Source of the DNA: Leptodesmis sichuanensis A121
Lineage (GTDB): Bacteria > Cyanobacteriota > Cyanobacteriia > Leptolyngbyales > Leptolyngbyaceae
Assembly (NCBI RefSeq): GCF_021379005.1
Contig: NZ_CP075171.1
Span: forward strand, 2,108,001 to 2,172,000
Length of the DNA: 64,000 bases
Direction of reading: 5' to 3'
The notes under the pieces are model-generated. The model worked only from the letters and a program-made list of their open reading frames with translations. It made no database searches and was not told the DNA's origin. Made by a program: the position numbers and the translations under genes. Below are positions 1 through 64,000 of this stretch, piece by piece; position 1 is the first letter of the stretch; each line of letters opens with the position of its first letter.

Positions 1-425
1 AGGCCAGTCAGGAAGTCTGCAGTTCCCTCATCGTGGAATTCTTCACTACATTGATCGACTTGTTCCCGCAGGTTGCGAATGATCAGTTCATGATCATCTA
101 TCAGGCGAGAAACCATTTCAGTCGCGCTAGGAATCACTTCAGGGTTTTCCTGAATCGCAGCCAGACGGGTAAATTCCGTTGCTGTACCGACAGGGAACCC
201 GCCCAGTTGGCGAATGCGCTCAGCAATGCTATCCACCGTTTCAGACAAGGTGGTGTACTGCTCATCCCACAGTTCATGCAGGGTACGGAATTGAGGACCA
301 ATCACATCCCAGTGATATTTCTTGGTTTTAATCAGTAGCAGATACCCATTTGCTAGATCTTGATTCAACAGTTCACACACACCCTTGCGTTGCTTGTCGG
401 TCAGGCCGATGTTTACCTTACGCAT
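1..425 (-). CDS. dps: Dps-family ferritin-like DNA-binding protein (3' end outside window)
   Basis: The reverse strand from ATG at 425 is open to the window edge and gives 141 residues of a Dps mini-ferritin, a family that oxidises Fe(II) with peroxide, stores it and protects DNA. All five ferroxidase ligands are visible at canonical spacing: H38, H50, D54, D65 and E69 (12, 4, 11 and 4 apart), in the motifs KYHWDVIGPQF, LHELWDEQY and DSIAERIRQLGG. The C-terminus lies outside the window. The gene stands alone, with a repeat-rich 960-bp stretch upstream. Family assignment is secure; DNA binding cannot be judged. Confidence 0.93.
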   Translation of the reverse strand, partial: MRKVNIGLTDKQRKGVCELLNQDLANGYLLLIKTKKYHWDVIGPQFRTLHELWDEQYTTLSETVDSIAERIRQLGGFPVGTATEFTRLAAIQENPEVIPSATEMVSRLIDDHELIIRNLREQVDQCSEEFHDEGTADFLTG

Positions 426-541
426 TGTTTTAATTTCAAACTCTACTCTATGAACCAGTTCACCAGATTTAATTCTGTTGGGCATCAATCATAAGGAATG
501 GGTTGGCGATCGTGGTTTTCTATCTAAATGCAGAGGAAAGG

Positions 542-709
542 CTGATTGACTGACAAAAGTTCCGAAAGGCTCATGTCTCTGTTGTCAACCCGCCCTAAAA
601 TAAATTTTGGGCTAACAGCGCAAGTCCATGCCAATGGACTGAAACTCTTGTCCAGTCATCTTTAGATGACTTTGGCGATGAGCCAGGAAATTGATTTCCT
701 GGTGATGCA
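542..709. repeat. Four-hairpin repeat R1, copy 1
   Basis: About 168 bp that recurs at 37226-37392. It holds four successive hairpins: GCCCTAAAAT/ATTTTGGGC (592-612), AGTCCAT-GCCA-ATGGACT (623-640), AGTCATC-TTTA-GATGACT (654-671) and CCAGGAAA-TTGA-TTTCCTGG (683-702). The last three have 7-8 bp stems with 4-nt loops. A reading frame on the reverse strand (612-929) merely translates the repeat and is not called a gene. The following 200 bp (to about 930) share only a short stretch with copy 2 (around 831-860), as if one copy had gained or lost about 120 bp. Confidence 0.8.
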
Positions 710-929
710 GCGGGTGTTCAGGAGATTTGTCAGGCAACCAGGAGGAAAGGTTACAGGGTTTATCACTCTTCACTAGACTTCTTGCAAATTGCAAAAAACG
801 TAGGCTGGGCAAAGGGAAACGTTCCATCCTGTCATTCTGGCTAATTTGAATGGGCACACCAAGCTCTGCCCATCCTACTGATTGGTTGGTGAGGGTACGT
901 ACATCAGTATTGCCCGTTGAGATTGGCAT

Positions 930-1392
930 CCCAAGGGGCTATGAGCAAGGCTGAGTTTCTGTGTTACTTCGGAAGACTCGGAAATTTTAAGATTAAGTGG
1001 GATTGAGCCTGAATCAAGCATCGGATAAAGCTAAAACAGATGTCAGCGCGGTCAAAGTTCACGCTTGCAAGATCCTCAATGACTTAAAATCGTTGTGAGC
1101 AGGTTGTGAACAATCTTAGTGGTGCAAAAGTCTCAGATGAGTCTCAAGTAAGACATTGGCAACCTGAAGAGTGCTCTCTGAAACTGCCCAAATGAAATGC
1201 GGGGAATTCATGCCCAATCGACGCCTGGGGGCAGCGATTGCCGTTTTCATGAGAATCCTTTGCTATCAGGGGTTTCAGGAGTTTTCTGCACCACTGAGCA
1301 CGTTAGCATTATGCCAAGAGCCACGATGCTTTTGGAAAAGTACGAGACCGCATTGACAAATACCCAAAATGACTGGGAGAGGGTTAGTTAAA
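930..1392. other. Intergenic stretch with no recognised feature
   Basis: Only short overlapping reading frames without family resemblance are present, and no RNA gene or clear palindrome was seen. It presumably carries the promoter of the gene at 1393. Confidence 0.5.
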
Positions 1393-1920
1393 ATGGTGTG
1401 GGCATTTAGTTTATCCGCTGAATGTGGTGCAGAGCAAGTTGCCGCTGAGCAATTCGCACAGCATTTTGACGGTCTTTCCTGGGTTCTTGCCAACGGTCAT
1501 CAGTCCCAATGCCATACAGCAGTTTTTCAAGATATTGAGGAAAATTGGTGGTGTCAGGTTTGTCCCAGTGGCATCAGTGACGTGGGGATTGATAGATCCG
1601 ACATTGCTTACCAGATGACGGAGTTGGGCATCTTACTCTATCAACAGTTACAATCTGCTCCGCCCTTTCGGTATGCCCTGGTTGGTGTAGAAGTCGATGA
1701 GTTCAGAACCTATCATGAGTTGACCTCAGAGGCGACCATTCCCAGTTTTCCAGGTTTAGTCTTGGCTGAAACAGTTTGGCGATCGCTTGGAGCCTCTCCT
1801 GTATTTCGACCCTTCAGCCCTGGCTATGTTTGGCAGCCCTATGAAGGCGAAGTTTATAAGCCACTGATGGTATCGCCGGATTTGAAGCACAAGTTAAGCG
1901 AACTACTGGTTCTTCAATGA
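1393..1920 (+). CDS. Hypothetical protein, 175 aa
   Basis: An acidic soluble protein beginning MVWAFSLSAECGAEQ. The ATG at 1393 is chosen because the upstream extension (MTGRGLVK) is uncharacteristic. No catalytic motif, signal peptide or membrane segment is seen. Composition is rich in aromatic and acidic residues, with the C-terminal motif YVWQPYEGEVYKPL. It looks like an uncharacterised cyanobacterial protein of normal codon use. It lies convergent to the REC-kinase gene ending at 2045. I do not recognise a function. Confidence 0.6.
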   Translation: MVWAFSLSAECGAEQVAAEQFAQHFDGLSWVLANGHQSQCHTAVFQDIEENWWCQVCPSGISDVGIDRSDIAYQMTELGILLYQQLQSAPPFRYALVGVEVDEFRTYHELTSEATIPSFPGLVLAETVWRSLGASPVFRPFSPGYVWQPYEGEVYKPLMVSPDLKHKLSELLVLQ

Positions 1921-2044
1921 GTTTCGCTGGTTAGGCGATCGCACAAAGTCAGGTCTAGGGTTGCGGCGCGTGCTAACAATGTGTTGGTGCGGACGGAACA
2001 GAGGTTACTGGTGGAAGTTCGTGCTTGTCTGCTGCCGCACGACT

Positions 2045-3232
2045 TCACTGTTCCCCATCTCCATTTCTATAGTCACAGGGCTGTTGAACCGGGAGTCGAA
2101 TGGTAAACAGACTCCCTTGACCGACCTGAGATTCTACAACGATCGTGCCCTGGTGCCCTTCCACAATTCGGCGAGCCAGGTAAAGACCCAGGCCACTTCC
2201 GGCACGGCGGTTGTCTCCTTCTCCCTGGCGGAACCGTTCAAACAGCATCTTCTGGTCAGCGGGGGGAATGCCACAGCCCGTATCCTGGACTTCGATCGTC
2301 ACCCAGGCATTGCTGGTATCCGCATCACTCAAAGATTTGATCGGTGCGCCAATCAAGCGAATCTCAATGCTGCCCTTTTGCGTAAACTTAATCGCGTTAT
2401 TGACCAGATGGGATACGAGGCGGCGGAGTTCCATGCAATCGCCCATCACGGTTGTGACTCGTTTGGGGCCAGCTTCTGGGGCCAGGTTTACGGTCAATTT
2501 CAATCCTTTATCTGCAGCCAGGGGAGACAGTTCCTGAGCTACGTCTCGGATGATCTGGCTCAGATCGCAGGGAGCAAATTTGAGATTTTTGTGCCCCGCA
2601 TCGTGGCGATAGACTTCCAAAATGGTGTTGACCATTTGCAGCAAATTCTGATTGCTCTGGATCATAGTGGCGATCGCTTCATCCATGTCTGGGGAAGTTG
2701 GCCCAAAGGCTTCCTGCTGAAACAGCGTGAGCATCCGATCGGCAGCAACCAGGGGTGTTCGTAAGTCGTGGGTGAGGCGATAGACAAAATCTTCCCGCTC
2801 CCGGCTGAGGCGTTCTCGTTTCTGATTGGCTAATTCGATCGCCCGTTCTGCCTCATACAAGCGCAACGCATTCCGCAGGACATAACTTAAGGTATCTGCA
2901 GACACTTTGGACTTGGATAAATAATCTGTTGCCCCAGCTTTCATCACATCCACGGCGATCTGTTCATCGCCCTGCCCGGTCAACACAATTAAGGGAATTT
3001 TGACTCCCTGGTGACGCAGATCTTGCACTAAGGCCAGCCCGTCTTTATCCGGCAATCGATAGTCTAGAAAAACGCAATCAAACTCTGCTTCTTTTAAAGT
3101 AACGATCGCAGTGCCGTAATCACAGGCTTCCAACAGGTCTACAGAGAAACCAGCAGATTTAAGGGCACGGCGTACGGCCAGTCGATCTACCTCATCATCA
3201 TCTACAACTAAAATCTTTAAGGTCTCTTCCAT
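2045..3232 (-). CDS. Response-regulator/histidine-kinase hybrid (REC-HisKA-HATPase), 395 aa
   Basis: A soluble signalling protein with an N-terminal receiver domain (about 5-120; acidic residues DDD 11-13, phospho-acceptor D57 in FLDYRLPDKDG), a short coiled linker (125-148), a HisKA domain with H155 in the H-box THDLRTPL, and an ATPase with N-box HLVNNAIKF, G1 box DTGCGIPP and G2 box GSGLGLYLA. It has no membrane segment, so it should be driven by phosphotransfer to its own receiver. It lies downstream of, and in the same direction as, the CHASE3 kinase and the Rcp-like regulator. A hairpin repeat (3257-3333) sits between it and the regulator. Confidence 0.93.
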   Translation of the reverse strand: MEETLKILVVDDDEVDRLAVRRALKSAGFSVDLLEACDYGTAIVTLKEAEFDCVFLDYRLPDKDGLALVQDLRHQGVKIPLIVLTGQGDEQIAVDVMKAGATDYLSKSKVSADTLSYVLRNALRLYEAERAIELANQKRERLSREREDFVYRLTHDLRTPLVAADRMLTLFQQEAFGPTSPDMDEAIATMIQSNQNLLQMVNTILEVYRHDAGHKNLKFAPCDLSQIIRDVAQELSPLAADKGLKLTVNLAPEAGPKRVTTVMGDCMELRRLVSHLVNNAIKFTQKGSIEIRLIGAPIKSLSDADTSNAWVTIEVQDTGCGIPPADQKMLFERFRQGEGDNRRAGSGLGLYLARRIVEGHQGTIVVESQVGQGSLFTIRLPVQQPCDYRNGDGEQ

Positions 3233-3256
3233 AGCAACAAGTATGGCTCAGCAGAA

Positions 3257-3333
3257 GTTTAAACCAAGCCCAGCGAGAGAACGGTCGTTTGCCGATCAGA
3301 GAAACTCCGGTTCTGGACTTGGGCAAGGTTTAA
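3257..3333 (-). repeat. Hairpin repeat R3, copy A
   Basis: A 77-bp imperfect palindrome. The outer arms CCAAGCCCAG and CTGGACTTGG pair with one G-U, and an inner pair lies around GATCGG/CGACC. It sits inside the apparent two-component operon. Related copies are at 5958-6033, 19861-19893 (partial), 40231-40301 and 56594-56672. Confidence 0.8.
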
Positions 3334-3392
3334 TCTGTTTTTTAACTCAACCAGAATCATCTTACAGGTACCCAAATGATAAAAAGAAAGCC

Positions 3393-3827
3393 CTAGCAAG
3401 GCAGTTCGCATAAAGCCCAATATTTATTCAATGTCGCCATGACTTCGGCAAAATTAATAAAGGTCACAGGCTTGAGAATATATCCAGCGACATTTAAGTT
3501 GTAGGCTTCAATACGATCGCGATCTTCATTAGAAGTCGTGAGTACTACAACAGGAATATTTCGTAATACTGGATCCGAGCGGAGTTCCTGCAAAAATTCC
3601 AGCCCACCCATCTTGGGCATATTGAGATCCAGCAAAATTAAACGACGAGTTGGGGGCACCGCTGGAACAGCAGGATTTTCCCCACGTAACAAGGCTAATG
3701 CTTCTAGACCGTTAGCAGCCGTATACAGCGGATTAGTAATATTGTTGCGCTTGAATGCTCGTTTGACATTCATCACATCGACTTCATCATCCTCAACTAG
3801 CAGGACGTTAATTAACCGATCTTCCAT
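3393..3827 (-). CDS. Single-domain response regulator, Rcp1-like, 144 aa
   Basis: A stand-alone receiver: acidic pocket E12-D13-D14, phospho-acceptor D67 in LLDLNMPKMGG, switch Thr in VVVLTTSN and Lys in YILKPV. A proline-rich loop before the acceptor (NPAVPAVPPTRR) is typical of the Rcp1 subfamily, which pairs with cyanobacterial phytochrome-type kinases. It lies 120 bp after the CHASE3-PAS kinase gene, its likely phosphodonor. It has no output domain, so it probably acts by protein interaction or as a phosphorelay shuttle. Confidence 0.92.
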   Translation of the reverse strand: MEDRLINVLLVEDDEVDVMNVKRAFKRNNITNPLYTAANGLEALALLRGENPAVPAVPPTRRLILLDLNMPKMGGLEFLQELRSDPVLRNIPVVVLTTSNEDRDRIEAYNLNVAGYILKPVTFINFAEVMATLNKYWALCELPC

Positions 3828-3947
3828 GAGCTTTAATCAACAATTTGTTTTATTAAGGAATGTTACGGACGCTACAAACATTCTAGCTACAGAGTTTGCA
3901 GCACTGCCTCAACCATAAGAAAGATACAGCCCTGGTGTTCAATATGT

Positions 3948-5777
3948 TCAGCAGATCGCTTCAGACTGTTTAGGCCAGGTGAAATGGAAAGCTGCACCTG
4001 CTCCTTTGGCAGACTCTACCCAAATATTGCCCCGTTCAAACTCTACAATTTTTTTGACAATCGCTAACCCGACCCCTGTACTTTCTTTGGTATCCCGTGC
4101 TTCCAGGGTTTGAAAAATGACAAAGATTTTCTCATGGAAAGCTGCATCAATGCCGGGGCCATCGTCGGTGACAATAAATTCATAGCGATCGCCCCGATCC
4201 TGCACATCAATCCAGAGATGACCATTGCCGCGATCGTGATGCTTGATGGCATTGTTAATCAGGTTTGCAAACACCTGCTGCAGGAGAATTCGTTTGGTAT
4301 TCAGGACAGGCATATTGGGTGCAATCTCGATCATAAAAGTGTCTGGTGGCGCAAGGGAATCAATCACTTCTGCCAGTAAGGCTTTGACTGATACCAATTC
4401 AACTTCAACCTGTTTTCGTCCAGCGCGCGAGTAATCCAGCAAGCCATTGATCAGCGCCTCCATCCGTAACACTCGTCCCCGCAGCAGTTTCATCTGGTGT
4501 TGATTTTCGGCTGGCAGTTGGTCTTGCAAGTCTTCCTCAATCCATTCCGATAGGTTAGCGATCGCCCGTAGCGGCGCTTTCAAGTCATGGGAAGCGACAT
4601 AGGCGAATTGTTCTAATTCCCGGTTGCGGTCTTCCAGGGTGGCATTGGTTTGCGTCAAAATTCCCGTGAGACGGGCCAGTTCATCGGCTCGCTCCTGTAG
4701 TTTTTCCTGAGTTTGCTGCACTTCAGTCATGTCCCGAATGATCACAACCAGACGGCGAGCGTCCAATTGCACATGACTGATGGAGAGGGCTACGGGAAAG
4801 GTGGATTGATCTCGACGCACTCCCCGCGCTGTCTGAGTATGGCTGGAGGCAGGAAGCTTGGGAGAAGGAACAGAGGCCGATAACAGAGCAGAGGATGGAA
4901 GCAAAGGAGTGGTAAATAACCGATCGGGAGGAGCGCCGATCACCTCTGCGGGATCATAACCAAACATTTCGGATGCCGTCGGGTTAAAGCTCTCAATTTT
5001 GTCATCTGCATCCAGAATGATCACGCCATCGACTACATTATTGACCAGCGTCTGGAGTAACGATTTACTCTCCCGCAGTCGTTGTTCCCGATCGGTCAAA
5101 TTTTGGTCAAGTTGAGTAAACAAGTACAGGGCCGCCCAAAACCCCAAAACACTGATGACGCTGGTTAACAAAATCGCCAGGGCTGTGGTCTGTTGCACTT
5201 TCCCCCGTTGAGCCAGGAGATCAGCCTTGTGTTCCTGTTCCTCTTGCTGGAATCTTGTAGTTATCGATCGCAACGCATCCATGTTGCTTTTGCTCTTATA
5301 GATGTGCCGTTTGATTTGAGCAGATGGGGTTCCAGCTTGAGGTTGAGCAGCAACTTCACTGAGTAATTGCTGAAAAATGGCCTGATTTGTTCGGATCAGG
5401 CGTTCAATCTCTTGTAGCTGATGCAACTGTTGGGGATTTTCTGCCAGCAACTGTCGCAGCCGCTGCAACACCAGATCAAGGCTGGTTGCATATCTCCGAT
5501 AAGGATCCAGAAAATCCGGGTTTTGGGTGATGGTATAACCTCGTACTCCCGTCTCAGCGTTGATCATGCCACTCAACAAGCCAGCGCTTTCCTGAATAAT
5601 TTTGTCACTGTGCTCAATGCGACGACGCACGTTCAAAAGGCTCTCCCGTGACCAGACCCAGGCTCCTAACGTAATCAGCAGGCAAAAGGCTGGGATCGTA
5701 ATCACCACAGCCCCACGGTAACGGACAGGTAGGGCTGCCCAGGATGCCCGAATCGATTGGATGGAAAACCGCTGCAT
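3948..5777 (-). CDS. CHASE3-PAS sensor histidine kinase, about 609 aa
   Basis: The membrane segment VVITIPAFCLLITLGAWVW is followed by a CHASE3 extracytoplasmic domain (INAETGVRGYTITQNPDFL), a second membrane segment (ALAILLTSVISVLGFWAAL), a PAS domain (VVDGVIILDADDKIESFNP), a coiled coil, then HisKA with the H-box ASHDLKAPLRA and an ATPase (NNAIKHHDRG, DDGPGID, STGVGLAIVKKIVE). The H-box resembles phytochrome-type kinases, matching the Rcp-like regulator downstream. I place the start at ATG 5777 (MQRFSIQS), preceded by GGAAAG; the frame stays open to 5924, so a longer N-terminus is possible. Ligand unknown. Confidence 0.9.
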   Translation of the reverse strand: MQRFSIQSIRASWAALPVRYRGAVVITIPAFCLLITLGAWVWSRESLLNVRRRIEHSDKIIQESAGLLSGMINAETGVRGYTITQNPDFLDPYRRYATSLDLVLQRLRQLLAENPQQLHQLQEIERLIRTNQAIFQQLLSEVAAQPQAGTPSAQIKRHIYKSKSNMDALRSITTRFQQEEQEHKADLLAQRGKVQQTTALAILLTSVISVLGFWAALYLFTQLDQNLTDREQRLRESKSLLQTLVNNVVDGVIILDADDKIESFNPTASEMFGYDPAEVIGAPPDRLFTTPLLPSSALLSASVPSPKLPASSHTQTARGVRRDQSTFPVALSISHVQLDARRLVVIIRDMTEVQQTQEKLQERADELARLTGILTQTNATLEDRNRELEQFAYVASHDLKAPLRAIANLSEWIEEDLQDQLPAENQHQMKLLRGRVLRMEALINGLLDYSRAGRKQVEVELVSVKALLAEVIDSLAPPDTFMIEIAPNMPVLNTKRILLQQVFANLINNAIKHHDRGNGHLWIDVQDRGDRYEFIVTDDGPGIDAAFHEKIFVIFQTLEARDTKESTGVGLAIVKKIVEFERGNIWVESAKGAGAAFHFTWPKQSEAIC

Positions 5778-5957
5778 ACCAATCCATCTTTCCAGCAAAA
5801 CTTTGGGCTGTTCTCTGCCGAAAGGCATAGACCTAAAGTAGGATCTTTTAAAAAGACCTCCATAAAAAGACCCACAATTAGCGCTTGTGCCAAAACGTAA
5901 ATTCTGCCACTTGTTGCCCATCATCAGTTGACCTGGAGTGGCTAGCCGTTTTGAATA

Positions 5958-6033
5958 TAAACCTTGTCCAAGTCTAGAACCGGAGTTTCTCTGATCGGAA
6001 AACGATCGTTCTCTCGCTGGACTTGGTTTAAAT
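5958..6033 (+). repeat. Hairpin repeat R3, copy B
   Basis: A 76-bp palindrome with outer arms CCAAGTCTAG and CTGGACTTGG and an inner GATCG/CGATC pair, in the divergent promoter region between the CHASE3 kinase and the NarL-type regulator. It is oriented opposite to copy A, so the two copies bracket the kinase and Rcp-like regulator genes as inverted repeats. Confidence 0.82.
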
Positions 6034-6091
6034 CTCTTCCCTGGTGATGATGACTCAGTGGCTTCTGATATGTTGTGGGGGAATGGGAACC

Positions 6092-6808
6092 ATGTCTGAG
6101 ATCCGCATAACCTTAATCGAAGACCATGATCTAACCCGTTTAGGATTGCGGGCTGCTTTGAAACGCCAGGAAGGGATCGATCTGATTGGAGAGGCGGCTA
6201 ACGGCATACAAGGGTTAGAACTGGTAGAAACGACCCGTCCTGACATTGCCATTGTGGATATTGGCTTACCTGACATGGACGGAATTGAATTGACCCGTAA
6301 AATTAAGCAGTTTCAGACAGTCAGGGGAGAGTCCGACGTTAAAGTTCTCATCCTGACAATGCATGACCGGGAGGATCTGGTACTGGCTGCGTTTGCCGCT
6401 GGCGCAGATTCTTACTGTATGAAAGATATCAGCACCGATCGCCTGGTAAAAGCACTGCAAGAAACCTATGAGGGCCACTCCTGGATCGACCCTGCGATCG
6501 CGACGATTGTGTTGCGGCAGGTGCGTCTCCATGCCCAGCCTGAGCCTGTTGAGAAAACCAAAACCGTTGAAATTGAAGCACTGGAGCCGGAGTTGGAACA
6601 GGCTCTGCAAGAATCGCCTCTGACAGAGCGGGAAATGGAGATTTTGGAACTGATTGTCCAGGGCAGCAGCAATGTGGCGATCGCAGAGAGACTCTTTATC
6701 TCAATGGGTACGGTCAAAACCCACGTTCGTAACATTCTGAACAAACTGTGTGTGGATGATCGTACCCAGGCCGCTGTTGTTGCTCTGCGATCGGGGCTGG
6801 TATCCTAA
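6092..6808 (+). CDS. NarL/FixJ-type response regulator, 238 aa
   Basis: Receiver domain (about 3-120; E10-D11, phospho-acceptor D56 in VDIGLPDMDG, Lys in YCMKDIS), then an acidic linker and a LuxR-type helix-turn-helix (LTEREMEILELIVQGSSN ... GTVKTHVRNILNKL). The start MSEIRITLIEDHD at 6092 fits the family; the frame is open back to 6044. It is transcribed divergently from the CHASE3 kinase cluster and is probably a DNA-binding output, though the kinase pairing is not shown by sequence. Its stop overlaps the convergent YqaE gene by three bases. Confidence 0.9.
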   Translation: MSEIRITLIEDHDLTRLGLRAALKRQEGIDLIGEAANGIQGLELVETTRPDIAIVDIGLPDMDGIELTRKIKQFQTVRGESDVKVLILTMHDREDLVLAAFAAGADSYCMKDISTDRLVKALQETYEGHSWIDPAIATIVLRQVRLHAQPEPVEKTKTVEIEALEPELEQALQESPLTEREMEILELIVQGSSNVAIAERLFISMGTVKTHVRNILNKLCVDDRTQAAVVALRSGLVS

Positions 6809-7002
6809 ATGCCTGCACCCCGATCAATGGCAGCCATTTGTTCTTCATGCTTTGCGATCGCCCAGACCGCATGAATACTTCCAGGAACCCAACCCAGCAA
6901 GGTCAGCAAGATATTAATGATTAATGTTGGCCCTACTCCGAAGGTCAGCAACACTCCCAGAGGGGGCAGCACAATTCCGAGAATCAAGCGTAGGATTTTC
7001 AT
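6805..7002 (-). CDS. YqaE/Pmp3-family small membrane protein, 65 aa
   Basis: Two hydrophobic helices (ILRLILGIVLPPLGVLLTFG and IINILLTLLGWVPGSIHAVW) match the Pmp3/YqaE/UPF0057 stress-membrane peptide family, including the signature LPPLGV and the motif GWVPGSIHA. These proteins sit in the cytoplasmic membrane and are often induced by salt or cold. The gene overlaps the end of the convergent response regulator by three bases, so transcription of either would read into the other. Confidence 0.92.
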   Translation of the reverse strand: MKILRLILGIVLPPLGVLLTFGVGPTLIINILLTLLGWVPGSIHAVWAIAKHEEQMAAIDRGAGI

Positions 7003-7113
7003 AATGCTCTTTTATTCCGTTTCAACTCAGCGATTCATCATTGGCTTATTCTCTCGCTCCCCAATTGAATACACCTCTATCCCAGGGGCGAAATGAGCAA
7101 TGACCACTCGCTC

Positions 7114-7977
7114 TTACTTTTGTTCTGATTCTCCTGGTTCAGCCACTGTTTTCAGTTTGTTATGAAACTCAGATGGCTTTAAGGCTGGGACAAACTGTTC
7201 GATCGCCTTGGAACTGGTACAAAACTGCAGCCAGTCAATTTGATACAGCCGACTCAGCAGCAACCGCATCCTGGGTTTGAGAGTATGAGCCGCCAAACCG
7301 GAACTCAGGGCAAAGACGACTCCTTCTTTGAACTCTTTGAACTCGCGCTCTGGATCCGGCTCTGGCTTATCTAATTGATCCGATGCGGGAGGTTGGAGCT
7401 TGAATTCAGGTGATTTTAGTCCGGCAGTAGGAGAATTCCTGACCTCAGCGATCGTGCTTATCGGCGGTGGGCTATCACTGCTGATGCCATTGCCTGGCTC
7501 TTCACTAATCCGCATTTGAGACAGCTTTAGGGAAGGAATTTCTGTCAAGTGCTTTAATTTAGAAGCCGCCCTAACACTGGGTAATTCCAGGAGCATTTCT
7601 CGGTAGGACTGGATCGGCTTGGGAGATGATGCGGGGACAGGTGGCTCCTTTACTGCGGGAGGAGACTGAACCGCGACGGGCAGATTACCGCCCACCAGGC
7701 GTTCAAACTCACCGTTAAAATGACAGATCGTTTGACCTCGACGGTGCCACAACGCTAATATCTGATTCACGGAAACAGTTTTGTACCGTCCCTGATACAG
7801 CGCTTCAATAATGGCCTGCACAATCATTCGGGCTGGATAGTGCTCCAACCACTCTGCTATCTGTTCCTCGACGGTGTACGTAGTCAGTTCAAACCCGTAG
7901 TAACGCAACAAACATAAGGCGTGCTGCGCTTCAGGACTACTAATAGAGGTTTTCACTTGCTCTGGCACTTCCGTCAT
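7114..7977 (-). CDS. Conserved hypothetical cyanobacterial protein, 287 aa
   Basis: The N-terminal part (about 15-95: ALCLLRYYGFELTTYTVEE, LEHYPARMIVQAIIEALYQG, YKTVSVNQILALWHRRG, then FNGEFERLV) looks like a folded helical domain. Residues about 100-215 are a Pro/Ser-rich low-complexity linker. The C-terminal part (FKEGVVFALSSGL ... RLYQIDWLQFC) forms a second helical unit. It has no membrane segment or known catalytic motif. It is divergent from pcyA, with about 100 bp between them. I do not recognise a function. Confidence 0.75.
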   Translation of the reverse strand: MTEVPEQVKTSISSPEAQHALCLLRYYGFELTTYTVEEQIAEWLEHYPARMIVQAIIEALYQGRYKTVSVNQILALWHRRGQTICHFNGEFERLVGGNLPVAVQSPPAVKEPPVPASSPKPIQSYREMLLELPSVRAASKLKHLTEIPSLKLSQMRISEEPGNGISSDSPPPISTIAEVRNSPTAGLKSPEFKLQPPASDQLDKPEPDPEREFKEFKEGVVFALSSGLAAHTLKPRMRLLLSRLYQIDWLQFCTSSKAIEQFVPALKPSEFHNKLKTVAEPGESEQK

Positions 7978-8081
7978 ACGTGTTTGCGGCCACAGAAGGG
8001 GGGTGAAGTCAATGACTCCGTGGCGTGTAGAAAAGCGAACGCTTGAATCAAGTGTAATCGAATATCTGGTAGTGTTGAAGG

Positions 8082-8825
8082 ATGGACACTTCTACTTTGC
8101 CCCTCCGCGACCAGTTACATCCTGCCATTCGATCGCTGGCAGATGCGATCGAAGCCTGCTGGCATCGCCATTTTGACCTTTCTCCCTATCCCTTGCCCGC
8201 CGAGTTGGGTTACGTGGAAGGACGATTGGAAGGCGAAAAGCTGACGATCGAAAATCGCTGTTATCAAACCCCTCAGTTCCGTAAGCTCCACCTGGAACTG
8301 GCGAAAGTGGGAACGAATCTGGATATCTTACATTGCGTGATGTTCCCCCGTCCTGACTATGCCTTGCCCATGTTTGGCACCGATCTGGTTGGTGGACGAG
8401 GCCAAATCAGTGCTGCGATCGCCGATCTCTCTCCCACCAGTCCCACTCGCACTTTACCAGCAGGTTATCAATCTGCCCTGAGCCAGCTTCCTGCACCCAC
8501 CTTTTCTCAACCTCGTGATTTGCCTCCCTGGGGAGATATTTTTTCTAGCTTCTGTTTATTTATTCGTCCGGCAGATGCCACCGAAGAGGCCGTTTTTGTT
8601 GATCGCGTGTCAGCATTTCTGGACATTCACTGCCAGCAGGCGATCGCGACCCGCCCTACCCCGGAACAAACTCCTGAAATTCTGGCAGGGCAGCATAACT
8701 ACTGCACCAAACAACAACAAAACGACAAAACCCGCCGCGTTCTGGAAAAGGCTTTTGGCAAAGAATGGGCCGACCACTATATGACAACGGTACTGTTTGA
8801 TCTGGTAGAGCAAGTTGAAACCTAA
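8082..8825 (+). CDS. pcyA: Phycocyanobilin:ferredoxin oxidoreductase
   Basis: The ferredoxin-dependent bilin reductase that converts biliverdin IXalpha to phycocyanobilin, the chromophore of phycobilisomes, phytochromes and cyanobacteriochromes. The 247-aa length is normal. The three catalytic residues known from Synechocystis PcyA (Glu76, His88, Asp105) appear as E72, H84 and D101 with the same spacing, in [20 protein letters not shown] and FGTDLVGG. The gene is monocistronic in appearance, followed by 185 bp containing a short cyanobacterial repeat. Its product would supply chromophore to the bilin-GAF kinase remnant at 23910-30366. Confidence 0.97.
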
Positions 8826-9010
8826 GAATTGAGACTGAAACAACGTCGAAGTTTGTAGGATGTAGTAGCGCAGCGTAACGTACCGTCCTCTCCACTCACC
8901 ATTCACCATCCACTCTTGCAAAAACTTAACCTGAAGCCAACCTGGAAATTAACTTCTCTTGATCTGAGGGCTGTAGTCTAGGCGACATCGCTCCATAACG
9001 AGAGTTTTTT

Positions 9011-9646
9011 ATGCTTCAGCCGACTCTTTCTTCTCCCATCCAGCGGTCTGATCCGCGTCAATTGTTGGAAGAACTGTATCAGGGACGCACTCTGCAGGGG
9101 TTCCGTGCTGGACAGGCCATTCCCATGAATCCCAATGATCTATGGATCGTTTGCCGGGGAGTGGTTCAACTCAATACCCTCTACCCAAATGGCGATGAAG
9201 CCCTGCTAGGTTTGGCTTGTCCCTCGATGCCCTTTGGTCTGCCAATTTCCCTGATTTATCCCTACCAGGCGATCGCTTTATCTGATGTTGATTTAATGAG
9301 TCTGACCCTGGCAGAGTTGCAACAACATCCTAACTTGATGCAGGAAGTCTTTCAGCACCTGGCGCGGCGATTACGGCAAGCAGAGGCGATGTTAGCAATG
9401 GCTGGTTGTCGTCGAGTTGAGGATCGCTTACGGCAATTTCTGTTGTTGCTCCAAATGGAGGTGGGCCAACCTTCTCCTGAAGGGACGCGCTTAACTGTAC
9501 GGCTAACTCATCAACATCTCGCTAGTGCCATTGGTACCACCCGCGTTACTGTTACCCGACTCCTTGGCAAGTTGAGGGAAGAAGGCTGGCTGAAGTTGGA
9601 TGGCGATCGTCACATCATCCTCCAATCAGCCCCTGCCCTGATGTAA
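9011..9646 (+). CDS. Crp/Fnr-family transcriptional regulator, 211 aa
   Basis: A degenerate cyclic-nucleotide-binding-like beta domain (about 20-110) is followed by the dimerisation helix (VFQHLARRLRQAEAMLAMAG) and a winged helix-turn-helix (LTHQHLASAIGTTRVTVTR, LLGKLREEGWL). The linker CRRVEDRLRQFLLLL resembles NtcA-like cyanobacterial regulators. The cyclic-nucleotide phosphate-binding cassette is not recognisable, so the ligand is uncertain and cAMP binding is unlikely. Targets are unknown. The start ATG at 9011 follows GAGAG. Confidence 0.9.
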   Translation: MLQPTLSSPIQRSDPRQLLEELYQGRTLQGFRAGQAIPMNPNDLWIVCRGVVQLNTLYPNGDEALLGLACPSMPFGLPISLIYPYQAIALSDVDLMSLTLAELQQHPNLMQEVFQHLARRLRQAEAMLAMAGCRRVEDRLRQFLLLLQMEVGQPSPEGTRLTVRLTHQHLASAIGTTRVTVTRLLGKLREEGWLKLDGDRHIILQSAPALM

Positions 9647-9651
9647 AAACG

Positions 9652-9682
9652 TTCCAGCGGAACGCCTCTACCGTTCACGTAC
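9652..9682. repeat. Short palindromic repeat (GGAACG type)
   Basis: AACGTTCC-AGC-GGAACG, followed by CCTCTAC, resembles the widespread cyanobacterial repeat seen again at 42394-42424. It lies between convergent genes, just after the Crp-family stop codon, and may act as a terminator. Confidence 0.5.
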
Positions 9683-9696
9683 CACAACCAATTCGT

Positions 9697-10173
9697 CTAC
9701 CCGGCCAAATCCACCAAACCTGCCAGCATATCGGTTGGCATCCAGAGCGGATAATCTTTACAAATCACCGCTTCCTGCTGTTGCAGCTTGAGTGCTTGTT
9801 TGTAGCTGTAGATGGATTCAGCCGAATGTCCTAGAGAGGCCAGAATTGCGCCACGGAAAATCCAGGCTTCCCGATTGTCGGGAGAAAGGCTGACGGCGCG
9901 ATCGAAACTGGCCAGGGCGGATGGATAGCGTCCCAGATGGGCCAGTACTGCTCCTTGAAAGATCCAACTTTGCAAGTGATTGGGCTGAATTCGTAAGGCA
10001 GCCTTGAAGCTAGCCAAAGCGGCTTCATGATAACCCTGTTTCGCCAAGAGTTTGCCCCGAATGAACCAGATGTGGTGAATAGTTTGGGCTGTGGCCGAAG
10101 AATTGCTGATGTTGTGGGAAGCGGAACCGCTGTTTGAACTCAATTCCATCGTAGTAGAGGATGCTAAATCCAT
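9697..10173 (-). CDS. TPR-repeat protein, 158 aa
   Basis: Three to four tetratricopeptide repeats (FIRGKLLAKQGYHEAALASF, then IFQGAVLAHLGRYPSALAS, then IFRGAILASLGHSAESIYS) follow a Ser/Thr-rich N-terminus. The family mediates protein-protein contacts. I chose ATG 10173 because GGAG lies seven bases upstream; a TTG five codons earlier would read through it. There is no signal peptide. The gene is transcribed toward, and convergent with, the Crp-family gene. Partner unknown. Confidence 0.85.
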   Translation of the reverse strand: MDLASSTTMELSSNSGSASHNISNSSATAQTIHHIWFIRGKLLAKQGYHEAALASFKAALRIQPNHLQSWIFQGAVLAHLGRYPSALASFDRAVSLSPDNREAWIFRGAILASLGHSAESIYSYKQALKLQQQEAVICKDYPLWMPTDMLAGLVDLAG

Positions 10174-10360
10174 AGTGATGCTCCGCAAAAGACTGGGTTC
10201 ACAAAATCAATTCGCTAGACTAAACGAAGATGCCCCACAATGGGTAAGATTGCATCCTTGATTCCTGACATCCGGGCAAAGGGCGTAAATGGGCCAAACT
10301 GGCATAAGCCGGATGGCTGAAATCAACCTTGTGCGCTCTGAAATTTCCTATTCCTACTGA

Positions 10361-13300
10361 TTAATCTGTAACGCCCTCTAACTCGTCTTCAGTGAGGTTG
10401 TAGAGTTGGCGGAGTTGTTCGAGCTTTTCGGGATCGGCATTCCAAAAGCCGCGACCGTGAGCTTCCAGCATTCGACCGACAATGTTGCGGAACGCTTCCG
10501 GGTTGGCTTTTCGGAGTTTTTCTGCCATCTCTGGATCGAGGGCATAAGTGTTGGCGGCCTGATCATAAACCCAAGAGTCCTGAAAGTCTGCCGTGCCGCC
10601 CCAACCCAGCAGAGCTGTCATCCGTTGCGAGACTTCATAGGCTCCACCAGAACCTTGAGCCACCATCGCTTCCGCCCATTTAGGATTCAGGAGTTTCGTA
10701 CGATATTCCATCCGCAGCAAATCTTCCAATTTGCGGGGAGTGGTGTCTTTGGAAAAGCTTTCGATGAAGTTCGCCGTAACCTTTTGGCCCTGCTGTTGCT
10801 CGGCGGCTTTTTTCAGACCTCCGGTGTTGGCGTAGTATTCCTGAATATCTGTCAGTCCATATTCCACGGAGTCGATTTCTTGAACGACGCGGTTGGTTGT
10901 TTTCAGAAGGGTTTGCAGAACTTCGGGGCGAGCCTGTCCTTTATCCTGCCGTCCATAACTGAAAGCGTTCCGTCCCTGCCAGGTTTGCGCCAGTTCCTCT
11001 CCCGATTCCCAGTTAGAAGCGACGACTTGATCATTGACCAGCGAACCATAATCTCCGGCAGGATTGGAGAAGAGACGGGCAGAGGCATTGTCTACTCCCT
11101 GGGCTTTGAGCGCTAAGGTATGTTTGCGGATAAAGTTTTGGTCTTCCGGTTCATCCGCTTCTGCGGCACGACGGAACAGATCGTCTAGCAATTCAATGAC
11201 ATTGACGAAGCTATCCCGGAAAATGCCCGACAGGTTGGCGAGAATGTCGATGCGGGGATGGCCGACTTCAGCCAGGGGTTTTAATTCATAGCGCACAATC
11301 CGTCCGGTGCCTTCTTTCACAGGTTCGGCTCCCACCAGTTCCAGCAAAATCCCCAGAGATTCGCCTCTGGTTTTGATCGCATCCAGTCCCCATAGCATGA
11401 CGGCAACGGTTTCGGGATAGGTGTTGTGGTGTTCCTTCAGGTGTTGCTGAATGATTTTCTGGGCAATCTCCCGGCCTCGTTCATAGGCAGCCGGAGAGGG
11501 CATCCGGTAGGGATCCAGAGCGTGAATGTTGCGTCCGGTGGGCAATACTCCGGGGCCGTCTCGCAGTAAGTCGCCACCGGGAGCAGGAGGAATATATTCG
11601 CCGTTAAGTCCACGCAGTAGGTTGGTGAGTTCGTCAGTGGTTTGGGAGAGGAGGGAACGAATGGCGATCGCATCCTCAATTTTGGATTTTAGATTTTGGA
11701 TTTTGGATTCGGATGTGAGTTCAGCCTGAATCTTGTCGGGTTGCTCAATAATCTCCTGAAGCAAGTCTTCAGATAGATCATCGCCAAAGTAGGCTGTGAG
11801 ATAGGTTTTGAGTTGATCGGGGTCGGGAGGTTGGCCGAGAATATGCAGGCCGGAGGAGAACAGGCGGTTTTCCAGGACTTGCAGATAGTCGTAGAGTTTT
11901 ACGAGATACCGGTTGAAGGATTGTTGGGTGAACAGGTTAATGTTTTCAACGGTGAACTCGATGCCCAACTGTTTAGCCTCTTCAAAGGGACAGTCGGCAT
12001 AGAGGCCAGTGTCAATCACTTTTGTGCAGATGGCTTCTTTGAGGACGTAATTTTTGTCAGGATCTTCCCGGTATTCACTGATCAAATCTCGCAAGGCGAC
12101 CAGTTCTTTGTACAGACCCGCTCGACCGTAGGGGGGAACGTTGTGGGAAATCAGTACGCCGTAGCCACGCCGTTTAGCCAGCATCGATTCCGAAGGATTA
12201 TTGGCAGCATAGATGTAGAGATTGGGCAAATTTCCCAGCAGGATGTCTGACCAGGAATAGCCGGTGTTACCGAGAGGAGAACCGGGCAGCCATTCCACCG
12301 TGCCATGCATCCCAAAATGCACCACAGCATGAGCTTGAAACTCTTCTTGCAACCACTTGTAAAATGCAGCGTACTGCGGATGAGGGGTTAAATCTCGCTC
12401 AAACATCAGCCGCATGGGGTCGCCTGAAATGCCTAACGGAGGCTGTACCCCAATCCAGACATTGCCCAGTTGTACGCCTCCTAGCAGGAACTGGTCTTCC
12501 AGGGTTTTGATCCCTGTGTCGGTGAGAGATTTCCAGCAGCGTTCGATCCAGGATGTGCGAAGATAGCCGAGCCAGTTTTCCAGAGTGTGGACAGGAACGA
12601 CGGTAGGAAAGGGGGATAGGGGGGTGGGGGAAGATGAGGGAGGTGAAGCAGAGGGGGAAGGAGGGAATCCTATTTCTCCCCTATCTCCCCTACCGCCCCT
12701 ATCCCTGGCTACCCCATTACCCCGCCAGCCCATCATCTGTTCGTCGGCTTGTTTCACCCATTCAATCAGGGTTTCGCCGTCTTCGGGAAGGTCGCCTACC
12801 GTGTAGCCTTCGGCTTTGAGGGCGTGCAGCAGATTGAGCAGGGATTTGGGGACGTTCAGCAGGGCAGCGGTTCCGGTTGCACCATAACCGGGAGGGAAGC
12901 CATAGAGAATGATCGCAATCCGACGATCGCTCTTCGGAGTCCGGCGCAATTCAATCCAGTGTTGGAGACGATTGGTGAGCCGCTGCACCCGATCGGGAAT
13001 CAGGTAAATGCGATCGCCCACCAGACCACCCAGAGGAATCGTATCAATGGCTCCATCCAGTTCCGGTAAAGCATACAGCACCACGCTTTGCAGTCCACCG
13101 ATTCCCTGCCGTGTCCAGGAATGGATGTCTTGAATCAGCAGAGGAGCAGCGATGAAATAGGGCACATTTTTAGCACTGAGAATGCGTTTAGCAACTTCCA
13201 CCTGTCGTCCGGCTTCCATCGATCCGGCTGGCCCTCCCACCAGAGGAAAGCCAATCGTAGAGACGATCGCATCTACCTGTACCGCTTCACTGGATAGGGA

Positions 13301-14254
13301 GGGTGTTTGATTAATTCCCGCCTGCCGCTGCTGTTGTTCATACTCCGTGGTCAACCAATCCCGCACCGCCACATGACCTTCGACCCCGTTAATGAAAATG
13401 GGTACGGGAATTAGCCCTGCCGCTTCCAAGGCCCGAATCAGTTGGGGGATATAGGGCTGTCGGGTAATGACGTGTTTGCGGTAGAGAAGCAGGGCGATGA
13501 GGGGGAGTTTTAAGGTTTGAGTTTTAAGGTTTGAGGTTTGAGTTTCGGATTCTAACTGAGAACTTAAACCTGAGAACTTAAACCTGTAGTACCATTCCAA
13601 ATACGCTCTCGGTGACTCAAAATACCCTTGATAGTCGGGATGCAGCAGGCCCATGTTGGGGGTTTCCAAAGGTGGCGGGATATCGCCGATCGTTAATCCC
13701 AAATATTTCTCGGCTAAAGTCCAGAACAGAGCGGCAACGTTATCCGCACCGCCTGCATTCCAGTAACCATAGATGATCAGCCAGTTACGCAGATCTTGAA
13801 CTTTGCCGATCGGGATGTATTTCAGCAGTTTGGGGCCAGTTTTGAGGAAGCTGAGATAGCCTGCCAGTTTGTCTTCTTCCCGACTGTTGGAGAATTTGCT
13901 GAGGATAAACTGAACGGGTTTGGGCATCCCTTTGGGTTGATCCCCGATCGCAAATTTGCCCAGTTGGGTCAGGCTCATCAATTCCAGGGCGGACTCAAAG
14001 ACAAGGCGAATGGGAATGGATTGAACGCGATCGCGCAGCCACAGCACCTGATCGTAGTCAAAAATCAGGCTGGCAAAGAAAACATCGGCTCCCTGAAGAG
14101 CAGTTTCTACCGTGGTAGGATGGGCCGCCAGGTCGCGATCGCTAAACACCTGAATCTCCAGATCCGGACAACGCAATTGAGCCACTTCCGCTGCTTTGCG
14201 ATATAACTCTGCATTGAAGGACTCAAATCCGGCAATTAAAACAATTCGCTTCAT
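10361..14254 (-). CDS. chlH: Magnesium chelatase subunit H family (ChlH/BchH), 1297 aa
   Basis: The large porphyrin-binding subunit that inserts Mg2+ into protoporphyrin IX together with ChlI and ChlD. The N-terminus MKRIVLIAGFESFNAELYR and the motifs VVHFGMHGTVEWLPG, LFSNPAGDYGSLVN, YANTGGLKKAAE and AHGRGFWNADPE are typical of BchH/ChlH rather than of cyanobacterial CobN. Three in-frame low-complexity insertions interrupt it, at about residues 223-250, 511-551 and 848-860, each encoded by heptamer-type DNA repeats. Many cyanobacteria hold a second, longer ChlH that starts differently; this copy may be the paralogue. The C-terminal half is intact. Confidence 0.92.
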   Translation of the reverse strand: MKRIVLIAGFESFNAELYRKAAEVAQLRCPDLEIQVFSDRDLAAHPTTVETALQGADVFFASLIFDYDQVLWLRDRVQSIPIRLVFESALELMSLTQLGKFAIGDQPKGMPKPVQFILSKFSNSREEDKLAGYLSFLKTGPKLLKYIPIGKVQDLRNWLIIYGYWNAGGADNVAALFWTLAEKYLGLTIGDIPPPLETPNMGLLHPDYQGYFESPRAYLEWYYRFKFSGLSSQLESETQTSNLKTQTLKLPLIALLLYRKHVITRQPYIPQLIRALEAAGLIPVPIFINGVEGHVAVRDWLTTEYEQQQRQAGINQTPSLSSEAVQVDAIVSTIGFPLVGGPAGSMEAGRQVEVAKRILSAKNVPYFIAAPLLIQDIHSWTRQGIGGLQSVVLYALPELDGAIDTIPLGGLVGDRIYLIPDRVQRLTNRLQHWIELRRTPKSDRRIAIILYGFPPGYGATGTAALLNVPKSLLNLLHALKAEGYTVGDLPEDGETLIEWVKQADEQMMGWRGNGVARDRGGRGDRGEIGFPPSPSASPPSSSPTPLSPFPTVVPVHTLENWLGYLRTSWIERCWKSLTDTGIKTLEDQFLLGGVQLGNVWIGVQPPLGISGDPMRLMFERDLTPHPQYAAFYKWLQEEFQAHAVVHFGMHGTVEWLPGSPLGNTGYSWSDILLGNLPNLYIYAANNPSESMLAKRRGYGVLISHNVPPYGRAGLYKELVALRDLISEYREDPDKNYVLKEAICTKVIDTGLYADCPFEEAKQLGIEFTVENINLFTQQSFNRYLVKLYDYLQVLENRLFSSGLHILGQPPDPDQLKTYLTAYFGDDLSEDLLQEIIEQPDKIQAELTSESKIQNLKSKIEDAIAIRSLLSQTTDELTNLLRGLNGEYIPPAPGGDLLRDGPGVLPTGRNIHALDPYRMPSPAAYERGREIAQKIIQQHLKEHHNTYPETVAVMLWGLDAIKTRGESLGILLELVGAEPVKEGTGRIVRYELKPLAEVGHPRIDILANLSGIFRDSFVNVIELLDDLFRRAAEADEPEDQNFIRKHTLALKAQGVDNASARLFSNPAGDYGSLVNDQVVASNWESGEELAQTWQGRNAFSYGRQDKGQARPEVLQTLLKTTNRVVQEIDSVEYGLTDIQEYYANTGGLKKAAEQQQGQKVTANFIESFSKDTTPRKLEDLLRMEYRTKLLNPKWAEAMVAQGSGGAYEVSQRMTALLGWGGTADFQDSWVYDQAANTYALDPEMAEKLRKANPEAFRNIVGRMLEAHGRGFWNADPEKLEQLRQLYNLTEDELEGVTD
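11678..11712. repeat. Heptamer repeat inside chlH (residues about 848-860)
   Basis: Iterations of TTTTGGA and related heptamers in frame, translated as SKIQNLKSKIEDA on the reverse strand. Confidence 0.75.
12604..12724. repeat. Low-complexity repeat inside chlH (residues about 511-551)
   Basis: CCCCTAT-like heptamers and G/A-rich runs in frame, translated as a Gly/Arg/Asp then Pro/Ser-rich segment not expected in ChlH. It lies between two conserved blocks. Confidence 0.75.
13506..13587. repeat. Heptamer repeat inside chlH (residues about 223-250)
   Basis: Iterated AAACCT(T/C)-AAAACTC-type heptamers, in frame, translated as a Ser/Thr/Gln/Leu-rich segment around SETQTSNLKTQTLK. Confidence 0.75.
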
Positions 14255-14458
14255 GGCCTTAGGTCTTGCGCAGAAATAAGTTGAACTAATGCGATTCTTG
14301 AGAAGACACTATTTGATAGTTCCTCTCCCCCTGAAAAGAGTCGTACTCAATCAGGATAGAATCAAGCTGCTCTTGGCTCACTGGAATGCCAGTGGGATAT
14401 TTCCCTTCCTTGAGAGCAGCATTCCCTGTCAACCCTGTCGCGGTCTTTGTGTTGGCAA

Positions 14459-15910
14459 TTAAACCAGCTTAGGAGCCTGCTTGTGCCAATCGGTGGCTTG
14501 CTCGTAAGCGTAAGCAACTTGAAACACCTGGTCTTCGCGCAGGACATTGCCGATGATTTGCAAACCGACGGGCATACCATCTTTGTCAAAGCCGCAGGGT
14601 AGGCTCATTCCGGGAAGTCCGGCCAGATTGACGGGAATGGTCATCAGGTCGATCAGGTACATACTGAGGGGATCGGCAGTTTTATCACCGGCTTTGAAGG
14701 CGGTCGTGGGAGCGGTGGGAGACACCAGCACATCCACCTGGCCGAAGGCTGACTCGAAGTCCCGTTTAATCAGCGTTCGCACCTTTTGGGCCTTGAGGTA
14801 ATAGGCATCGTAATATCCAGCAGACAGGGCGTAGGTGCCAATCATAATCCGACGTTTCACTTCCGGGCCAAAACCTTCCGCACGGGTGCGGGTATACATC
14901 TCCATCAGGTTTTCGGCATCTTCCACGCGCTTACCGTACTTCACCCCATCATAACGAGCGAGATTGGCGGAGGCTTCGGAGGGCGCAATGATATAGTAAG
15001 CCGCAATGCCGTAGCGAAAACGGGGACAGGAGATTTCGACGATTTCAGCACCCAAGTCTTTCAGTTGGTCGATCGCCCCCCTGACTGCCTTTTCCACATC
15101 GGGACTCAAGCCTTCGCCAAAGGTTTCCTGAATTACGCCCACCTTCTTGCCCTTTAAGTCAGGCTTCAGGAATTGGGTGTAGTCGGGAATATCGACCTTC
15201 AGGCTGGTGGAGTCCTTGGGGTCGTATCCGGCGATCGCGCCTAACAGAATCGCGGCATCTTCCACTGATCGGGCAAACGGCCCAATCTGATCCAGGGATG
15301 AGGCAAAAGCCACCAGGCCATAGCGGGACACCAGACCATAGGTCGGTTTCAGGCCGACGATGCCACAGAAGGACGCAGGTTGGCGGATGGAGCCGCCCGT
15401 ATCCGATCCTAGCGCCACCACACATTCCCCGGCTGACACTGCCGCTGCCGAACCACCTGACGATCCACCGGGAACACGAGACAGATCCCAGGGATTGGCC
15501 GTTAGTTGAAACGCCGAAGTTTCCGTGGAGCCGCCCATCGCGAACTCGTCCAGATTGGTCTTGCCGACCATCACCGTTCCGGCGGCCATCAGCTTTTGGG
15601 TGACGGTGGCTTCATAGGGGGGCACAAAGTTTTCCAGAATTCGCGAGGCACAGGTAGTGGGAATTCCTTGCGTACAGATGTTGTCCTTAATTCCAATCGG
15701 AATTCCCGCCAGCAGGCCAATCTCTTCGCCAGCGGCAATTCTGGCATCCACCTGTGCAGCCTGCTTCAGGGCATAATCTGCCGTTACCTGCAAAAAACTG
15801 TGCAGTTTAGGTTCCAATGTCTGAATGCGATCGAGGGCTTCCTGAGCAATTTCCACCGCCGATCGCTGTTTGCCAACGAGTTGTTGATGCAACTCCCGAA
15901 TGGATACCAT
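14459..15910 (-). CDS. gatA: Aspartyl/glutamyl-tRNA amidotransferase subunit A
   Basis: The catalytic amidase subunit of GatCAB, which hydrolyses glutamine and transamidates Glu-tRNA(Gln), an essential step because cyanobacteria lack glutaminyl-tRNA synthetase. It is full length (483 aa). The amidase-signature triad is visible as K75 (GIKDN), S150 ([12 protein letters not shown]) and S174 ([12 protein letters not shown]), matching the spacing of the characterised S. aureus enzyme. The gene stands alone; gatB and gatC are not in the window. Confidence 0.97.
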
Positions 15911-15998
15911 GCAGAACCTCTTCTTCTCTTACCACGGCAACCCTAACAGTATACGGCCTATAGTAAGGTTAACTGCCCACTTAACTGGATTGACGGCA

Positions 15999-16574
15999 AT
16001 GGTTGTTACCCTCGATTTGCGTCCCATCCTGGAACTAACCGACGAACAGTTTGAGCAAATCTGCCGCAGCAATCCTGATCTGAAATTTGAACGTACCGCG
16101 AAGGGAGAACTGGTTGTTGTGGCGCTGACTGGAGGCGAAACGGGCAGACGAAATATTAAGCTGAGTGCCCGGTTAGAAACCTGGAGCGATGCAGCCGGAT
16201 TAGGGGTTGCCTTCGACTCTTCCACTGGATTTCGGTTGCCAAATGGAGCGATTCGCTCACCGGATGCCGCCTGGATTTGTTTAGAACGTTGGGAGAGCCT
16301 AACTCCAGAGCAACGCAAGAAAATTGTGCCCTTATGTCCAGATTTTTTGGTGGAACTACGATCTCCGAACGATGAATTAGAAGACCTGCAAGCCAAAATG
16401 CAAGAGTATCTGGCGAATGGTCTAAAGCTGGGCTGGCTTCTAGATCCAGATACGCAAACCGTAGAAATCTACCGTCCTGATCGGGCTGTCGAAGTTTTGA
16501 CAAATCCCACCCACTTATCTGGTGAAGATGTTCTACCCGGATTCTGCCTGAATTTAACCGGAATTCTTGCTTAA
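15999..16574 (+). CDS. Uma2-family (DUF820) putative nuclease, 191 aa
   Basis: The restriction-endonuclease-like fold common in cyanobacteria: motifs RSPDAAWI, PDFLVELRSPND and the alpha-helix LQAKMQEYLANG, then GWLLDPDTQTVEIYRP. The putative catalytic D-(x)n-ExR set is present (D of SPDAAW; E and R of VELRS). The start MVVTLDLRP at 15999 fits the family; the frame extends upstream without support. Such genes are numerous, and their role is largely unknown, possibly mobile-DNA related. It lies directly before a subtilase remnant. Confidence 0.88.
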   Translation: MVVTLDLRPILELTDEQFEQICRSNPDLKFERTAKGELVVVALTGGETGRRNIKLSARLETWSDAAGLGVAFDSSTGFRLPNGAIRSPDAAWICLERWESLTPEQRKKIVPLCPDFLVELRSPNDELEDLQAKMQEYLANGLKLGWLLDPDTQTVEIYRPDRAVEVLTNPTHLSGEDVLPGFCLNLTGILA

Positions 16575-16584
16575 AGAGTTTTTC

Positions 16585-16665
16585 TACAGTTCCTACAGCG
16601 ACACCTCCACGGCAACTTCCCATGTCGCTGGCGTGGCTGCCCTGATGTTGAGTGCCAATCCGTTT
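16585..16665 (+). pseudogene. Remnant of a subtilisin-like protease (S8) C-terminal motif
   Basis: The frame reads SDTSTATSHVAGVAALMLSA, close to the subtilase active-site signature GTSMATPHVAGVAAL with two substitutions, followed by low-complexity His/Pro codons. No upstream catalytic domain exists; the preceding bases encode the Uma2 protein in another frame. It is therefore a residual fragment of about 80 bp left by deletion or recombination. Confidence 0.7.
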
Positions 16666-16807
16666 CCCCCTCACGATCTCCCTCATCCTCCCCATCTCCC
16701 CCATCCCCCTTACTCCTGCCACCCTTGCCAAATTTCCTCCACAGGCAAGACTCCCTTCTAGAAAAAAATCCTGTACCTTGGGCTGTGAAAAGCTAAGGGC
16801 AGTCATC

Positions 16808-18265
16808 ATGCAGATTCAAACGCCGGATTGGGTAAAACACGCGGTTTTTTATCAAATTTTTCCCGATCGCTTTGCTCGCAGTTCCCATCCTCATAAGAAG
16901 TTATTGAGAAATGCCACCTGGGAAGAATGGGAAGCGATGCCGACTCTCCAGGGCTATAAGGGGGGTGATTTGTGGGGCGTACTGGATAAGCTGGACTATT
17001 TGCAGGATCTGGGGATTACGGCCATCTACTTTACGCCCATCTTTCAGTCGGCCAGCAATCACCGTTACCACACCCACGATTATTATCAGGTGGATCCAAT
17101 GCTGGGGGGCAATGCCGCCTTTCGCGCCCTATTGGATGAAGCCCATCGGCGTGGCATGAAAGTGGTGCTGGATGGGGTATTCAACCATTCCAGTCGGGGG
17201 TTTTTCTTCTTTCATGATGTGCTGGAAAACGGCCCTTATTCTCCCTGGGTAGATTGGTTTAAGATTCACGACTGGCCAGTGTCGCCCTACAACGGGGAGT
17301 ATCCCGCCAATTATGAAGGCTGGGCTGGAAATCGGGCACTGCCAGTATTTAATCACGATCATCCCGAAGTGCGGGAATACCTGATGGAGATTGCCGAGTA
17401 CTGGATTGAGTACGGCATTGATGGCTGGCGGCTGGATGTGCCGTTTGAAATTAAAGCCGAGGGATTCTGGCAGGAGTTTCGGCAGCGGGTGAAGGCGATT
17501 AATCCAGATGCTTATATTGTCGGGGAGGTATGGGGCGATTCGCGGCAATGGTTGGATGGCACGCAGTTTGATGGGGTGATGAACTATCTGTTTGCCGCAC
17601 CAACGATCGCCTTCACCGCAGGCGATCGGGTTGACCTGGCTCAGGTGCAAGGCCGTTCCTATGAACCGTATCCAGCCTTATCTGCGAAAGAGTACGGTGA
17701 AAAAATTCAGGCGTTGCTGCAACTTTATCCCTGGGAGATTCAACTCACCCAACTGAATCTGCTGGCCAGTCACGATACGGCGCGGTTACTGACGATCGCA
17801 GGGGGCGATCGTGCCAGCGTGGAACTGGCAACCCTGCTGTTGCTCACCTTTCCTGGCGCTCCCAGCATCTACTATGGCGATGAGGTGGGGTTGCCGGGTG
17901 GCCTGGATCCTGATTCTCGACGCGGCTTTCCACTCAGTACCGATTGGGATGGGGAAATTTTTGCCGATCATCGGCGGCTGATTGAGCTGCGCCATGCCCA
18001 TCCAGCTTTACGCATTGGAGATTATCGAGTGCTGTTTGCCGAGGGAAATGTGTATGTGTTTGCCCGCACCCTGGGAACTGAGGAACTGATTGTAGCAATC
18101 AATGTGGGAACTGAAGCGAGCCGTGCTACTCTCACTCCTGCAGCAACAGGGTTGAAGACTCAGCCCCACCGTCAGCTTTTTGGAGCCAGTGAGTATGGAT
18201 GGACTGGGGAAGGACAATTAATCCTGCACCTGCCAGCCCGCAGTGGATGTGTATTGGGTGGCTAG
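16808..18265 (+). CDS. Neopullulanase/cyclomaltodextrinase-type alpha-amylase (GH13), 485 aa
   Basis: A (beta/alpha)8 glycoside hydrolase. Conserved regions: I DGVFNHSSRGF; II GWRLDVPFEI (nucleophile Asp); III VGEVWGDS (acid/base Glu); IV LLASHDTARL (transition-state Asp). The opening WVKHAVFYQIFPDRF is characteristic of the neopullulanase subfamily. There is no signal peptide, so it should act on cytoplasmic maltodextrins or glycogen-derived chains. The start is placed at MQIQTPDW; the open frame before it covers low-complexity DNA. A hairpin with a T-tract follows at 18294-18324. Confidence 0.94.
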   Translation: MQIQTPDWVKHAVFYQIFPDRFARSSHPHKKLLRNATWEEWEAMPTLQGYKGGDLWGVLDKLDYLQDLGITAIYFTPIFQSASNHRYHTHDYYQVDPMLGGNAAFRALLDEAHRRGMKVVLDGVFNHSSRGFFFFHDVLENGPYSPWVDWFKIHDWPVSPYNGEYPANYEGWAGNRALPVFNHDHPEVREYLMEIAEYWIEYGIDGWRLDVPFEIKAEGFWQEFRQRVKAINPDAYIVGEVWGDSRQWLDGTQFDGVMNYLFAAPTIAFTAGDRVDLAQVQGRSYEPYPALSAKEYGEKIQALLQLYPWEIQLTQLNLLASHDTARLLTIAGGDRASVELATLLLLTFPGAPSIYYGDEVGLPGGLDPDSRRGFPLSTDWDGEIFADHRRLIELRHAHPALRIGDYRVLFAEGNVYVFARTLGTEELIVAINVGTEASRATLTPAATGLKTQPHRQLFGASEYGWTGEGQLILHLPARSGCVLGG

Positions 18266-18293
18266 AAGTCTTTGCGGCTCTGCTTGATGTTCA

Positions 18294-18324
18294 AGCCGAT
18301 CGCGGCTGCTACTTTTGTTTTTTT
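18294..18324 (+). terminator. Putative intrinsic terminator after the amylase gene
   Basis: Stem AGCCG-ATCG-CGGCT followed within a few bases by a T-rich run (TTTTGTTTTTTT), 28 bases after the amylase stop codon. Confidence 0.55.
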
Positions 18325-18437
18325 GATTCCTGATTGAATGGTAAATTTATGTTAAGAACATGAAAGGAACTTGTAGGATCAATTAAGTCCTGCCAGGGAA
18401 ATTGTGTTAGACCATCTGGGCCACCTGGGGAACGATC

Positions 18438-19856
18438 ATGCTTGAAGGTTCGATACTCCACCAGTTAAAGATGGCGCATCAACCAGGACAGGTTGGCAAG
18501 CGCCCACTCAATTTTGGGGTTTATTACAAAAACACGCTGGTTGCCCTCTGCCATGCGTTAGAAGATTGCATTCTAACGTGCAGCAGTCAACCTTTAGTCG
18601 TCACCGCTTTTCAACGGGGAAAGTGGTATTTGCAGGAAGCCGATCGCTACGCAGATCTGGCTGAGAAGTCGCGACAGGTGGTGATCATGGCCGCTCCCGA
18701 TGCAGGCTTTGCAGAGCATCCTACTAGCCAGCGATCGAACGTGGATTTAGTCAGCCTCACCCCGGATGATCCGGTGGCCCAGGAATGGCATTTAATGATT
18801 CTGGCTCCCACCTATTCAGCTATGGTGCTGTGTCAGGAGCTTTCCGATGCGGATTATGGTCAATCCGGCCCGCCCACAACCGATCTGGAACGCAAGTTTT
18901 ACGGCTTCTGGACGTTTGAAGCCAATCTAGTCCAGGAAGCGATCGACCTGGCGATCGCCCATCTGCGCCCTTACAACCCGGCATTAGCCGATCAATTATC
19001 CAGTCAGGTAGAAGCCATCACCGCAGGTCAAACCGTTGAGCGAGATGACCTCGGCCCGATCGTGGCGCGAGTGGTGGATTATTTGCATGAAACCCATACC
19101 GTTCACCACGCACCAGGTACAGCAACCTCTTGGCTGAAGCCTGAGCATCATCTGGACACAAATTTGGTGTCTAACGAGGTGCAGGCATTTTTGCGAATGG
19201 CGCAATTAACCGATCAGGCCGATACCCGAAATCCCAATGCAGCCGCAGAAGTGGCGGCTCTCGCAGAGGCAATGGGGCAGCTTTTAGATCTTCCCATCTG
19301 GCAAATTAGTCGCCTCAAGCTAGCAGGATTGCTGCATCGATTGGCGCCCTTACAACAAACGGAATCAGTACTGGCTCCCGGCACAGGTCGCTACTCCAGC
19401 GATGCTCCCGATCAAGCGCCCAGTTGTCCTCTGGTACCCGGAGCGCAGGTGGTACGAACCATGCCCCAGTTACGGGCGATCGCCACCATCATTACCCATC
19501 AGACCGAGCATTGGGATGGCTCCGGTCAACCAGGGGGATTAGCAGGCGATGAAATTCCTCTGGAGTCAAGAATTTTGGGACTGGTGGAAACGTTTCAACA
19601 TCGCTTAGCCCATTTGCGATCGGCGGCTGATGCTCTCAGTCCTGAAGAATGTATGGCTAAAGCACTGGCGGACTGTCAGCAAGAACAAAACCAGCGCTGG
19701 GATCCTAAACTGGTGGAAACCCTTTCATTGCTAGTCTGTGGCCTGCAACAGGGGCTAAACTTATCTGTCAGTTCTCCCAAAATTTCTGCTGGCCTGTGGC
19801 TGATTGATTCCCGCTGTGCAGATGATTTGTTTGCACAAAGGGTGGATCGTGAATAG
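18438..19856 (+). CDS. DICT-domain protein with degenerate HD-GYP-like domain, 472 aa
   Basis: Residues about 20-185 match the DICT sensory domain found with diguanylate cyclases and two-component proteins in cyanobacteria (FGVYYKNTLVALCHALEDC, LVVTAFQRGKWYLQEADRY, FWTFEANLVQEAI). Residues about 265-440 resemble an HD-GYP phosphodiesterase, but key residues differ: LAGLLHRLAPL has HR where HD is expected, and HWDGSGQPGGLAGDEIPL has GQP for GYP. The first metal His is not evident either. It may be a non-catalytic sensor or adaptor. The next gene, 74 bp downstream, is a pentapeptide protein. Confidence 0.82.
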   Translation: MLEGSILHQLKMAHQPGQVGKRPLNFGVYYKNTLVALCHALEDCILTCSSQPLVVTAFQRGKWYLQEADRYADLAEKSRQVVIMAAPDAGFAEHPTSQRSNVDLVSLTPDDPVAQEWHLMILAPTYSAMVLCQELSDADYGQSGPPTTDLERKFYGFWTFEANLVQEAIDLAIAHLRPYNPALADQLSSQVEAITAGQTVERDDLGPIVARVVDYLHETHTVHHAPGTATSWLKPEHHLDTNLVSNEVQAFLRMAQLTDQADTRNPNAAAEVAALAEAMGQLLDLPIWQISRLKLAGLLHRLAPLQQTESVLAPGTGRYSSDAPDQAPSCPLVPGAQVVRTMPQLRAIATIITHQTEHWDGSGQPGGLAGDEIPLESRILGLVETFQHRLAHLRSAADALSPEECMAKALADCQQEQNQRWDPKLVETLSLLVCGLQQGLNLSVSSPKISAGLWLIDSRCADDLFAQRVDRE

Positions 19857-19860
19857 AGGA

Positions 19861-19893
19861 ACTACGGTTCTGGACTGGGACAAGGTTTAATTC
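19861..19893 (-). repeat. Hairpin repeat R3, partial copy C
   Basis: ACGGTTCTGGACTGGGACAA plus GGTTTAAT matches only one arm of the R3 family. It lies upstream of the pentapeptide gene and is followed by TCTCAAT-type heptamers. Confidence 0.6.
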
Positions 19894-19929
19894 TCAATTC
19901 TCAATTCTTAACCTTTAACATTCTCTCCC

Positions 19930-20568
19930 ATGACGACTAATACTTCTCAGACAGATAAGCTCAATTTCGCTCCTGGCATAGATCTGGAAGAAGCAGATCT
20001 GTCAGGCAAAGATTTGCAGGGCGTGAATTTGATTGGTGCCCGCCTCATGGGAGCTAATTTGAATGGAGCCAGGTTGACAGGAGCCTCGTTGGAAGGAGCG
20101 AACCTGATTGGCAGTCAGTTAGTTGGGGCAGATGTGCGATCGACGCTCATGGGAGCCAATTTGATGCAGGCAGACTTAACCGAAGCCGATCTGCGGGGAG
20201 CCAATTTGCGGGGAGCCAATCTGATGCGGGCCAGGCTAAACAAAGCCAGTATGGCCGGATCCTTTTTGAGTGGCGCAAATTTAATGGGTGTGAATTTGCA
20301 AGGAGTAGATCTGCGGGGAGCCGATTTGCGGGGAATTAACCTGACCAGTGCCAATCTCCAAGGGGCAAACTTGATGCAGGCGGATTTGCAGGGAGCTTTA
20401 TTGAGTGAAGCTAATTTAGAAGAGGCAAATTTGCAGGGAGCCAATCTGGCGGGTGCCAATTTGGCAGGAGCAAACTTACTGTGTACAGATTTAGAAGACG
20501 CTCATTTAGAAGGGGCAAATCTGGCCGGTGCGTGTTTGGTTGGAACAGTACTGGATAAAGGAACTTAG
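19930..20568 (+). CDS. Pentapeptide-repeat protein, 212 aa
   Basis: More than 30 A(D/N)LxG-type pentapeptides run from about residue 20 to the end (for example ANLNGARLTGASLEGANL), giving a right-handed quadrilateral beta helix. There is no signal peptide or membrane anchor. Such proteins are abundant in cyanobacteria and their function is mostly unknown; gyrase-mimic activity applies only to a few. Codon use matches the neighbours. Confidence 0.93.
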   Translation: MTTNTSQTDKLNFAPGIDLEEADLSGKDLQGVNLIGARLMGANLNGARLTGASLEGANLIGSQLVGADVRSTLMGANLMQADLTEADLRGANLRGANLMRARLNKASMAGSFLSGANLMGVNLQGVDLRGADLRGINLTSANLQGANLMQADLQGALLSEANLEEANLQGANLAGANLAGANLLCTDLEDAHLEGANLAGACLVGTVLDKGT

Positions 20569-20616
20569 GGCCATATATCAGCCATGATTTGCCAATAATG
20601 CATGAGCAATGCACCA

Positions 20617-21774
20617 TTATTCCTGTTCACTGGTCGGGAATGGATAACTAACGCTTTGTCGAGGTAGGGTAGCGGTAAAGGTTGCTCCTGCTCCTACCGC
20701 ACTATCTACAGTGATCGTTCCTCCTTGCAGGGTGACGCACTGTTTAGCGATCGCCAGTCCCAACCCACTACCAGGAATCTTTCCGACATTGCTGGCTCGT
20801 TGGAACGGTTCAAATAAGGTTGCCTGTGCTTCTGGTGGAATGCCAATGCCCTGATCTTTCACCTGAAGATTAATCGTTTCAGATGTAAAGGTGATCGTCA
20901 GCCAAATACCTCCGCCTTCAGGAGAATACTTAACAGCATTAGATAGTAAGTTATTCAGTAAATGCCACAGTAATTTATCATCCAAATACACTAGACAAAA
21001 AGATTCATTTGAAGAGAATACAAAAGAATAAAGATCTCCAGCAGACAGTTGGAAAGTTTCAAGCACTTCCTGACAGAAACTCACCAACTCAATCGGAACT
21101 GGAAGAGGCTGTAATTTATTTGCACGGGTTCGTTCTAGCGTGAGGACATCTTCTAACAAATCATTCAGACTCTTGGCCGCATTTTGAATGCGTTTAATGT
21201 AGCGTTCTCTTTTTTCTTCAGATAGATCTCCGTTATAATTTGTTAACATCTCAACTGCAAACTTAATGGCAGTAATCGGATTTCGCAGTTCATGGGCCAC
21301 GATCGAGAGGTGTTCCGCCTGCTTCTGTGCTTTTTGTTTGACAGTTTGTAACTCTACTTCTGTAGTAGACAGGGCTTGTCGAATCTCTTTCTCTGCTTGA
21401 TGGCGAGACAGAGCAATGTCAATCGTAGTTGCCAAAATCTTTTCATTAAAAGGTTTTAAGATGTAACCAAATGGCTGGCTGGCTTTTACCCGTTCTAGAG
21501 TGGCCCGATCGGCATTCGCAGTCAGATACACGATCGGAATTTGAAACTGGGATTGAATCAAATCGGAAGTCTGTACCCCATCTAATGTCCCAGCCAATCG
21601 AATATCCATCAGCACTAAATCTGGGGAAGTTTCAGCAACCTTCGCTAAAGCTTCTTCACCTGAGGCAACTGAAGCCGATACTTCATACCCTAATCCCTGC
21701 AAGGTTTCTTGGAGATCGTCTGCAACTAATCTTTCATCTTCAACAATTAAGATCCTGACAGGTGCCATATTCAA
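20617..21774 (-). CDS. Response-regulator/histidine-kinase hybrid, 385 aa
   Basis: N-terminal receiver (VEDERLVADD; phospho-acceptor D57 in LMDIRLAGTLDG; YILKPFNE), a linker helix, HisKA with H161 in VAHELRNPITAI, and HATPase (N-box NNLLSNAVKYSPEGGG, G1 DQGIGIPPEAQ, G2 GSGLGLAIAKQCV). It is cytosolic. It differs from the hybrid at 2045-3232 in receiver type (CheY-like with LAGTLDG). It is convergent with the pentapeptide gene. No cognate partner is adjacent. The upstream flank is truncated by an ISL3 element about 190 bp away. Confidence 0.92.
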   Translation of the reverse strand: MNMAPVRILIVEDERLVADDLQETLQGLGYEVSASVASGEEALAKVAETSPDLVLMDIRLAGTLDGVQTSDLIQSQFQIPIVYLTANADRATLERVKASQPFGYILKPFNEKILATTIDIALSRHQAEKEIRQALSTTEVELQTVKQKAQKQAEHLSIVAHELRNPITAIKFAVEMLTNYNGDLSEEKRERYIKRIQNAAKSLNDLLEDVLTLERTRANKLQPLPVPIELVSFCQEVLETFQLSAGDLYSFVFSSNESFCLVYLDDKLLWHLLNNLLSNAVKYSPEGGGIWLTITFTSETINLQVKDQGIGIPPEAQATLFEPFQRASNVGKIPGSGLGLAIAKQCVTLQGGTITVDSAVGAGATFTATLPRQSVSYPFPTSEQE

Positions 21775-21903
21775 TCCTTTTGGAATAGGTTAATTTAATT
21801 ATTCAAAGTTCTTAATCTATTACCTAACACTATAGCGATCTTAAATGGATTATGAGAAAAAGCCATAGGTAAAAAGCTTTGGAAAGCTAAAGGTTTGGTG
21901 GTG

Positions 21904-21961
21904 AGTCACAAGCTCAAAGAGGAACTTAACGACATTGAACGATTGACACAAGTGGTAGTAC
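21904..21961 (+). pseudogene. Possible 5' fragment of a gene cut by the ISL3 element
   Basis: GTG GTG AGT CAC at 21904 opens a short frame (VVSHKLKEELNDIERL and a few more residues) that runs into the left end of the ISL3 copy. The composition looks like coding sequence of a helical protein. No continuation is found on the far side of the IS. Confidence 0.3.
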
Positions 21962-22150
21962 GGCTCTTCCGGATCCGGGGTGAAAATCGTATAATATGAT
22001 ACTTTCAGTCAGGGATTGCGCCAATGGACATACATCTTGATAGATTGCTTAACGAGTGCATCCCACATTTGCGATGAGTATAAGTGCTTAGGGTTATGTT
22101 TGGGAGACAACGCTAAACTTTGAGCATTCCACCTTTAGCCGATAACTCCA

Positions 22151-22387
22151 ATGGACGCTGAGAAAAAAGCCCAAATTCAAGCCCATGCTCGTGCCCTTGC
22201 CGCTCTGCTGTACGAGGAAACCGACCCGGAGCAAGTAAAAACATTAGCAGGGATTGAGGTAGCAGTAAGAGGGCATCTGCTGGAACACGTCGGTCCAGAA
22301 CTCGGGGATTTTTTATTGCAACAAGCAGCGGCACCACAAGTGGACGAAAGCGCAGCCTCGACAGTATCGTCGGACGACTGCACTTGA
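22151..22387 (+). CDS. ISKra4 transposase N-terminal frame, 78 aa
   Basis: MDAEKKAQIQAHARALAALL begins the helical N-terminus seen in ISKra4 transposases. Its stop codon overlaps the TTG where the next frame opens (TTGA), so the full transposase would need -1 frameshifting or coupled re-initiation. This two-frame layout is known in part of the ISKra4 family. Confidence 0.8.
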   Translation: MDAEKKAQIQAHARALAALLYEETDPEQVKTLAGIEVAVRGHLLEHVGPELGDFLLQQAAAPQVDESAASTVSSDDCT

Positions 22388-23211
22388 GCGAGAAACAGGC
22401 ACAAATTCTGGAGGTGAAAGCCTACACACGCTGGAGTCCTTACCTGGAGCAGTGTTGTTTGTTGCTCAGTGCCAACGAGTCGTATGAGCGAGCGGCAGAA
22501 GACATCGAAGTGTTGACTGGGGTGAAGGTTACTCACAGCACTCAACAACGATTAGTCCATCGTCAAACCTTCGAGTTACCGCAAGTGGCAGGAGTGGTTG
22601 AGGAGATGAGTGTAGACGGCGGCAAAGTACGATTGCGAACCCCTCAAGGACAACCGAGTGAATGGCGAGATTACAAGGGGGTGAATCTGCACGAGTGCTG
22701 TGTGGCTGCTTTTTTCCAGGATAACGAGCAATTGGTTAACTGGGTCAACCCTCAACCCTTGTCTGACCCGCTCACTTGCTTAGGAGATGGGCACGATGGG
22801 ATCTGGAATATTTATGCCCAGATCGGCACCACGACCCAAAGACGGGAGATTTTGGATTGGTATCACCTCATCGAGAATTTGGGCAAGGTGGGTGGTTCCC
22901 AGCAACGTTTAGCGGTGGTGGAAGCCTGCTTGTGGCAGGGCGATGTCGAGGGAGCGATCATCCAGTTTGAGGATTGGCAACACGAGCGGGTTGCGACTTT
23001 CATTGCCTATCTCAACAAGCATCGACAGCGGATTGTCAACTATGGCTATTATCAAGCCGAAGGCATTTCCATTGGTTCTGGTGCAATTGAATCAACGGTC
23101 AAACAAGTCGGGCGGCGCGTCAAGATATCGGGGGCGCAGTGGGAAAAGGGTAACGTACCACAGGTGCTGAAGCAACGCTGTGCTTACCTTAATGGGCAAT
23201 TCTCAAAATGA
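22384..23211 (+). CDS. ISKra4 transposase catalytic frame, 275 aa
   Basis: Conserved ISKra4 blocks are present: LLLSANESYERAAEDIEVL, THSTQQRLVHRQ, MSVDGGKVRLRTP (first catalytic Asp), TCLGDGHDGIWNI (second Asp), REILDWYHLIENLGKV, and the C-terminal SIGSGAIESTVKQVGRRVK (catalytic Glu). The frame is open through to the inverted repeat, so the element may still encode an active enzyme if the two frames are joined. Confidence 0.88.
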   Translation: MSEKQAQILEVKAYTRWSPYLEQCCLLLSANESYERAAEDIEVLTGVKVTHSTQQRLVHRQTFELPQVAGVVEEMSVDGGKVRLRTPQGQPSEWRDYKGVNLHECCVAAFFQDNEQLVNWVNPQPLSDPLTCLGDGHDGIWNIYAQIGTTTQRREILDWYHLIENLGKVGGSQQRLAVVEACLWQGDVEGAIIQFEDWQHERVATFIAYLNKHRQRIVNYGYYQAEGISIGSGAIESTVKQVGRRVKISGAQWEKGNVPQVLKQRCAYLNGQFSK

Positions 23212-23235
23212 GTCTTACAAAACTGGGATGCACTC

Positions 23236-23754
23236 GGAGGGTTCCCAAAGGTAGTCAAGAAAGTGTTTCCCAATGCCGTGGTAGTGATTGACCGCTTTCA
23301 TGTCATGAAATTAGTCAATGAGGAGTTAAATAAAATTCGTAGACAATCGGGTGTATCAGACCGAGGTAGCAAATTCATTTTGCTCAAGAATGGCAAGGAT
23401 TTAACAGCAGAAGAAAAGACAAAGTTAGAAGAGATTCTGAAACGGTCAAAGCGATTAGGAAAAGCCTATGAGTGGAAAGAAGAGTTTCGCGCGATTTATG
23501 AACAACCATTAACCGTTGAGGAAGGCAAGCGTCAGATCCAAGGGTGGCTCGATCAAGCGCGAGTCGTCTATAGTGAAGCAAGCACAACGATTCGTAACCA
23601 TTTAGATGGGATTAGCAACTACTTTCGGAATCGCACAACGAGTGGCGCAATGGAGGGAATCAACAACCGAATTAAATTGATTAAACGGCAAGCTTATGGC
23701 TTTGTCAATTTCAACAATTTTCGAGAAAGACTATTAGCCTGCTTCTCTGATTAA
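23236..23754 (+). pseudogene. Truncated C-terminal half of ISL3 transposase
   Basis: It resumes at the sequence for GGFPKVVKKVFPNAVVVIDR of the complete copies and runs to the normal stop. It retains the second Asp and the Glu (TSGAMEGINNRIK) but lacks the zinc-finger N-terminus and the first catalytic Asp, so it cannot be functional. Confidence 0.9.
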
Positions 23755-23909
23755 ATAAAGTTATCACAGTACTAACGGGAGAACCGATTACACTGTTTAT
23801 CAACATAAGGTAGCAAGTCATACAAAAAAAGTATAAGAGATTGATATTTTCTACCACCTTAAAGTTAAGGTAAGAGCGTCAGCCCATCGGTAGAAGTTTT
23901 ATTGAACAA

Positions 23910-25052
23910 TTAACGACGATCGCTGATTTGAGGAAATGAGATCTGAAACAAACTGCCAGAATCACGATTAAGAACAATTTTGCCTTTCATTTGATCCACC
24001 AGATTCCGCACAATTCGTAGGCCGAGGGATGCAGTGGTCTGCAAGTCCACCGCCTCAGGAATGCCAACTCCATTATCGGCTACGACTAAGATAATTTGCC
24101 CTCCTACATCCGGATGATCTGCTTGCTCTCGCTGGAGACTCAGTGAAATATGACCGGGGCGATCGTTGGGAAAGGCATATTTGAGCGAATTAGAAACCAG
24201 TTCGTTGATAATCAACCCACAGGGAATGGCTGTGTTCAAAGTGAGGGTCAAACCGTTTGTAGCGATCTCCAGGGTGATATGTTCACCCACTCCATAAGAC
24301 CGAAATAGGTGATTAACCAGGGTGTGTAAATACTCGCCAAAGTCGATTTGAGATAAATCATCCGCCTGGTATAAATGCTCATGAATTAATGCCATGGACT
24401 GTACCCGATTTTGCGCTTCCTGAAATTGGATCGCGATCGCCTCCTCACCTCCAGCCTGCCGGGATTGCATTCGCAACAGACTGGAAATGATTTGCAAATT
24501 ATTTTTTACTCGATGATGAATTTCTTTGAGCAATACATCTTTTTGGGTTAACTCACCTGCCAGTTGCTGGTAAAGCTCAGTTTTCTGGATGGCGGTGCCA
24601 ATATGAGTCGCCAGTTGGCGCAAAAAATCCACTTCAAACGGCTGCCAATAGCGAGAATTTTGGCATTGATGAACGATTAATAAGCCCCACAGGCGATCGC
24701 TCTTGAGAATGGGAGCTACTAAATTAGCCCTCACCTGCAGTTGAGTTAAAAACTCTTGATGACAGAGCGACAGACCGGAGTGCTGCACATCGGGAATAAT
24801 CGTGACATAGCCTTGCTGATACTGCTCGGCCACTGTCTGCACAAAGCATTGATCGGCTATAGTTTGTCCCAATAAAGAAAATTGGCAGTCAGAAATTGCT
24901 TCTAGTTCAATGGAGCCACTCCAATCCGGGTGAAATTGGTAAACAAACACGCGATCGGCTTTAAAGAAGTGGCGCACCTGTTCTAAAGAGGCTTGCAAAA
25001 CTTCTTCCAGGTGAAGGGATTGGTTGATCAATTGGGCAATTTCTGCCATCAA
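23910..25052 (-). CDS. C-terminal fragment: bilin-type GAF plus HisKA_2 kinase, 380 aa
   Basis: The open frame downstream of the TGA, starting at a TTG without a clear ribosome site. The GAF domain carries DQCF (67-70) and CH (97-98) with cysteines 28 residues apart, as in DXCF cyanobacteriochromes, plus VRANLVAPI and LWGLLIVHQC. The kinase part is the HisKA_2 type, with N and G boxes intact. If translated alone it would be a minimal light-sensing kinase; otherwise it is the dead tail of the interrupted gene. Confidence 0.7.
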   Translation of the reverse strand: MMAEIAQLINQSLHLEEVLQASLEQVRHFFKADRVFVYQFHPDWSGSIELEAISDCQFSLLGQTIADQCFVQTVAEQYQQGYVTIIPDVQHSGLSLCHQEFLTQLQVRANLVAPILKSDRLWGLLIVHQCQNSRYWQPFEVDFLRQLATHIGTAIQKTELYQQLAGELTQKDVLLKEIHHRVKNNLQIISSLLRMQSRQAGGEEAIAIQFQEAQNRVQSMALIHEHLYQADDLSQIDFGEYLHTLVNHLFRSYGVGEHITLEIATNGLTLTLNTAIPCGLIINELVSNSLKYAFPNDRPGHISLSLQREQADHPDVGGQIILVVADNGVGIPEAVDLQTTASLGLRIVRNLVDQMKGKIVLNRDSGSLFQISFPQISDRR

Positions 25053-25202
25053 GTGATCGGCGGTCGCTTGCTGTTTAACTAATAACTCTGCCTGTTTACG
25101 TTCTGCCAGTTCGGTTTGCAGTTGGTTGTAAAGATCTGCTTGTTGAATGGCGATCGCCAGCGGATTCGTAATTTGTTCCAGTAATTCTATTTCCCAGGAG
25201 CG

Positions 25203-27389
25203 TCACTGGCGGGAGCCGGAATTTTGATAGGTACCCAATAATCCCCACAGGGTGTCTCCAACAAAAATGGGAACAATGATATAGGCCCTGATCTGGAACT
25301 GTTCCAGGATCTCGATGTAGCAGGCGTGGTGACCAGCCGCGTAAATATCCGGAACAACTAAACTCTCATGATTGCGGTAACGCCCCCCCTGTGTTTCCTG
25401 CAAATAGGTGTCCTGCCAAACGGTGCAGGTATCTTCATCAACCAGCTTGACCCAGCGATCGCCCACCGACTCGGTGACAAAACTGCCACTCCAATCTTCA
25501 TGAAAACGGTAAACGACGACTCGATCGCACTGCAGCATCTGGCGAGTTTCAGTAACGACAATAGTCAAAATGTCTTGTAAATTGATAGCTTGATGAATGT
25601 GTTGAGTGACGGTTCTCAGCAGTTTTTCTCGCTCGAATTGTCGTTGCAGGGTCTGCTTTACCTGGACACGATCGCTAACGTCAAAAACCACCCCATCCCA
25701 AATCACATCTCCATTGGGCTGCCGTTCGGGGTTAGACATTCCCTGTAGCCACCGGAGCGTGCCATCGGGCTTGATATAGCGACCTTCCCATTTCCAGGGT
25801 TGAAGAGTTTGCATTGAGCAGAGAATAGACTGTTGCAAAGCCGCCTGGTCACCGGGATGGATGCGGCTGAACAAAGAGTCCAGATCTCGCTGAATTTGCG
25901 CTGGTGTCAGACCCAGTATCTGGGAAGCAGAATCACTCATGTAAGGAAACGATTGCACTCCATCGGCGGTTATTTTGAATTGACAAATCACCCCCGGAAT
26001 ATTGGCCGCCAATCGCTGAAAGCGAGCTTCACTAGAACGCAAAGCCAGTTCGGCTTGCTTCTGCTCGGTGATATCCACAATCATGCCCATGCTGTAAAGC
26101 GGTTGGCCGTCTGGATCACGGATCAGCGCAGCGGTGAGAGTGGCCCAGATCAGATCGCCATTTTTCTTAATAAACCGCTTTTCCATCTGGAAACTGGAAC
26201 GCTCGTCCCGTTTCATTTGCTCTACCAGTTCCACATCCTGATTCACATCTTCTGGATAGGTGATATCTAGAGCCGTCAAGGTTTTTAAGTCTTCCTCGCT
26301 ATACCCCAATAATTCTCGATGTGCCTGATTCACTCGCTCCAGATGAAGGTCTGTTACACGGGCCAGACTGATGGCGATCGGAGCATTATCAAAAATCGTG
26401 CGGAATTGTTCTTCACTCTGACGGAGTGCGGCTTCTGCTTGCTTGCGTTGCGTAATATCCATACAGATGCCCATCAGCTTAAAGGGTTGTCCCTGCTGAT
26501 CGAACAAATAGGAACCCCGGTTATAGCGCCATCTGATTGTGCCATCCGGAAATACTATGCGATATTCAAGCTCGTAAAGCGATCGCGATGCCAGTGCCCG
26601 ATCTTGAGCTTGCACCAGGTGTTCTCGATCTTCTGGATGCACCCGCTCTAAGAACAACGGATAGGTGGGGTAGGGACTTAGTACCGTACCATCCAGATCC
26701 AGGACTTGCCCCCATTCATCGGCGCAAAAACCTAGCAGGGCATAGTTCTCCGGCGACCAAACCTGGGTGTCGTCCAGCATATTCCATTCCCATAACCCCA
26801 TTCCGGCGGTTGAAAGGGCCAGTTGCAGTTGGGCGGTGCGCTGGTGTACCCGTTGTTCCAGTTCCTGGTTCAATTGCTGTAGAGCTACCTCTGCCCGCTG
26901 CCGTTCTGCCAGTTCGCGCTGAGCCTGTTGATACAGGTTGGCTTGCTGAATGGCGATCGCCAATTGATCAGCTATGGCACGGGCCAGTTCAATTTCTGCA
27001 GACTGCCATTTTTGGCCCACCGCCCGGTTCAAACTCAGGCATCCCCAGACTTGCCCCTCTCCCCAGAGGGGAATATGCAGCCAGTTGCCACCATAGGTAT
27101 AAATAGCCCTGAGAGGACGGTTTGCTTCATCGTCGTACTGTTGATAGTCTTCAATTTCGACGATTTGGCCCTGCTTTAGCTGAGCCGCAATTGAATTTCC
27201 GGCATCGGGAATTTCCAGTCCCAGCCCAGATGGCATTCCAGGATTGCGGCGGTAGTCGGCCAGATTTAGCCAAATTCCTCTTTCCGGTAAATAGCGGACG
27301 ATATCTGCCTGATAGATCTGCAGCACTTCCCCGACTTCACACACCGTTGTTGTAAAAATGGTGTTTAGATCGAGAGAGTTACGAATCAT
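25203..27389 (-). CDS. Middle fragment of the kinase: GAF-PAS-PAS-PAS-GAF, 728 aa
   Basis: An open frame beginning at the ISL3 border (MIRNSLDLNTIF) and ending in TGA. Domains: GAF (VLQIYQADIVRYL ... WGCLSLNRAVG), three PAS/PAC units (MDITQRKQAEA, VDITEQKQAEL, FDVSDRVQVKQ junctions) and a GAF with phytochrome-like VVVYRFHEDWSGSF, DTCT and ACYIEILEQFQIRAY. It has no kinase core, so alone it would only be a sensory fragment. It is part of the interrupted gene and probably not expressed as such. Confidence 0.7.
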   Translation of the reverse strand: MIRNSLDLNTIFTTTVCEVGEVLQIYQADIVRYLPERGIWLNLADYRRNPGMPSGLGLEIPDAGNSIAAQLKQGQIVEIEDYQQYDDEANRPLRAIYTYGGNWLHIPLWGEGQVWGCLSLNRAVGQKWQSAEIELARAIADQLAIAIQQANLYQQAQRELAERQRAEVALQQLNQELEQRVHQRTAQLQLALSTAGMGLWEWNMLDDTQVWSPENYALLGFCADEWGQVLDLDGTVLSPYPTYPLFLERVHPEDREHLVQAQDRALASRSLYELEYRIVFPDGTIRWRYNRGSYLFDQQGQPFKLMGICMDITQRKQAEAALRQSEEQFRTIFDNAPIAISLARVTDLHLERVNQAHRELLGYSEEDLKTLTALDITYPEDVNQDVELVEQMKRDERSSFQMEKRFIKKNGDLIWATLTAALIRDPDGQPLYSMGMIVDITEQKQAELALRSSEARFQRLAANIPGVICQFKITADGVQSFPYMSDSASQILGLTPAQIQRDLDSLFSRIHPGDQAALQQSILCSMQTLQPWKWEGRYIKPDGTLRWLQGMSNPERQPNGDVIWDGVVFDVSDRVQVKQTLQRQFEREKLLRTVTQHIHQAINLQDILTIVVTETRQMLQCDRVVVYRFHEDWSGSFVTESVGDRWVKLVDEDTCTVWQDTYLQETQGGRYRNHESLVVPDIYAAGHHACYIEILEQFQIRAYIIVPIFVGDTLWGLLGTYQNSGSRQ

Positions 27390-27391
27390 TT

Positions 27392-28638
27392 GGTTCTCCC
27401 GTTAGTACTGTGATAACTTTATTTAATCAGAGAAGCAGGCTAATAGTCTTTCTCGAAAATTGTTGAAATTGACAAAGCCATAAGCTTGCCGTTTAATCAA
27501 TTTAATTCGGTTGTTGATTCCCTCCATTGCGCCACTCGTTGTGCGATTCCGAAAGTAGTTGCTAATCCCATCTAAATGGTTACGAATCGTTGTGCTTGCT
27601 TCACTATAGACGACTCGCGCTTGATCGAGCCACCCTTGGATCTGACGCTTGCCTTCCTCAACGGTTAATGGTTGTTCATAAATCGCGCGAAACTCTTCTT
27701 TCCACTCATAGGCTTTTCCTAATCGCTTTGACCGTTTCAGAATCTCTTCTAACTTTGTCTTTTCTTCTGCTGTTAAATCCTTGCCATTCTTGAGCAAAAT
27801 GAATTTGCTACCTCGGTCTGATACACCCGATTGTCTACGAATTTTATTTAACTCCTCATTGACTAATTTCATGACATGAAAGCGGTCAATCACTACCACG
27901 GCATTGGGAAACACTTTCTTGACTACCTTTGGGAATCCTCCCCACATATCCACGCTCACCTCTTCAACTTTTGCACGCACCTCTATGGGCTGCTGCTTCA
28001 GGATTTCAATAATGTCTTCCTGTTGGTGACTGTCAATCACTTCAATCAATTTCCCGGCCTCAACGTCGCCGATAACGGTGGCGAAGTTTTGATGCCCTTT
28101 CCGCTTGCTGATTTCATCAATCCCAATGCGTTTGACTCCTGCCCATCCCGTGTTTTTTTCTGTGCATACTGATGCTTGAAAATCCCTTCAATGCGCTCAA
28201 AGCTTAATCCTTCTACGCGACCCACTTGCTCCATACTTGACAGTTGTACTTGCTGGTAAATATGCTCCTCATAGCGTCGAGTGTACTGCCGTCCTGCATC
28301 CATAAATGTCAATGACTCAGTAAAATAACGTTGGCAATCACGACAATAAAACTGACGACGAGGAATTTTCAAATAAGTGACTTGGCCAAAAATCGATAGG
28401 TCTCGAATCAAAATCGGACGGTTTTGATGCAACTCTGAACTTGATTTCTTACAGTGTGGACAGCTAGATTCTTGATTGAGCAAGCGCAACTTTAAGTACA
28501 CTTCATTGTCTTTTTGAATGCAACTTTCAACCGTAACGTGAGGGAAGTTAAGCAATCTATCAAGATGTATGTCCATTGGCGCAATCCCTGACTGAAAGTA
28601 TCATATTATACGATTTTCACCCCGGATCCGGAAGAGCC
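27392..28638 (-). mobile_element. ISL3-family element, copy 2 (1,247 bp)
   Basis: A complete element between AACGGGAGAACC-type and GGCTCTTCCGG-type ends, in reverse orientation, flanked by a perfect 8-bp duplication AATCATTT (27384-27391 and 28639-28646). It is inserted in the multi-domain kinase gene. It differs from copy 3 by only a few bases. Confidence 0.95.
27423..28576 (-). CDS. ISL3-family transposase, two frames joined at an A7 run
   Basis: Frame 1 (28576-28046) encodes the zinc-ribbon N-terminus (CPHCKKSSSELH, FYCRDCQRYF) but runs out of frame after seven A's (28153-28159). The continuing -1 frame gives KRIGIDEISKRKGH and reaches 27423 with the second Asp and the Glu (SGAMEGINNRI). 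Neither piece alone has all three catalytic acids; a one-base slip yields about 384 aa. Copy 3 has the same run. Confidence 0.85.
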
Positions 28639-28753
28639 AATCATTTGTACAACTCGGTTGAAAGATGCCTCCTGTGCAAGCCGCTGTTTTAGGGCTAATT
28701 CAACCTGCTTACGACGGGTGACATCACGACCCACCAACAGCACAGTGCCATTA

Positions 28754-29879
28754 TTGCTCCGGCAACTAAACACAAGACATAATGAATATACAGGCACAAG
28801 GAGGTTTGTGATGGATAAACCAGATGCCAGGCACCTCTCGATAGAAACCCAAAACTACCTGCGGCAGCAAGCGATTCGCCTCCGAGAGCAGGGCAAACGG
28901 GTTAAAGACATTAGTGAGTATTTGGGCGTTCACCGCAACACGGTATGGGAATGGTGGTGGGAGTATGAACATTATGGAGAGGATGCTCTCTATCAGTTAG
29001 AGCGGGGACGACAAGTGGGGGAGGGGCGAACCTTGGAGCGCTGGCAGGAAGAGGCCGTGCAAACGGCGATGCAAGATCATTTTCCGGAAGATTACCAGAT
29101 TGATAGTGCCCTGTGGACAAGACGAGCGGTGCAGGCATTAATGGAGCAAGTGTGTCAGGTGAAAATGCCAATTCGCACGGTGGGAGAGTATTTGAAACGC
29201 TGGGGGTACACGCCCAAGAAACCCGTAGAGCGAGCCTACGAGCAAGACCCAAAGACGGTACAACGGTGGTTGGAACACGAGTATCCGGAGATTGAGCAAC
29301 GGGCCAAAACCGAAGGAGCAGAGATTGCTTGGGGGGATGAATCAGGCGTGTCCTCGACTGAGTATGGCGGACGAGGGTATGCCTTGCTGGGCACGTCTCC
29401 TGAGATTCGTCCCAGTGAGCGCAACCGAGAGCGCGTCAATTACATTGCCAGTGTGAGTAACCAGGGAGGAGTCCAGTTTATGCTCTACACTTGCACGTTG
29501 GCAGCAGAACTGTTCATCCGATTTTGCCAGCGGTTGATCGCCAAGCGCCAGCGGAAACTATTTTGGATTGTGGACCGGCATCCCGTGCATCGGCAACAGA
29601 GCGTGAAACAGTGGTTACGAGAACACCTCGAGCAGATTGAGTTATTTTACTTACCCTCCTATTCGCCAGAATTGAATCCAACTGAATACTTCAATGGTGA
29701 TGTGAAGCAGGGCGTGCATGACAAACCACCGAGTCGTAATTTGAAGCAGTTGAAAGGGCGAGTGTTATCTCAATTGCGGAAGTTACAGAAGCTACCTGCT
29801 CGGATTAGAAATTATTTCAAGCATCCATTGATTGCTTATGCTGCGTTGTAGAATGCATTCTATTTTATTGCCGAGGCAA
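28754..29879 (+). mobile_element. IS630-family element with TA duplication
   Basis: The ends TTGCTCCGGCAA and TTGCCGAGGCAA are imperfect inverted repeats bordered by TA on both sides (28752-28753 and 29880-29881), the target duplication typical of IS630/Tc1. It holds one transposase gene. Excision with one TA restores the kinase frame precisely. Confidence 0.92.
28811..29851 (+). CDS. IS630-family transposase, 346 aa
   Basis: A helix-turn-helix N-terminus (RLREQGKRVKDISEYLGVHR, winged helix) and a DDE domain: IAWGDESGV (D1), FWIVDRHPVHRQ (D2) and YLPSYSPELNPTEYFNGDVK (E3). ATG 28811 is chosen because AAGGAGG lies six bases upstream. The frame is intact, so the element may be active. Confidence 0.94.
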   Translation: MDKPDARHLSIETQNYLRQQAIRLREQGKRVKDISEYLGVHRNTVWEWWWEYEHYGEDALYQLERGRQVGEGRTLERWQEEAVQTAMQDHFPEDYQIDSALWTRRAVQALMEQVCQVKMPIRTVGEYLKRWGYTPKKPVERAYEQDPKTVQRWLEHEYPEIEQRAKTEGAEIAWGDESGVSSTEYGGRGYALLGTSPEIRPSERNRERVNYIASVSNQGGVQFMLYTCTLAAELFIRFCQRLIAKRQRKLFWIVDRHPVHRQQSVKQWLREHLEQIELFYLPSYSPELNPTEYFNGDVKQGVHDKPPSRNLKQLKGRVLSQLRKLQKLPARIRNYFKHPLIAYAAL

Positions 29880-30639
29880 TAGGAAGTGGAGAAATGGTGG
29901 TATCAAACCAAATTTCCTCTCCCTGAATCGGTAGGGAATATTCAATTTTCACCGGCTGGCCCTGAGTTAACGCCTGTTGAATGCTATTCCATATCAGGTC
30001 TGCCCGATCCTGTGGAAAAACCTCATGGAGAGTGCGCCCTATGATGAAGTCAGCAGGCTGATACAACAGGGGATGATTCTTTGACGTCAGAATTTTAAGA
30101 CAGCGTCCTTCAGCATCTCGCACCAGCACCAGGTCATCCATCGCGGTAAAGAGAGCTTGCATTTCGTCATTAGCAATGCATAAAGCGGCTTCAACCTGTT
30201 GACATTTGGCTTCGCTGTGCTGCAACGATCGCTCAAACTGCTGTCGTTCTGCAGCTAAGCGGCTTTCTGCCAGTTGTTGAGCAGCCTTTGCTTGCTGGAG
30301 TTCCTGCTGACACTGGCGGAGTTGCTGCTCTAACTCTCGATTTCTGGCTTGGAGGTCATCGCTCATTGTTATTGGTCAGTCAGCTACATTCGTTAATATT
30401 AAATCCCACTTTCCGCCCTTTAAGTGTCACACTCAAACATTTAACCCTGAAAGCCTTGCTGAGCAAAGAATATGAGGCTATTAGTTCGCATGAACCATTA
30501 GAGCGCAGTTGAGAATAGATGCTGTTTATTGAGATAAATCTCTGGCCAAGGCTTCTGGGAGTCCGTGGCTGCGTCGTTAATCCCTGATGTGCCAGTTGAA
30601 AGTGCGGAATGTGGGTTAAATTTTCCCTCTCTCTACTTC

Positions 30640-31098
30640 ATGTCTGCTTACCAAACCTTTGAACAGTCCATTCCCATCAAAGCCAGTGCGATCGTGGTCG
30701 AAAAATGCCTGACTGACCTGGATCTGATGCATCGCTGGCTTAATCCTGCCTTACGGTGTGAACCGATCGGAGAGTGGTCAACTCAGATTGGTAGCCAGAG
30801 CCGTTTCGTCATCCAATTTCCCTTCTGGCAGCCCACGTTAACCAGTGTGGTGATCGAGCGAGAACCGGGCTTGATCGTCTGGAGCTTTAAGGGCTTTTTT
30901 ACAGGCCGCGATCGCTGGGAGTGCAACCCTGAGCTAGATAGCACCCGCCTGGTCAATCGCTTTGAGTTCACAATTCCCAACCCTCTGGTACAGTTTGGCT
31001 TCAACACCTTCGCCGCCCGCTGGACACAGCAGGATATGCAAGCCCAACTCCGCCGCCTGAAACAGGTAGCAGAGGAAATTTACTTGAGTGGAAAGTGA
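30640..31098 (+). CDS. SRPBCC (START/Bet v1-like) protein, 152 aa
   Basis: The pattern YQTFEQSIPIKASAIVVEKC ... LDLMHRWLNPALRCEPIGEW ... GSQSRFVIQFPFW and a C-terminal long helix (WTQQDMQAQLRRLKQVAEEI) match polyketide-cyclase/dehydrase-like SRPBCC proteins with a hydrophobic ligand pocket. The start MSAYQTFEQ is preferred over an upstream open stretch. Ligand unknown. It lies between the broken kinase and the giant fusion gene in the same direction as the latter (97-bp gap). Confidence 0.85.
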   Translation: MSAYQTFEQSIPIKASAIVVEKCLTDLDLMHRWLNPALRCEPIGEWSTQIGSQSRFVIQFPFWQPTLTSVVIEREPGLIVWSFKGFFTGRDRWECNPELDSTRLVNRFEFTIPNPLVQFGFNTFAARWTQQDMQAQLRRLKQVAEEIYLSGK

Positions 31099-31195
31099 AA
31101 CCACTCCCCATCTCCTCAAAGTAAAGATTTTGGCTCAAATTCTCTGACTGTCTGACATTCAGTGTTAAAACAAATCACAGAATTTGGAAGATGGA

Positions 31196-34100
31196 ATGCG
31201 CCCTCTGGTTTCACTCGTAATTACGACTTACAACCGGGAATCGTTTTTGGGTGATGCGATCGCCAGCGTGCTGAAACAGACATGGTCGAATTTTGAGTTG
31301 CTGATCTGGGACGATGGCTCTACAGATGGCTCGGTGGAACTGGCGCAAGCCTATGCTCGTCAGGATGCCAGGGTACGGGTCGTGAGTGCAGAGCATCGGG
31401 GACGGGTAGCGGCGTTGAGTGCGGCGATCGCTCAGACTCAGGGAACCTACCTGGGCTGGCTGGATAGTGATGATTTCCTGCATCCAGAGGCATTGGCGCA
31501 AACGGTAGAGGTTTTAGAAGCTAATCGCGCGATCGGTATGGTCTATACCGACTATTTCGATGTCGATGAACAGGGCCAGGTTTTGGGCTATGGCTGCCGC
31601 TGTCGCATTCCTTATTCCCCAAAGCGGCTGCTGGTGGACTTTATGACGTTTCATTTCCGGCTGTTGCGGCGATCGCTGTATGACCAAGTGGGTGGGGTCG
31701 ATCGCTCCCTTGACTTTGTAGAAGACTACGACCTTTGCCTGCGGTTATCTGAAGTCACCCAAATCCATCATCTCCCACAACCGCTGTACTATTACCGCAA
31801 CCATTCTCACAATGCTTCCCAACAACTCCGTCTGGAACAAGTTTTCCGCTCCCGTGCCGTTATCCTGCAGGCACTCCAGCGACGGGGCATGGCCAATACT
31901 CATCAGCTTGATGTGGAGGTACTGACTGGACGGTTTACTCTGCGGCAATTGGAGCCAGCAGGCGGAGAGCATCAGGGTTACAGTCTATATCCATATCCAT
32001 GCTCGGCTTCGTTAGATCAGGTTCCTGTTCATCAAATGTTTCCTGGAGGTTACAGTCTATATCCATATCCATGCTCGGCTTCGTTGGCAAATCTGACCGG
32101 GGGACTTTCCCCCGCCCCCCCGCTTTGTGGGGGCCTAACTCCCCCCCACCCCCCGCAAGGTGCGGCTTGTTCAAATTTACAGCCGCTTGTAGATCACTCC
32201 AGTTTTGGTGTACCAAAGACTTTTACACTCACTATCAATTCCTTCCGCAAAAGGTTCCAGGGACAGCTACATTCGCCTGCGGCATTGGCATGGCTGGCTG
32301 TCTTGCCGTTGATGGCGACCTTGAATGCTGGAAGGGTTGAGGCTCAAGCGATCGCTCCGGCTAATGATGGCACCAATACAATTGTCACTCCGCTGGGCAA
32401 TCAATTTAATATCACAGGAGGCACTCAGGCCGGAGCGAATCTATTTCACAGCTTTCAACAATTTGGGCTGTCTTCGGGACAAATTGCCAACTTCCTGGCC
32501 AATCCCCAATTACAAAACATTTTGGCACGGGTGGTGGGTAATACTCCTTCAGTGATTGACGGCCAGATTCAAATTACGGGGGGCACGCCAAACCTGTTTC
32601 TGCTCAATCCTGCCGGGATTATTTTTGGTGCGAATGCCAGTTTAAATGTGCCTGCCTCGTTCATGGCAACGACGGCCAACAGTATTGGATTTGCCAATGG
32701 TCAATTCAATGCGGCTGGTGCAAATGTCTACGTTGCTTTAACAGGCAATCCCGATCGCCTGACCTTCACAAATCCTCAACCGGGTGCGATCGTTAATGCA
32801 GGCAGCCTCAGTGTGCCATCTGGACAATCCTTAGCGATGTTAGGGGGAACAGTTGTCAACACTGGCACCCTGTCTGCTCCGGGAGGACAAATTCTCGTCG
32901 CCGCCGTTCCTGGCTCTACCCTGGTTCGCTTCACCCAACCAGGCAATCTCCTCAGCCTGGAATTCCAACCCCTCACCCCCAATTCCCCATCCCCGATCTC
33001 CGATCCCCAATTCTCACCCCTCTCCCTTCCCCAACTGCTCACCGGAGGAAACTTAACCAGTGCCACTGGCTTGACTTTAAACCCAGACGGCACCGTTCGC
33101 TTAACGGCATCGAACACCACCATCCCCACCACCGCAGGCACCGCGATCGCGTCTGGCTCTCTGAATGCCACAGGTCAAATAGGAGGAAACATTGCCGTAG
33201 TGGGCAGTCGAGTCGGGTTAGTAGGAGCCACGGTGGATGCCTCTGGGGTCAGCGGCGGCGGCACTGTCCAAATTGGCGGCGGATATCAGGGACAGGGCAC
33301 GTTACCAAATGCCAGTCAGACTTTTGTGAGTAACGACTCGACGATTCGGGTAGATGCAACAACCCAGGGTAATGGGGGCAGAGCGATCGTCTGGGCGGAT
33401 CAATCCACCGTGTTTCAGGGCACGATTACGGCCCGTGGGGGAACCGTCAGCGGAGATGGGGGACTGGTGGAAGTATCCGGGAAGGAAAACCTGCAATATC
33501 GGGGCACGGTAGATACCACCGCTGCCAATGGCAATCCGGGGACTTTGCTATTAGATCCGGCAGATATTTTCATTGCGGCAGTGGGGGTTACTGGTTTCAC
33601 AGGGCAGGTGCTATTTGCAGATCCTGGCCCCACAACGATCACTCAAACCGATTTGCAAACCTTATCGGCTGCCACCAACATCATCATCCAGGCCACCAAT
33701 AGCATCACGTTTGATCCGGCCATTGGCACACTCAACTTTGCGAATGGCCTAGGCGGAACGATCGAGTTCAGTGCAGGTGGCCCGATTACGATGAATCCAG
33801 TGACTGTCATTAGCGCTCCTGCCAGAAATATTACTTTCACGGGAGGCAGTCTGACGCTTGGTGCTATCAATACCTCAGCCCCTACTGGAGTTACAGCCAG
33901 TGGAGGCAATATCACCTTAACTGCCACGGGAAACATTACCGCCACCGACTTGATTGGTAATGGTTACAACGTCCTTGGCCCGCAACCGTCCGGTGGGACT
34001 ATCCAGGTGACCAGTACGGCAGGAACTATCTCTGTTGGGAATATTGCTTCAACCATTGCTGCCGGCTTTTCTAATGCAGTTTCTGGTGGTTCAGTCAGTC

Positions 34101-36226
34101 TCACCACAAACAGCAATGGTGGAGACATTCAATTTCAAAGCATTGATACCCGTGGAGGCTTTGGTCTGGCTCCGGCTCCGGCCAATGGAGGCAATGTCAC
34201 CATTTCAGCCACAGGGCGAGTGACGGGAACCGGACAAGTCACGACGGCTCTTGGCAATACCATTGTGACGAATGGAGTGGCCGGAGGCAGTAATGGTTCG
34301 ATCAGCATTACCCATGATGGTGGGCCAACGAACCAGCCCTTAATTGTAGGCAGCAATGGAGCCAGTACTGGCAATGACACAAACTTTGCGATTAATACCG
34401 GTGGCGAAAGCATTTCTGGGGGACAGGTGTTTAATTTCGCCTCCAGTCCTTTTACCTCTACTGGGGGATCCATTCAAATTACCTTCACCAATACGCCACC
34501 CACGATCGCTGCTGTGCCCACTTTGCCCAGTACCTCAGTCAATACACCTATCAGCTTTTCGGTGGCTGCTCTGGGTCTTTCCCTGTTTGATTTGAATGCC
34601 GACAGTCCTCTATTCGTGCGGTTGGCAGCGATCGCTCCGGGGGCAACCTTCAAAATCAATGGAGCAACCGTTAATCCCGGAACCCTTATTCCTGCTAGTG
34701 CCACCTTAGAATTCACCCCTCCTCCTGACTTTCAAGGATTTTTAGCAAATGCGATCGCCCTCACCGTTGATGACATTATTTCAACCTCCGCGCTACGGAC
34801 GATCGGCATCAACGTCACCGCGCCCCTTTCATCAGAAGAACCCATTCCACCAGCACCCCCAACTGTACCGAATCCCTGTGCCTTGACCAGTTGTAATACC
34901 CTGAATCCACCATCGGTAGTAGCGGTTTTGCCTCCAGTTACCATTCAACCGGATACCCCGGAGGAACGATTTACGGTTGCCTTTGAAGGATATCTGGGAC
35001 TCCCAATTACTCGCAACAGGTCGATCGATGAGCAACGGGAAATTGCCCAGGCGATCGAACGGGATACGGGCGCGAAACCCGCTTTTATCTACGTCAGTTT
35101 TGTGCCTGCATTCTTAAAGGCCAGAGACAGCTTTTATGCGGTTAAGGGCCTTGATGACTCGCAGACCAGTACGGAGCGACTCAGTGATCAACTAGAACTG
35201 CTGGTAGTAACCGCAAAGGGAAATGCCATCCGACACCGCATCCCACAGGCAACCCGTGAGCAGGTGATGCGTTTGGCCCAGGAGTTTCGTCTGGAAGTGT
35301 CGGATCCGCGCAAGCTTCGCACAACCAGCTATCTACCACAGGCACAGCAACTTTATCAGTGGTTAGTGGCTCCCGTGAAAGCAGAGTTGCAGGCCCGACA
35401 GATTAATAACCTTGTGTTTTTGATGGATACGGGATTGCGATCGCTTCCTGTTGCGGCTCTCCAGGATGGCCAGAAGTTTTTGATTGAGGACTACAGCGTG
35501 GGGCTGATGCCCAGTCTCAGTCTCACCGATACTCGCTACCGGGACATTCGCGATGCCAAACTGCTGACCTTGGGCATTTCTGAAAGTACCCAGGGTCAGC
35601 CACCTCTGCCCTCCGTCCTGGTGGAAGTGTCTACCCTGGTGCAGCAAATCTGGTCAGGAACTTCGTTCTTAAATGAAAATGCTACTCTGGAAACCCTGAA
35701 AACCGCTCGCCAGAACCGTCCCTATGGGATCATTCACCTGGCGACCCATGCCGACTTTTTACCTGGAAAAGTCAATAATTCCTACATTCAACTTTGGGAC
35801 GATCGGTTGCGACTGGATCAAATCCGGCAACTGGGATGGAACGATCCGCAAGTAGAACTCCTGGTTCTAAGTGCCTGTGATACCGCCCTGGGCGATCGCG
35901 AAGCCGAACTGGGATTTGGTGGGTTAGCGGTGCAGTCTGGTGTTAAAACTGCCCTGGCCAGTCTCTGGGCCGTCAATGATGTGGCCACTGCAGCACTGAT
36001 TACCCGCTTTTACAAAGATTTGCGAACGGCTCCCATCAAGGCGGAAGCCCTGCGGCAGGCTCAATTGGCAATGCTGCGGGGCGAGGTATACATAGAAAAC
36101 AAACAAATTCGCGGTGTGGCACCGACAGGCATCCCCTTACCTGCAGACGTAACAGGTCTGCGAGACACCCAACTCTCCCATCCTTACTACTGGTCTGCAT
36201 TTACGATGATCGGGAATCCCTGGTGA
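31196..36226 (+). CDS. Fusion: family-2 glycosyltransferase, haemagglutinin-like domain and CHAT protease domain, 1676 aa
   Basis: Residues 1-260 form a GT-A glycosyltransferase 2 (LVITTYNRESFLGDAIASV, WDDGSTDGS, WLDSDDFLHPEAL). Residues about 260-345 are a repeat-derived linker. About 350-385 look like a signal peptide (SPAALAWLAVLPLMATLNAG, then VEAQA), followed by a TPS-type haemagglutination domain (NPAGIIFGANASLNVPASF) and beta-helical repeats to about 1150. About 1280-1676 form a CHAT caspase-like domain with H1518 (HLATHADF) and C1561 (LSACDTALGD). Haemagglutinin-CHAT proteins are common in cyanobacteria; the in-frame GT2 is unusual, since it would bury the signal peptide. Start ATG 31196; a TTG at 31184 is possible. 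Confidence 0.85.
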   Translation: MRPLVSLVITTYNRESFLGDAIASVLKQTWSNFELLIWDDGSTDGSVELAQAYARQDARVRVVSAEHRGRVAALSAAIAQTQGTYLGWLDSDDFLHPEALAQTVEVLEANRAIGMVYTDYFDVDEQGQVLGYGCRCRIPYSPKRLLVDFMTFHFRLLRRSLYDQVGGVDRSLDFVEDYDLCLRLSEVTQIHHLPQPLYYYRNHSHNASQQLRLEQVFRSRAVILQALQRRGMANTHQLDVEVLTGRFTLRQLEPAGGEHQGYSLYPYPCSASLDQVPVHQMFPGGYSLYPYPCSASLANLTGGLSPAPPLCGGLTPPHPPQGAACSNLQPLVDHSSFGVPKTFTLTINSFRKRFQGQLHSPAALAWLAVLPLMATLNAGRVEAQAIAPANDGTNTIVTPLGNQFNITGGTQAGANLFHSFQQFGLSSGQIANFLANPQLQNILARVVGNTPSVIDGQIQITGGTPNLFLLNPAGIIFGANASLNVPASFMATTANSIGFANGQFNAAGANVYVALTGNPDRLTFTNPQPGAIVNAGSLSVPSGQSLAMLGGTVVNTGTLSAPGGQILVAAVPGSTLVRFTQPGNLLSLEFQPLTPNSPSPISDPQFSPLSLPQLLTGGNLTSATGLTLNPDGTVRLTASNTTIPTTAGTAIASGSLNATGQIGGNIAVVGSRVGLVGATVDASGVSGGGTVQIGGGYQGQGTLPNASQTFVSNDSTIRVDATTQGNGGRAIVWADQSTVFQGTITARGGTVSGDGGLVEVSGKENLQYRGTVDTTAANGNPGTLLLDPADIFIAAVGVTGFTGQVLFADPGPTTITQTDLQTLSAATNIIIQATNSITFDPAIGTLNFANGLGGTIEFSAGGPITMNPVTVISAPARNITFTGGSLTLGAINTSAPTGVTASGGNITLTATGNITATDLIGNGYNVLGPQPSGGTIQVTSTAGTISVGNIASTIAAGFSNAVSGGSVSLTTNSNGGDIQFQSIDTRGGFGLAPAPANGGNVTISATGRVTGTGQVTTALGNTIVTNGVAGGSNGSISITHDGGPTNQPLIVGSNGASTGNDTNFAINTGGESISGGQVFNFASSPFTSTGGSIQITFTNTPPTIAAVPTLPSTSVNTPISFSVAALGLSLFDLNADSPLFVRLAAIAPGATFKINGATVNPGTLIPASATLEFTPPPDFQGFLANAIALTVDDIISTSALRTIGINVTAPLSSEEPIPPAPPTVPNPCALTSCNTLNPPSVVAVLPPVTIQPDTPEERFTVAFEGYLGLPITRNRSIDEQREIAQAIERDTGAKPAFIYVSFVPAFLKARDSFYAVKGLDDSQTSTERLSDQLELLVVTAKGNAIRHRIPQATREQVMRLAQEFRLEVSDPRKLRTTSYLPQAQQLYQWLVAPVKAELQARQINNLVFLMDTGLRSLPVAALQDGQKFLIEDYSVGLMPSLSLTDTRYRDIRDAKLLTLGISESTQGQPPLPSVLVEVSTLVQQIWSGTSFLNENATLETLKTARQNRPYGIIHLATHADFLPGKVNNSYIQLWDDRLRLDQIRQLGWNDPQVELLVLSACDTALGDREAELGFGGLAVQSGVKTALASLWAVNDVATAALITRFYKDLRTAPIKAEALRQAQLAMLRGEVYIENKQIRGVAPTGIPLPADVTGLRDTQLSHPYYWSAFTMIGNPW
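31976..32085 (+). repeat. Two 38-bp direct repeats, 72-bp period, in the fusion linker
   Basis: Identical 38-mers at 31976-32013 and 32048-32085, beginning GGTTACAGTCTATATCC, separated by 34 bp and in the same reading frame (GYSLYPYPCSASL). A C-rich palindromic stretch (32101-32150) follows. Confidence 0.85.
32960..33035. repeat. Heptamer-type repeat inside the haemagglutinin domain
   Basis: CCCCAATTC/CCCCGATCT-like iterations in frame, translated as a Pro/Ser-rich stretch around NSPSPISDPQFSPLS. Confidence 0.65.
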
Positions 36227-37133
36227 GGGGGTTGCTCTCTACATATAAAACCACCTTGACTGGGCCAAACTGCTGGCGAATGACTCGTTCCACCCGCGCC
36301 GCAATAGTTGAGGCTACAGTCATGCATTCTGGATGCAAAATCAGCCGCATTTCGATATATACCAACCGACCTACCAGACCACGGGATTGAATCGCATAAC
36401 AGTGCAGGATGCCTTCGACCTGACGCACAGTGGCGGTTAATGCCTCTGGCGCGATCGCCACTTGCTGCATCAAGGAGGGGAGTTGCCGATTGAGCACCTG
36501 CCATCCGGTGATCACAGCAATCAGGACAATCACGCCAGCCAGGACAGGATCTAACCAGCGTAGCCCCAAATTACTGCCAATTAATCCCAGCAGAATCAAG
36601 ATCATCAAACTGGCATCGATCAGGCTGTGGCGGAAGCTGAGTTTGAGAGTGGGCTGATTATGCATTCTGGCCTGATAGTATCCCACAATGCCTACAATCA
36701 AGCCGATCGCCGTGGCACTTCCCAAAAGCTGGATGAGAGAGATGGGGATTGGAATGGGGGCGGCGATCGAGGCATCGCTCCTTCCGCCGATCAATTGCTG
36801 TCCAGCCCTACTTAATAGACTGCAACAGGCAAAGCCCATCACCCCCACCAGCAGGAAGGCCAACCCTGATTCCCAGCGACCATGCCCAAAAGCATCCCGT
36901 CTAGCAGGATGAGTCGGAGACAGAACCAGCAAACTGAGCAGCAAGCTAAAATTGGCGATCAATGTCAGCAACCCTCCGGCCATCAGGCTGAGAGAGCCAC
37001 TCGCCCACCCGACCCACACCTTAATGGCTAACAGCATCACCATCAGCCACAACGCAATCAGCAAAAGCCACCAGCCCAGCCATCGACGACCTTGCGCTTC
37101 TGCTATAGCTCCTAACACCATGTTTTTACCCAC
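36201..37133 (-). CDS. Cation diffusion facilitator-like membrane protein, 310 aa
   Basis: Six hydrophobic segments and a C-terminal ferredoxin-like domain (RQVEGILHCYAIQSRGLVGR, YIEMRLILHPECMT) place it in the CDF family of divalent-metal exporters. In TM5 the HxxxD pair is kept (RHSLIDAS). In TM2 the expected D-xxx-D/H pair is replaced (SLSLMAGGLLTLIAN has Gly and Thr), so half of the transport site is missing. Its 3' end overlaps the convergent fusion gene by 26 bp. The start could be M1 or M5. Confidence 0.82.
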   Translation of the reverse strand: MGKNMVLGAIAEAQGRRWLGWWLLLIALWLMVMLLAIKVWVGWASGSLSLMAGGLLTLIANFSLLLSLLVLSPTHPARRDAFGHGRWESGLAFLLVGVMGFACCSLLSRAGQQLIGGRSDASIAAPIPIPISLIQLLGSATAIGLIVGIVGYYQARMHNQPTLKLSFRHSLIDASLMILILLGLIGSNLGLRWLDPVLAGVIVLIAVITGWQVLNRQLPSLMQQVAIAPEALTATVRQVEGILHCYAIQSRGLVGRLVYIEMRLILHPECMTVASTIAARVERVIRQQFGPVKVVLYVESNPLTRDSRSS

Positions 37134-37225
37134 AAAAAGTGTTGAATAAGGGAGAGAAAAATCTCCTCTTAATTATCAACAGCAAATTTCGGTTTGCACG
37201 AAAACATTTGCCTGGTATCCCAACC

Positions 37226-37392
37226 CTGATTGACTGACAAAAGTCCTGCAAGGCCCATGTCTCTGCTGTCAACCCGCCCTAAAATAAATTTTGGGCTAAC
37301 AACGCAATGCCATTCAAATGGACTGAAACTCTTGTCCAGTCATCTTGAGATGACTTTGGCTATGAGCCAGGAAATTGATTTCCTGGTGATGC
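37226..37392. repeat. Four-hairpin repeat R1, copy 2
   Basis: Similar to 542-709 over 167 bp. Hairpin 4 is identical, hairpin 3 keeps its stem but changes its loop from TTTA to TTGA, and hairpin 2 is shortened (CCATT-CA-AATGG). A forward reading frame over the region is considered spurious. Confidence 0.8.
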
Positions 37393-37467
37393 TCGTTCTC
37401 ATTCTGGCTGATTTGCACGGGCAAGGTTTATTTATCTATTACCTATCCACTCGTCATCTCATCACCC

Positions 37468-37603
37468 GAGAGCATGTCACCTTTGCAGGCCCTCATCCCC
37501 CAACCCCTTCTCCCAACCTGGGAGAAGGGGAGCCGAGCCATCTCAAAGTCCCTCTCCCAATTTGGGAGAGGGATTTAGGGTGAGGGCAAAAGTGACATGC
37601 ACC
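37468..37603. mobile_element. MITE-like palindromic element R2, copy 1 (136 bp)
   Basis: Terminal inverted repeats around GCATGTCAC(C/T)TTTGC and two internal hairpins (CCCCTTCTCCC-AACCT-GGGAGAAGGGG and CCCTCTCCCAA-TTTGGGAGAGGG). Flanked by a perfect 10-bp direct repeat CTCATCACCC (37458-37467 and 37604-37613). The right repeat overlaps the stop codon of the flavoprotein gene. Confidence 0.88.
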
Positions 37604-37607
37604 CTCA

Positions 37608-38855
37608 TCACCCCTTCACTTCCAGGGGGCGATTAATCCAGTTTTTGAGTTTAGAAATTAGCCGTGTCCACAGGGAATCCAATTTACGCAGAAGATGTTG
37701 AGGTAGCCCCTTAGAAACTTTTTCAAAGCGGTAATAAAATAGAATGTCAACCACATCTTCCAGACTTAGAGGCCGTAGATAAGTCACCACTTTATCAACA
37801 ATTTCATCACAATCCTGCAAATACTTTTTCTTACCAAACTTCTCCGACAGATTCCAGGAACGCAGAAAGACTTGATGCATTTCCGATTGATAAGTCTTGA
37901 AATCAGAACTGGTGCCATCGAGATAACTCTGGATGTATTTGCAGGCGATCTCTGCCCCTTGCATTGCATGACGAATTCCTTCCCCACCTAAGAAATTGAC
38001 TGTGGATACGGCATCCCCGATCGCAATCACATTATCCCGGTAATAGATATCATTCAGACCCGAACTATATTTCAAGGTGGCTCCATGAACCTCGATCAGT
38101 TTGTAACTTTTTAGCTTCATGTAGTCATCCAAAACCAGGTGAATATGGTGCTTGAGCGGCTGGTTCTGTTTGACAATTTGGTGATCCGCATTCACAACTG
38201 CAGACCCCACCTTTAACTGATTGGGTGCCATGGGAAAAATCCAGGAGTAGCCGCGGGGCATCCACTTATATCCCAGGAAAAAGGTGAGCGCATTAGCGTG
38301 CCGTTGATAATCTGCATCCTCAACTTCGATTAGATATTCAATTCCCGTACCACTTAAAAACTCTGGTTTTGGCTCCCCTTTGGCGTAAATGACAGACCGA
38401 AATGGCCCAGTTGCATCCACCAGTACACGAGTCGTCACAACTTCTTCCTGTCCCTCGCGCACCAGCAAGACAAGCGTTTCTCCATGCTTCTGTTCATGCC
38501 GGACGTAGCGGCAATTCATCCAGACCGCGCCCCCATTTCCTCTCACCTCATCTGCCAGGAACTCCCGCAATTTGGCAAAGTCTAACACTACACCGAGGGG
38601 CGATCGGGCCTGCCAGCGACCACTTTGATTCGAGGTGATGACAACAAATTGATCCCAGTAGCTGCCCACGATACTATCCGGTAGTCCATAGCGCTCCAGG
38701 GTTTCTAAAGGGGTTCCGGCACTGGAAAAACTGTTGGTCACAAAGTCCTTGTGGCGTTCCACTAACAACACCTTCCGGCCTGCCTTCGTTAGCACCCGCG
38801 CGCACTGCCCTCCCGCTGGGCCACCACCAACCACCACCACATCAAATTGCTGCAT
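37608..38855 (-). CDS. Geranylgeranyl-reductase-family FAD-dependent oxidoreductase, 415 aa
   Basis: An N-terminal Rossmann FAD site (DVVVVGGGPAGGQCARVLTK, acidic/basic end VERHK), the middle motif VDATGPFRSVIYA, the substrate-domain motif RGYSWIFPMAPNQLKVG and the C-terminal FAD motif VIAIGDAVSTVNFLGGEGIRHA match the ChlP/GGR and related hydroxylase-fold family. True ChlP is usually better conserved, so this is probably a paralogue acting on a lipid or isoprenoid; its substrate cannot be told. The stop codon lies within the 10-bp duplication of an R2 element. Confidence 0.85.
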   Translation of the reverse strand: MQQFDVVVVGGGPAGGQCARVLTKAGRKVLLVERHKDFVTNSFSSAGTPLETLERYGLPDSIVGSYWDQFVVITSNQSGRWQARSPLGVVLDFAKLREFLADEVRGNGGAVWMNCRYVRHEQKHGETLVLLVREGQEEVVTTRVLVDATGPFRSVIYAKGEPKPEFLSGTGIEYLIEVEDADYQRHANALTFFLGYKWMPRGYSWIFPMAPNQLKVGSAVVNADHQIVKQNQPLKHHIHLVLDDYMKLKSYKLIEVHGATLKYSSGLNDIYYRDNVIAIGDAVSTVNFLGGEGIRHAMQGAEIACKYIQSYLDGTSSDFKTYQSEMHQVFLRSWNLSEKFGKKKYLQDCDEIVDKVVTYLRPLSLEDVVDILFYYRFEKVSKGLPQHLLRKLDSLWTRLISKLKNWINRPLEVKG

Positions 38856-38983
38856 TCGTCAAACCGTCTCCATAAACATCAAGCTTGGGGAAATTCTCAG
38901 ATATCCCTTTCATCATCTTCTCAGTCTAGGAGCCTGAAACACCGAGGTTGGAAATTCCATTGTCCTGGCTTTTTAAGCCTTGT

Positions 38984-40230
38984 GGCTCTTCCGGATCCGG
39001 GGTGAAAATCGTATAATATGATACTTTCAGTCAGGGATTGCGCCAATGGACATACATCTTGATAGATTGCTTAACTTCCCTCACGTTACGGTTGAAAGTT
39101 GCATTCAAAAAGACAATGAAGTGTACTTAAAGTTGCGCTTGCTCAATCAAGAATCTAGCTGTCCACACTGTAAGAAATTAAGTTCAGAGTTGCATCAAAA
39201 CCGTCCGATTTTGATTCGAGACCTATCGATTTTTGGCCAAGTCACTTATTTGAAAATTCCTCGTCGTCAGTTTTATTGTCGTGATTGCCAACGTTATTTT
39301 ACTGAGTCATTGACATTTATGGATGCAGGACGGCAGTACACTCGACGCTATGAGGAGCATATTTACCAGCAAGTACAACTGTCAAGTATGGAGCAAGTGG
39401 GTCGCGTAGAAGGATTAAGCTTTGAGCGCATTGAAGGGATTTTCAAGCATCAGTATGCACAGAAAAAAACACGGGATGGGCAGGAGTCAAACGCATTGGG
39501 ATTGATGAAATCAGCAAGCGGAAAGGGCATCAAAACTTCGCCACCGTTATCGGCGACGTTGAGGCCGGGAAATTGATTGAAGTGATTGACAGTCACCAAC
39601 AGGAAGACATTATTGAAACCCTGAAGCAGCAGCCCATAGAGGTGCGTGCAAAAGTTGAAGAGGTGAGCGTGGATATGTGGGGAGGATTCCCAAAGGTAGT
39701 CAAGAAAGTGTTTCCCAATGCCGTGGTAGTGATTGACCGCTTTCATGTCATGAAATTAGTCAATGAGGAGTTAAATAAAATTCGTAGACAATCGGGTGTA
39801 TCAGACCGAGGTAGCAAATTCATTTTGCTCAAGAATGGCAAGGATTTAACAGCAGAAGAAAAGACAAAGTTAGAAGAGATTCTGAAACGGTCAAAGCGAT
39901 TAGGAAAAGCCTATGAGTGGAAAGAAGAGTTTCGCGCGATTTATGAACAACCATTAACCGTTGAGGAAGGCAAGCGTCAGATCCAAGGGTGGCTCGATCA
40001 AGCGCGAGTCGTCTATAGTGAAGCAAGCACAACGATTCGTAACCATTTAGATGGGATTAGCAACTACTTTCGGAATCGCACAACGAGTGGCGCAATGGAG
40101 GGAATCAACAACCGAATTAAATTGATTAAACGGCAAGCTTATGGCTTTGTCAATTTCAACAATTTTCGAGAAAGACTATTAGCCTGCTTCTCTGATTAAA
40201 TAAAGTTATCACAGTACTAACGGGAGAACC
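38984..40230 (+). mobile_element. ISL3-family element, copy 3 (1,247 bp)
   Basis: Left end GGCTCTTCCGGATCC, right end CGGGAGAACC, flanked by a perfect 8-bp duplication AGCCTTGT (38976-38983 and 40231-40238). The duplicated bases belong to one arm of hairpin repeat R3 copy D, so the IS landed in that repeat. Confidence 0.95.
39046..40199 (+). CDS. ISL3-family transposase, two frames joined at an A7 run
   Basis: Frame 1 (39046-39576) has the zinc-ribbon region (CPHCKKLSSELH); frame 2 (to 40199) has the catalytic core. The junction is an A7 run at 39473-39479 (CAG AAA AAA ACA). Reading one extra A gives a continuous transposase with KRIGIDEISKRKGH, SVDMWGGFP and SGAMEGINN. Only two residue differences from copy 2 were noticed (Ser/Leu in CKKxSSEL and Ile/Thr in IIExLKQQ). 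Confidence 0.85.
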
Positions 40231-40301
40231 AGCCTTGTCCAAGTCCAGAACCGGAGTTTCTCTAATCGGAAAACGATCGTTCTCTGGCTGGACTTGGTTT
40301 A
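40231..40301 (+). repeat. Hairpin repeat R3, copy D
   Basis: AGCCTTGTCCAAGTCCAG ... CTGGACTTGGTTTA, lying immediately at the right end of ISL3 copy 3. Its first eight bases are the target duplication. Confidence 0.82.
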
Positions 40302-40415
40302 TTACAGTTTGTCGCGTTGTCATAACAACCCTGAGTTCCGAGAAGAGAATAGAAGTAAGGATGCCTCCATCCCACAGGGTGATTCCATAGCAATCTTAAA
40401 AGGGGGGCTGTCGTA

Positions 40416-41582
40416 ATGAACCGAGCAGCAGTCCTATGTCAGCGAATCATGGGGGGCAGCATTTTGGGAGTAGCGATCTGCTGCCTATCTCTGCCAAGCC
40501 AAGCCATCACGGTGAGAGATGTTCCCAATCCTCGGCAGACTTCTGGAGGCTGGGTAACTGACAGTGCCCAGATCCTTAAGCCTGAGACAGAAGCCCAACT
40601 GAACCAGATGATTAATCAGTTGGAGGCCACTAATGGGGCAGAAATTGCCATTGTCACCGTGCCAGAAACTAAACCTGCAGCTACCCCGAAAGTGTTTGCG
40701 ACTGAATTATTTAACTACTGGCATATTGGCAAAAAAGGGCAAGATAACGGAGTCCTGTTTTTGATTTCCAAGGGCGATCGCCGCGTCGAAATTGAAACGG
40801 GGTACGGCGTAGAAGCGATTCTACCGGATGCCAAAATCGGCAACATTATTGATACTAAAATTCTCCCGCGCTTCAAACAAAGTGACTATGATGGTGGCAC
40901 TCTGGCAGGCACGAAAGCACTGGTAATGGTGCTTGAAGGACAGGAGCCGCAACTTACAGGACAGGAGCCGCAGCAGGATAGTACTCCTGCATGGTTCGGG
41001 ATATGGATAGCAGCAACCCTGGCACTTGGGGTAGGTGGAACTGGAGTGATTATTTATAAACTCCTGGGTCGGCCAGTCTACTTAAAACCTGAAGGGCAAT
41101 CTCGAACACAAGACTGGCATCAATGGTTTGAAAAGGTCGGTAAGGTTTACTGTCGTGACTGTAATCAACCACTCCAACCCGTTGAACCAGCCCTGGTCAC
41201 AAATTATCTCACTGCTGCTCAACACGCTGCAGAAAGAATTGGCAGTACTCAGTTCGTGGGCTGGAAATGTCCAAACTGTAATCCTGACAAGCTACATATT
41301 CGGGCCTATGAAACGATACGATTTGGCGAATTCAGTCGATGCCCCTTCTGCGATGAATTAACCGTCATTCAGCACAGACCTAGCACGATCAGAAAGCCTC
41401 AATTCCTTACACCAGGTCTACAGGTGACAACCTATCAATGCCAACGCTGTAACTACTCCCGTGATGTTGAAACGGAAATTCCGTCTTATATAGCTGGAGG
41501 CTCCAGTAGTAGTGATGGTGGTGGCGGGAGTGATTTTGGTGGCGGGAGCAGTGGGGGTGGCGGGGCTGGTGGAAGTTGGTAG
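40416..41582 (+). CDS. TPM-domain membrane protein with zinc-ribbon and Gly-rich tail, 388 aa
   Basis: Signal peptide (about 1-30, ILGVAICCLSLPSQA), TPM domain (about 38-165: GWVTDSAQILKPETEAQLNQ, AEIAIVTVPE, NGVLFLISKGDRRVEIETGYG), a membrane segment (FGIWIAATLALGVGGTGVII), then a cytoplasmic or lumenal region with CxxC pairs (CRDCNQPL, CPNC, CPFC, CQRC) and a Ser/Gly-rich end with C-terminal GGSW. The family has been linked to photosystem II repair and to acid phosphatase activity in plants (TLP18.3); here this is inference. LemA follows 14 bp downstream, a frequent pairing. Confidence 0.88.
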   Translation: MNRAAVLCQRIMGGSILGVAICCLSLPSQAITVRDVPNPRQTSGGWVTDSAQILKPETEAQLNQMINQLEATNGAEIAIVTVPETKPAATPKVFATELFNYWHIGKKGQDNGVLFLISKGDRRVEIETGYGVEAILPDAKIGNIIDTKILPRFKQSDYDGGTLAGTKALVMVLEGQEPQLTGQEPQQDSTPAWFGIWIAATLALGVGGTGVIIYKLLGRPVYLKPEGQSRTQDWHQWFEKVGKVYCRDCNQPLQPVEPALVTNYLTAAQHAAERIGSTQFVGWKCPNCNPDKLHIRAYETIRFGEFSRCPFCDELTVIQHRPSTIRKPQFLTPGLQVTTYQCQRCNYSRDVETEIPSYIAGGSSSSDGGGGSDFGGGSSGGGGAGGSW

Positions 41583-41596
41583 CCAGGAGAAGATCG

Positions 41597-42382
41597 ATGA
41601 ATAAGCCGGAAAATTCTACAGAGAGTCGGATTCCCAAAGAAATTGCCCCAGAAGTGTTTGCCTTAGCATCTCGCTACTATGCAGAGTACTGTCAAAGTTT
41701 CTCTGCATCCGAATTGGTAAAAGCTGGTGCAGAAGTCGATATTCCAGCCGAATTTATTCAAAAGGCGATTCAGGATATTGAAGCTCAACGATCGCAACAA
41801 CGCGATCGCCAACAGCGACTGCAGTAACAACGGCGATGGGGAATCGCGATCGCGGCTGGGGTGTTCTCGGTGATGGCGCTCTGGGGTGTCTGGACTTATA
41901 ATGCTTTCTCTCGCGCCTCTGCCAGGGTTGATGCAGCCTGGGCACAGGTGGAAAATCAACTGCAGCGACGGGCGGATCTATTGCCCAACTTAGTCAATGT
42001 GACTCAAGCTTACGCCCAACACGAACAATCCCTGGTCACGACCCTCAATCAGGCCCATGCCTCCTATCTTCAGGCCAGGACATTGGACGAAAAAGTGGCC
42101 GCAACGGGTCAAGTGAATCAGGCGATTGCTCAGTTTTACAACTATGCAACCCTCCATCCTGAGCTAACATCCAGCCGTTTGTTTACCAACCTGCAGTATG
42201 AAATTGCAGGCACTGAGAACCGGCTTGCCGTTGAAAGGATGCGGTATAACCAGGCTGTGCAAGCCTATAACCAAACCATTCAGGTCTTCCCTAACTCCCT
42301 TGTGGCCAGAGTGTTTCATTTTCAAAGCAGACCCTTCTTCAAGGCCATGTCTCTTTCTTCCCCCACCAAACCCAATCAGTAG
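41597..42382 (+). pseudogene. LemA-family membrane protein split by an in-frame TAA
   Basis: ATG 41597, preceded by AGGAG, opens a 76-residue N-terminal region (IAPEVFALASRYYAEYCQSF ... ELVKAGAEVDIPAEFIQKAI) ending at TAA 41825-41827. The same frame continues as QRRWGIAIAAGVFSVMALWG, a membrane anchor, then a LemA coiled domain (AWAQVENQLQRRADLLPNLV, YNQAVQAYN). The stop lies in a Gln-rich run, as expected if CAA became TAA. Separate translation from GTG 41861 would cut the membrane helix short. It is either a recent nonsense mutation or two polypeptides. Confidence 0.78.
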
Positions 42383-42393
42383 GGGGTGGTATT

Positions 42394-42424
42394 TCGTAGA
42401 AACGTTCCGGCAAAACGTCTCTAC
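42394..42424. repeat. Palindromic repeat between convergent genes
   Basis: GTAGAAACGTT-CCGGCA-AAACGTCTCTAC forms an imperfect hairpin just after the LemA stop and before the end of the AAA gene. It could terminate both transcripts. A related shorter copy is at 9652-9682. Confidence 0.6.
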
Positions 42425-42431
42425 GACCCAG

Positions 42432-44315
42432 TTATTGAGCACCATCCATTTGGGTTGAGTCTTTACTATCTTGACGTTGGCTCAAAAGTCGTTCATAGGC
42501 TGAGATAAAATCCTGGGTTTCAATCTGGATTCTAGAAGGATCGGTGAGTCCCTGGGCACGATAGCGACGAATGGCTTCTAAAGCGGCCTGATTGCTAAGC
42601 AGGGCTAAGTCCGCACCATTCCAGCCTTCGGTTTGGGTGGCCCAATCGGTGAGGTTAACTCCAGACAAGGGGCGATCGCTGTTATGTACCTGCAAAATAG
42701 CCAATCGACTTTCCAGATTGGGCAGGTCTACTTTCAGTTGTAAATCCAACCGTCCCGCTCGGAGGAGTGCCGAATCCAGAGCATCAGGGCGATTAGTGGC
42801 TCCAATCAGTAGCACATCCACACAATCCTGCAAGCCATCCAATTCGGTGAGGAGTTGGCCAACCACTCGATCGCTGACTCCCGAATCGCCCGTAAATCTG
42901 CCCCGTGCTGGAGCCAGTGTATCAATTTCATCAATAAACACCACACAGGGAGAGGCTTGACGTGCTCTGGCAAACAGTTCTCGCACTTCCTGTTCGGCAG
43001 CGCCCACCCAACGACTCAACAGTTCCGGACCATTCACCGCGATGAAGTTGGCCCTTGCCTGGGAAGCAACCGCTTTGGCCAACAGAGTTTTGCCTGTTCC
43101 CGGTGGCCCCCAAAGTAAAATTCCCCGTGGCGCTTTGGCTCCCGTTTGGCGGTAGAGATCGGGATACAGCAGCGCCCCTTCTACAGATTCCTGTAAAGTT
43201 TGCTTGATTTCCTCTAAACCACCGATTTGCTCCCACGCAACATTGGGGGATTCTATTTCTACCGATCGCAATACAGAAGGCTTCACCTGCCGCAGAGCTT
43301 GTAAAAAATCTTCCTGGGTGACCGTCAGGGTATCAGGAATGGTTGCCTGAAGAGAGGTCACTTGTCGCCGCAGGGCAGTGTAAGCGGCTTTCTGGCAAAC
43401 CGCTTTTAAGTCGGCTCCGACCATACCCACCGTGAGGTCAGCGATCGCCTCTAAACTGACCGCATCTGCCAACGGCATAGCGCGAGTCAGGATAGCCAGG
43501 ATTTCTAACCGACCAGCGCGATCGGGCACCCGAAATTGAACCTCGCGATCGAAGCGACCAGGACGACGCAGGGCAGGATCCAGATGATCGGGACGATTGG
43601 TGGCCGCCAGCACGATCACCCCCTGAGTTTTGGCAAAGCCGTCCATCAGGCTCAAAAGTTGGGCCACCAGCCGTTTTTCTACCTCTCCCTCGACTTTGCT
43701 GCGATCGGGAGCCAGACTATCAATTTCATCAATAAACACCAGGCAGGGAGAGGATTTAGCCGCTTTTTCAAAAATTCCTCGCAGTCGTCCTTCGGCTTCT
43801 CCGTAATACTTACCCATCACTTCCGGGCCAGCGATCGCAATATAGCTCACCCCTAACGCTTCTGCCAGGGCACGCGCCGTTAACGTTTTCCCTGTTCCTG
43901 GAGAGCCAACCAGCAGCACCCCTCGCGGCGGTTCCAGTCCCAACCGAGTGAGTAAATCAGGCCGTTTCAGCGGAATTTCCACCAGTTCCCGCAGTTCCTG
44001 CAACACCTCCGACAATCCACCTACATCCTGCAAAGATGCTCCAACTGTGGTCCCATCCGACGGTGGCGGTGGAACAATCACGTCTGCATTCGTTGCCGAA
44101 TCCCCACTTCCCGACTCTCCAATTCCCGATCCCCGCCCCCCGCTCCCTGACACTCGATCTCTCACTCCACCCGGAATTCCCCCCTGCCGGGGAATATTGC
44201 TAATCGTCCGGGAATTAATCTGAATATCTGTTTTCAACTCTCCGTTCTGAGCCTTTTCCTCGAGGGTTTTGGCAAGTTCCAACAGTTGTTCAAACCCTTT
44301 AAATAAATCGCTCAT
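42432..44315 (-). CDS. CDC48/VAT-like tandem AAA ATPase, 627 aa
   Basis: Two AAA modules: D1 with GSPGTGKT, VFIDEIDSLAP and the Arg-finger region RRPGRFDREVQF; D2 with GPPGTGKT, VFIDEIDTLAP and LLRAGRLDLQL. It lacks the archaeal/eukaryotic N domain. Instead about 85 residues of helical plus low-complexity sequence (repeat-encoded, residues about 50-72) precede D1. Homologues are protein-remodelling unfoldases; the substrate here is unknown. It is convergent with lemA and divergent from fraC. Confidence 0.9.
   Translation of the reverse strand: MSDLFKGFEQLLELAKTLEEKAQNGELKTDIQINSRTISNIPRQGGIPGGVRDRVSGSGGRGSGIGESGSGDSATNADVIVPPPPSDGTTVGASLQDVGGLSEVLQELRELVEIPLKRPDLLTRLGLEPPRGVLLVGSPGTGKTLTARALAEALGVSYIAIAGPEVMGKYYGEAEGRLRGIFEKAAKSSPCLVFIDEIDSLAPDRSKVEGEVEKRLVAQLLSLMDGFAKTQGVIVLAATNRPDHLDPALRRPGRFDREVQFRVPDRAGRLEILAILTRAMPLADAVSLEAIADLTVGMVGADLKAVCQKAAYTALRRQVTSLQATIPDTLTVTQEDFLQALRQVKPSVLRSVEIESPNVAWEQIGGLEEIKQTLQESVEGALLYPDLYRQTGAKAPRGILLWGPPGTGKTLLAKAVASQARANFIAVNGPELLSRWVGAAEQEVRELFARARQASPCVVFIDEIDTLAPARGRFTGDSGVSDRVVGQLLTELDGLQDCVDVLLIGATNRPDALDSALLRAGRLDLQLKVDLPNLESRLAILQVHNSDRPLSGVNLTDWATQTEGWNGADLALLSNQAALEAIRRYRAQGLTDPSRIQIETQDFISAYERLLSQRQDSKDSTQMDGAQ
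44101..44165. repeat. Heptamer-type repeat inside the AAA gene
   Basis: CCCGACT/CCCGATC-like iterations in frame, translated as a Gly/Ser/Asp/Arg-rich linker (RVSGSGGRGSGIGESGSG) before the first AAA module. Confidence 0.7.
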
Positions 44316-44509
44316 GTCACTCTGGCCACTTCAGTAGTTTAGTTATTCCCTGTTTGGGGGTCAGGAATCACCAGGTTAAAAGTTGAGATCGGCAGGAGAG
44401 GAGGTATAACTGGCACAGATTCGATCGCCAAAGCAAGAATCAGTAGAATGGGGGTACTGGTGAGTATTTCAGGTCTTTACAGGCAAACTGCGACTATCCA
44501 GCACGAGAA

Positions 44510-45061
44510 ATGATTGAGATCCTGCCACTCCGAGCGATCGCATTTCAAAGCTTGTTTTTGCTGCTGGCCATCTCACTGGAAGCGCTGGTTTTGTATAAGT
44601 TATTACCTGACCTGGATTACAAAACCAGTGCCCGTTACTCAATGTCCATGAATCTATTTTCAACTGTAGTCGGGTGGCTGGTTTTCTTTAGTGTTCAAGT
44701 TTTTTTACCAGCAGATCTACAGATTCAATTAATCAGTTATTTCTTCTTTGAACAATTCTTTCCCAATCCCTGGGCAAATCGAGTTACTCCCATTCTGGTC
44801 GTGACCATGTTAGGAATCTTTATGGGAGTTTTCTTTTTAGAATACCAGGGCTTGGTTTTGTTAGAAAGAATTTTAGAAAAACGTAAATCAGAGGAAGCTC
44901 AGGAAGCCCGAAAACGGATTCGGGGAGGCTACAGTCGCTTAGAATCAGGTATCCCCTTTAAACAGAACAATCAGGCTTATGCTGTTCTGGTAGCTAATGC
45001 CTGTAGTTTTAGTGTAATTCTATTTCTATTATTTATTCGCTGGCTAGAGCGTGTTCGTTAA
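44510..45061 (+). CDS. fraC: Filament integrity protein FraC
   Basis: A 183-aa membrane protein with an N-terminal helix (ILPLRAIAFQSLFLLLAISL), a central segment (SMSMNLFSTVVGWLVFFSVQ), a third (ILVVTMLGIFMGVFFLEYQG) and a C-terminal helix. Size, topology and position upstream of fraD and fraE match FraC of Anabaena, needed for filament integrity and cell-cell molecular transfer through septal junctions. fraD begins 14 bp after it, so the genes are cotranscribed. Confidence 0.87.
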   Translation: MIEILPLRAIAFQSLFLLLAISLEALVLYKLLPDLDYKTSARYSMSMNLFSTVVGWLVFFSVQVFLPADLQIQLISYFFFEQFFPNPWANRVTPILVVTMLGIFMGVFFLEYQGLVLLERILEKRKSEEAQEARKRIRGGYSRLESGIPFKQNNQAYAVLVANACSFSVILFLLFIRWLERVR

Positions 45062-45075
45062 TGAATTAAGAAGAA

Positions 45076-46230
45076 ATGGCTGATATTTTGCAAATTTTTC
45101 AGTCTTTGATTGCCCCTTTCCTGCCGACTGCATGGCCGCTCTGGCTATTAGCATTCGTACTTCTCTTAGCCTCTGGTGGGCTGATCTGGGCTTATTTAAA
45201 CTTTGCTATTCTGATCAAGATTTTTTCGGCAATTGCCGATTTTTTCAAGCAAGTGTTTGGAGTCTTTGTTCCAAAAGATAAAAAATGGGACTCTGCTAGA
45301 ACTCTAATTTTGTTGGCGGCACTCTCCTGGCTCTTTTCTCTGTTTGCTGGCAGAATTGTACAAAATATTATTTCCTTCATGGGATGGTTGTTTTTAATCC
45401 CCGGAATTCACTGGATCATGTATGAGGAAAAGCAGTTAAAGGAGCTGTTAACCTTCAAATTTTTAGGCAATCTGTTTATCGGCCCGTGGGTTACAGGTGC
45501 GCTAATTTGTATCTTTTTGTTTACTACACCAGATAGTTTCCCGCCAATTACGCTGATCATGTGGCCGATCGTTTCCGCTATCATTGCAAGTTTACCTAAA
45601 TTTATTAAAGCGGGGCCAGAATATAAACTTCCTGATGTTGGCGATCGCCAGTATTTAGTTAATTTACTCTTAATTAATTTGCTGCTCAGTTGCTGGATTC
45701 AACTCTACTATTCAACCCAAAACTGGCTGGCTCAATATCCCAGTTTAATGACCGAAAATTTAGGTAATAGTTCATTTTTCATCCGGTTACAACAGGGCTT
45801 AACTGTATCCCGGGGTGCTGAACTACTGGAACGGACTGAATACAACCTGAAAAGCAATCTGGAGGGACAGTCCTGGTCGCAGGTGGAACTGTGGTTGTTG
45901 AACTTTAATGAGCGGGTTCAAGCCCTGGGAAACTCTGTTCTTGATCAGATGCCCCAATTGGCAGAGAATTCCTTTTGGCGGGTTCAAGGACAGGTGCTGC
46001 CCGGAGAATACAGAGTGAAGCTTTATTCGGTCTGGCAGGGGCCATCAGCCGATGCTCAGGGCTATCACTACTCCAAAATCTGCAACATCAGTCGGGTGAC
46101 AGCGGAAGATGTCGCTGGTCAGTCGTTGCCCTTTGGGCTACCGTCAGTAATACCTGCTGTCGGATCCGCAAAGGTGCAATGCGAACCCGTGCAGGGGCCT
46201 TTTAGAGGGCAGCCTGACGGTGTGAGTTAA
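45076..46230 (+). CDS. fraD: Septal junction protein FraD
   Basis: A 384-aa protein with about five membrane helices (PLWLLAFVLLLASGGLIWAY, then SWLFSLFAG, WVTGALICIFLF, LIMWPIVSAIIASL, LLLINLLLSCWIQLYY) and a periplasmic part (about 220-384) with a helical segment and a beta-rich C-terminus. This is the layout of FraD, the plug component of cyanobacterial septal junctions. The assignment rests on topology and operon position between fraC and fraE. Confidence 0.85.
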   Translation: MADILQIFQSLIAPFLPTAWPLWLLAFVLLLASGGLIWAYLNFAILIKIFSAIADFFKQVFGVFVPKDKKWDSARTLILLAALSWLFSLFAGRIVQNIISFMGWLFLIPGIHWIMYEEKQLKELLTFKFLGNLFIGPWVTGALICIFLFTTPDSFPPITLIMWPIVSAIIASLPKFIKAGPEYKLPDVGDRQYLVNLLLINLLLSCWIQLYYSTQNWLAQYPSLMTENLGNSSFFIRLQQGLTVSRGAELLERTEYNLKSNLEGQSWSQVELWLLNFNERVQALGNSVLDQMPQLAENSFWRVQGQVLPGEYRVKLYSVWQGPSADAQGYHYSKICNISRVTAEDVAGQSLPFGLPSVIPAVGSAKVQCEPVQGPFRGQPDGVS

Positions 46231-46276
46231 ACCTTGTCTCAGGAATAGATGGCGAAGTACGCGCGAGGAACAAATC

Positions 46277-47050
46277 ATGAATCCAGGCAGAACCTTAGTA
46301 ATTGCAGCGAATGTGTTCCGTGAGGTGATTCGCGATCGCGTCCTGTATCTGATCATTCTGTTTGCAGTGTTTCTGATCGCATCTATTCGCTTATTACCCG
46401 AACTTGCCGCCACCACAGAAAACAAAATTACTCTGGATGTGGGTCTGGCCGCGATGAGTCTGTTGGGTCTGGTCATTGCGGTCTTTGTCGGTACTGGTCT
46501 GGTCAATAAGGAAATTGAGAAACGTACGGTACTGGTGTTAATGGCGAAACCGATCAGCCGTACCGAATTTATCGTGGGCAAACACCTGGGACTGTCCGCA
46601 GTATTGGCGGTACTGATTGCAGCCATGACAGCGATTTACATGATTGTTCTGTCCTTCAGTCGCATTCCCTACCCGGCTACCAGTATTGCTGTCTCCTCAC
46701 TCTTTCTGTTCCTGCAACTGTCTTTGATTACGGCGGTCGCGATCGCGCTCGGTGTGTTTACCAGTTCCCTCCTGGCAGCTCTGCTCACCTTCACCGTGTT
46801 TCTCATGGGAAGTTCCAGTGCCAATCTGGTCGCCCTGGGTGCTCAGAGTAAAAACCCAACGGTTGAGGCCGTAACCCGCAATCTCTACCTGGTTTTACCC
46901 GATCTGTCTCGTCTGGACTTAAAAAATCAAGCGGTCTACGGTCTACTGCCACCAGCCGAAACGTTGCTCCAGAGTGCTGGGTATGCAGTGCTGTATATTG
47001 TGTTGCTGCTGGCGATCGCAACCCTCATTTTCTCTCGTCGCCAATTTTAG
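46277..47050 (+). CDS. fraE: ABC-2-type permease FraE
   Basis: A 257-aa ABC-2 permease: FREVIRDRVLYLIILFAVFL, then GLVNKEIEKRTVLVLMAKPI (cytoplasmic coupling region) and about six helices, ending SRRQF. It is third in the fraC-fraD-fraE order, with 46 bp after fraD. In heterocystous species FraE is needed for filament stability and heterocyst maturation; this permease has no ATPase gene beside it. Confidence 0.88.
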   Translation: MNPGRTLVIAANVFREVIRDRVLYLIILFAVFLIASIRLLPELAATTENKITLDVGLAAMSLLGLVIAVFVGTGLVNKEIEKRTVLVLMAKPISRTEFIVGKHLGLSAVLAVLIAAMTAIYMIVLSFSRIPYPATSIAVSSLFLFLQLSLITAVAIALGVFTSSLLAALLTFTVFLMGSSSANLVALGAQSKNPTVEAVTRNLYLVLPDLSRLDLKNQAVYGLLPPAETLLQSAGYAVLYIVLLLAIATLIFSRRQF

Positions 47051-47086
47051 GAAACTGGCGTACCTGCACTCCCTTTCCCGATTCCC

Positions 47087-47860
47087 CTACTCTGCTTGGG
47101 AGATACTTAACTCGCGGAGAGGTTGATTCGTCAGACATCGCCAATGGCAGGTAAATAAGTCGGGTTGTTGCACCTTCAGGCTGGCGATTGCAGGTGTTGC
47201 TGGGAAGGGAAAGAGGCGATCGAACCAGAGTTTCTGCCCCTCATATCCAAATTGCATGAGATAGACGGATGGAGTCGCCTGCAGCGATCGCAGCAGTCGA
47301 TAACCCAGTTCATATAAGGACTGGCGTTGAGCGTCTGTGAAATGGATGGGTTGCACATATCTCACTGCTTCAGTGGGATGGATTGAACCTCCTGTCGCTC
47401 CTAATTGATCCGCCCTCTTACCAATCACTTCGGCATACAACGGCCCTTTTGCCGTCAGCACCACAGGCAGCCAATAATTCCCCTCTCCCGTTGGATAGCC
47501 CCAAACGGCTACTGTTTGTCTCAGCGCCTCAACCGTTCGGCAGCTCTGGAATACCCCTTGCCCTGGAAATACCAGAGTCTCAGGTAAATGCAGCGTTAAG
47601 GGACACAGTAAATAATTAGACAGCGCCAGATCACCGGATGTGATTTTGTCCATCAGTGCTGCAGGATTGATGACCTGAACTGAAGCAATCTCTGGCTGAA
47701 CCTGCTGAAAAGGAGAAGGACGATCGCCCTTCTCCTCACCTGCATCTTGCAAAATTGCCTGCTGCAAGGCAGAAACCATCTGTGCCGTAGTCCCTGAGAG
47801 GGCACCGGGCTGAGAGTTGCTTGCGATCGCTGAATCGACAATGATCAGAACGTTACGCAT
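47087..47860 (-). CDS. Conserved hypothetical protein, 257 aa
   Basis: A soluble protein starting MRNVLIIVDSAIASNSQ, with blocks KITSGDLALSNYLLCPLTLH, YWLPVVLTAKGPLYAEVIGK and RQSLYELGYRLLRSLQATPS. It looks like a cyanobacterial conserved protein without a known catalytic signature. It overlaps the end of the upstream coiled-coil gene by eight bases in a different frame, so the two are probably translationally coupled. Function unknown; it lies convergent to fraE. Confidence 0.75.
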   Translation of the reverse strand: MRNVLIIVDSAIASNSQPGALSGTTAQMVSALQQAILQDAGEEKGDRPSPFQQVQPEIASVQVINPAALMDKITSGDLALSNYLLCPLTLHLPETLVFPGQGVFQSCRTVEALRQTVAVWGYPTGEGNYWLPVVLTAKGPLYAEVIGKRADQLGATGGSIHPTEAVRYVQPIHFTDAQRQSLYELGYRLLRSLQATPSVYLMQFGYEGQKLWFDRLFPFPATPAIASLKVQQPDLFTCHWRCLTNQPLRELSISQAE

Positions 47861-48404
47861 TGCCAAAGCTAGGTAGGGCAACCCCCGATCCGGAGCGGGG
47901 GAAACTTGGCAAATCCAGTTGAGTTTGGCGACGATTCCGCATGGCTAAGCGATAGGTAACACTCTGTAATTCCGCGTGCAGCTGACGGTTCTCGCGCTGA
48001 ATTAGAGCAACTTTTTCCTTGATGGGAGCCAACCGCTCCGCAAACTTTTGCCGATAAATCTTGGGCAGTTCCTGAACCACCTGTTCCAACATACGGGAGC
48101 GATCGGTCAATTCCTGAACCGACTGACGCAATTGATAAATTTCGTTATCGCGCTCCGTAATTTGCTCTTGATAAAAGGTAACCTGCTCCTCGACTGTTTT
48201 TAGTTGCTCTCGCAGGGCACGTACTTCGGCTAAATGACGCTCAGAACTGTCTGGGCTGGGCATAAAGCTGGCATTTCCCTGCACCAGACGAAACAGTTCC
48301 TGAGACAACTGTTGCACCAGATTGTCTCGTACCTGCAATTCTTCCCGCAGACGGGCAGCTTCGGCCTGGGGATCTAACACATGATTACTGATCATTTCCG
48401 TCAC
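47853..48404 (-). CDS. Coiled-coil protein, 183 aa
   Basis: Residues about 12-150 are strongly heptad-patterned (EAARLREELQVRDNLVQQL, LREQLKTVEEQVTFYQEQIT, ERDNEIYQLRQSVQELTDRS, IKEKVALIQRENRQLHAELQ), followed by a short basic and Pro/Ser/Gly-rich tail. No membrane segment. It is probably a cytoskeletal-like or scaffold protein. It is the first gene of a two-gene unit convergent to fraCDE; a link to septum function is only speculation. Confidence 0.75.
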   Translation of the reverse strand: MTEMISNHVLDPQAEAARLREELQVRDNLVQQLSQELFRLVQGNASFMPSPDSSERHLAEVRALREQLKTVEEQVTFYQEQITERDNEIYQLRQSVQELTDRSRMLEQVVQELPKIYRQKFAERLAPIKEKVALIQRENRQLHAELQSVTYRLAMRNRRQTQLDLPSFPRSGSGVALPSFGNA

Positions 48405-48667
48405 AGTCTTGCAACTCCGTTCACGATGGTTTTGGGCTAACGAAGAGCATCCCCACCCTTCAGCATGGAAAAGTATCTAGCTCTCGTTGAGATTTGATTG
48501 CAGCTAATGTACCACCTGCGAACGAAATTGATACCCGAATATTTTGTTGTTTTCAATGGAAAGTTACAAAACTTTTTAAAGGCAGAAGAAGGCAGAAGGC
48601 TGTGGAGTAGAGTTTTAAGTTTTGAATTCTGAGTTTTGAATTAATGCAGAACTGAAAATCTCAGGCG

Positions 48668-48803
48668 GGTGCATATCACTTTTGCCCTCACCCTAAATCC
48701 CTCTCCCAAATTGGGAGAGGGACTTTGAGATGGCTCGACTCCCCTTCTCCCAGCTTGGGAGAAGGGGCTGGGGGATGAGGGTCTGCAAAGGTGACATACT
48801 CTC
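48668..48803. mobile_element. MITE-like palindromic element R2, copy 2 (about 136 bp)
   Basis: GGTGCATATCACTTTTGCCC at one end and GTGACATACTCTC at the other, with the same two internal hairpins as the other copies. The flanks ATCTCAGGCG and TCTCAGACTC share TCTCAG, like a decayed duplication. The rest of 48405-48936 holds gene upstream sequence and heptamer repeats. Confidence 0.82.
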
Positions 48804-48870
48804 TCTCAGACTCAGTTACTCCTGCTGAATTGGTGCGTTACGCTAGCGCTAACAGCACCCTACAGCTACT

Positions 48871-48930
48871 ACTTAAAACTTAGAACTTAAAACTCAAAAC
48901 TTGCCTTCTGCCTTTGCCCCCTGCCTTTTT
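48871..48930. repeat. Heptamer-type repeats downstream of rpsF
   Basis: ACTTAAA/ACTTAGA/ACTCAAA iterations followed by CTGCCTTTGCCCCCTGCC. A similar block is at 48602-48660. Confidence 0.6.
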
Positions 48931-48936
48931 TCAAGC

Positions 48937-49254
48937 TTAAGCGTCTGCTTCCTTGGCGGCTTTGGGGGGTTCCTGCTTGACGGTGAGATACCGGATTACC
49001 TCATCACTCAGCCGCATCGCTCGTTCCAATAGCGCAACTTGGCTACCGTTGCAGGTATAGTTCATTTGCACATACACCCCTTCCCGGTGTTTGGCGATTT
49101 CGTAGGCCAGACGGCGTTTTCCCCGGTGCTGGGTTTCCAGGATCTCGGCTCCATTGTCTTGCAGAATGGAGCGATATTTTTCGATCGCCTGCCCCACCAT
49201 TTCCTCGCCCAGGTCAGGGCGGAGGATGTACATCGTTTCGTAAAGCTGACTCAT
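48937..49254 (-). CDS. rpsF: 30S ribosomal protein S6
   Basis: A 105-aa S6 protein ([60 protein letters not shown]) that binds 16S rRNA with S18. The start at 49254 (MSQLYETM) is fixed by AAGGAG seven bases upstream; the longer open frame to 49290 is not used. It has a short Ala/Lys-rich C-terminus typical of cyanobacteria. The gene stands alone. Confidence 0.96.
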
Positions 49255-49266
49255 GTCGTTCTCCTT
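49255..49266 (-). promoter_or_regulatory. Ribosome binding site deciding the rpsF start
   Basis: Reverse strand AAGGAGAACGAC immediately before ATG: the full AAGGAG core with six-base spacing selects the 105-aa form over an upstream in-frame start. Confidence 0.8.
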
Positions 49267-49490
49267 ATGGGCTGGATGGCTTCTCAGCAAAATGGAACCG
49301 AACCTTGCGGCCCGTTCTTCCTAAATGCCTGGAAGCAAGGATCTCTAATCCTATCATGAGTACGGAGCTAATTAGGCCAGGGTTAAAAACCGCTTTTCTG
49401 CTTTGGGGATAAGCACAGGTCATGGAAGACTAGATGGATAATGAGCAAGTAGTGATCTGCTTAAATTAACGACTAAACATTGAACGAACT

Positions 49491-50318
49491 ATGGCACAGC
49501 GCTATGTCCGGGTTCAGACGGTAGACGGACAAGTCCACTACGGTCTTCTGCAAATTGATCGGCAAGTTCGCCTACTGGATGCACCACCCTGGTTAGAGGG
49601 GCAACCGACGAATCAGGAGTTGGCACCAGGACAGTATCAACTGCTGGCTCCCTGTGCACCCTCTAAAATCGTGGCAGTAGGCAGAAATTATGTGAATCAT
49701 GCCAGAGAACTGGGTAATTCGGTTCCAGCAGAGCCACTCCTGTTCCTGAAACCGACAACGGCTGTGATTGCTGCGGACGCAGCCATTCAATACCCCAGCC
49801 AGTCCATACGGGTAGATTATGAAGGGGAACTGGCGCTGGTGATCGGCGATCGCTGTGTGGACTGTACCCCAGAGCAGGCCCGCAACAAAATTTGGGGCTA
49901 CACGATCGCCAATGATGTCACCGCCAGAGACTTACAAAAGAGTGATGGCCAGTGGACTCGCGCCAAAGGTTTTGACACCTTCTGTCCCCTTGGTCCCTGG
50001 ATTGTTCGGGAACTCAGCCCGGGCGCGCGGCTACAAACTTTTTTGAACGATGACCCAAATCCAGTGCAATCGGCTTCGATCGAAGAGATGGTCTTTCCCC
50101 CGGATGTGATTGTGTCCTACATCAGCCAGGTAATGACCTTATTGCCGGGAGATGTGGTGCTGACCGGAACGCCAGAAGGAATTGGGCCGATGCAGGTGGG
50201 CGATCGCGTCCGCGTGGAGATCGAGGGCATCGGCTACTTAGACAACTACCTGATTGCCAGACATCCCGAACCCGTACAGACCAATTCCGACGATTTCGTT
50301 GCCGGCAGCAATCCTTAA
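49491..50318 (+). CDS. Fumarylacetoacetate-hydrolase-family protein, 275 aa
   Basis: The FAH fold: IVAVGRNYVNHARELGNSVP, LLFLKPTTAVIAADAAIQYP, the metal ligands in VDYEGELALVIGDRC (Glu/Glu) and TIANDVTARDLQ (Asp), and GDVVLTGTPEGIGPMQVGD. Such enzymes act on 2-oxo acids or acylpyruvates (hydrolase or decarboxylase); the substrate is unknown. Its stop codon TAA lies in a 10-bp sequence that is duplicated on the other side of an R2 element. Confidence 0.93.
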   Translation: MAQRYVRVQTVDGQVHYGLLQIDRQVRLLDAPPWLEGQPTNQELAPGQYQLLAPCAPSKIVAVGRNYVNHARELGNSVPAEPLLFLKPTTAVIAADAAIQYPSQSIRVDYEGELALVIGDRCVDCTPEQARNKIWGYTIANDVTARDLQKSDGQWTRAKGFDTFCPLGPWIVRELSPGARLQTFLNDDPNPVQSASIEEMVFPPDVIVSYISQVMTLLPGDVVLTGTPEGIGPMQVGDRVRVEIEGIGYLDNYLIARHPEPVQTNSDDFVAGSNP

Positions 50319-50320
50319 CG

Positions 50321-50456
50321 GGTGCATGTCACTTTTGCCCTCACCCTAAATCCCTCCCCCAAATTGGGAGAGTGACTTTGAGATGGCTCGGCTCCCCTTC
50401 TCCCAACCTGGGAGAAGGGGCTGGGGGATGAGGGCCTGCAAAGGTGACATGCTCTC
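50321..50456. mobile_element. MITE-like palindromic element R2, copy 3 (136 bp)
   Basis: Ends GGTGCATGTCAC and GTGACATGCTCTC, two internal hairpins, flanked by the perfect 10-bp direct repeat ATCCTTAACG (50311-50320 and 50457-50466). Each copy of the duplication holds the stop codon of a convergent gene. Its hairpins probably now act as a bidirectional terminator. Confidence 0.9.
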
Positions 50457-50460
50457 ATCC

Positions 50461-50958
50461 TTAACGAACCTGAGTGTAGGCCGCCTCAGAGATAGTGGGA
50501 ATTTCTGCATAGCGGCCTAAAGCCGACTGCACGATCGAGTAACCCACGGCTGCCACAACAGCTAGAAATATGGTGTTAAAGATGGTCTGCGTAACTAAGC
50601 TGGACGTGGAGAAGATTGAGCTAAATACAAAACTCCAGAGAATTGAAAATAGACTCAACACAATGCCAATTAGAATCGACTGCATGGCATTGAAGCGAAT
50701 GAAGTGAGGTACAGCCTCATTGCGTACTACCAGCATGTACAGGGCAAAGAAGATAATCAGAGGCAAAAAGGGGAAGCCGTAGTAGATATTGAGCAATGGG
50801 CTAAGGGGCTTAACAATAGCTACCAGAAGCGGAGCTAGAAATGAATCAGATGTTTGGAACACGTTAAAAACTAAACCCACCACATCCATTAGTGGGAGCA
50901 GGTAGACCAGACATGAAAAAATCCGATCGGAAGGGGTTGTTGAGCCGCGCCAAGCCAT
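50461..50958 (-). CDS. Tic20-like membrane protein, 165 aa
   Basis: Four hydrophobic segments in the Tic20/Ycf60 arrangement: IFSCLVYLLPLMDVVGLVFN, FLPLIIFFALYMLVVRN, FIRFNAMQSILIGIVLSLF and NTIFLAVVAAVGYSIVQSAL. The motif FIRFNAMQSI is the family signature. Chloroplast Tic20 is part of the inner-envelope translocon; the cyanobacterial role is unsettled. The gene is convergent to the FAH gene with an R2 element between them. Confidence 0.9.
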   Translation of the reverse strand: MAWRGSTTPSDRIFSCLVYLLPLMDVVGLVFNVFQTSDSFLAPLLVAIVKPLSPLLNIYYGFPFLPLIIFFALYMLVVRNEAVPHFIRFNAMQSILIGIVLSLFSILWSFVFSSIFSTSSLVTQTIFNTIFLAVVAAVGYSIVQSALGRYAEIPTISEAAYTQVR

Positions 50959-51017
50959 AATTGCCTTCTCCTGTTGCTATCGTTGCTGCCAAAATTCCTG
51001 GATATTGCACAGAATAA

Positions 51018-51086
51018 CTCAGGGAATAGGGATTAGGTATTAGGGATTAGTAGGATCTACCTAATTCCTAACACCTAATTCCTTCC
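51018..51086. repeat. Heptamer-type repeats
   Basis: GGGATTA/GGTATTA and later CTAATTC/CTAACAC iterations between the Tic20-like gene start and the end of the chorismate lyase gene. Confidence 0.6.
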
Positions 51087-51692
51087 ACCCAAACCCATCG
51101 GCCCCAGATACCGCTCTAGATAGGGCGAAAACACCTCATAGATCAGGGTAAAGGGCTGTCCGTGGTGCCAGAAGAGATAGTGACGGCCCCAGAATGGCCC
51201 CGATTGGCCAAAGGCTTTTTCTAATTCCGGGGAGTGGCCATAGTAAAGACCCTGCACATCACGGTAGAGTTCCGTTCGCAGACGGGCGAGACTGGCCCAG
51301 ATGGGAAGCGAGCGGTTTTGCAAATAGTCATCCACATGGCTGGCTTCCCACCAGGACGTGGCATAGGCCAGCCGCTGACCAGAAGCGGTTCGCAGCCACA
51401 CCTGTCGCCGCAACCGTGGCCCCGGTACGACCTGCAGTTGGGCTGGAGCATTGTCGGGATCCAGGCCGATCGGCGACATATCAATCACGTCTACCTCAGT
51501 GGGTTCCCCGGTTAAAAGCTGGAGATGGCGGGTGGGCGACCCATCTCCTAAAAGCAAAATCTGCCATGCGGGGGCCAGTTGGCTATGGGGTAAGCCTTCC
51601 TGGACTGCCGTTTCGTCTCCCTGCCAGAGGGGCTTGAGCGAATGCCAGGTTTTGGGCAGGGTAATATCGGATGGTTTAAAGGTTGCTGTCAC
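51075..51692 (-). CDS. Chorismate lyase (cyanobacterial Sll1797 type), 205 aa
   Basis: Matches the family that makes 4-hydroxybenzoate from chorismate for plastoquinone synthesis. Blocks: WQILLLGDGSPTRHLQLLTG, VDVIDM, RRQVWLRTASGQRLAYATSW, a catalytic Arg in the latter, and LPIWASLARLRTELYRDVQG with the product-holding Glu. It is soluble and stands alone. The assignment follows from similarity to the Synechocystis enzyme, not from neighbours. Confidence 0.88.
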   Translation of the reverse strand: MTATFKPSDITLPKTWHSLKPLWQGDETAVQEGLPHSQLAPAWQILLLGDGSPTRHLQLLTGEPTEVDVIDMSPIGLDPDNAPAQLQVVPGPRLRRQVWLRTASGQRLAYATSWWEASHVDDYLQNRSLPIWASLARLRTELYRDVQGLYYGHSPELEKAFGQSGPFWGRHYLFWHHGQPFTLIYEVFSPYLERYLGPMGLGGRN

Positions 51693-51795
51693 CTTTCTTT
51701 ACACAACTTAACCTCTATTCAATCATAGCGTCAGGGTAGGGCTGTCTCGTTAAGTGTTCCTGCAAAATGCTTTACGCCAGCCCATTGCAGTGAGT

Positions 51796-53142
51796 ATGCT
51801 GCCTGTTATGCAATTCTTTACCGCTCTGCAAAATTTTTGGTCAGTGTTCCGCCGCTTACCCCGATTCGTCCGTTACCTCGGTTTGCTGGCGATCGGTATC
51901 CTGTACATGGTTCTGGTAACAGCGTCTCCTGCTGCTCCCCAACAACCCGTCACGCTGCAATTGTTGATGAGCGCACCGGATGTGCCGCCCTGGACGAAAT
52001 ACATGGTGAAGGCATTCGAGGCCTCTCATCCCGATATCCGGCTGCGGATTGTGGAGGGACCAAACAATGTCAGCCTGCTGGAGGATATGTATACCACTGC
52101 CTTCCTGCTGAGGGATTCGCCCTACGATCTGGTGACGATGGATGTCATCTGGACACCCAAGTTTGCCGCAGCAGGCTGGTTAGTAGATCTAACGGAGCAA
52201 TTTTCGCCCCAGGACTTAGCGGCCTTCTCCCCAGCCGATGTCAACGGCGGTCGTTACCAGGGACGGCTGTACCGGATTCCCGTGCGATCGGATGTCGGGA
52301 TGCTCTACTACCGGAAAGATTTACTGGAACAGGCTGGATTGGCTCCACCGCAAACATTTGAAGACATCGCCACCCTGTCTAAAGTATTGCAGGAAAAGCA
52401 GGCGGTGCGCTGGGGCTATCTCTGGCAGGGCAAACAGTATGAAGGACTGTCAGCCATGTTTGTTGAGGTGCTGAAAGGATTTGGCGGATTTTGGGTGGAT
52501 CCAGAGACGCTGGAAGTGGGTCTCGATCGCCCCGAAGCCATCCGCGCCGTCCAGTTTTTGCGGGACACGATCAATCAGGGCATTTCCCCTCCTGGTGTAA
52601 CAACCTATGTGGAGGAAGACACTCGCCGACTGTTTCAAAATGGGCAGGCGGCCTTTCTGCGGAATTGGCCCTATGCCTGGCCCTTGCTGAATGAAGAGAC
52701 TTCTCCAGTGAAAGGAAAAGTGGCGATCATGCCGATGGTTCCCGCTGCTGGACAACAGGGAGGATCCTGCCTGGGCGGCTGGGGTCTGGGAATTGCCAAA
52801 ACCTCCAAACATCCGAAAGAAGCGTTAGAGGCGATTCGATTTTTAACCAGCGAACCCTCTCAGCACAAATTTGTCATGGAGGCGGGATATGTACCCAGCC
52901 GCCAGAACTTATTTAATGATCCGCAAATCGCTGCCAAATACAGCTACTATCCAGAACTGTTCAAGGTTGTGCAGAATGCTGTTCTGCGCCCCCCGATCGC
53001 CCAGTACGCCCAAACCTCCGATATTTTGCAGCGTTATCTGAGTGCTGCCCTGACCAACCAAAAACCGCCTGAACAGGCCATGAAAGCGGCAGCAGATGAA
53101 ACGAGGCGACTCCTGGCAGCGGGAAAGAAAATTCAAAAGTAG
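51796..53142 (+). CDS. Extracellular solute-binding protein, family 1 (sugar ABC transporter), about 448 aa
   Basis: An N-terminal signal anchor (YLGLLAIGILYMVLVTASPA) precedes a periplasmic binding fold: WTKYMVKAFEASHPDIRLRI, YDLVTMDVIWTPKFAAAGWL, GRLYRIPVRSDVGMLYYRKD, FQNGQAAFLRNWPYAWPLLN, GGWGLGIAKTSKHPKEALEA. It resembles maltose/trehalose or glucosylglycerol-type binding proteins. No permease or ATPase gene is adjacent. The start is uncertain among ATGs at 51796 and 51808 and a GTG at 51754. Confidence 0.9.
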   Translation: MLPVMQFFTALQNFWSVFRRLPRFVRYLGLLAIGILYMVLVTASPAAPQQPVTLQLLMSAPDVPPWTKYMVKAFEASHPDIRLRIVEGPNNVSLLEDMYTTAFLLRDSPYDLVTMDVIWTPKFAAAGWLVDLTEQFSPQDLAAFSPADVNGGRYQGRLYRIPVRSDVGMLYYRKDLLEQAGLAPPQTFEDIATLSKVLQEKQAVRWGYLWQGKQYEGLSAMFVEVLKGFGGFWVDPETLEVGLDRPEAIRAVQFLRDTINQGISPPGVTTYVEEDTRRLFQNGQAAFLRNWPYAWPLLNEETSPVKGKVAIMPMVPAAGQQGGSCLGGWGLGIAKTSKHPKEALEAIRFLTSEPSQHKFVMEAGYVPSRQNLFNDPQIAAKYSYYPELFKVVQNAVLRPPIAQYAQTSDILQRYLSAALTNQKPPEQAMKAAADETRRLLAAGKKIQK

Positions 53143-53224
53143 AATTACCCTTGCGGCAAAGCTGGGTGCTAAGATATCGAAACTTCAGCGTCATCCTGCG
53201 GTGGTCAATCGATCCGTTAGAGTG

Positions 53225-53230
53225 TATACT
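53225..53230 (+). promoter_or_regulatory. Possible -10 element for the STAS gene
   Basis: TATACT preceded by GTG, about 40-60 bp before the predicted translation start. No convincing -35 box. Confidence 0.3.
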
Positions 53231-53287
53231 GAAGCGTCGAATCGAGGATGAAAACGGTAGGAGGGTTCTATTCCTGAGCCACTAACC

Positions 53288-53644
53288 TTGACGGTCAGCT
53301 TAAGAGGCACGCGAGAAGTCAAGGATGATTATCAACTATTCCGCCTCACAGGTCTTTTAGATGCCTTTTCTGAGCCGACCTTTCGGAAGGTGATGACGAA
53401 GTGCGTTGAGGAAGGGCCAAAGTATCTGATCTTGGATCTGTCCAAGATTGACTTTGTCGATAGTTCTGGATTGGGTGCCCTGGTACAACTAGCCAAAAAA
53501 GCTCAATCGGTCGATGGTTCCATTCAAATCGTGACCAACCCACGGGTGACGCAAACGGTAAAGCTGGTGCGCCTGGAACAATTTCTGGCCTTACAGCCCT
53601 CAGTTGAGGTGGCGATCGAGAATGTCAAAAAAGCAGGAAGCTGA
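53288..53644 (+). CDS. STAS-domain anti-sigma-factor antagonist, 118 aa or more
   Basis: A single STAS domain (YQLFRLTGLLDAFSEPTFRK, LILDLSKIDFVDSSGLGALV) with the phosphorylatable Ser in VDSSGLG, as in SpoIIAA/RsbV-type partner-switching proteins. The first recognised start is TTG 53288. However, GGAGGG lies before an ATT at 53270, and the intervening codons (PEPLTL) read like the family N-terminus, so an AUU start is possible. No anti-sigma kinase gene is adjacent. Confidence 0.9.
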   Translation: MTVSLRGTREVKDDYQLFRLTGLLDAFSEPTFRKVMTKCVEEGPKYLILDLSKIDFVDSSGLGALVQLAKKAQSVDGSIQIVTNPRVTQTVKLVRLEQFLALQPSVEVAIENVKKAGS

Positions 53645-53735
53645 CGATCGCTGATTAAACGATCAGGGAATAGTTACTTTCCCAGCCGCGACTCCCAGAG
53701 AGCGGCTTTTTACATGAATCAGGATTGCTTGTCTC

Positions 53736-54176
53736 TTGATTAAGCTGTCGAACTGGCTGAAATTTGCTGCTATTCTGTCGATGGGAGTGTTAGGCGCGAT
53801 CGCACTGGTTACCAGTGTCTCTGCTCACCTCCCAAGTGCAAGCCAAGTTGAGATTTCTGCATCACCTACGATTTCTCAGGAGTACGCTATGAGTGCCCCA
53901 GTGCTATCGACAGATGAACTCAATACTGCCCTCACGCAGTTGACAGGTTGGAGTGTAAAGGATGGCAAGCTCCATCGTCAATTTCAGTTCGGCTCTTTTG
54001 TGGAAGCCTTTGGATTTATGTCCAGTGTAGCTCTGGTGGCTGAAGCAATGGGCCACCACCCGGAGTGGTTCAATGTCTACAATCGGGTGACGATCGATCT
54101 GACTACTCACGACTCCGGTGGCATCACTGCCAAAGACGTAGAACTGGCCAAACGAGCTAACGAACTGGCGAAATAG
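53736..54176 (+). CDS. Pterin-4a-carbinolamine dehydratase-family protein with N-terminal signal sequence, 146 aa
   Basis: Residues about 52-146 are a complete PCD/DCoH domain with active-site motifs [20 protein letters not shown] and [11 protein letters not shown]. Residues 1-50 look like a signal peptide ([20 protein letters not shown], then SVSAHL) starting at TTG 53736. An internal ATG at 53889 has AGGAG six bases upstream and would give a normal 95-aa cytosolic enzyme. Both forms may be made. The family recycles 4a-hydroxytetrahydrobiopterin or acts in pterin metabolism. Confidence 0.85.
53880..53888 (+). promoter_or_regulatory. Internal ribosome binding site in the PCD gene
   Basis: The AGGAG core with six-base spacing before ATG 53889 (the first core bases are at 53878-53882). 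It favours translation of the cytosolic short form. Confidence 0.5.
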
Positions 54177-54185
54177 AAACCTGTA

Positions 54186-54246
54186 GGGGCAGGTTTTGAT
54201 ATTCAGTTGCTAACGGAGCAATCAGCTTGTTGGCTAAACCTGCCCC
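54186..54246. repeat. Long-stem palindromic repeat between convergent genes
   Basis: Perfect 11-bp arms GGGGCAGGTTT and AAACCTGCCCC, 39 bp apart, between the PCD and HAD genes. It is similar to common cyanobacterial intergenic repeats and could terminate both transcripts. Confidence 0.65.
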
Positions 54247-54283
54247 CACCAATCTATCGATCGGCTAACTGTTCAAAACGGTA

Positions 54284-55123
54284 TTATTGTGCGACATTCA
54301 CTAACTCCCAGATTCGCTCTGGCGTGAGTTCCTGAGCATTGCTGAAAACCACATCGGCTCCTGCCTGTTTCAGAGTTTGAGCATAATTCTGGCTCCGCTC
54401 GGACGTTTCCTGAACGTGAGGCGGCAGTACACCAACGGCAATCCACGATCGCTGGGGCTGCTGCTCGCGCGCCTGCTGTACGGTATACATATCTGCAACC
54501 GTGTCCCCCAGGTAGAGTACAGGAGTCTGATTGAAGTCTGCGGGTTGCTCCAGGCGATCGACCGTCGCCAACAGACCTGTGGGATCCGGTTTGCCAGGAG
54601 CATCTTCCATTGCAATCAGCACCGGAGCCTGCAAACCCAAGCGTTTCTCCAACACATAGGAAGCCGAGCCACGGGTTGCCCCACTGAAAAAGCCCCAAAG
54701 AATTCCGGCCTGGGTGAGCCGTTCCAGATAATCGGCCTGAAAGAGCAGGGGTTCATGGCAGATGTAACCTGTCCAGTGAATTGGATCTGGCCCCCGATAG
54801 CGGGATTGGAAGAAGGCAACCAGTTTGGGGTAATCAATTCCTACTCCGCCCCGCCCCATTTCATCTTGCCAGATCGCGGCTTCTCCAATTGGGAGCACGC
54901 TATCCCCATCTTGTGTTTCAAAAAAGCGGTAGACCAGTTCCTGTGAGGCTTCCCAATCGTTGTTCCAGATGCCTTCCGATTTCAGAGCATCGATTTCTGC
55001 CTGGGAGGGGCGGTAGGCTCCAGCCGTAAAATACTCAACGGTATCCGCCAGAGCGCGACGGTAGGAATTGCCCACATCCCGTACCACTCCATCAATGTCA
55101 AACACCGCGATCGCGCTTTGCAT
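54284..55123 (-). CDS. HAD-superfamily phosphatase (TIGR01548-like), 279 aa
   Basis: HAD motifs: I FDIDGVVRDVGNSYRRA, II FFSGATRGS, III KPDP, IV YLGDTVADM, with an alpha-helical cap after motif I. ATG 55123 follows the glcF stop by two bases, so the genes form one unit. Longer upstream reading would overlap glcF. The tight link with glycolate oxidation suggests, but does not show, a role with a phosphorylated C2 metabolite such as 2-phosphoglycolate. Confidence 0.9.
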   Translation of the reverse strand: MQSAIAVFDIDGVVRDVGNSYRRALADTVEYFTAGAYRPSQAEIDALKSEGIWNNDWEASQELVYRFFETQDGDSVLPIGEAAIWQDEMGRGGVGIDYPKLVAFFQSRYRGPDPIHWTGYICHEPLLFQADYLERLTQAGILWGFFSGATRGSASYVLEKRLGLQAPVLIAMEDAPGKPDPTGLLATVDRLEQPADFNQTPVLYLGDTVADMYTVQQAREQQPQRSWIAVGVLPPHVQETSERSQNYAQTLKQAGADVVFSNAQELTPERIWELVNVAQ

Positions 55124-55125
55124 CT

Positions 55126-56475
55126 TCACTGCAACTGCACTCCCCGAATTGAATAATCCAGCAACTGCATCGGATGCAGCACTGGAATCGCTTTCTCCTG
55201 TAATTGTAAATGCTTGCTGATCTGGACAAAGCAACCAATATTGGCCGAGGCAATCATTGAGGCTCCCGTATTGATCAGATTCCGCACCTTTTGTCGTCCC
55301 AATTCTTCTGCTACTTCCGGTTGCAAGATGTTATACACTCCCGCACTGCCACAGCACAGCGCCGCATCCAACGGTTCCCGCAGTTGCACCCCAGGAATTT
55401 GTCTCAACAATTGTCGGGGCTGGACGCTGATTTTCTGCCCATGCAGCATATGGCAGGCATCCTGATACACGATCGTCAGTGGGTCTGCTTGCAAAGGAGA
55501 GAGTTTGGCGGTCAGACCCACCTCGGCCAGAAATTCCTGCACATCTCGCACCTGACTGACAAACTGTTTTGCTTTCTCCGCATAGAGGACATCTTCTGCC
55601 AGGATGTGACCGTATTCCTTGAGGGTATGGCCACACCCGGAGGCATTGATCAGCACGTAATCCACTTCTGCATCAGCAAAGCTATCAATCATTTGACGAG
55701 CCAGCGTTCTGGCTTGCTCCTCCTGTCCCTGGTGATGGCTGAGGGCACCACAACATCCCTGCCCAGGGGGAATCACGACTTCACAGCCATTTGCGGTCAA
55801 CACACGCACCGTGGCATCATTCACTTCTGGATTAAACAGTCGCTGCACACAGCCCAATAGCATCCCCACCCGATAGCGTTTCTCGCCCTGCGCTGGAATC
55901 AGTTCTGGTAACTTATCTTGAAACGCCTGGGGAGAGATGGGGGGCAGCATGGATTCCATGGCCGCCAATTGAGGGGAGATTCGGGGCAGGAAGCCCAGCG
56001 ATCGCACCAGCCGTTGCAGGCCCAATTTCTGGTACAGGCTGAGGGGACGCAGCAGAATTCGCAGACGGTTGGGATAGGGAAAAGTCTTGAAGATAAGAGA
56101 GCGGAGTAGTTTTTCGGGGAGCGATCGCTGGTGGTTGCGCTCAATTTGCGGGCGGGTAGCGGCGATCAACTGGTCATACTGCACACCAGAGGGACAGGTG
56201 GTAACACAGGCCAGACAGCCCAGGCAGGTATCAAAATGCTCAACAGTAGCCGGAGACAGGGGAATCGTTCCCTCATTCACCCCATCCATCAAATAAATAC
56301 GGCCTCTGGGAGAGTCGGTTTCCTTGCCAATGACCCGATAACTGGGACAGGTGGACAGGCAGAACCCACAGTGAACACAGGTGTCGATCAGCTTTGGGTC
56401 TGGTGGATGATCAGGGTCAAAGGAGTGTTGAGTGTTGAGTTCTAAGTTTTGAGTTTTTAAATCGAGTTGTGCCAT
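55126..56475 (-). CDS. glcF: Glycolate oxidase iron-sulfur subunit GlcF
   Basis: A 449-aa protein with two 4Fe-4S motifs (C33, C36, C39, C43 in CVHCGFCLSTCP; C84, C87, C90, C94 in CLGCLACVTTCP) and two CCG domains (GCCGALSHHQGQEEQ, CCGSAGVYNILQPE). It passes electrons from glycolate oxidation to the quinone pool in photorespiration. The N-terminus includes a repeat-encoded stretch (LKTQNLELNTQH). It is linked to the HAD gene. glcE is upstream, separated by a 204-bp gap with an R3 repeat. Confidence 0.94.
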   Translation of the reverse strand: MAQLDLKTQNLELNTQHSFDPDHPPDPKLIDTCVHCGFCLSTCPSYRVIGKETDSPRGRIYLMDGVNEGTIPLSPATVEHFDTCLGCLACVTTCPSGVQYDQLIAATRPQIERNHQRSLPEKLLRSLIFKTFPYPNRLRILLRPLSLYQKLGLQRLVRSLGFLPRISPQLAAMESMLPPISPQAFQDKLPELIPAQGEKRYRVGMLLGCVQRLFNPEVNDATVRVLTANGCEVVIPPGQGCCGALSHHQGQEEQARTLARQMIDSFADAEVDYVLINASGCGHTLKEYGHILAEDVLYAEKAKQFVSQVRDVQEFLAEVGLTAKLSPLQADPLTIVYQDACHMLHGQKISVQPRQLLRQIPGVQLREPLDAALCCGSAGVYNILQPEVAEELGRQKVRNLINTGASMIASANIGCFVQISKHLQLQEKAIPVLHPMQLLDYSIRGVQLQ

Positions 56476-56593
56476 TGGGAATGCAGAAGTGAGAACAGAA
56501 TAAATCCAGAATCAGGTAGGGGCGTGGCATTCGGTTTCAATCCTTAGCCATTAACCGAGCACCCTCTGCCGAACGCTGCGCCCGTACAGAGGA

Positions 56594-56672
56594 ATTAAAC
56601 CTTGTCCAAGTCCAGAACCATAGTTTCTCTAATCGGAAAACTCCAGTTTTCTAGCTGGACTTGGTTTAAATG
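56594..56672 (+). repeat. Hairpin repeat R3, copy E
   Basis: TTAAACCTTGTCCAAGTCCAG ... CTAGCTGGACTTGGTTTAAA with a diverged centre (AAAACTCCAGTTTTCTAG). It separates glcE from glcF, so it lies within a presumed operon and may modulate it. Confidence 0.82.
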
Positions 56673-56679
56673 CCAATCC

Positions 56680-58155
56680 TCAAATGCCATTGACGAATCG
56701 ACCAGGATTAAGAAGATGCTGCGGATCAAATTGATGCTTAATCTTTTGCATCACCTGTAGAGCATTGCCGGCGTAGCCCCAAACCTCGATCGCTTGCTTG
56801 AACGCCGTTGGGGCTTGCAGGATGGTGAGAAATCCGCCGTTGGTTTGGCAGTAGGTACGAATTTTCATCAGGGTGGTGGGCTGAATGGTGGCATCCTTCA
56901 GCAGCAACCGACCTAAACCACTGCCGGCATGAATCTGGCAAAACGAGGATGACTGAAAAAGTTGGTCAAGGTGCTGGAAAAGGCCGATCGCTGCGGAAGG
57001 TCGTATCCCTATTTTGCAAGTAATGGCTGAGTTCTGGGGGGCGATCGTCATTCGTTCTCGCAATCGTTCCCATAGAAGCCGATCCTCTGCCTCCGCAAAG
57101 GTCACATGGCTTAATCCCAGAACCTGTCCCACTTCTTTGACCCGATTGATCTGTTCCTTCCCACTCAGCTCAATGCTTTGAAACCGTACAGCCAATCCAG
57201 TTCCTGTCCCCCATCCCAAATCCTGCACCACTGTAGCAGAGAGCAGATCGGCACTGGCCGGAGTCAACGCGGAACTCAGTAAGGTCTTCGTTGCTTGGGC
57301 AATCCTATCTTCGGAGCCACTCAGCACGATCGTTTGCGAGGCTTCTGGCAAGGGATAAACCCGAAATGTAACCTGAGTGATTATGCCGAGAGTGCCATAG
57401 GAACCTGTCAACAGCTTCATCAGGTCGTATCCGGCGACATTCTTCACCACCCGCCCCCCCGCCTTCGCCAATTCCCCATCGGCCCGGACAAAGGAAATTC
57501 CCAGCAACATATCCCGCACACTTTGATAACGCTGCCGCAGGGATCCAGTATCCGCCGTTGCCACAATGCCCCCAATCGTAGCCTGGTCTGGATAAGCCGG
57601 GTCGATCGCCAGCAACTGTCCCGCCTTGGCCAAAATCCCCTGCAAGTCTGAAAACTTCATTCCCGCCTCCACCGTCACCGTCAGATCGCCCACCGCGTGT
57701 TCGATCAGGCGATTGAGGCGATAGGTGGTGAGCAGGAGGAGAGGGGAGGGATTTTGGATTTTGGATTTTGGATTTTGGATTTCCAATCCTAATCCCTGAT
57801 CTCTAATCCCTGAACCCTGATCCCCGATCCCTGATCCCTTGCCCACCAATCCTCCCCAATGCAACTTACTGCCACTGCCACAGGGAATCAGTCGCCAGCC
57901 GTGATGATGGGTGGTGGTGACGACATCGGCGAGTTCTTCGGGCGTGGCTGGAGAGACGATCGCGGCAATACTTTCACCGGGAGCGATCGCTGCCTGCAAT
58001 ACTTCTGGTTGGAGGAATTCTAGTGTTTCTCCAGAACTAACTCCAGAAGCTCCCACAACTCGCTCCAGGGCTTGCAAAATTTCTGTCTGTTGTCCAGAAC
58101 CCCCGTCCATGCCTTGTTGTCCTTGAATGTGTGGGTTTATTCGTCCAGTATCCAT
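56680..58155 (-). CDS. glcE: Glycolate oxidase FAD-binding subunit GlcE
   Basis: A 491-aa FAD_binding_4 oxidoreductase: PATPEELADVVTTTHHHGWR, LIPCGSGSKLHWGG, YPDQATIGGIVATADTGSLR, VKNVAGYDLMKLLTGSYGTL, and the C-terminal QHLLNPGRFV. It forms the glycolate dehydrogenase complex with GlcD and GlcF. About 29 residues (107-135) after the Gly-rich motif are encoded by heptamer repeats and interrupt the FAD domain. The start overlaps the end of the upstream DUF3067 gene by 19 bases; a later ATG (58110) is possible. Confidence 0.92.
   Translation of the reverse strand: MDTGRINPHIQGQQGMDGGSGQQTEILQALERVVGASGVSSGETLEFLQPEVLQAAIAPGESIAAIVSPATPEELADVVTTTHHHGWRLIPCGSGSKLHWGGLVGKGSGIGDQGSGIRDQGLGLEIQNPKSKIQNPSPLLLLTTYRLNRLIEHAVGDLTVTVEAGMKFSDLQGILAKAGQLLAIDPAYPDQATIGGIVATADTGSLRQRYQSVRDMLLGISFVRADGELAKAGGRVVKNVAGYDLMKLLTGSYGTLGIITQVTFRVYPLPEASQTIVLSGSEDRIAQATKTLLSSALTPASADLLSATVVQDLGWGTGTGLAVRFQSIELSGKEQINRVKEVGQVLGLSHVTFAEAEDRLLWERLRERMTIAPQNSAITCKIGIRPSAAIGLFQHLDQLFQSSSFCQIHAGSGLGRLLLKDATIQPTTLMKIRTYCQTNGGFLTILQAPTAFKQAIEVWGYAGNALQVMQKIKHQFDPQHLLNPGRFVNGI
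57751..57838. repeat. Heptamer repeat inside glcE (residues about 107-135)
   Basis: Five TTTTGGA-type heptamers followed by TCCCTGA/TCCCCGA-type heptamers, all in frame with GlcE. Confidence 0.8.
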
Positions 58156-58451
58156 TCTGACGATCGCTCTCCCAAATCCAGGGGAATGCTGATGGCTTTA
58201 CCCAGGCGCGGGCGATCGCGGGTTTGTTCAATAAAGGTGCGAACCTGCTCCACTCCGCCCCATGCCTCAAGGTAGCTGGCGATCGTATTCAGGTGTTCGA
58301 GATATTCGGCTTCGGTGAGGGGGAAGGAGACTTGCTCCAGATACTTCCACATCACCAAAACAAAAATCTTGCCCTGAATTCGCCGTAACTGAATATCGTA
58401 GGAACGGCCCCATTTATTGAGTAGCAGTTGGTGCAGGTCATTTCCATTCAT
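58137..58451 (-). CDS. DUF3067-family protein, 104 aa
   Basis: A small soluble cyanobacterial/plastid protein: MNGNDLHQLLLNKWGRSYD, GKIFVLVMWKYLEQVSFPLT, EAEYLEHLNTIASYLEAWG, ISIPLDLGERSSEW. ATG 58451 fits the family; upstream codons come from repeat DNA. It overlaps the start of glcE, suggesting translational coupling. Function unknown. Confidence 0.87.
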   Translation of the reverse strand: MNGNDLHQLLLNKWGRSYDIQLRRIQGKIFVLVMWKYLEQVSFPLTEAEYLEHLNTIASYLEAWGGVEQVRTFIEQTRDRPRLGKAISIPLDLGERSSEWILDE

Positions 58452-58529
58452 ACGGGATCCAGTATCCCATAGGTGGGGGAGGGTGGGATGATGGGTAAAG
58501 GAGTAGAGGGATAGAGGGGTGGGGATGTA

Positions 58530-58570
58530 AAAATCGCAAATCCAAAATCGCAAATCCAAAATCCAAAATG
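58530..58570. repeat. Heptamer repeats upstream of the DUF3067 gene
   Basis: AAATCGC-AAATCCA-type heptamers repeated about five times, the same repeat type as inside glcE and chlH. Confidence 0.75.
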
Positions 58571-58586
58571 GTATGAGGAATTAGAG

Positions 58587-58709
58587 ATGGAGAATGGATG
58601 GGGAGGATTGCCGCCAGGATGGCAGGATTGGCTGGTAGTAGCGGGGTATGTGGGGTTTACGGTGTTTGTGATTTGGCAGGTAATTCAGAGGAGCGATCGG
58701 CGTTCATAA
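58587..58709 (+). CDS. Candidate 40-aa single-helix membrane peptide
   Basis: ATG 58587 to TAA 58709 encodes MENGWGGLPPGWQDW followed by the hydrophobic segment LVVAGYVGFTVFVIWQV and a basic end RSDRRS. GAGG lies about nine bases upstream. The charge pattern (acidic/neutral start, one helix, Arg-rich cytoplasmic end) fits the small single-helix subunits common in thylakoid complexes, but I recognise no family. It fills the space between two convergent genes. Confidence 0.45.
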   Translation: MENGWGGLPPGWQDWLVVAGYVGFTVFVIWQVIQRSDRRS

Positions 58710-58715
58710 GCTATT

Positions 58716-61493
58716 CTACTGAGAGTCTACTTGTAGCCAGTAGGTGGGCATTGTTCCCCTGCCTTTGATGACAGTGTGACCACGGGGAATGAAGTGGTAG
58801 TGATTGCACAGCAGCCGATAGGTCGCTTCCGTCACCTGAATTTTGCCCGCTTCCCCATGAGATTCCATCCGGCTAGCAATATTGACCGTATCTCCCCACA
58901 GGTCATAGATAAACTTCTTCGTGCCAATGACTCCAGCAACTACCACCCCGGAGTTAATGCCGATCCGAAGCTGCAGTGGCTCACCGATGCCTGTGGCAAA
59001 ATTCTCAACAGCGGTTTGCATATCGATCGCTAGTTGGGCAATGGCATGGGCATGGTCTTTGCGGGGAATCGGCAAGCCTGCTGCGACCATGTAAGCATCG
59101 CCAACGGTTTTGATCTTTTCCAGACGATAGCGGTCTACCAAGTGGTCGAATTCGGAAAATAGATGATTCAGTAAGTTGACAATCTGGATCGGCTGCATCT
59201 GAGCCGACAGAGAGGTGAAGTCCACAATATCAGCAAACAGAATGCTGACTTCCTCATAGCTCTCGGCGATCGCGCTATCGTCATCCTTCAGGCGATCGGC
59301 AATCGGTTCCGGCAAGATATTGAGCAACAAACGCTCCGACTTTTCCTTTTCCAGGCGCAGAGCAATTTCTGCCTGTCGTCGCCGGGTAATATCGGTGACA
59401 ATCCCCTCGTAGTAAAGCAGCCTTCCCTGGCAGTCCCGCACTTCGCGGGCATTTTCCTCCACCCAGATGGTGCTGCCATCTTTGCGGTAGACCTCTACCT
59501 CAAAGTGGGAAATTACGCCAGTCGGCTGGATCTCTGCCACAAAGCGATCGCGTTCACTGGGATTCACATAAAGCTGACGGCTGTTCTTGAGCTTTGCCAG
59601 CAACTCTTCTGGGAAATCATAGCCATAGATTTTGGCCAGGGCTAAATTGGCACTCAGGTAATCGCCTGTGGGGGAGGTCTGGAAGATGCCATCGATCGCA
59701 TTTTCGACAATGCTGCGATATTTGTCCTCAGTTTGTTTTAATTCCGCCTCCAACCGCTTATATTCCGTGATGTCTTCAGCCAGGTACAGCAGATGTGTCA
59801 CCTGCCCGTTTTGATCCACGAGAGGCAATTTACGGATTCGCTGCCAGATCTCTCGATGGAAGTCACTCTGAAATACTTCATCGGCAATCACCAGTTGACG
59901 ATTCTCCACGAGGGGCTGGTGTTCGCGGGAGAGTTGATCGGCCAATTCCGGGCTGACCAATTCATGCAGCGTGCGTCCCAGGGCTTGGGTGCGATCAATC
60001 CCGTAAATTTCCTCAGCGGCCCGGTTCCAGAGTACATAACGAAAGTTATCATTCACATCCTTGGCAAATACAGCCATCGGCAGAGTTTCAATAATGCTGT
60101 CCAGGAAGCGAGTGGTTTGGGCGAGTTCAGCTTCCCGTTGGCGTAATACCGCTTCCGATCGTTTGCGCTGCGTGACATCCCGTGCCACCCAAATGACCGT
60201 TTCCTCCGAAATCGGGGAGATATGGGCAGAAAACCACTGATTCTGGTCCTGGATAAGCAAACTGTATTCAATGGTGATCGTTTTGTTGGAGGCCAGAGCT
60301 TCTGTAATACAGTGACAAAAGCGATCGGCTTGATCAGCAGGTAGGATGTCTCGCACATTCTTGCCCACCTGTTCCTGTGGGGGGGCATAAAGCAATTCGG
60401 GGTTGGTGGCTACCACTTCCAGACAATAGCCGCGGGAGTCAAATACCAGAATGATGTCCCGCATGGCGGCAAACAAACCTGCCAACTTGGCCGCAATTTG
60501 TTTATTGTGCAGCACGATACCTAATTGCATGGTCACTGTCTGAACCAGCTTCATCGCCGCATGGAACCGCTCCTGCAATCTTCCCGTCCAGAACACCAGT
60601 ACAGCCAATACCTGCCCCTGTTGAGTCAGAATGGGAAAGCCCGCGCCACCCTTTAGACTCCAATCCTGACCAAAAGATGTGCCTAATCTGAGCGCATCCG
60701 CCGTCAGATCTGGCTCGGAAATCCAGACAGGCTCTTGTTGTTGCCATACCTGTGTCGGCAATCCCTGCCCTGGCACCAGGGTTAACCGTTCGCGGCCAGA
60801 ACGAAAGTTTTGCCATTGGTATTGCTGTTGCTCGTCTTGCCCGTCCGTGTTCAAGTACCAGGCAGGATGGCATTCCAGCGCTTGACCATGAGCCGTGGGA
60901 ACCCACACTTCACCATAAGACCATCCTGTAACCTCGCAAATGCCTTTGAGAGTGACCGTCAGGGCAGTTTGGAAGTCACCTGAAACGTGAATGTCTTGAG
61001 TAATGGTGAGCAGTAATTCTCTGACCCTCTCAGCTTGCTGACGCTCCGCGATCGCCTGTTGCAACTCCTGGTTGTTGGCTTCGAGTTGTTTCTGGAGCGT
61101 CCGGATTTTGAGCTGATGGCGCACCCGTACCAAGACTTCCTGGAACTGGAAGGGCTTGGTGATGTAATCTGCTCCCCCTACCTCAAACCCTTTCACCTTA
61201 TCTTCGATGTCGTCCGAGGCACTGATAAACAGAATCGGAATGTCACAGGTGAGCGGGGACTGTTTCAACGCAGCACAGACTTCAAATCCACTCATCTCAC
61301 TCAAACAAACGTCGAGCAGGATCAGGTCGGGAACTTGAGCCTGAGCAGTTTCCAGCGCCATAGCACCCGTTGTCGCCAGGTGGACAAGATAATGTTCACG
61401 CTGCAGCAGGCGCGACAGGATATGCAGGCTGTGGGGGTCGTTGTCAACAATTAAAATGCTGGCTCTAGGGCTGCTTCTAGCCTCATCGGACAT
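58716..61493 (-). CDS. Class III adenylate cyclase with REC, GAF and three PAS domains, about 925 aa
   Basis: Order: receiver (DNDPHS; phospho-acceptor D61 in LILLDVCLSEMSG; ITKPFQFQE), coiled coil, GAF (WSYGEVWVPTAHGQALECHP), three PAS/PAC (AAMRDIILVFDSRGY; DSIIETLPMAVFAKD; IVENAIDGIFQTSPTG), a linker helix and a cyclase catalytic domain (VSILFADIVDFTSLS, EKIKTVGDAYMVAAGLP, YDLWGDTVNIASRME). Lys in EKIK and Asp in YDLWG are the adenine-specifying pair, and both metal Asp residues are present. ATG 61493 has GGAAG upstream; the frame is open to 61568. It is CyaC-like in spirit but lacks a kinase. Confidence 0.93.
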   Translation of the reverse strand: MSDEARSSPRASILIVDNDPHSLHILSRLLQREHYLVHLATTGAMALETAQAQVPDLILLDVCLSEMSGFEVCAALKQSPLTCDIPILFISASDDIEDKVKGFEVGGADYITKPFQFQEVLVRVRHQLKIRTLQKQLEANNQELQQAIAERQQAERVRELLLTITQDIHVSGDFQTALTVTLKGICEVTGWSYGEVWVPTAHGQALECHPAWYLNTDGQDEQQQYQWQNFRSGRERLTLVPGQGLPTQVWQQQEPVWISEPDLTADALRLGTSFGQDWSLKGGAGFPILTQQGQVLAVLVFWTGRLQERFHAAMKLVQTVTMQLGIVLHNKQIAAKLAGLFAAMRDIILVFDSRGYCLEVVATNPELLYAPPQEQVGKNVRDILPADQADRFCHCITEALASNKTITIEYSLLIQDQNQWFSAHISPISEETVIWVARDVTQRKRSEAVLRQREAELAQTTRFLDSIIETLPMAVFAKDVNDNFRYVLWNRAAEEIYGIDRTQALGRTLHELVSPELADQLSREHQPLVENRQLVIADEVFQSDFHREIWQRIRKLPLVDQNGQVTHLLYLAEDITEYKRLEAELKQTEDKYRSIVENAIDGIFQTSPTGDYLSANLALAKIYGYDFPEELLAKLKNSRQLYVNPSERDRFVAEIQPTGVISHFEVEVYRKDGSTIWVEENAREVRDCQGRLLYYEGIVTDITRRRQAEIALRLEKEKSERLLLNILPEPIADRLKDDDSAIAESYEEVSILFADIVDFTSLSAQMQPIQIVNLLNHLFSEFDHLVDRYRLEKIKTVGDAYMVAAGLPIPRKDHAHAIAQLAIDMQTAVENFATGIGEPLQLRIGINSGVVVAGVIGTKKFIYDLWGDTVNIASRMESHGEAGKIQVTEATYRLLCNHYHFIPRGHTVIKGRGTMPTYWLQVDSQ

Positions 61494-61813
61494 CTCTGCT
61501 TCCAGGTTCTCGGCTCTCAAGATATCCTTTAAGGAGTTATGGCAATGATCAGTGTTCCCAATCAACATAAGAGATGCCCTTAAACAGGCTCTGTGAACGT
61601 CCAGGCGATCGATGCTACACCTTGTTTCTAATTTACAAGGACTATTTGCTCTGAACAGACAGTTTATGCAAAAAATTTCCTGTACTTCTCCGCTTTATGG
61701 TTTCTTGATAGAGCAAGCCTTACGGAATCGTTACCAAATGGGGGACATGGATGCAGCCTATTTTAACGTTTGGCAAGGTAGCAGGCGGTAAAGGATACAG
61801 CCTTGCAGGGTAA

Positions 61814-62449
61814 CTACTTACGACCAAAATCGGCTGGAATTTCTCCCCAGGTTTTTGTATCCCATTTCAGGATCAAATTGCTATATTCATTATTCCTCAG
61901 CCAATTCAGCGCCCGTTCAATTAAATTGAATATGGCTTCACTGTTGGAGTTGTGTTTCAGGGTTGTGCGCACCTGCTTATTTTTAACCCAGAGAATCGCG
62001 GTTTCTGAATCCGAGTAGATTGGTAAATCCTTGCCCTGCTGTTTTAAGTAGGCCAGCGCGTGCACGATCGCTAAAAATTCCCCCAGGTTATTGGTTCCGT
62101 GTGGAATCGGGCCTTGATGAAACAGCACCTCATGGGTGGCTGTACAAACCCCTTGATATTCAACCGCACCCGGATTGCCTGAACACGCCGCATCGACACA
62201 AATACTATTTTCAATCAAGCGATCAAGAGATGGCTGATTGGCTGTAAATCCCTGTTGGCTCTTTACCTGCTCGACCAGTTCACTATTCTGATTCGCCGCT
62301 GCGATCGCGGCCTCTGCTTCCTCTCTGGTGTTGAAAGATTTGTATATGGCACCACTGAAGCCTTTCACCTGTTTCTCACATTGACTCCACCTGGTAAAGA
62401 TTCCGGTTTGTCTGCCTTTGATCACCGCGTAATATTTTGTTTTTGTCAT
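61814..62449 (-). CDS. Ribonuclease HI with N-terminal viroplasmin-like domain, 211 aa
   Basis: Residues 1-50 match the caulimovirus viroplasmin/RNase H N-terminal RNA-DNA hybrid-binding domain (KYYAVIKGRQTGIFTRWSQC, SFNTREEAEAAI). Residues about 75-211 form RNase HI with catalytic acids in ICVDAACSGNPG, NNLGEFLAI, YSDSETAI and ADFGRK. It removes RNA from RNA-DNA hybrids. The start MTKTKYYAV at 62449 fits the family. It is followed upstream by a MOSC gene in the same direction (26-bp gap). Confidence 0.93.
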   Translation of the reverse strand: MTKTKYYAVIKGRQTGIFTRWSQCEKQVKGFSGAIYKSFNTREEAEAAIAAANQNSELVEQVKSQQGFTANQPSLDRLIENSICVDAACSGNPGAVEYQGVCTATHEVLFHQGPIPHGTNNLGEFLAIVHALAYLKQQGKDLPIYSDSETAILWVKNKQVRTTLKHNSNSEAIFNLIERALNWLRNNEYSNLILKWDTKTWGEIPADFGRK

Positions 62450-62475
62450 CCTACAGCCCACCTTTCTCCTAAACG

Positions 62476-63267
62476 TTACAGGGTTTCCAGCCCCAGGTGA
62501 ACCGAATCCCCGACCCGCAGCATCTTTCTGCCTTCTGAAGGTGTTAGCCGAGTATTAATCGCTAGACGGTAAAAGTGATTGAAGCGAGAGGTATCTACCC
62601 AGTTCGGTAGAGTTTGTTGGCGTTGATCTGAGAAGATTTTTTGAAATTCGGGATAGGCTTCCCCGGTTTCCTGATCGCGGGTGGGTACAATGCAGCGTTG
62701 ACAGGGATTGACTCCCATGAAATTGACCATGCCAATTTGAAACGGAACGAAGGTGCCTGTTTGAGCATACAACTGGTCTTCCCAGAACGGCTCCACATCA
62801 GCGATTTCCAGGGTAGTTCGCATCCGTTTTCGCAGACTGTCCACAGCCAAACCCGGAAACCAGGAGGCTACTGTCTCCAGAGTTGCGGTACTGATCACGG
62901 TCGGGCCAGGAGAGTTCGTGTCGTCTGGAAAGCCCATTTCGGCGTTGTGAATCAGCTTCACGGGAAAACCAAAATACTCGCTCAACCATTCCTCTAACGA
63001 CACCCGATCGTCATCCAGATGAAATGGTGCGGCCTGATCAGATGCTGCAATGCTCAGGGACACCAGACGATTTCCCAAGTCAAACGTAGCCCTTAGCTTG
63101 TGAACCGCAGCCGTGCGTTTACCATTGACAAATTTACCCTGGTAATCCACGATTGCATACTCGCGATCGCCCTGCAGTGCTCCGCTGTCCAACACCATCG
63201 CCTGCTGCACCGCAATCCCATCCAGTGACTTGATGGGATATAAAATAATCCGGCTGAGATAGGGCAT
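62476..63267 (-). CDS. MOSC-domain protein (MOSC_N plus MOSC), 263 aa
   Basis: The N-terminal beta barrel (LSRIILYPIKSLDGIAVQQA, GALQGDREYAIVDYQGKFVN) and the MOSC domain with the conserved Cys/Pro region GVNPCQRCIVPTRDQETGEA match the mARC/YcbX-type molybdenum-cofactor sulfurase C-terminal family. It probably binds Moco and reduces N-hydroxylated compounds, by analogy. It has no ferredoxin domain, unlike YcbX. It begins five bases after the bciB-like gene, so it is probably cotranscribed with it. Confidence 0.9.
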   Translation of the reverse strand: MPYLSRIILYPIKSLDGIAVQQAMVLDSGALQGDREYAIVDYQGKFVNGKRTAAVHKLRATFDLGNRLVSLSIAASDQAAPFHLDDDRVSLEEWLSEYFGFPVKLIHNAEMGFPDDTNSPGPTVISTATLETVASWFPGLAVDSLRKRMRTTLEIADVEPFWEDQLYAQTGTFVPFQIGMVNFMGVNPCQRCIVPTRDQETGEAYPEFQKIFSDQRQQTLPNWVDTSRFNHFYRLAINTRLTPSEGRKMLRVGDSVHLGLETL

Positions 63268-63272
63268 AGTCT

Positions 63273-64000
63273 TCAGGACTCCGGAAGTTTGTACTGTCCC
63301 ACAATCCGTTTGGCATACTCCGGCACATGGCTCTCCAGTTTTTCGGGATGATGGCGTTTCACGTACAGGTAATTGCGGGTGAAGTGAGAATCGATCGAGA
63401 AGCGGGCATATTCCAATCCTTTTGGCCCAATCCGTTCAATCACCACGCCCATCAATTTAGCGGCCCACATGGGTAAGGTCACACCCTTGTCGTAAGCGGG
63501 AATGCTCTGCTGTACTGCCTGTTTGCGATCGCCCTGGGAAGTCACAGGTTGCGTTTCAATCTGATCCTGTACCAGATCTAGCATTTCCTGACCGCGATCG
63601 TTCCGCACCACAATCCACTGCCAGCCGAACGGTGCTCCCATGTAGCCGACCACCAAGTCTGCCAGGGAATTGACGTAATCAAAACAACTCATGCAGGAGG
63701 GAGCGAATACATCTTTCAGTTGGTTAGTCTTCAACCCGAAAAACGGCACCGTTTCCGTGGAGCCATCTTCGTGCTTAAAATGCACCCGGAAGTCCTGCAT
63801 GAATTCGTAGTAGACGACTGTTTCCGGCGATCGGCTGGTAGTGTCTAAAAACTTTTGCAGTCCGGCGCGGGTGACATTATCCACGCAGGGTGTTCCCAGG
63901 ACATAAAGCTTTTCTAATCCCAGTTGTTTTTCCACCGTTCGCAGGGCTTGAATCTGACATCCCACCCCAATCACCAGCAACCGCTTCAGGCCAGATTGCT
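63273..64000 (-). CDS. bciB: 8-vinyl (proto)chlorophyllide reductase, F420H2-dehydrogenase-type (5' end outside window)
   Basis: The visible 242 residues carry LVIGVGCQIQALRTVEKQLG, LYVLGTPCVDNVTRAGLQKF, the Fe-S ligand region FAPSCMSCFDYVNSLADLVV and GYMGAPFGWQWIVVRNDRG. These are characteristic of the ferredoxin-dependent divinyl reductase BciB (Synechocystis Slr1923), which reduces the C8 vinyl group in chlorophyll synthesis. The N-terminal part with the other cluster ligands is outside the window. Neighbouring MOSC and RNase H genes follow in the same direction. Confidence 0.9.
   Translation of the reverse strand, partial: QSGLKRLLVIGVGCQIQALRTVEKQLGLEKLYVLGTPCVDNVTRAGLQKFLDTTSRSPETVVYYEFMQDFRVHFKHEDGSTETVPFFGLKTNQLKDVFAPSCMSCFDYVNSLADLVVGYMGAPFGWQWIVVRNDRGQEMLDLVQDQIETQPVTSQGDRKQAVQQSIPAYDKGVTLPMWAAKLMGVVIERIGPKGLEYARFSIDSHFTRNYLYVKRHHPEKLESHVPEYAKRIVGQYKLPES

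Follow-up and report, generated by a model that had tools for sequence, protein, structure and literature searches.

The repeat that separates the FAA-hydrolase-like (FAH) and Tic20-like genes of Leptodesmis sichuanensis A121 is, we conclude with high confidence, a 137-bp MITE, probably mobilised by an ISKra4-family transposase, and its interior is an interchangeable double hairpin that is common to unrelated sets of ends.

The 137-bp element and its target duplications

The genome of L. sichuanensis A121 is a single contig of 5,348,817 bases, in which the element occurs about 40 times as a copy or fragment. Three copies, 94-96% identical to each other, are present in the window (the whole 64-kb stretch of DNA that was analysed): copy 1 at 37468-37604 on the minus strand, copy 2 at 48667-48803 on the plus strand and copy 3 at 50320-50456 on the plus strand, the last with the ends GGGTGCATGTCAC / GAGAGCATGTCAC. 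In the preliminary description the repeat was given as a MITE-like element of 136 bp, and the corresponding extents were confirmed (37468-37603 on the minus strand, 48668-48803 and 50321-50456 on the plus strand). It is indeed a MITE, being short, non-coding, bounded by terminal inverted repeats and present in 33 full copies in the genome. Its length had to be corrected to 137 bp: the first G, previously given to the flank, is part of the element because the right flank lacks this G in most of the exactly duplicated copies. Well-preserved copies start with GGGTGC and end with GCTCTC or ACTCTC, with minor variants.

The flanks of the 33 full-length copies, two of which are enlarged by inserted sequence, were compared side against side. 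Exact target duplications were found at 26 of them, 8 bp long at 20 copies, 9 bp long at six and 10 bp long at none; five of the remaining copies have a duplication with one or two mismatches and two have no duplication. Duplications of 10 bp had been proposed from the window, where copies 1 and 3 are indeed bordered by perfect 10-mers, but the genome-wide comparison places both copies in the 9-bp class. They look like 10-mers because the genomic base that follows the 9-bp duplication also happens to be a G. Nor is the 9-bp class an 8-bp duplication followed by a spacer, because the ninth base matches in all of its members whereas chance would give about 1/4, and no copy with 8 bp plus a spacer was found among the full copies compared. 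At copy 3 the duplications (ATCCTTAAC) occupy positions 50311-50319 and 50457-50465; at copy 1 they occupy positions 37459-37467 (TCATCACCC, read on the plus strand) and, on the other side, 37605-37613. Copy 2 had been described as retaining only a decayed flank; its duplication (TCTCAGGC/TCTCAGAC) is 8 bp long and has a single mismatch, and the decay is therefore slight. Two copies elsewhere in the genome (L004 and L026) share the identical duplication GACTTGAG and nearly identical flanks, and for this reason look like the outcome of a later segmental duplication rather than of two insertions.

Placement of the element relative to genes and stop codons

As had been described, copies 1 and 3 both have stop codons within their duplications. 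The left duplication of copy 3 contains the TAA (50316-50318) of the FAH gene (PF01557; 49491-50318, plus strand), and the right one contains the TAA (50461-50463, minus strand) of the Tic20-like gene (PF16166; 50461-50958, minus strand). At copy 1, the duplication at 37605-37613 overlaps the TGA (37608-37610, minus strand) of the adjoining FAD-dependent oxidoreductase-like (flavoprotein) gene (37608-38855, minus strand). With the element in place, the FAH and Tic20-like genes are separated by 142 bp; in-silico removal of the 137 bp and of one 9-bp duplication turns this gap into a 4-bp overlap of the two genes. In relatives, the FAH and Tic20-like genes usually lie side by side in convergent orientation, and the overlap is exactly 4 bp in 9 of the 29 other loci examined. 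The proposal that the two stop codons overlapped before insertion is thus borne out by the removal and by the same arrangement in nine relatives. These relatives, in which the site is empty, are other species and not sister strains, and for this reason the exact 9-mer is not conserved at the empty sites.

Genes were called with a home-made 3-periodic Markov caller and the empty site of each insertion was rebuilt; since the caller missed the Tic20-like gene at its first threshold, counts near stops are approximate. In the genome of L. sichuanensis, 2-3 of 31 sites overlap a stop codon, and the background, determined on 464 kb of the same genome (the window plus twenty random 20-kb samples), is 2.7% of intergenic 8-bp stretches. 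A wider set of 57 sites was assembled from this genome, G025, G026, G040 and a few single loci, one locus being counted twice. Intergenic sites account for 53 of the 57, and the four sites called inside genes are doubtful, two of them being one locus counted twice. The proportion of intergenic sites is about 93%, compared to about 31% expected by chance (p about 1e-22). Genes are strongly avoided, or insertions in genes are lost; the earlier statement that target choice spares genes holds as a pattern, but purifying selection explains this pattern equally well. Alignment of the sites revealed a weak palindromic preference, with an A before and a T after the 8 bp and a T at the third base.

The preliminary description further proposed that the element inserts at stop codons and may supply a terminator. 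Both copy 1 and copy 3 are located at stop codons, and in the wider set 5 of the 53 intergenic sites overlap a stop, compared to 1.9% of intergenic positions at the same loci (p = 0.003). This excess includes the two copies from which the proposal arose; when they are left out, 3 of 51 sites overlap a stop (p = 0.07) and, as in the 31 sites of the genome itself, no clear excess is seen. Most sites lie tens to hundreds of bp away from any stop, many of them between divergent genes. The terminator signature is absent as well: a simple scan for intrinsic terminators detected none within the elements or beside them, and neither hairpin in the window has a T-tract. Targeting of stop codons or of the 3' ends of genes, combined with the supply of a terminator, is accordingly very improbable, and contact with stop codons is a minor tendency at most.

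A candidate ISKra4-family helper

The repeat had been regarded as a non-autonomous mobile element, and the search for a transposase with matching ends led to an autonomous ISKra4-family IS present in three copies in the same genome; the non-autonomous nature of the element is upheld, and the IS provides a candidate helper for the 137-bp MITE. In a profile search with NF033572, the model for ISKra4, the genome yielded 104 matches, of which many lie above the cut-off. The candidate partner IS is 1155 bp long, has the ends GGGTGCATGTCACC / GGGTGCGTGTCACC, and its three copies (L048, L052 and L054) are more than 99% identical and are all flanked by 9-bp duplications (TTGGCGCAT, GCTTAGGAT and CGGCAACTT). 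The transposase is split between two frames, with a T-run where they meet, and appears to be read with a frameshift, in the way reported for ISKra4-type elements of the ISMich2 group (PMC3942029). A different ISKra4-family IS, which also scores above the NF033572 cut-off, is present in the window at 22054-23235 on the plus strand (ends GAGTGCATCCCAC/GAGTGCATCCCAG); copies of this IS have 8-bp duplications and its end type is related (MITE class B).

The exact helper is uncertain, because the match between the ends of the partner IS and those of the MITE breaks off after about 13 bp, and because similar ends also occur in a second ISKra4 IS (L067 type). The length of the duplications, 8 or 9 bp for the MITE, 9 bp for the partner IS (3/3) and 8 bp for the other ISKra4 IS, counts against the partner IS in that the MITE mostly has 8-bp duplications. 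Furthermore, no match to the partner IS was found in G025, though this genome has near-identical MITEs (up to 98%). From the shared ends and duplications we infer that a transposase of the ISKra4 family (a DDE enzyme of the Mutator superfamily) acts in trans to move the 137-bp MITE. This transposase would recognise the ends of about 19 bp (GGGTGCATGTCACYTTTGC) and make staggered cuts of 8 or 9 bp at target sites carrying a weak palindromic preference only. Insertion would occur mostly into intergenic DNA, or mostly intergenic copies would survive.

ISL3 elements likewise make 8-bp duplications; ISL3 was set aside as a helper, as the matching ends belong to the ISKra4 IS. Elsewhere in the window, at 23263-23754, 28658-29851 and 39046-40199, are further IS copies or remnants, comprising pieces of the ISL3 family and a gene for a DDE_3 (IS630-type) transposase.

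A core found between different ends and its relation to known elements

When 58 genomes of the class were searched at the DNA level with the element, 48 gave matches, often restricted to positions 17-116. Inspection of the matches identified a double-hairpin core of about 97 bp, CCCTCACCCTAAATCCCTCTCCC-loop-GGGAGAGGGACTT...CGGCTCCCCTTCTCCC-loop-GGGAGAAGGGGYTGGGGGATGAGGG, that is found between different ends. In copy 3 this core extends from 50338 to 50434 on the plus strand (CCCTCACCC...GATGAGGG), with hairpin 2 at 50394-50420 (CCCCTTCTCCC-loop-GGGAGAAGGGG, plus strand). The cores were catalogued according to their ends. Exact duplications of 8/9 bp flank 58 of the 93 cores with ISKra4-like ends, exact 8-bp duplications 11 of the 16 with GTAACTACTCAG ends (mainly from one Leptolyngbyaceae MAG) and exact 6-bp duplications five of the seven with CAATACTTCGGACAG ends; in four families of the TA type, matching dinucleotides were present in 28 of 36 cases, 27 of them being TA. 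Four kinds of MITE with the core coexist in the genome of L. sichuanensis: the 137-bp MITE, a GGGTGTATCCCAC kind (L037, L038 and L385), a TA kind with GTGCTCTGTGGCGTAAG ends (L039, L040, L380, L386 and L387) and a 6-bp kind (L381 and L388). The TA kind (class F) has ends that resemble those of an IS630-family element flanked by TA, located at G000:C1:1466219 in this genome. The TA family of G004 measures 142 bp and has siblings that share its ends but lack the core. IS66 was considered as a helper of the MITEs with GTAACTACTCAG ends; this assignment was dropped, no PF03050 match being found in the genome that carries them, a MAG of unknown completeness.

Several other arrangements were observed. 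Further ends around the core (ACSYGATGTGCAACT in L207, L208 and L102; TATTAACCTGGCA in L092) occur in too few copies to establish a duplication length. Hairpin 1 is interrupted by sequence starting at about GGGCTACTGTGTACAGACATCTCGG in the MITE copies L034, L041 and L044 and is broken by another insert in L035; we read these four as nested or variant elements. A related single-hairpin unit (CCCTCACCCCC...CCCTCTCCCAAGTTTGGGAGAGGG; L382, L383, L391, L392 and L393) is present in another repeat, which has the ends AGGATCATGGATTTAATAAC and at least five copies. An exact-pattern scan of named genomes gave, among the matches listed, many cyanobacteria and a few Anaerolineae/Chloroflexi MAG contigs (L245, L249, L254, L288 and L303), the latter possibly resulting from spread across phyla or from misbinning.

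The best core identities between end types, with the L243 rows left out, are 87-97% over at least 92 bases (E about 5e-29 or lower). When 36 cores representing seven end families are aligned, paired and unpaired positions are both conserved, including GACTT and CTGGGGGATGAGGG, two motifs that are absent from the pattern used for the collection scan; for the named contigs, the search pattern itself accounts for part of the conservation of the core. A tree of 88 cores requires six changes among four end types (minimum three) and 10 among seven families (minimum six). The tree is poorly resolved and few of its branches are supported; the core has thus changed ends several times, the number of changes not being settled by the tree. 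The single strand folds much better than shuffled sequences, with z values of -5.7 as DNA and -7.9 as RNA. The loops of the two hairpins are found in both orientations at similar frequency in the copies of L. sichuanensis (L001-L036, and copy 1 compared with copy 3; AATTT/AAATT and AACCT/AGGTT), suggesting that small inversions between the palindromic arms are frequent. Because it is joined to several unrelated sets of ends, the core is a MITE interior of an interchangeable kind rather than what is left of a single IS. Combined, these results make it likely that a single cassette of about 97 bp has been packaged repeatedly between the ends of unrelated transposon families in Cyanobacteria and possibly Chloroflexota, using whichever transposase is available; the families would comprise ISKra4/Mutator, IS630/Tc1-mariner (which targets TA) and at least two others whose duplications are 6 or 8 bp long. 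New ends would be acquired by the core probably through recombination or template switching at its palindromes.

The main alternative is a REPIN-like origin, in which the core would consist of two inverted REP-type palindromes with their own RAYT/Y1 tyrosine transposase and would have inserted repeatedly into the middle of MITEs. The core is made of two inverted copies of one palindromic unit, its boundaries are sharp inside unrelated ends, and coreless elements with the same ends occur (L360, L370 and L402), all of which would fit such an origin. The coreless siblings, however, differ in their interior, so that no clean pair of empty and filled elements was found, and the GTAG/CGTC tag of REP super-families (PMC3733652) was not seen at the edges of the core; an origin of this type is rather unlikely. 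Somewhat more plausible, though still a tentative reading, is that the core benefits any MITE, for instance through a structure that protects or insulates the insertion site, and that independent MITEs having captured it by recombination were amplified. Its near-invariant sequence across end types and genomes, including the unpaired GACTT and TAAAT, and its presence in some form in 48 of the 58 genomes searched argue for an advantage of this kind. Against it, the function is hypothetical, the conservation is in part a matter of ascertainment, and neither the terminator scan nor Rfam gave a match: for the element, Rfam returned nothing at gathering scores and, below them, only chance matches to unrelated families.

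Bacterial MITEs are usually regarded as deletion relics of one IS. If repeated packaging of a conserved interior between changing ends is true, part of the MITE pool evolves as modules, and the interior rather than the transposase decides which elements spread. How MITEs arise, and why the intergenic DNA of cyanobacteria is so rich in hairpin cores, thereby becomes a question that can be tested.

ISKra4-family IS belong to the Mutator superfamily (p-MULT 4, with the ISAzba1, ISMich2 and ISKra4 groups; PMC3942029). The 137-bp MITE is similar to them in its ends (GGGTGCATGTCAC) and in its 8/9-bp duplications, as found for the ISKra4 copies of the same genome, and differs from them in having no coding capacity and an interior that is not derived from the ISKra4-family IS. 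It is short, structured, mostly intergenic and multi-copy and has terminal inverted repeats, like other cyanobacterial MITEs (Nezha; Anabaena sp. 90, PMC3542288; review PMC10969869), the comparison with Nezha and the Anabaena sp. 90 MITEs being one of descriptions. For the MITEs of Anabaena sp. 90, no matching IS ends could be identified in their own genome (PMC3542288), and in the open-licence literature we found no published account of one core common to MITEs with unrelated ends. The core shares with REPIN and BIME (PMC3116915, PMC2817692) the doublet of inverted palindromes; unlike them, it is located inside elements with terminal repeats and target duplications, and no known REP tag was seen at its edges. 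Finally, class C, class F and two Nostoc families are TA-flanked like IS630/Tc1-mariner MITEs, and for class F the likeness extends to the ends, which resemble those of an IS630-family element in the genome of L. sichuanensis; unlike those MITEs, the TA-flanked classes carry the core of the ISKra4-type MITE despite the different kind of transposase.
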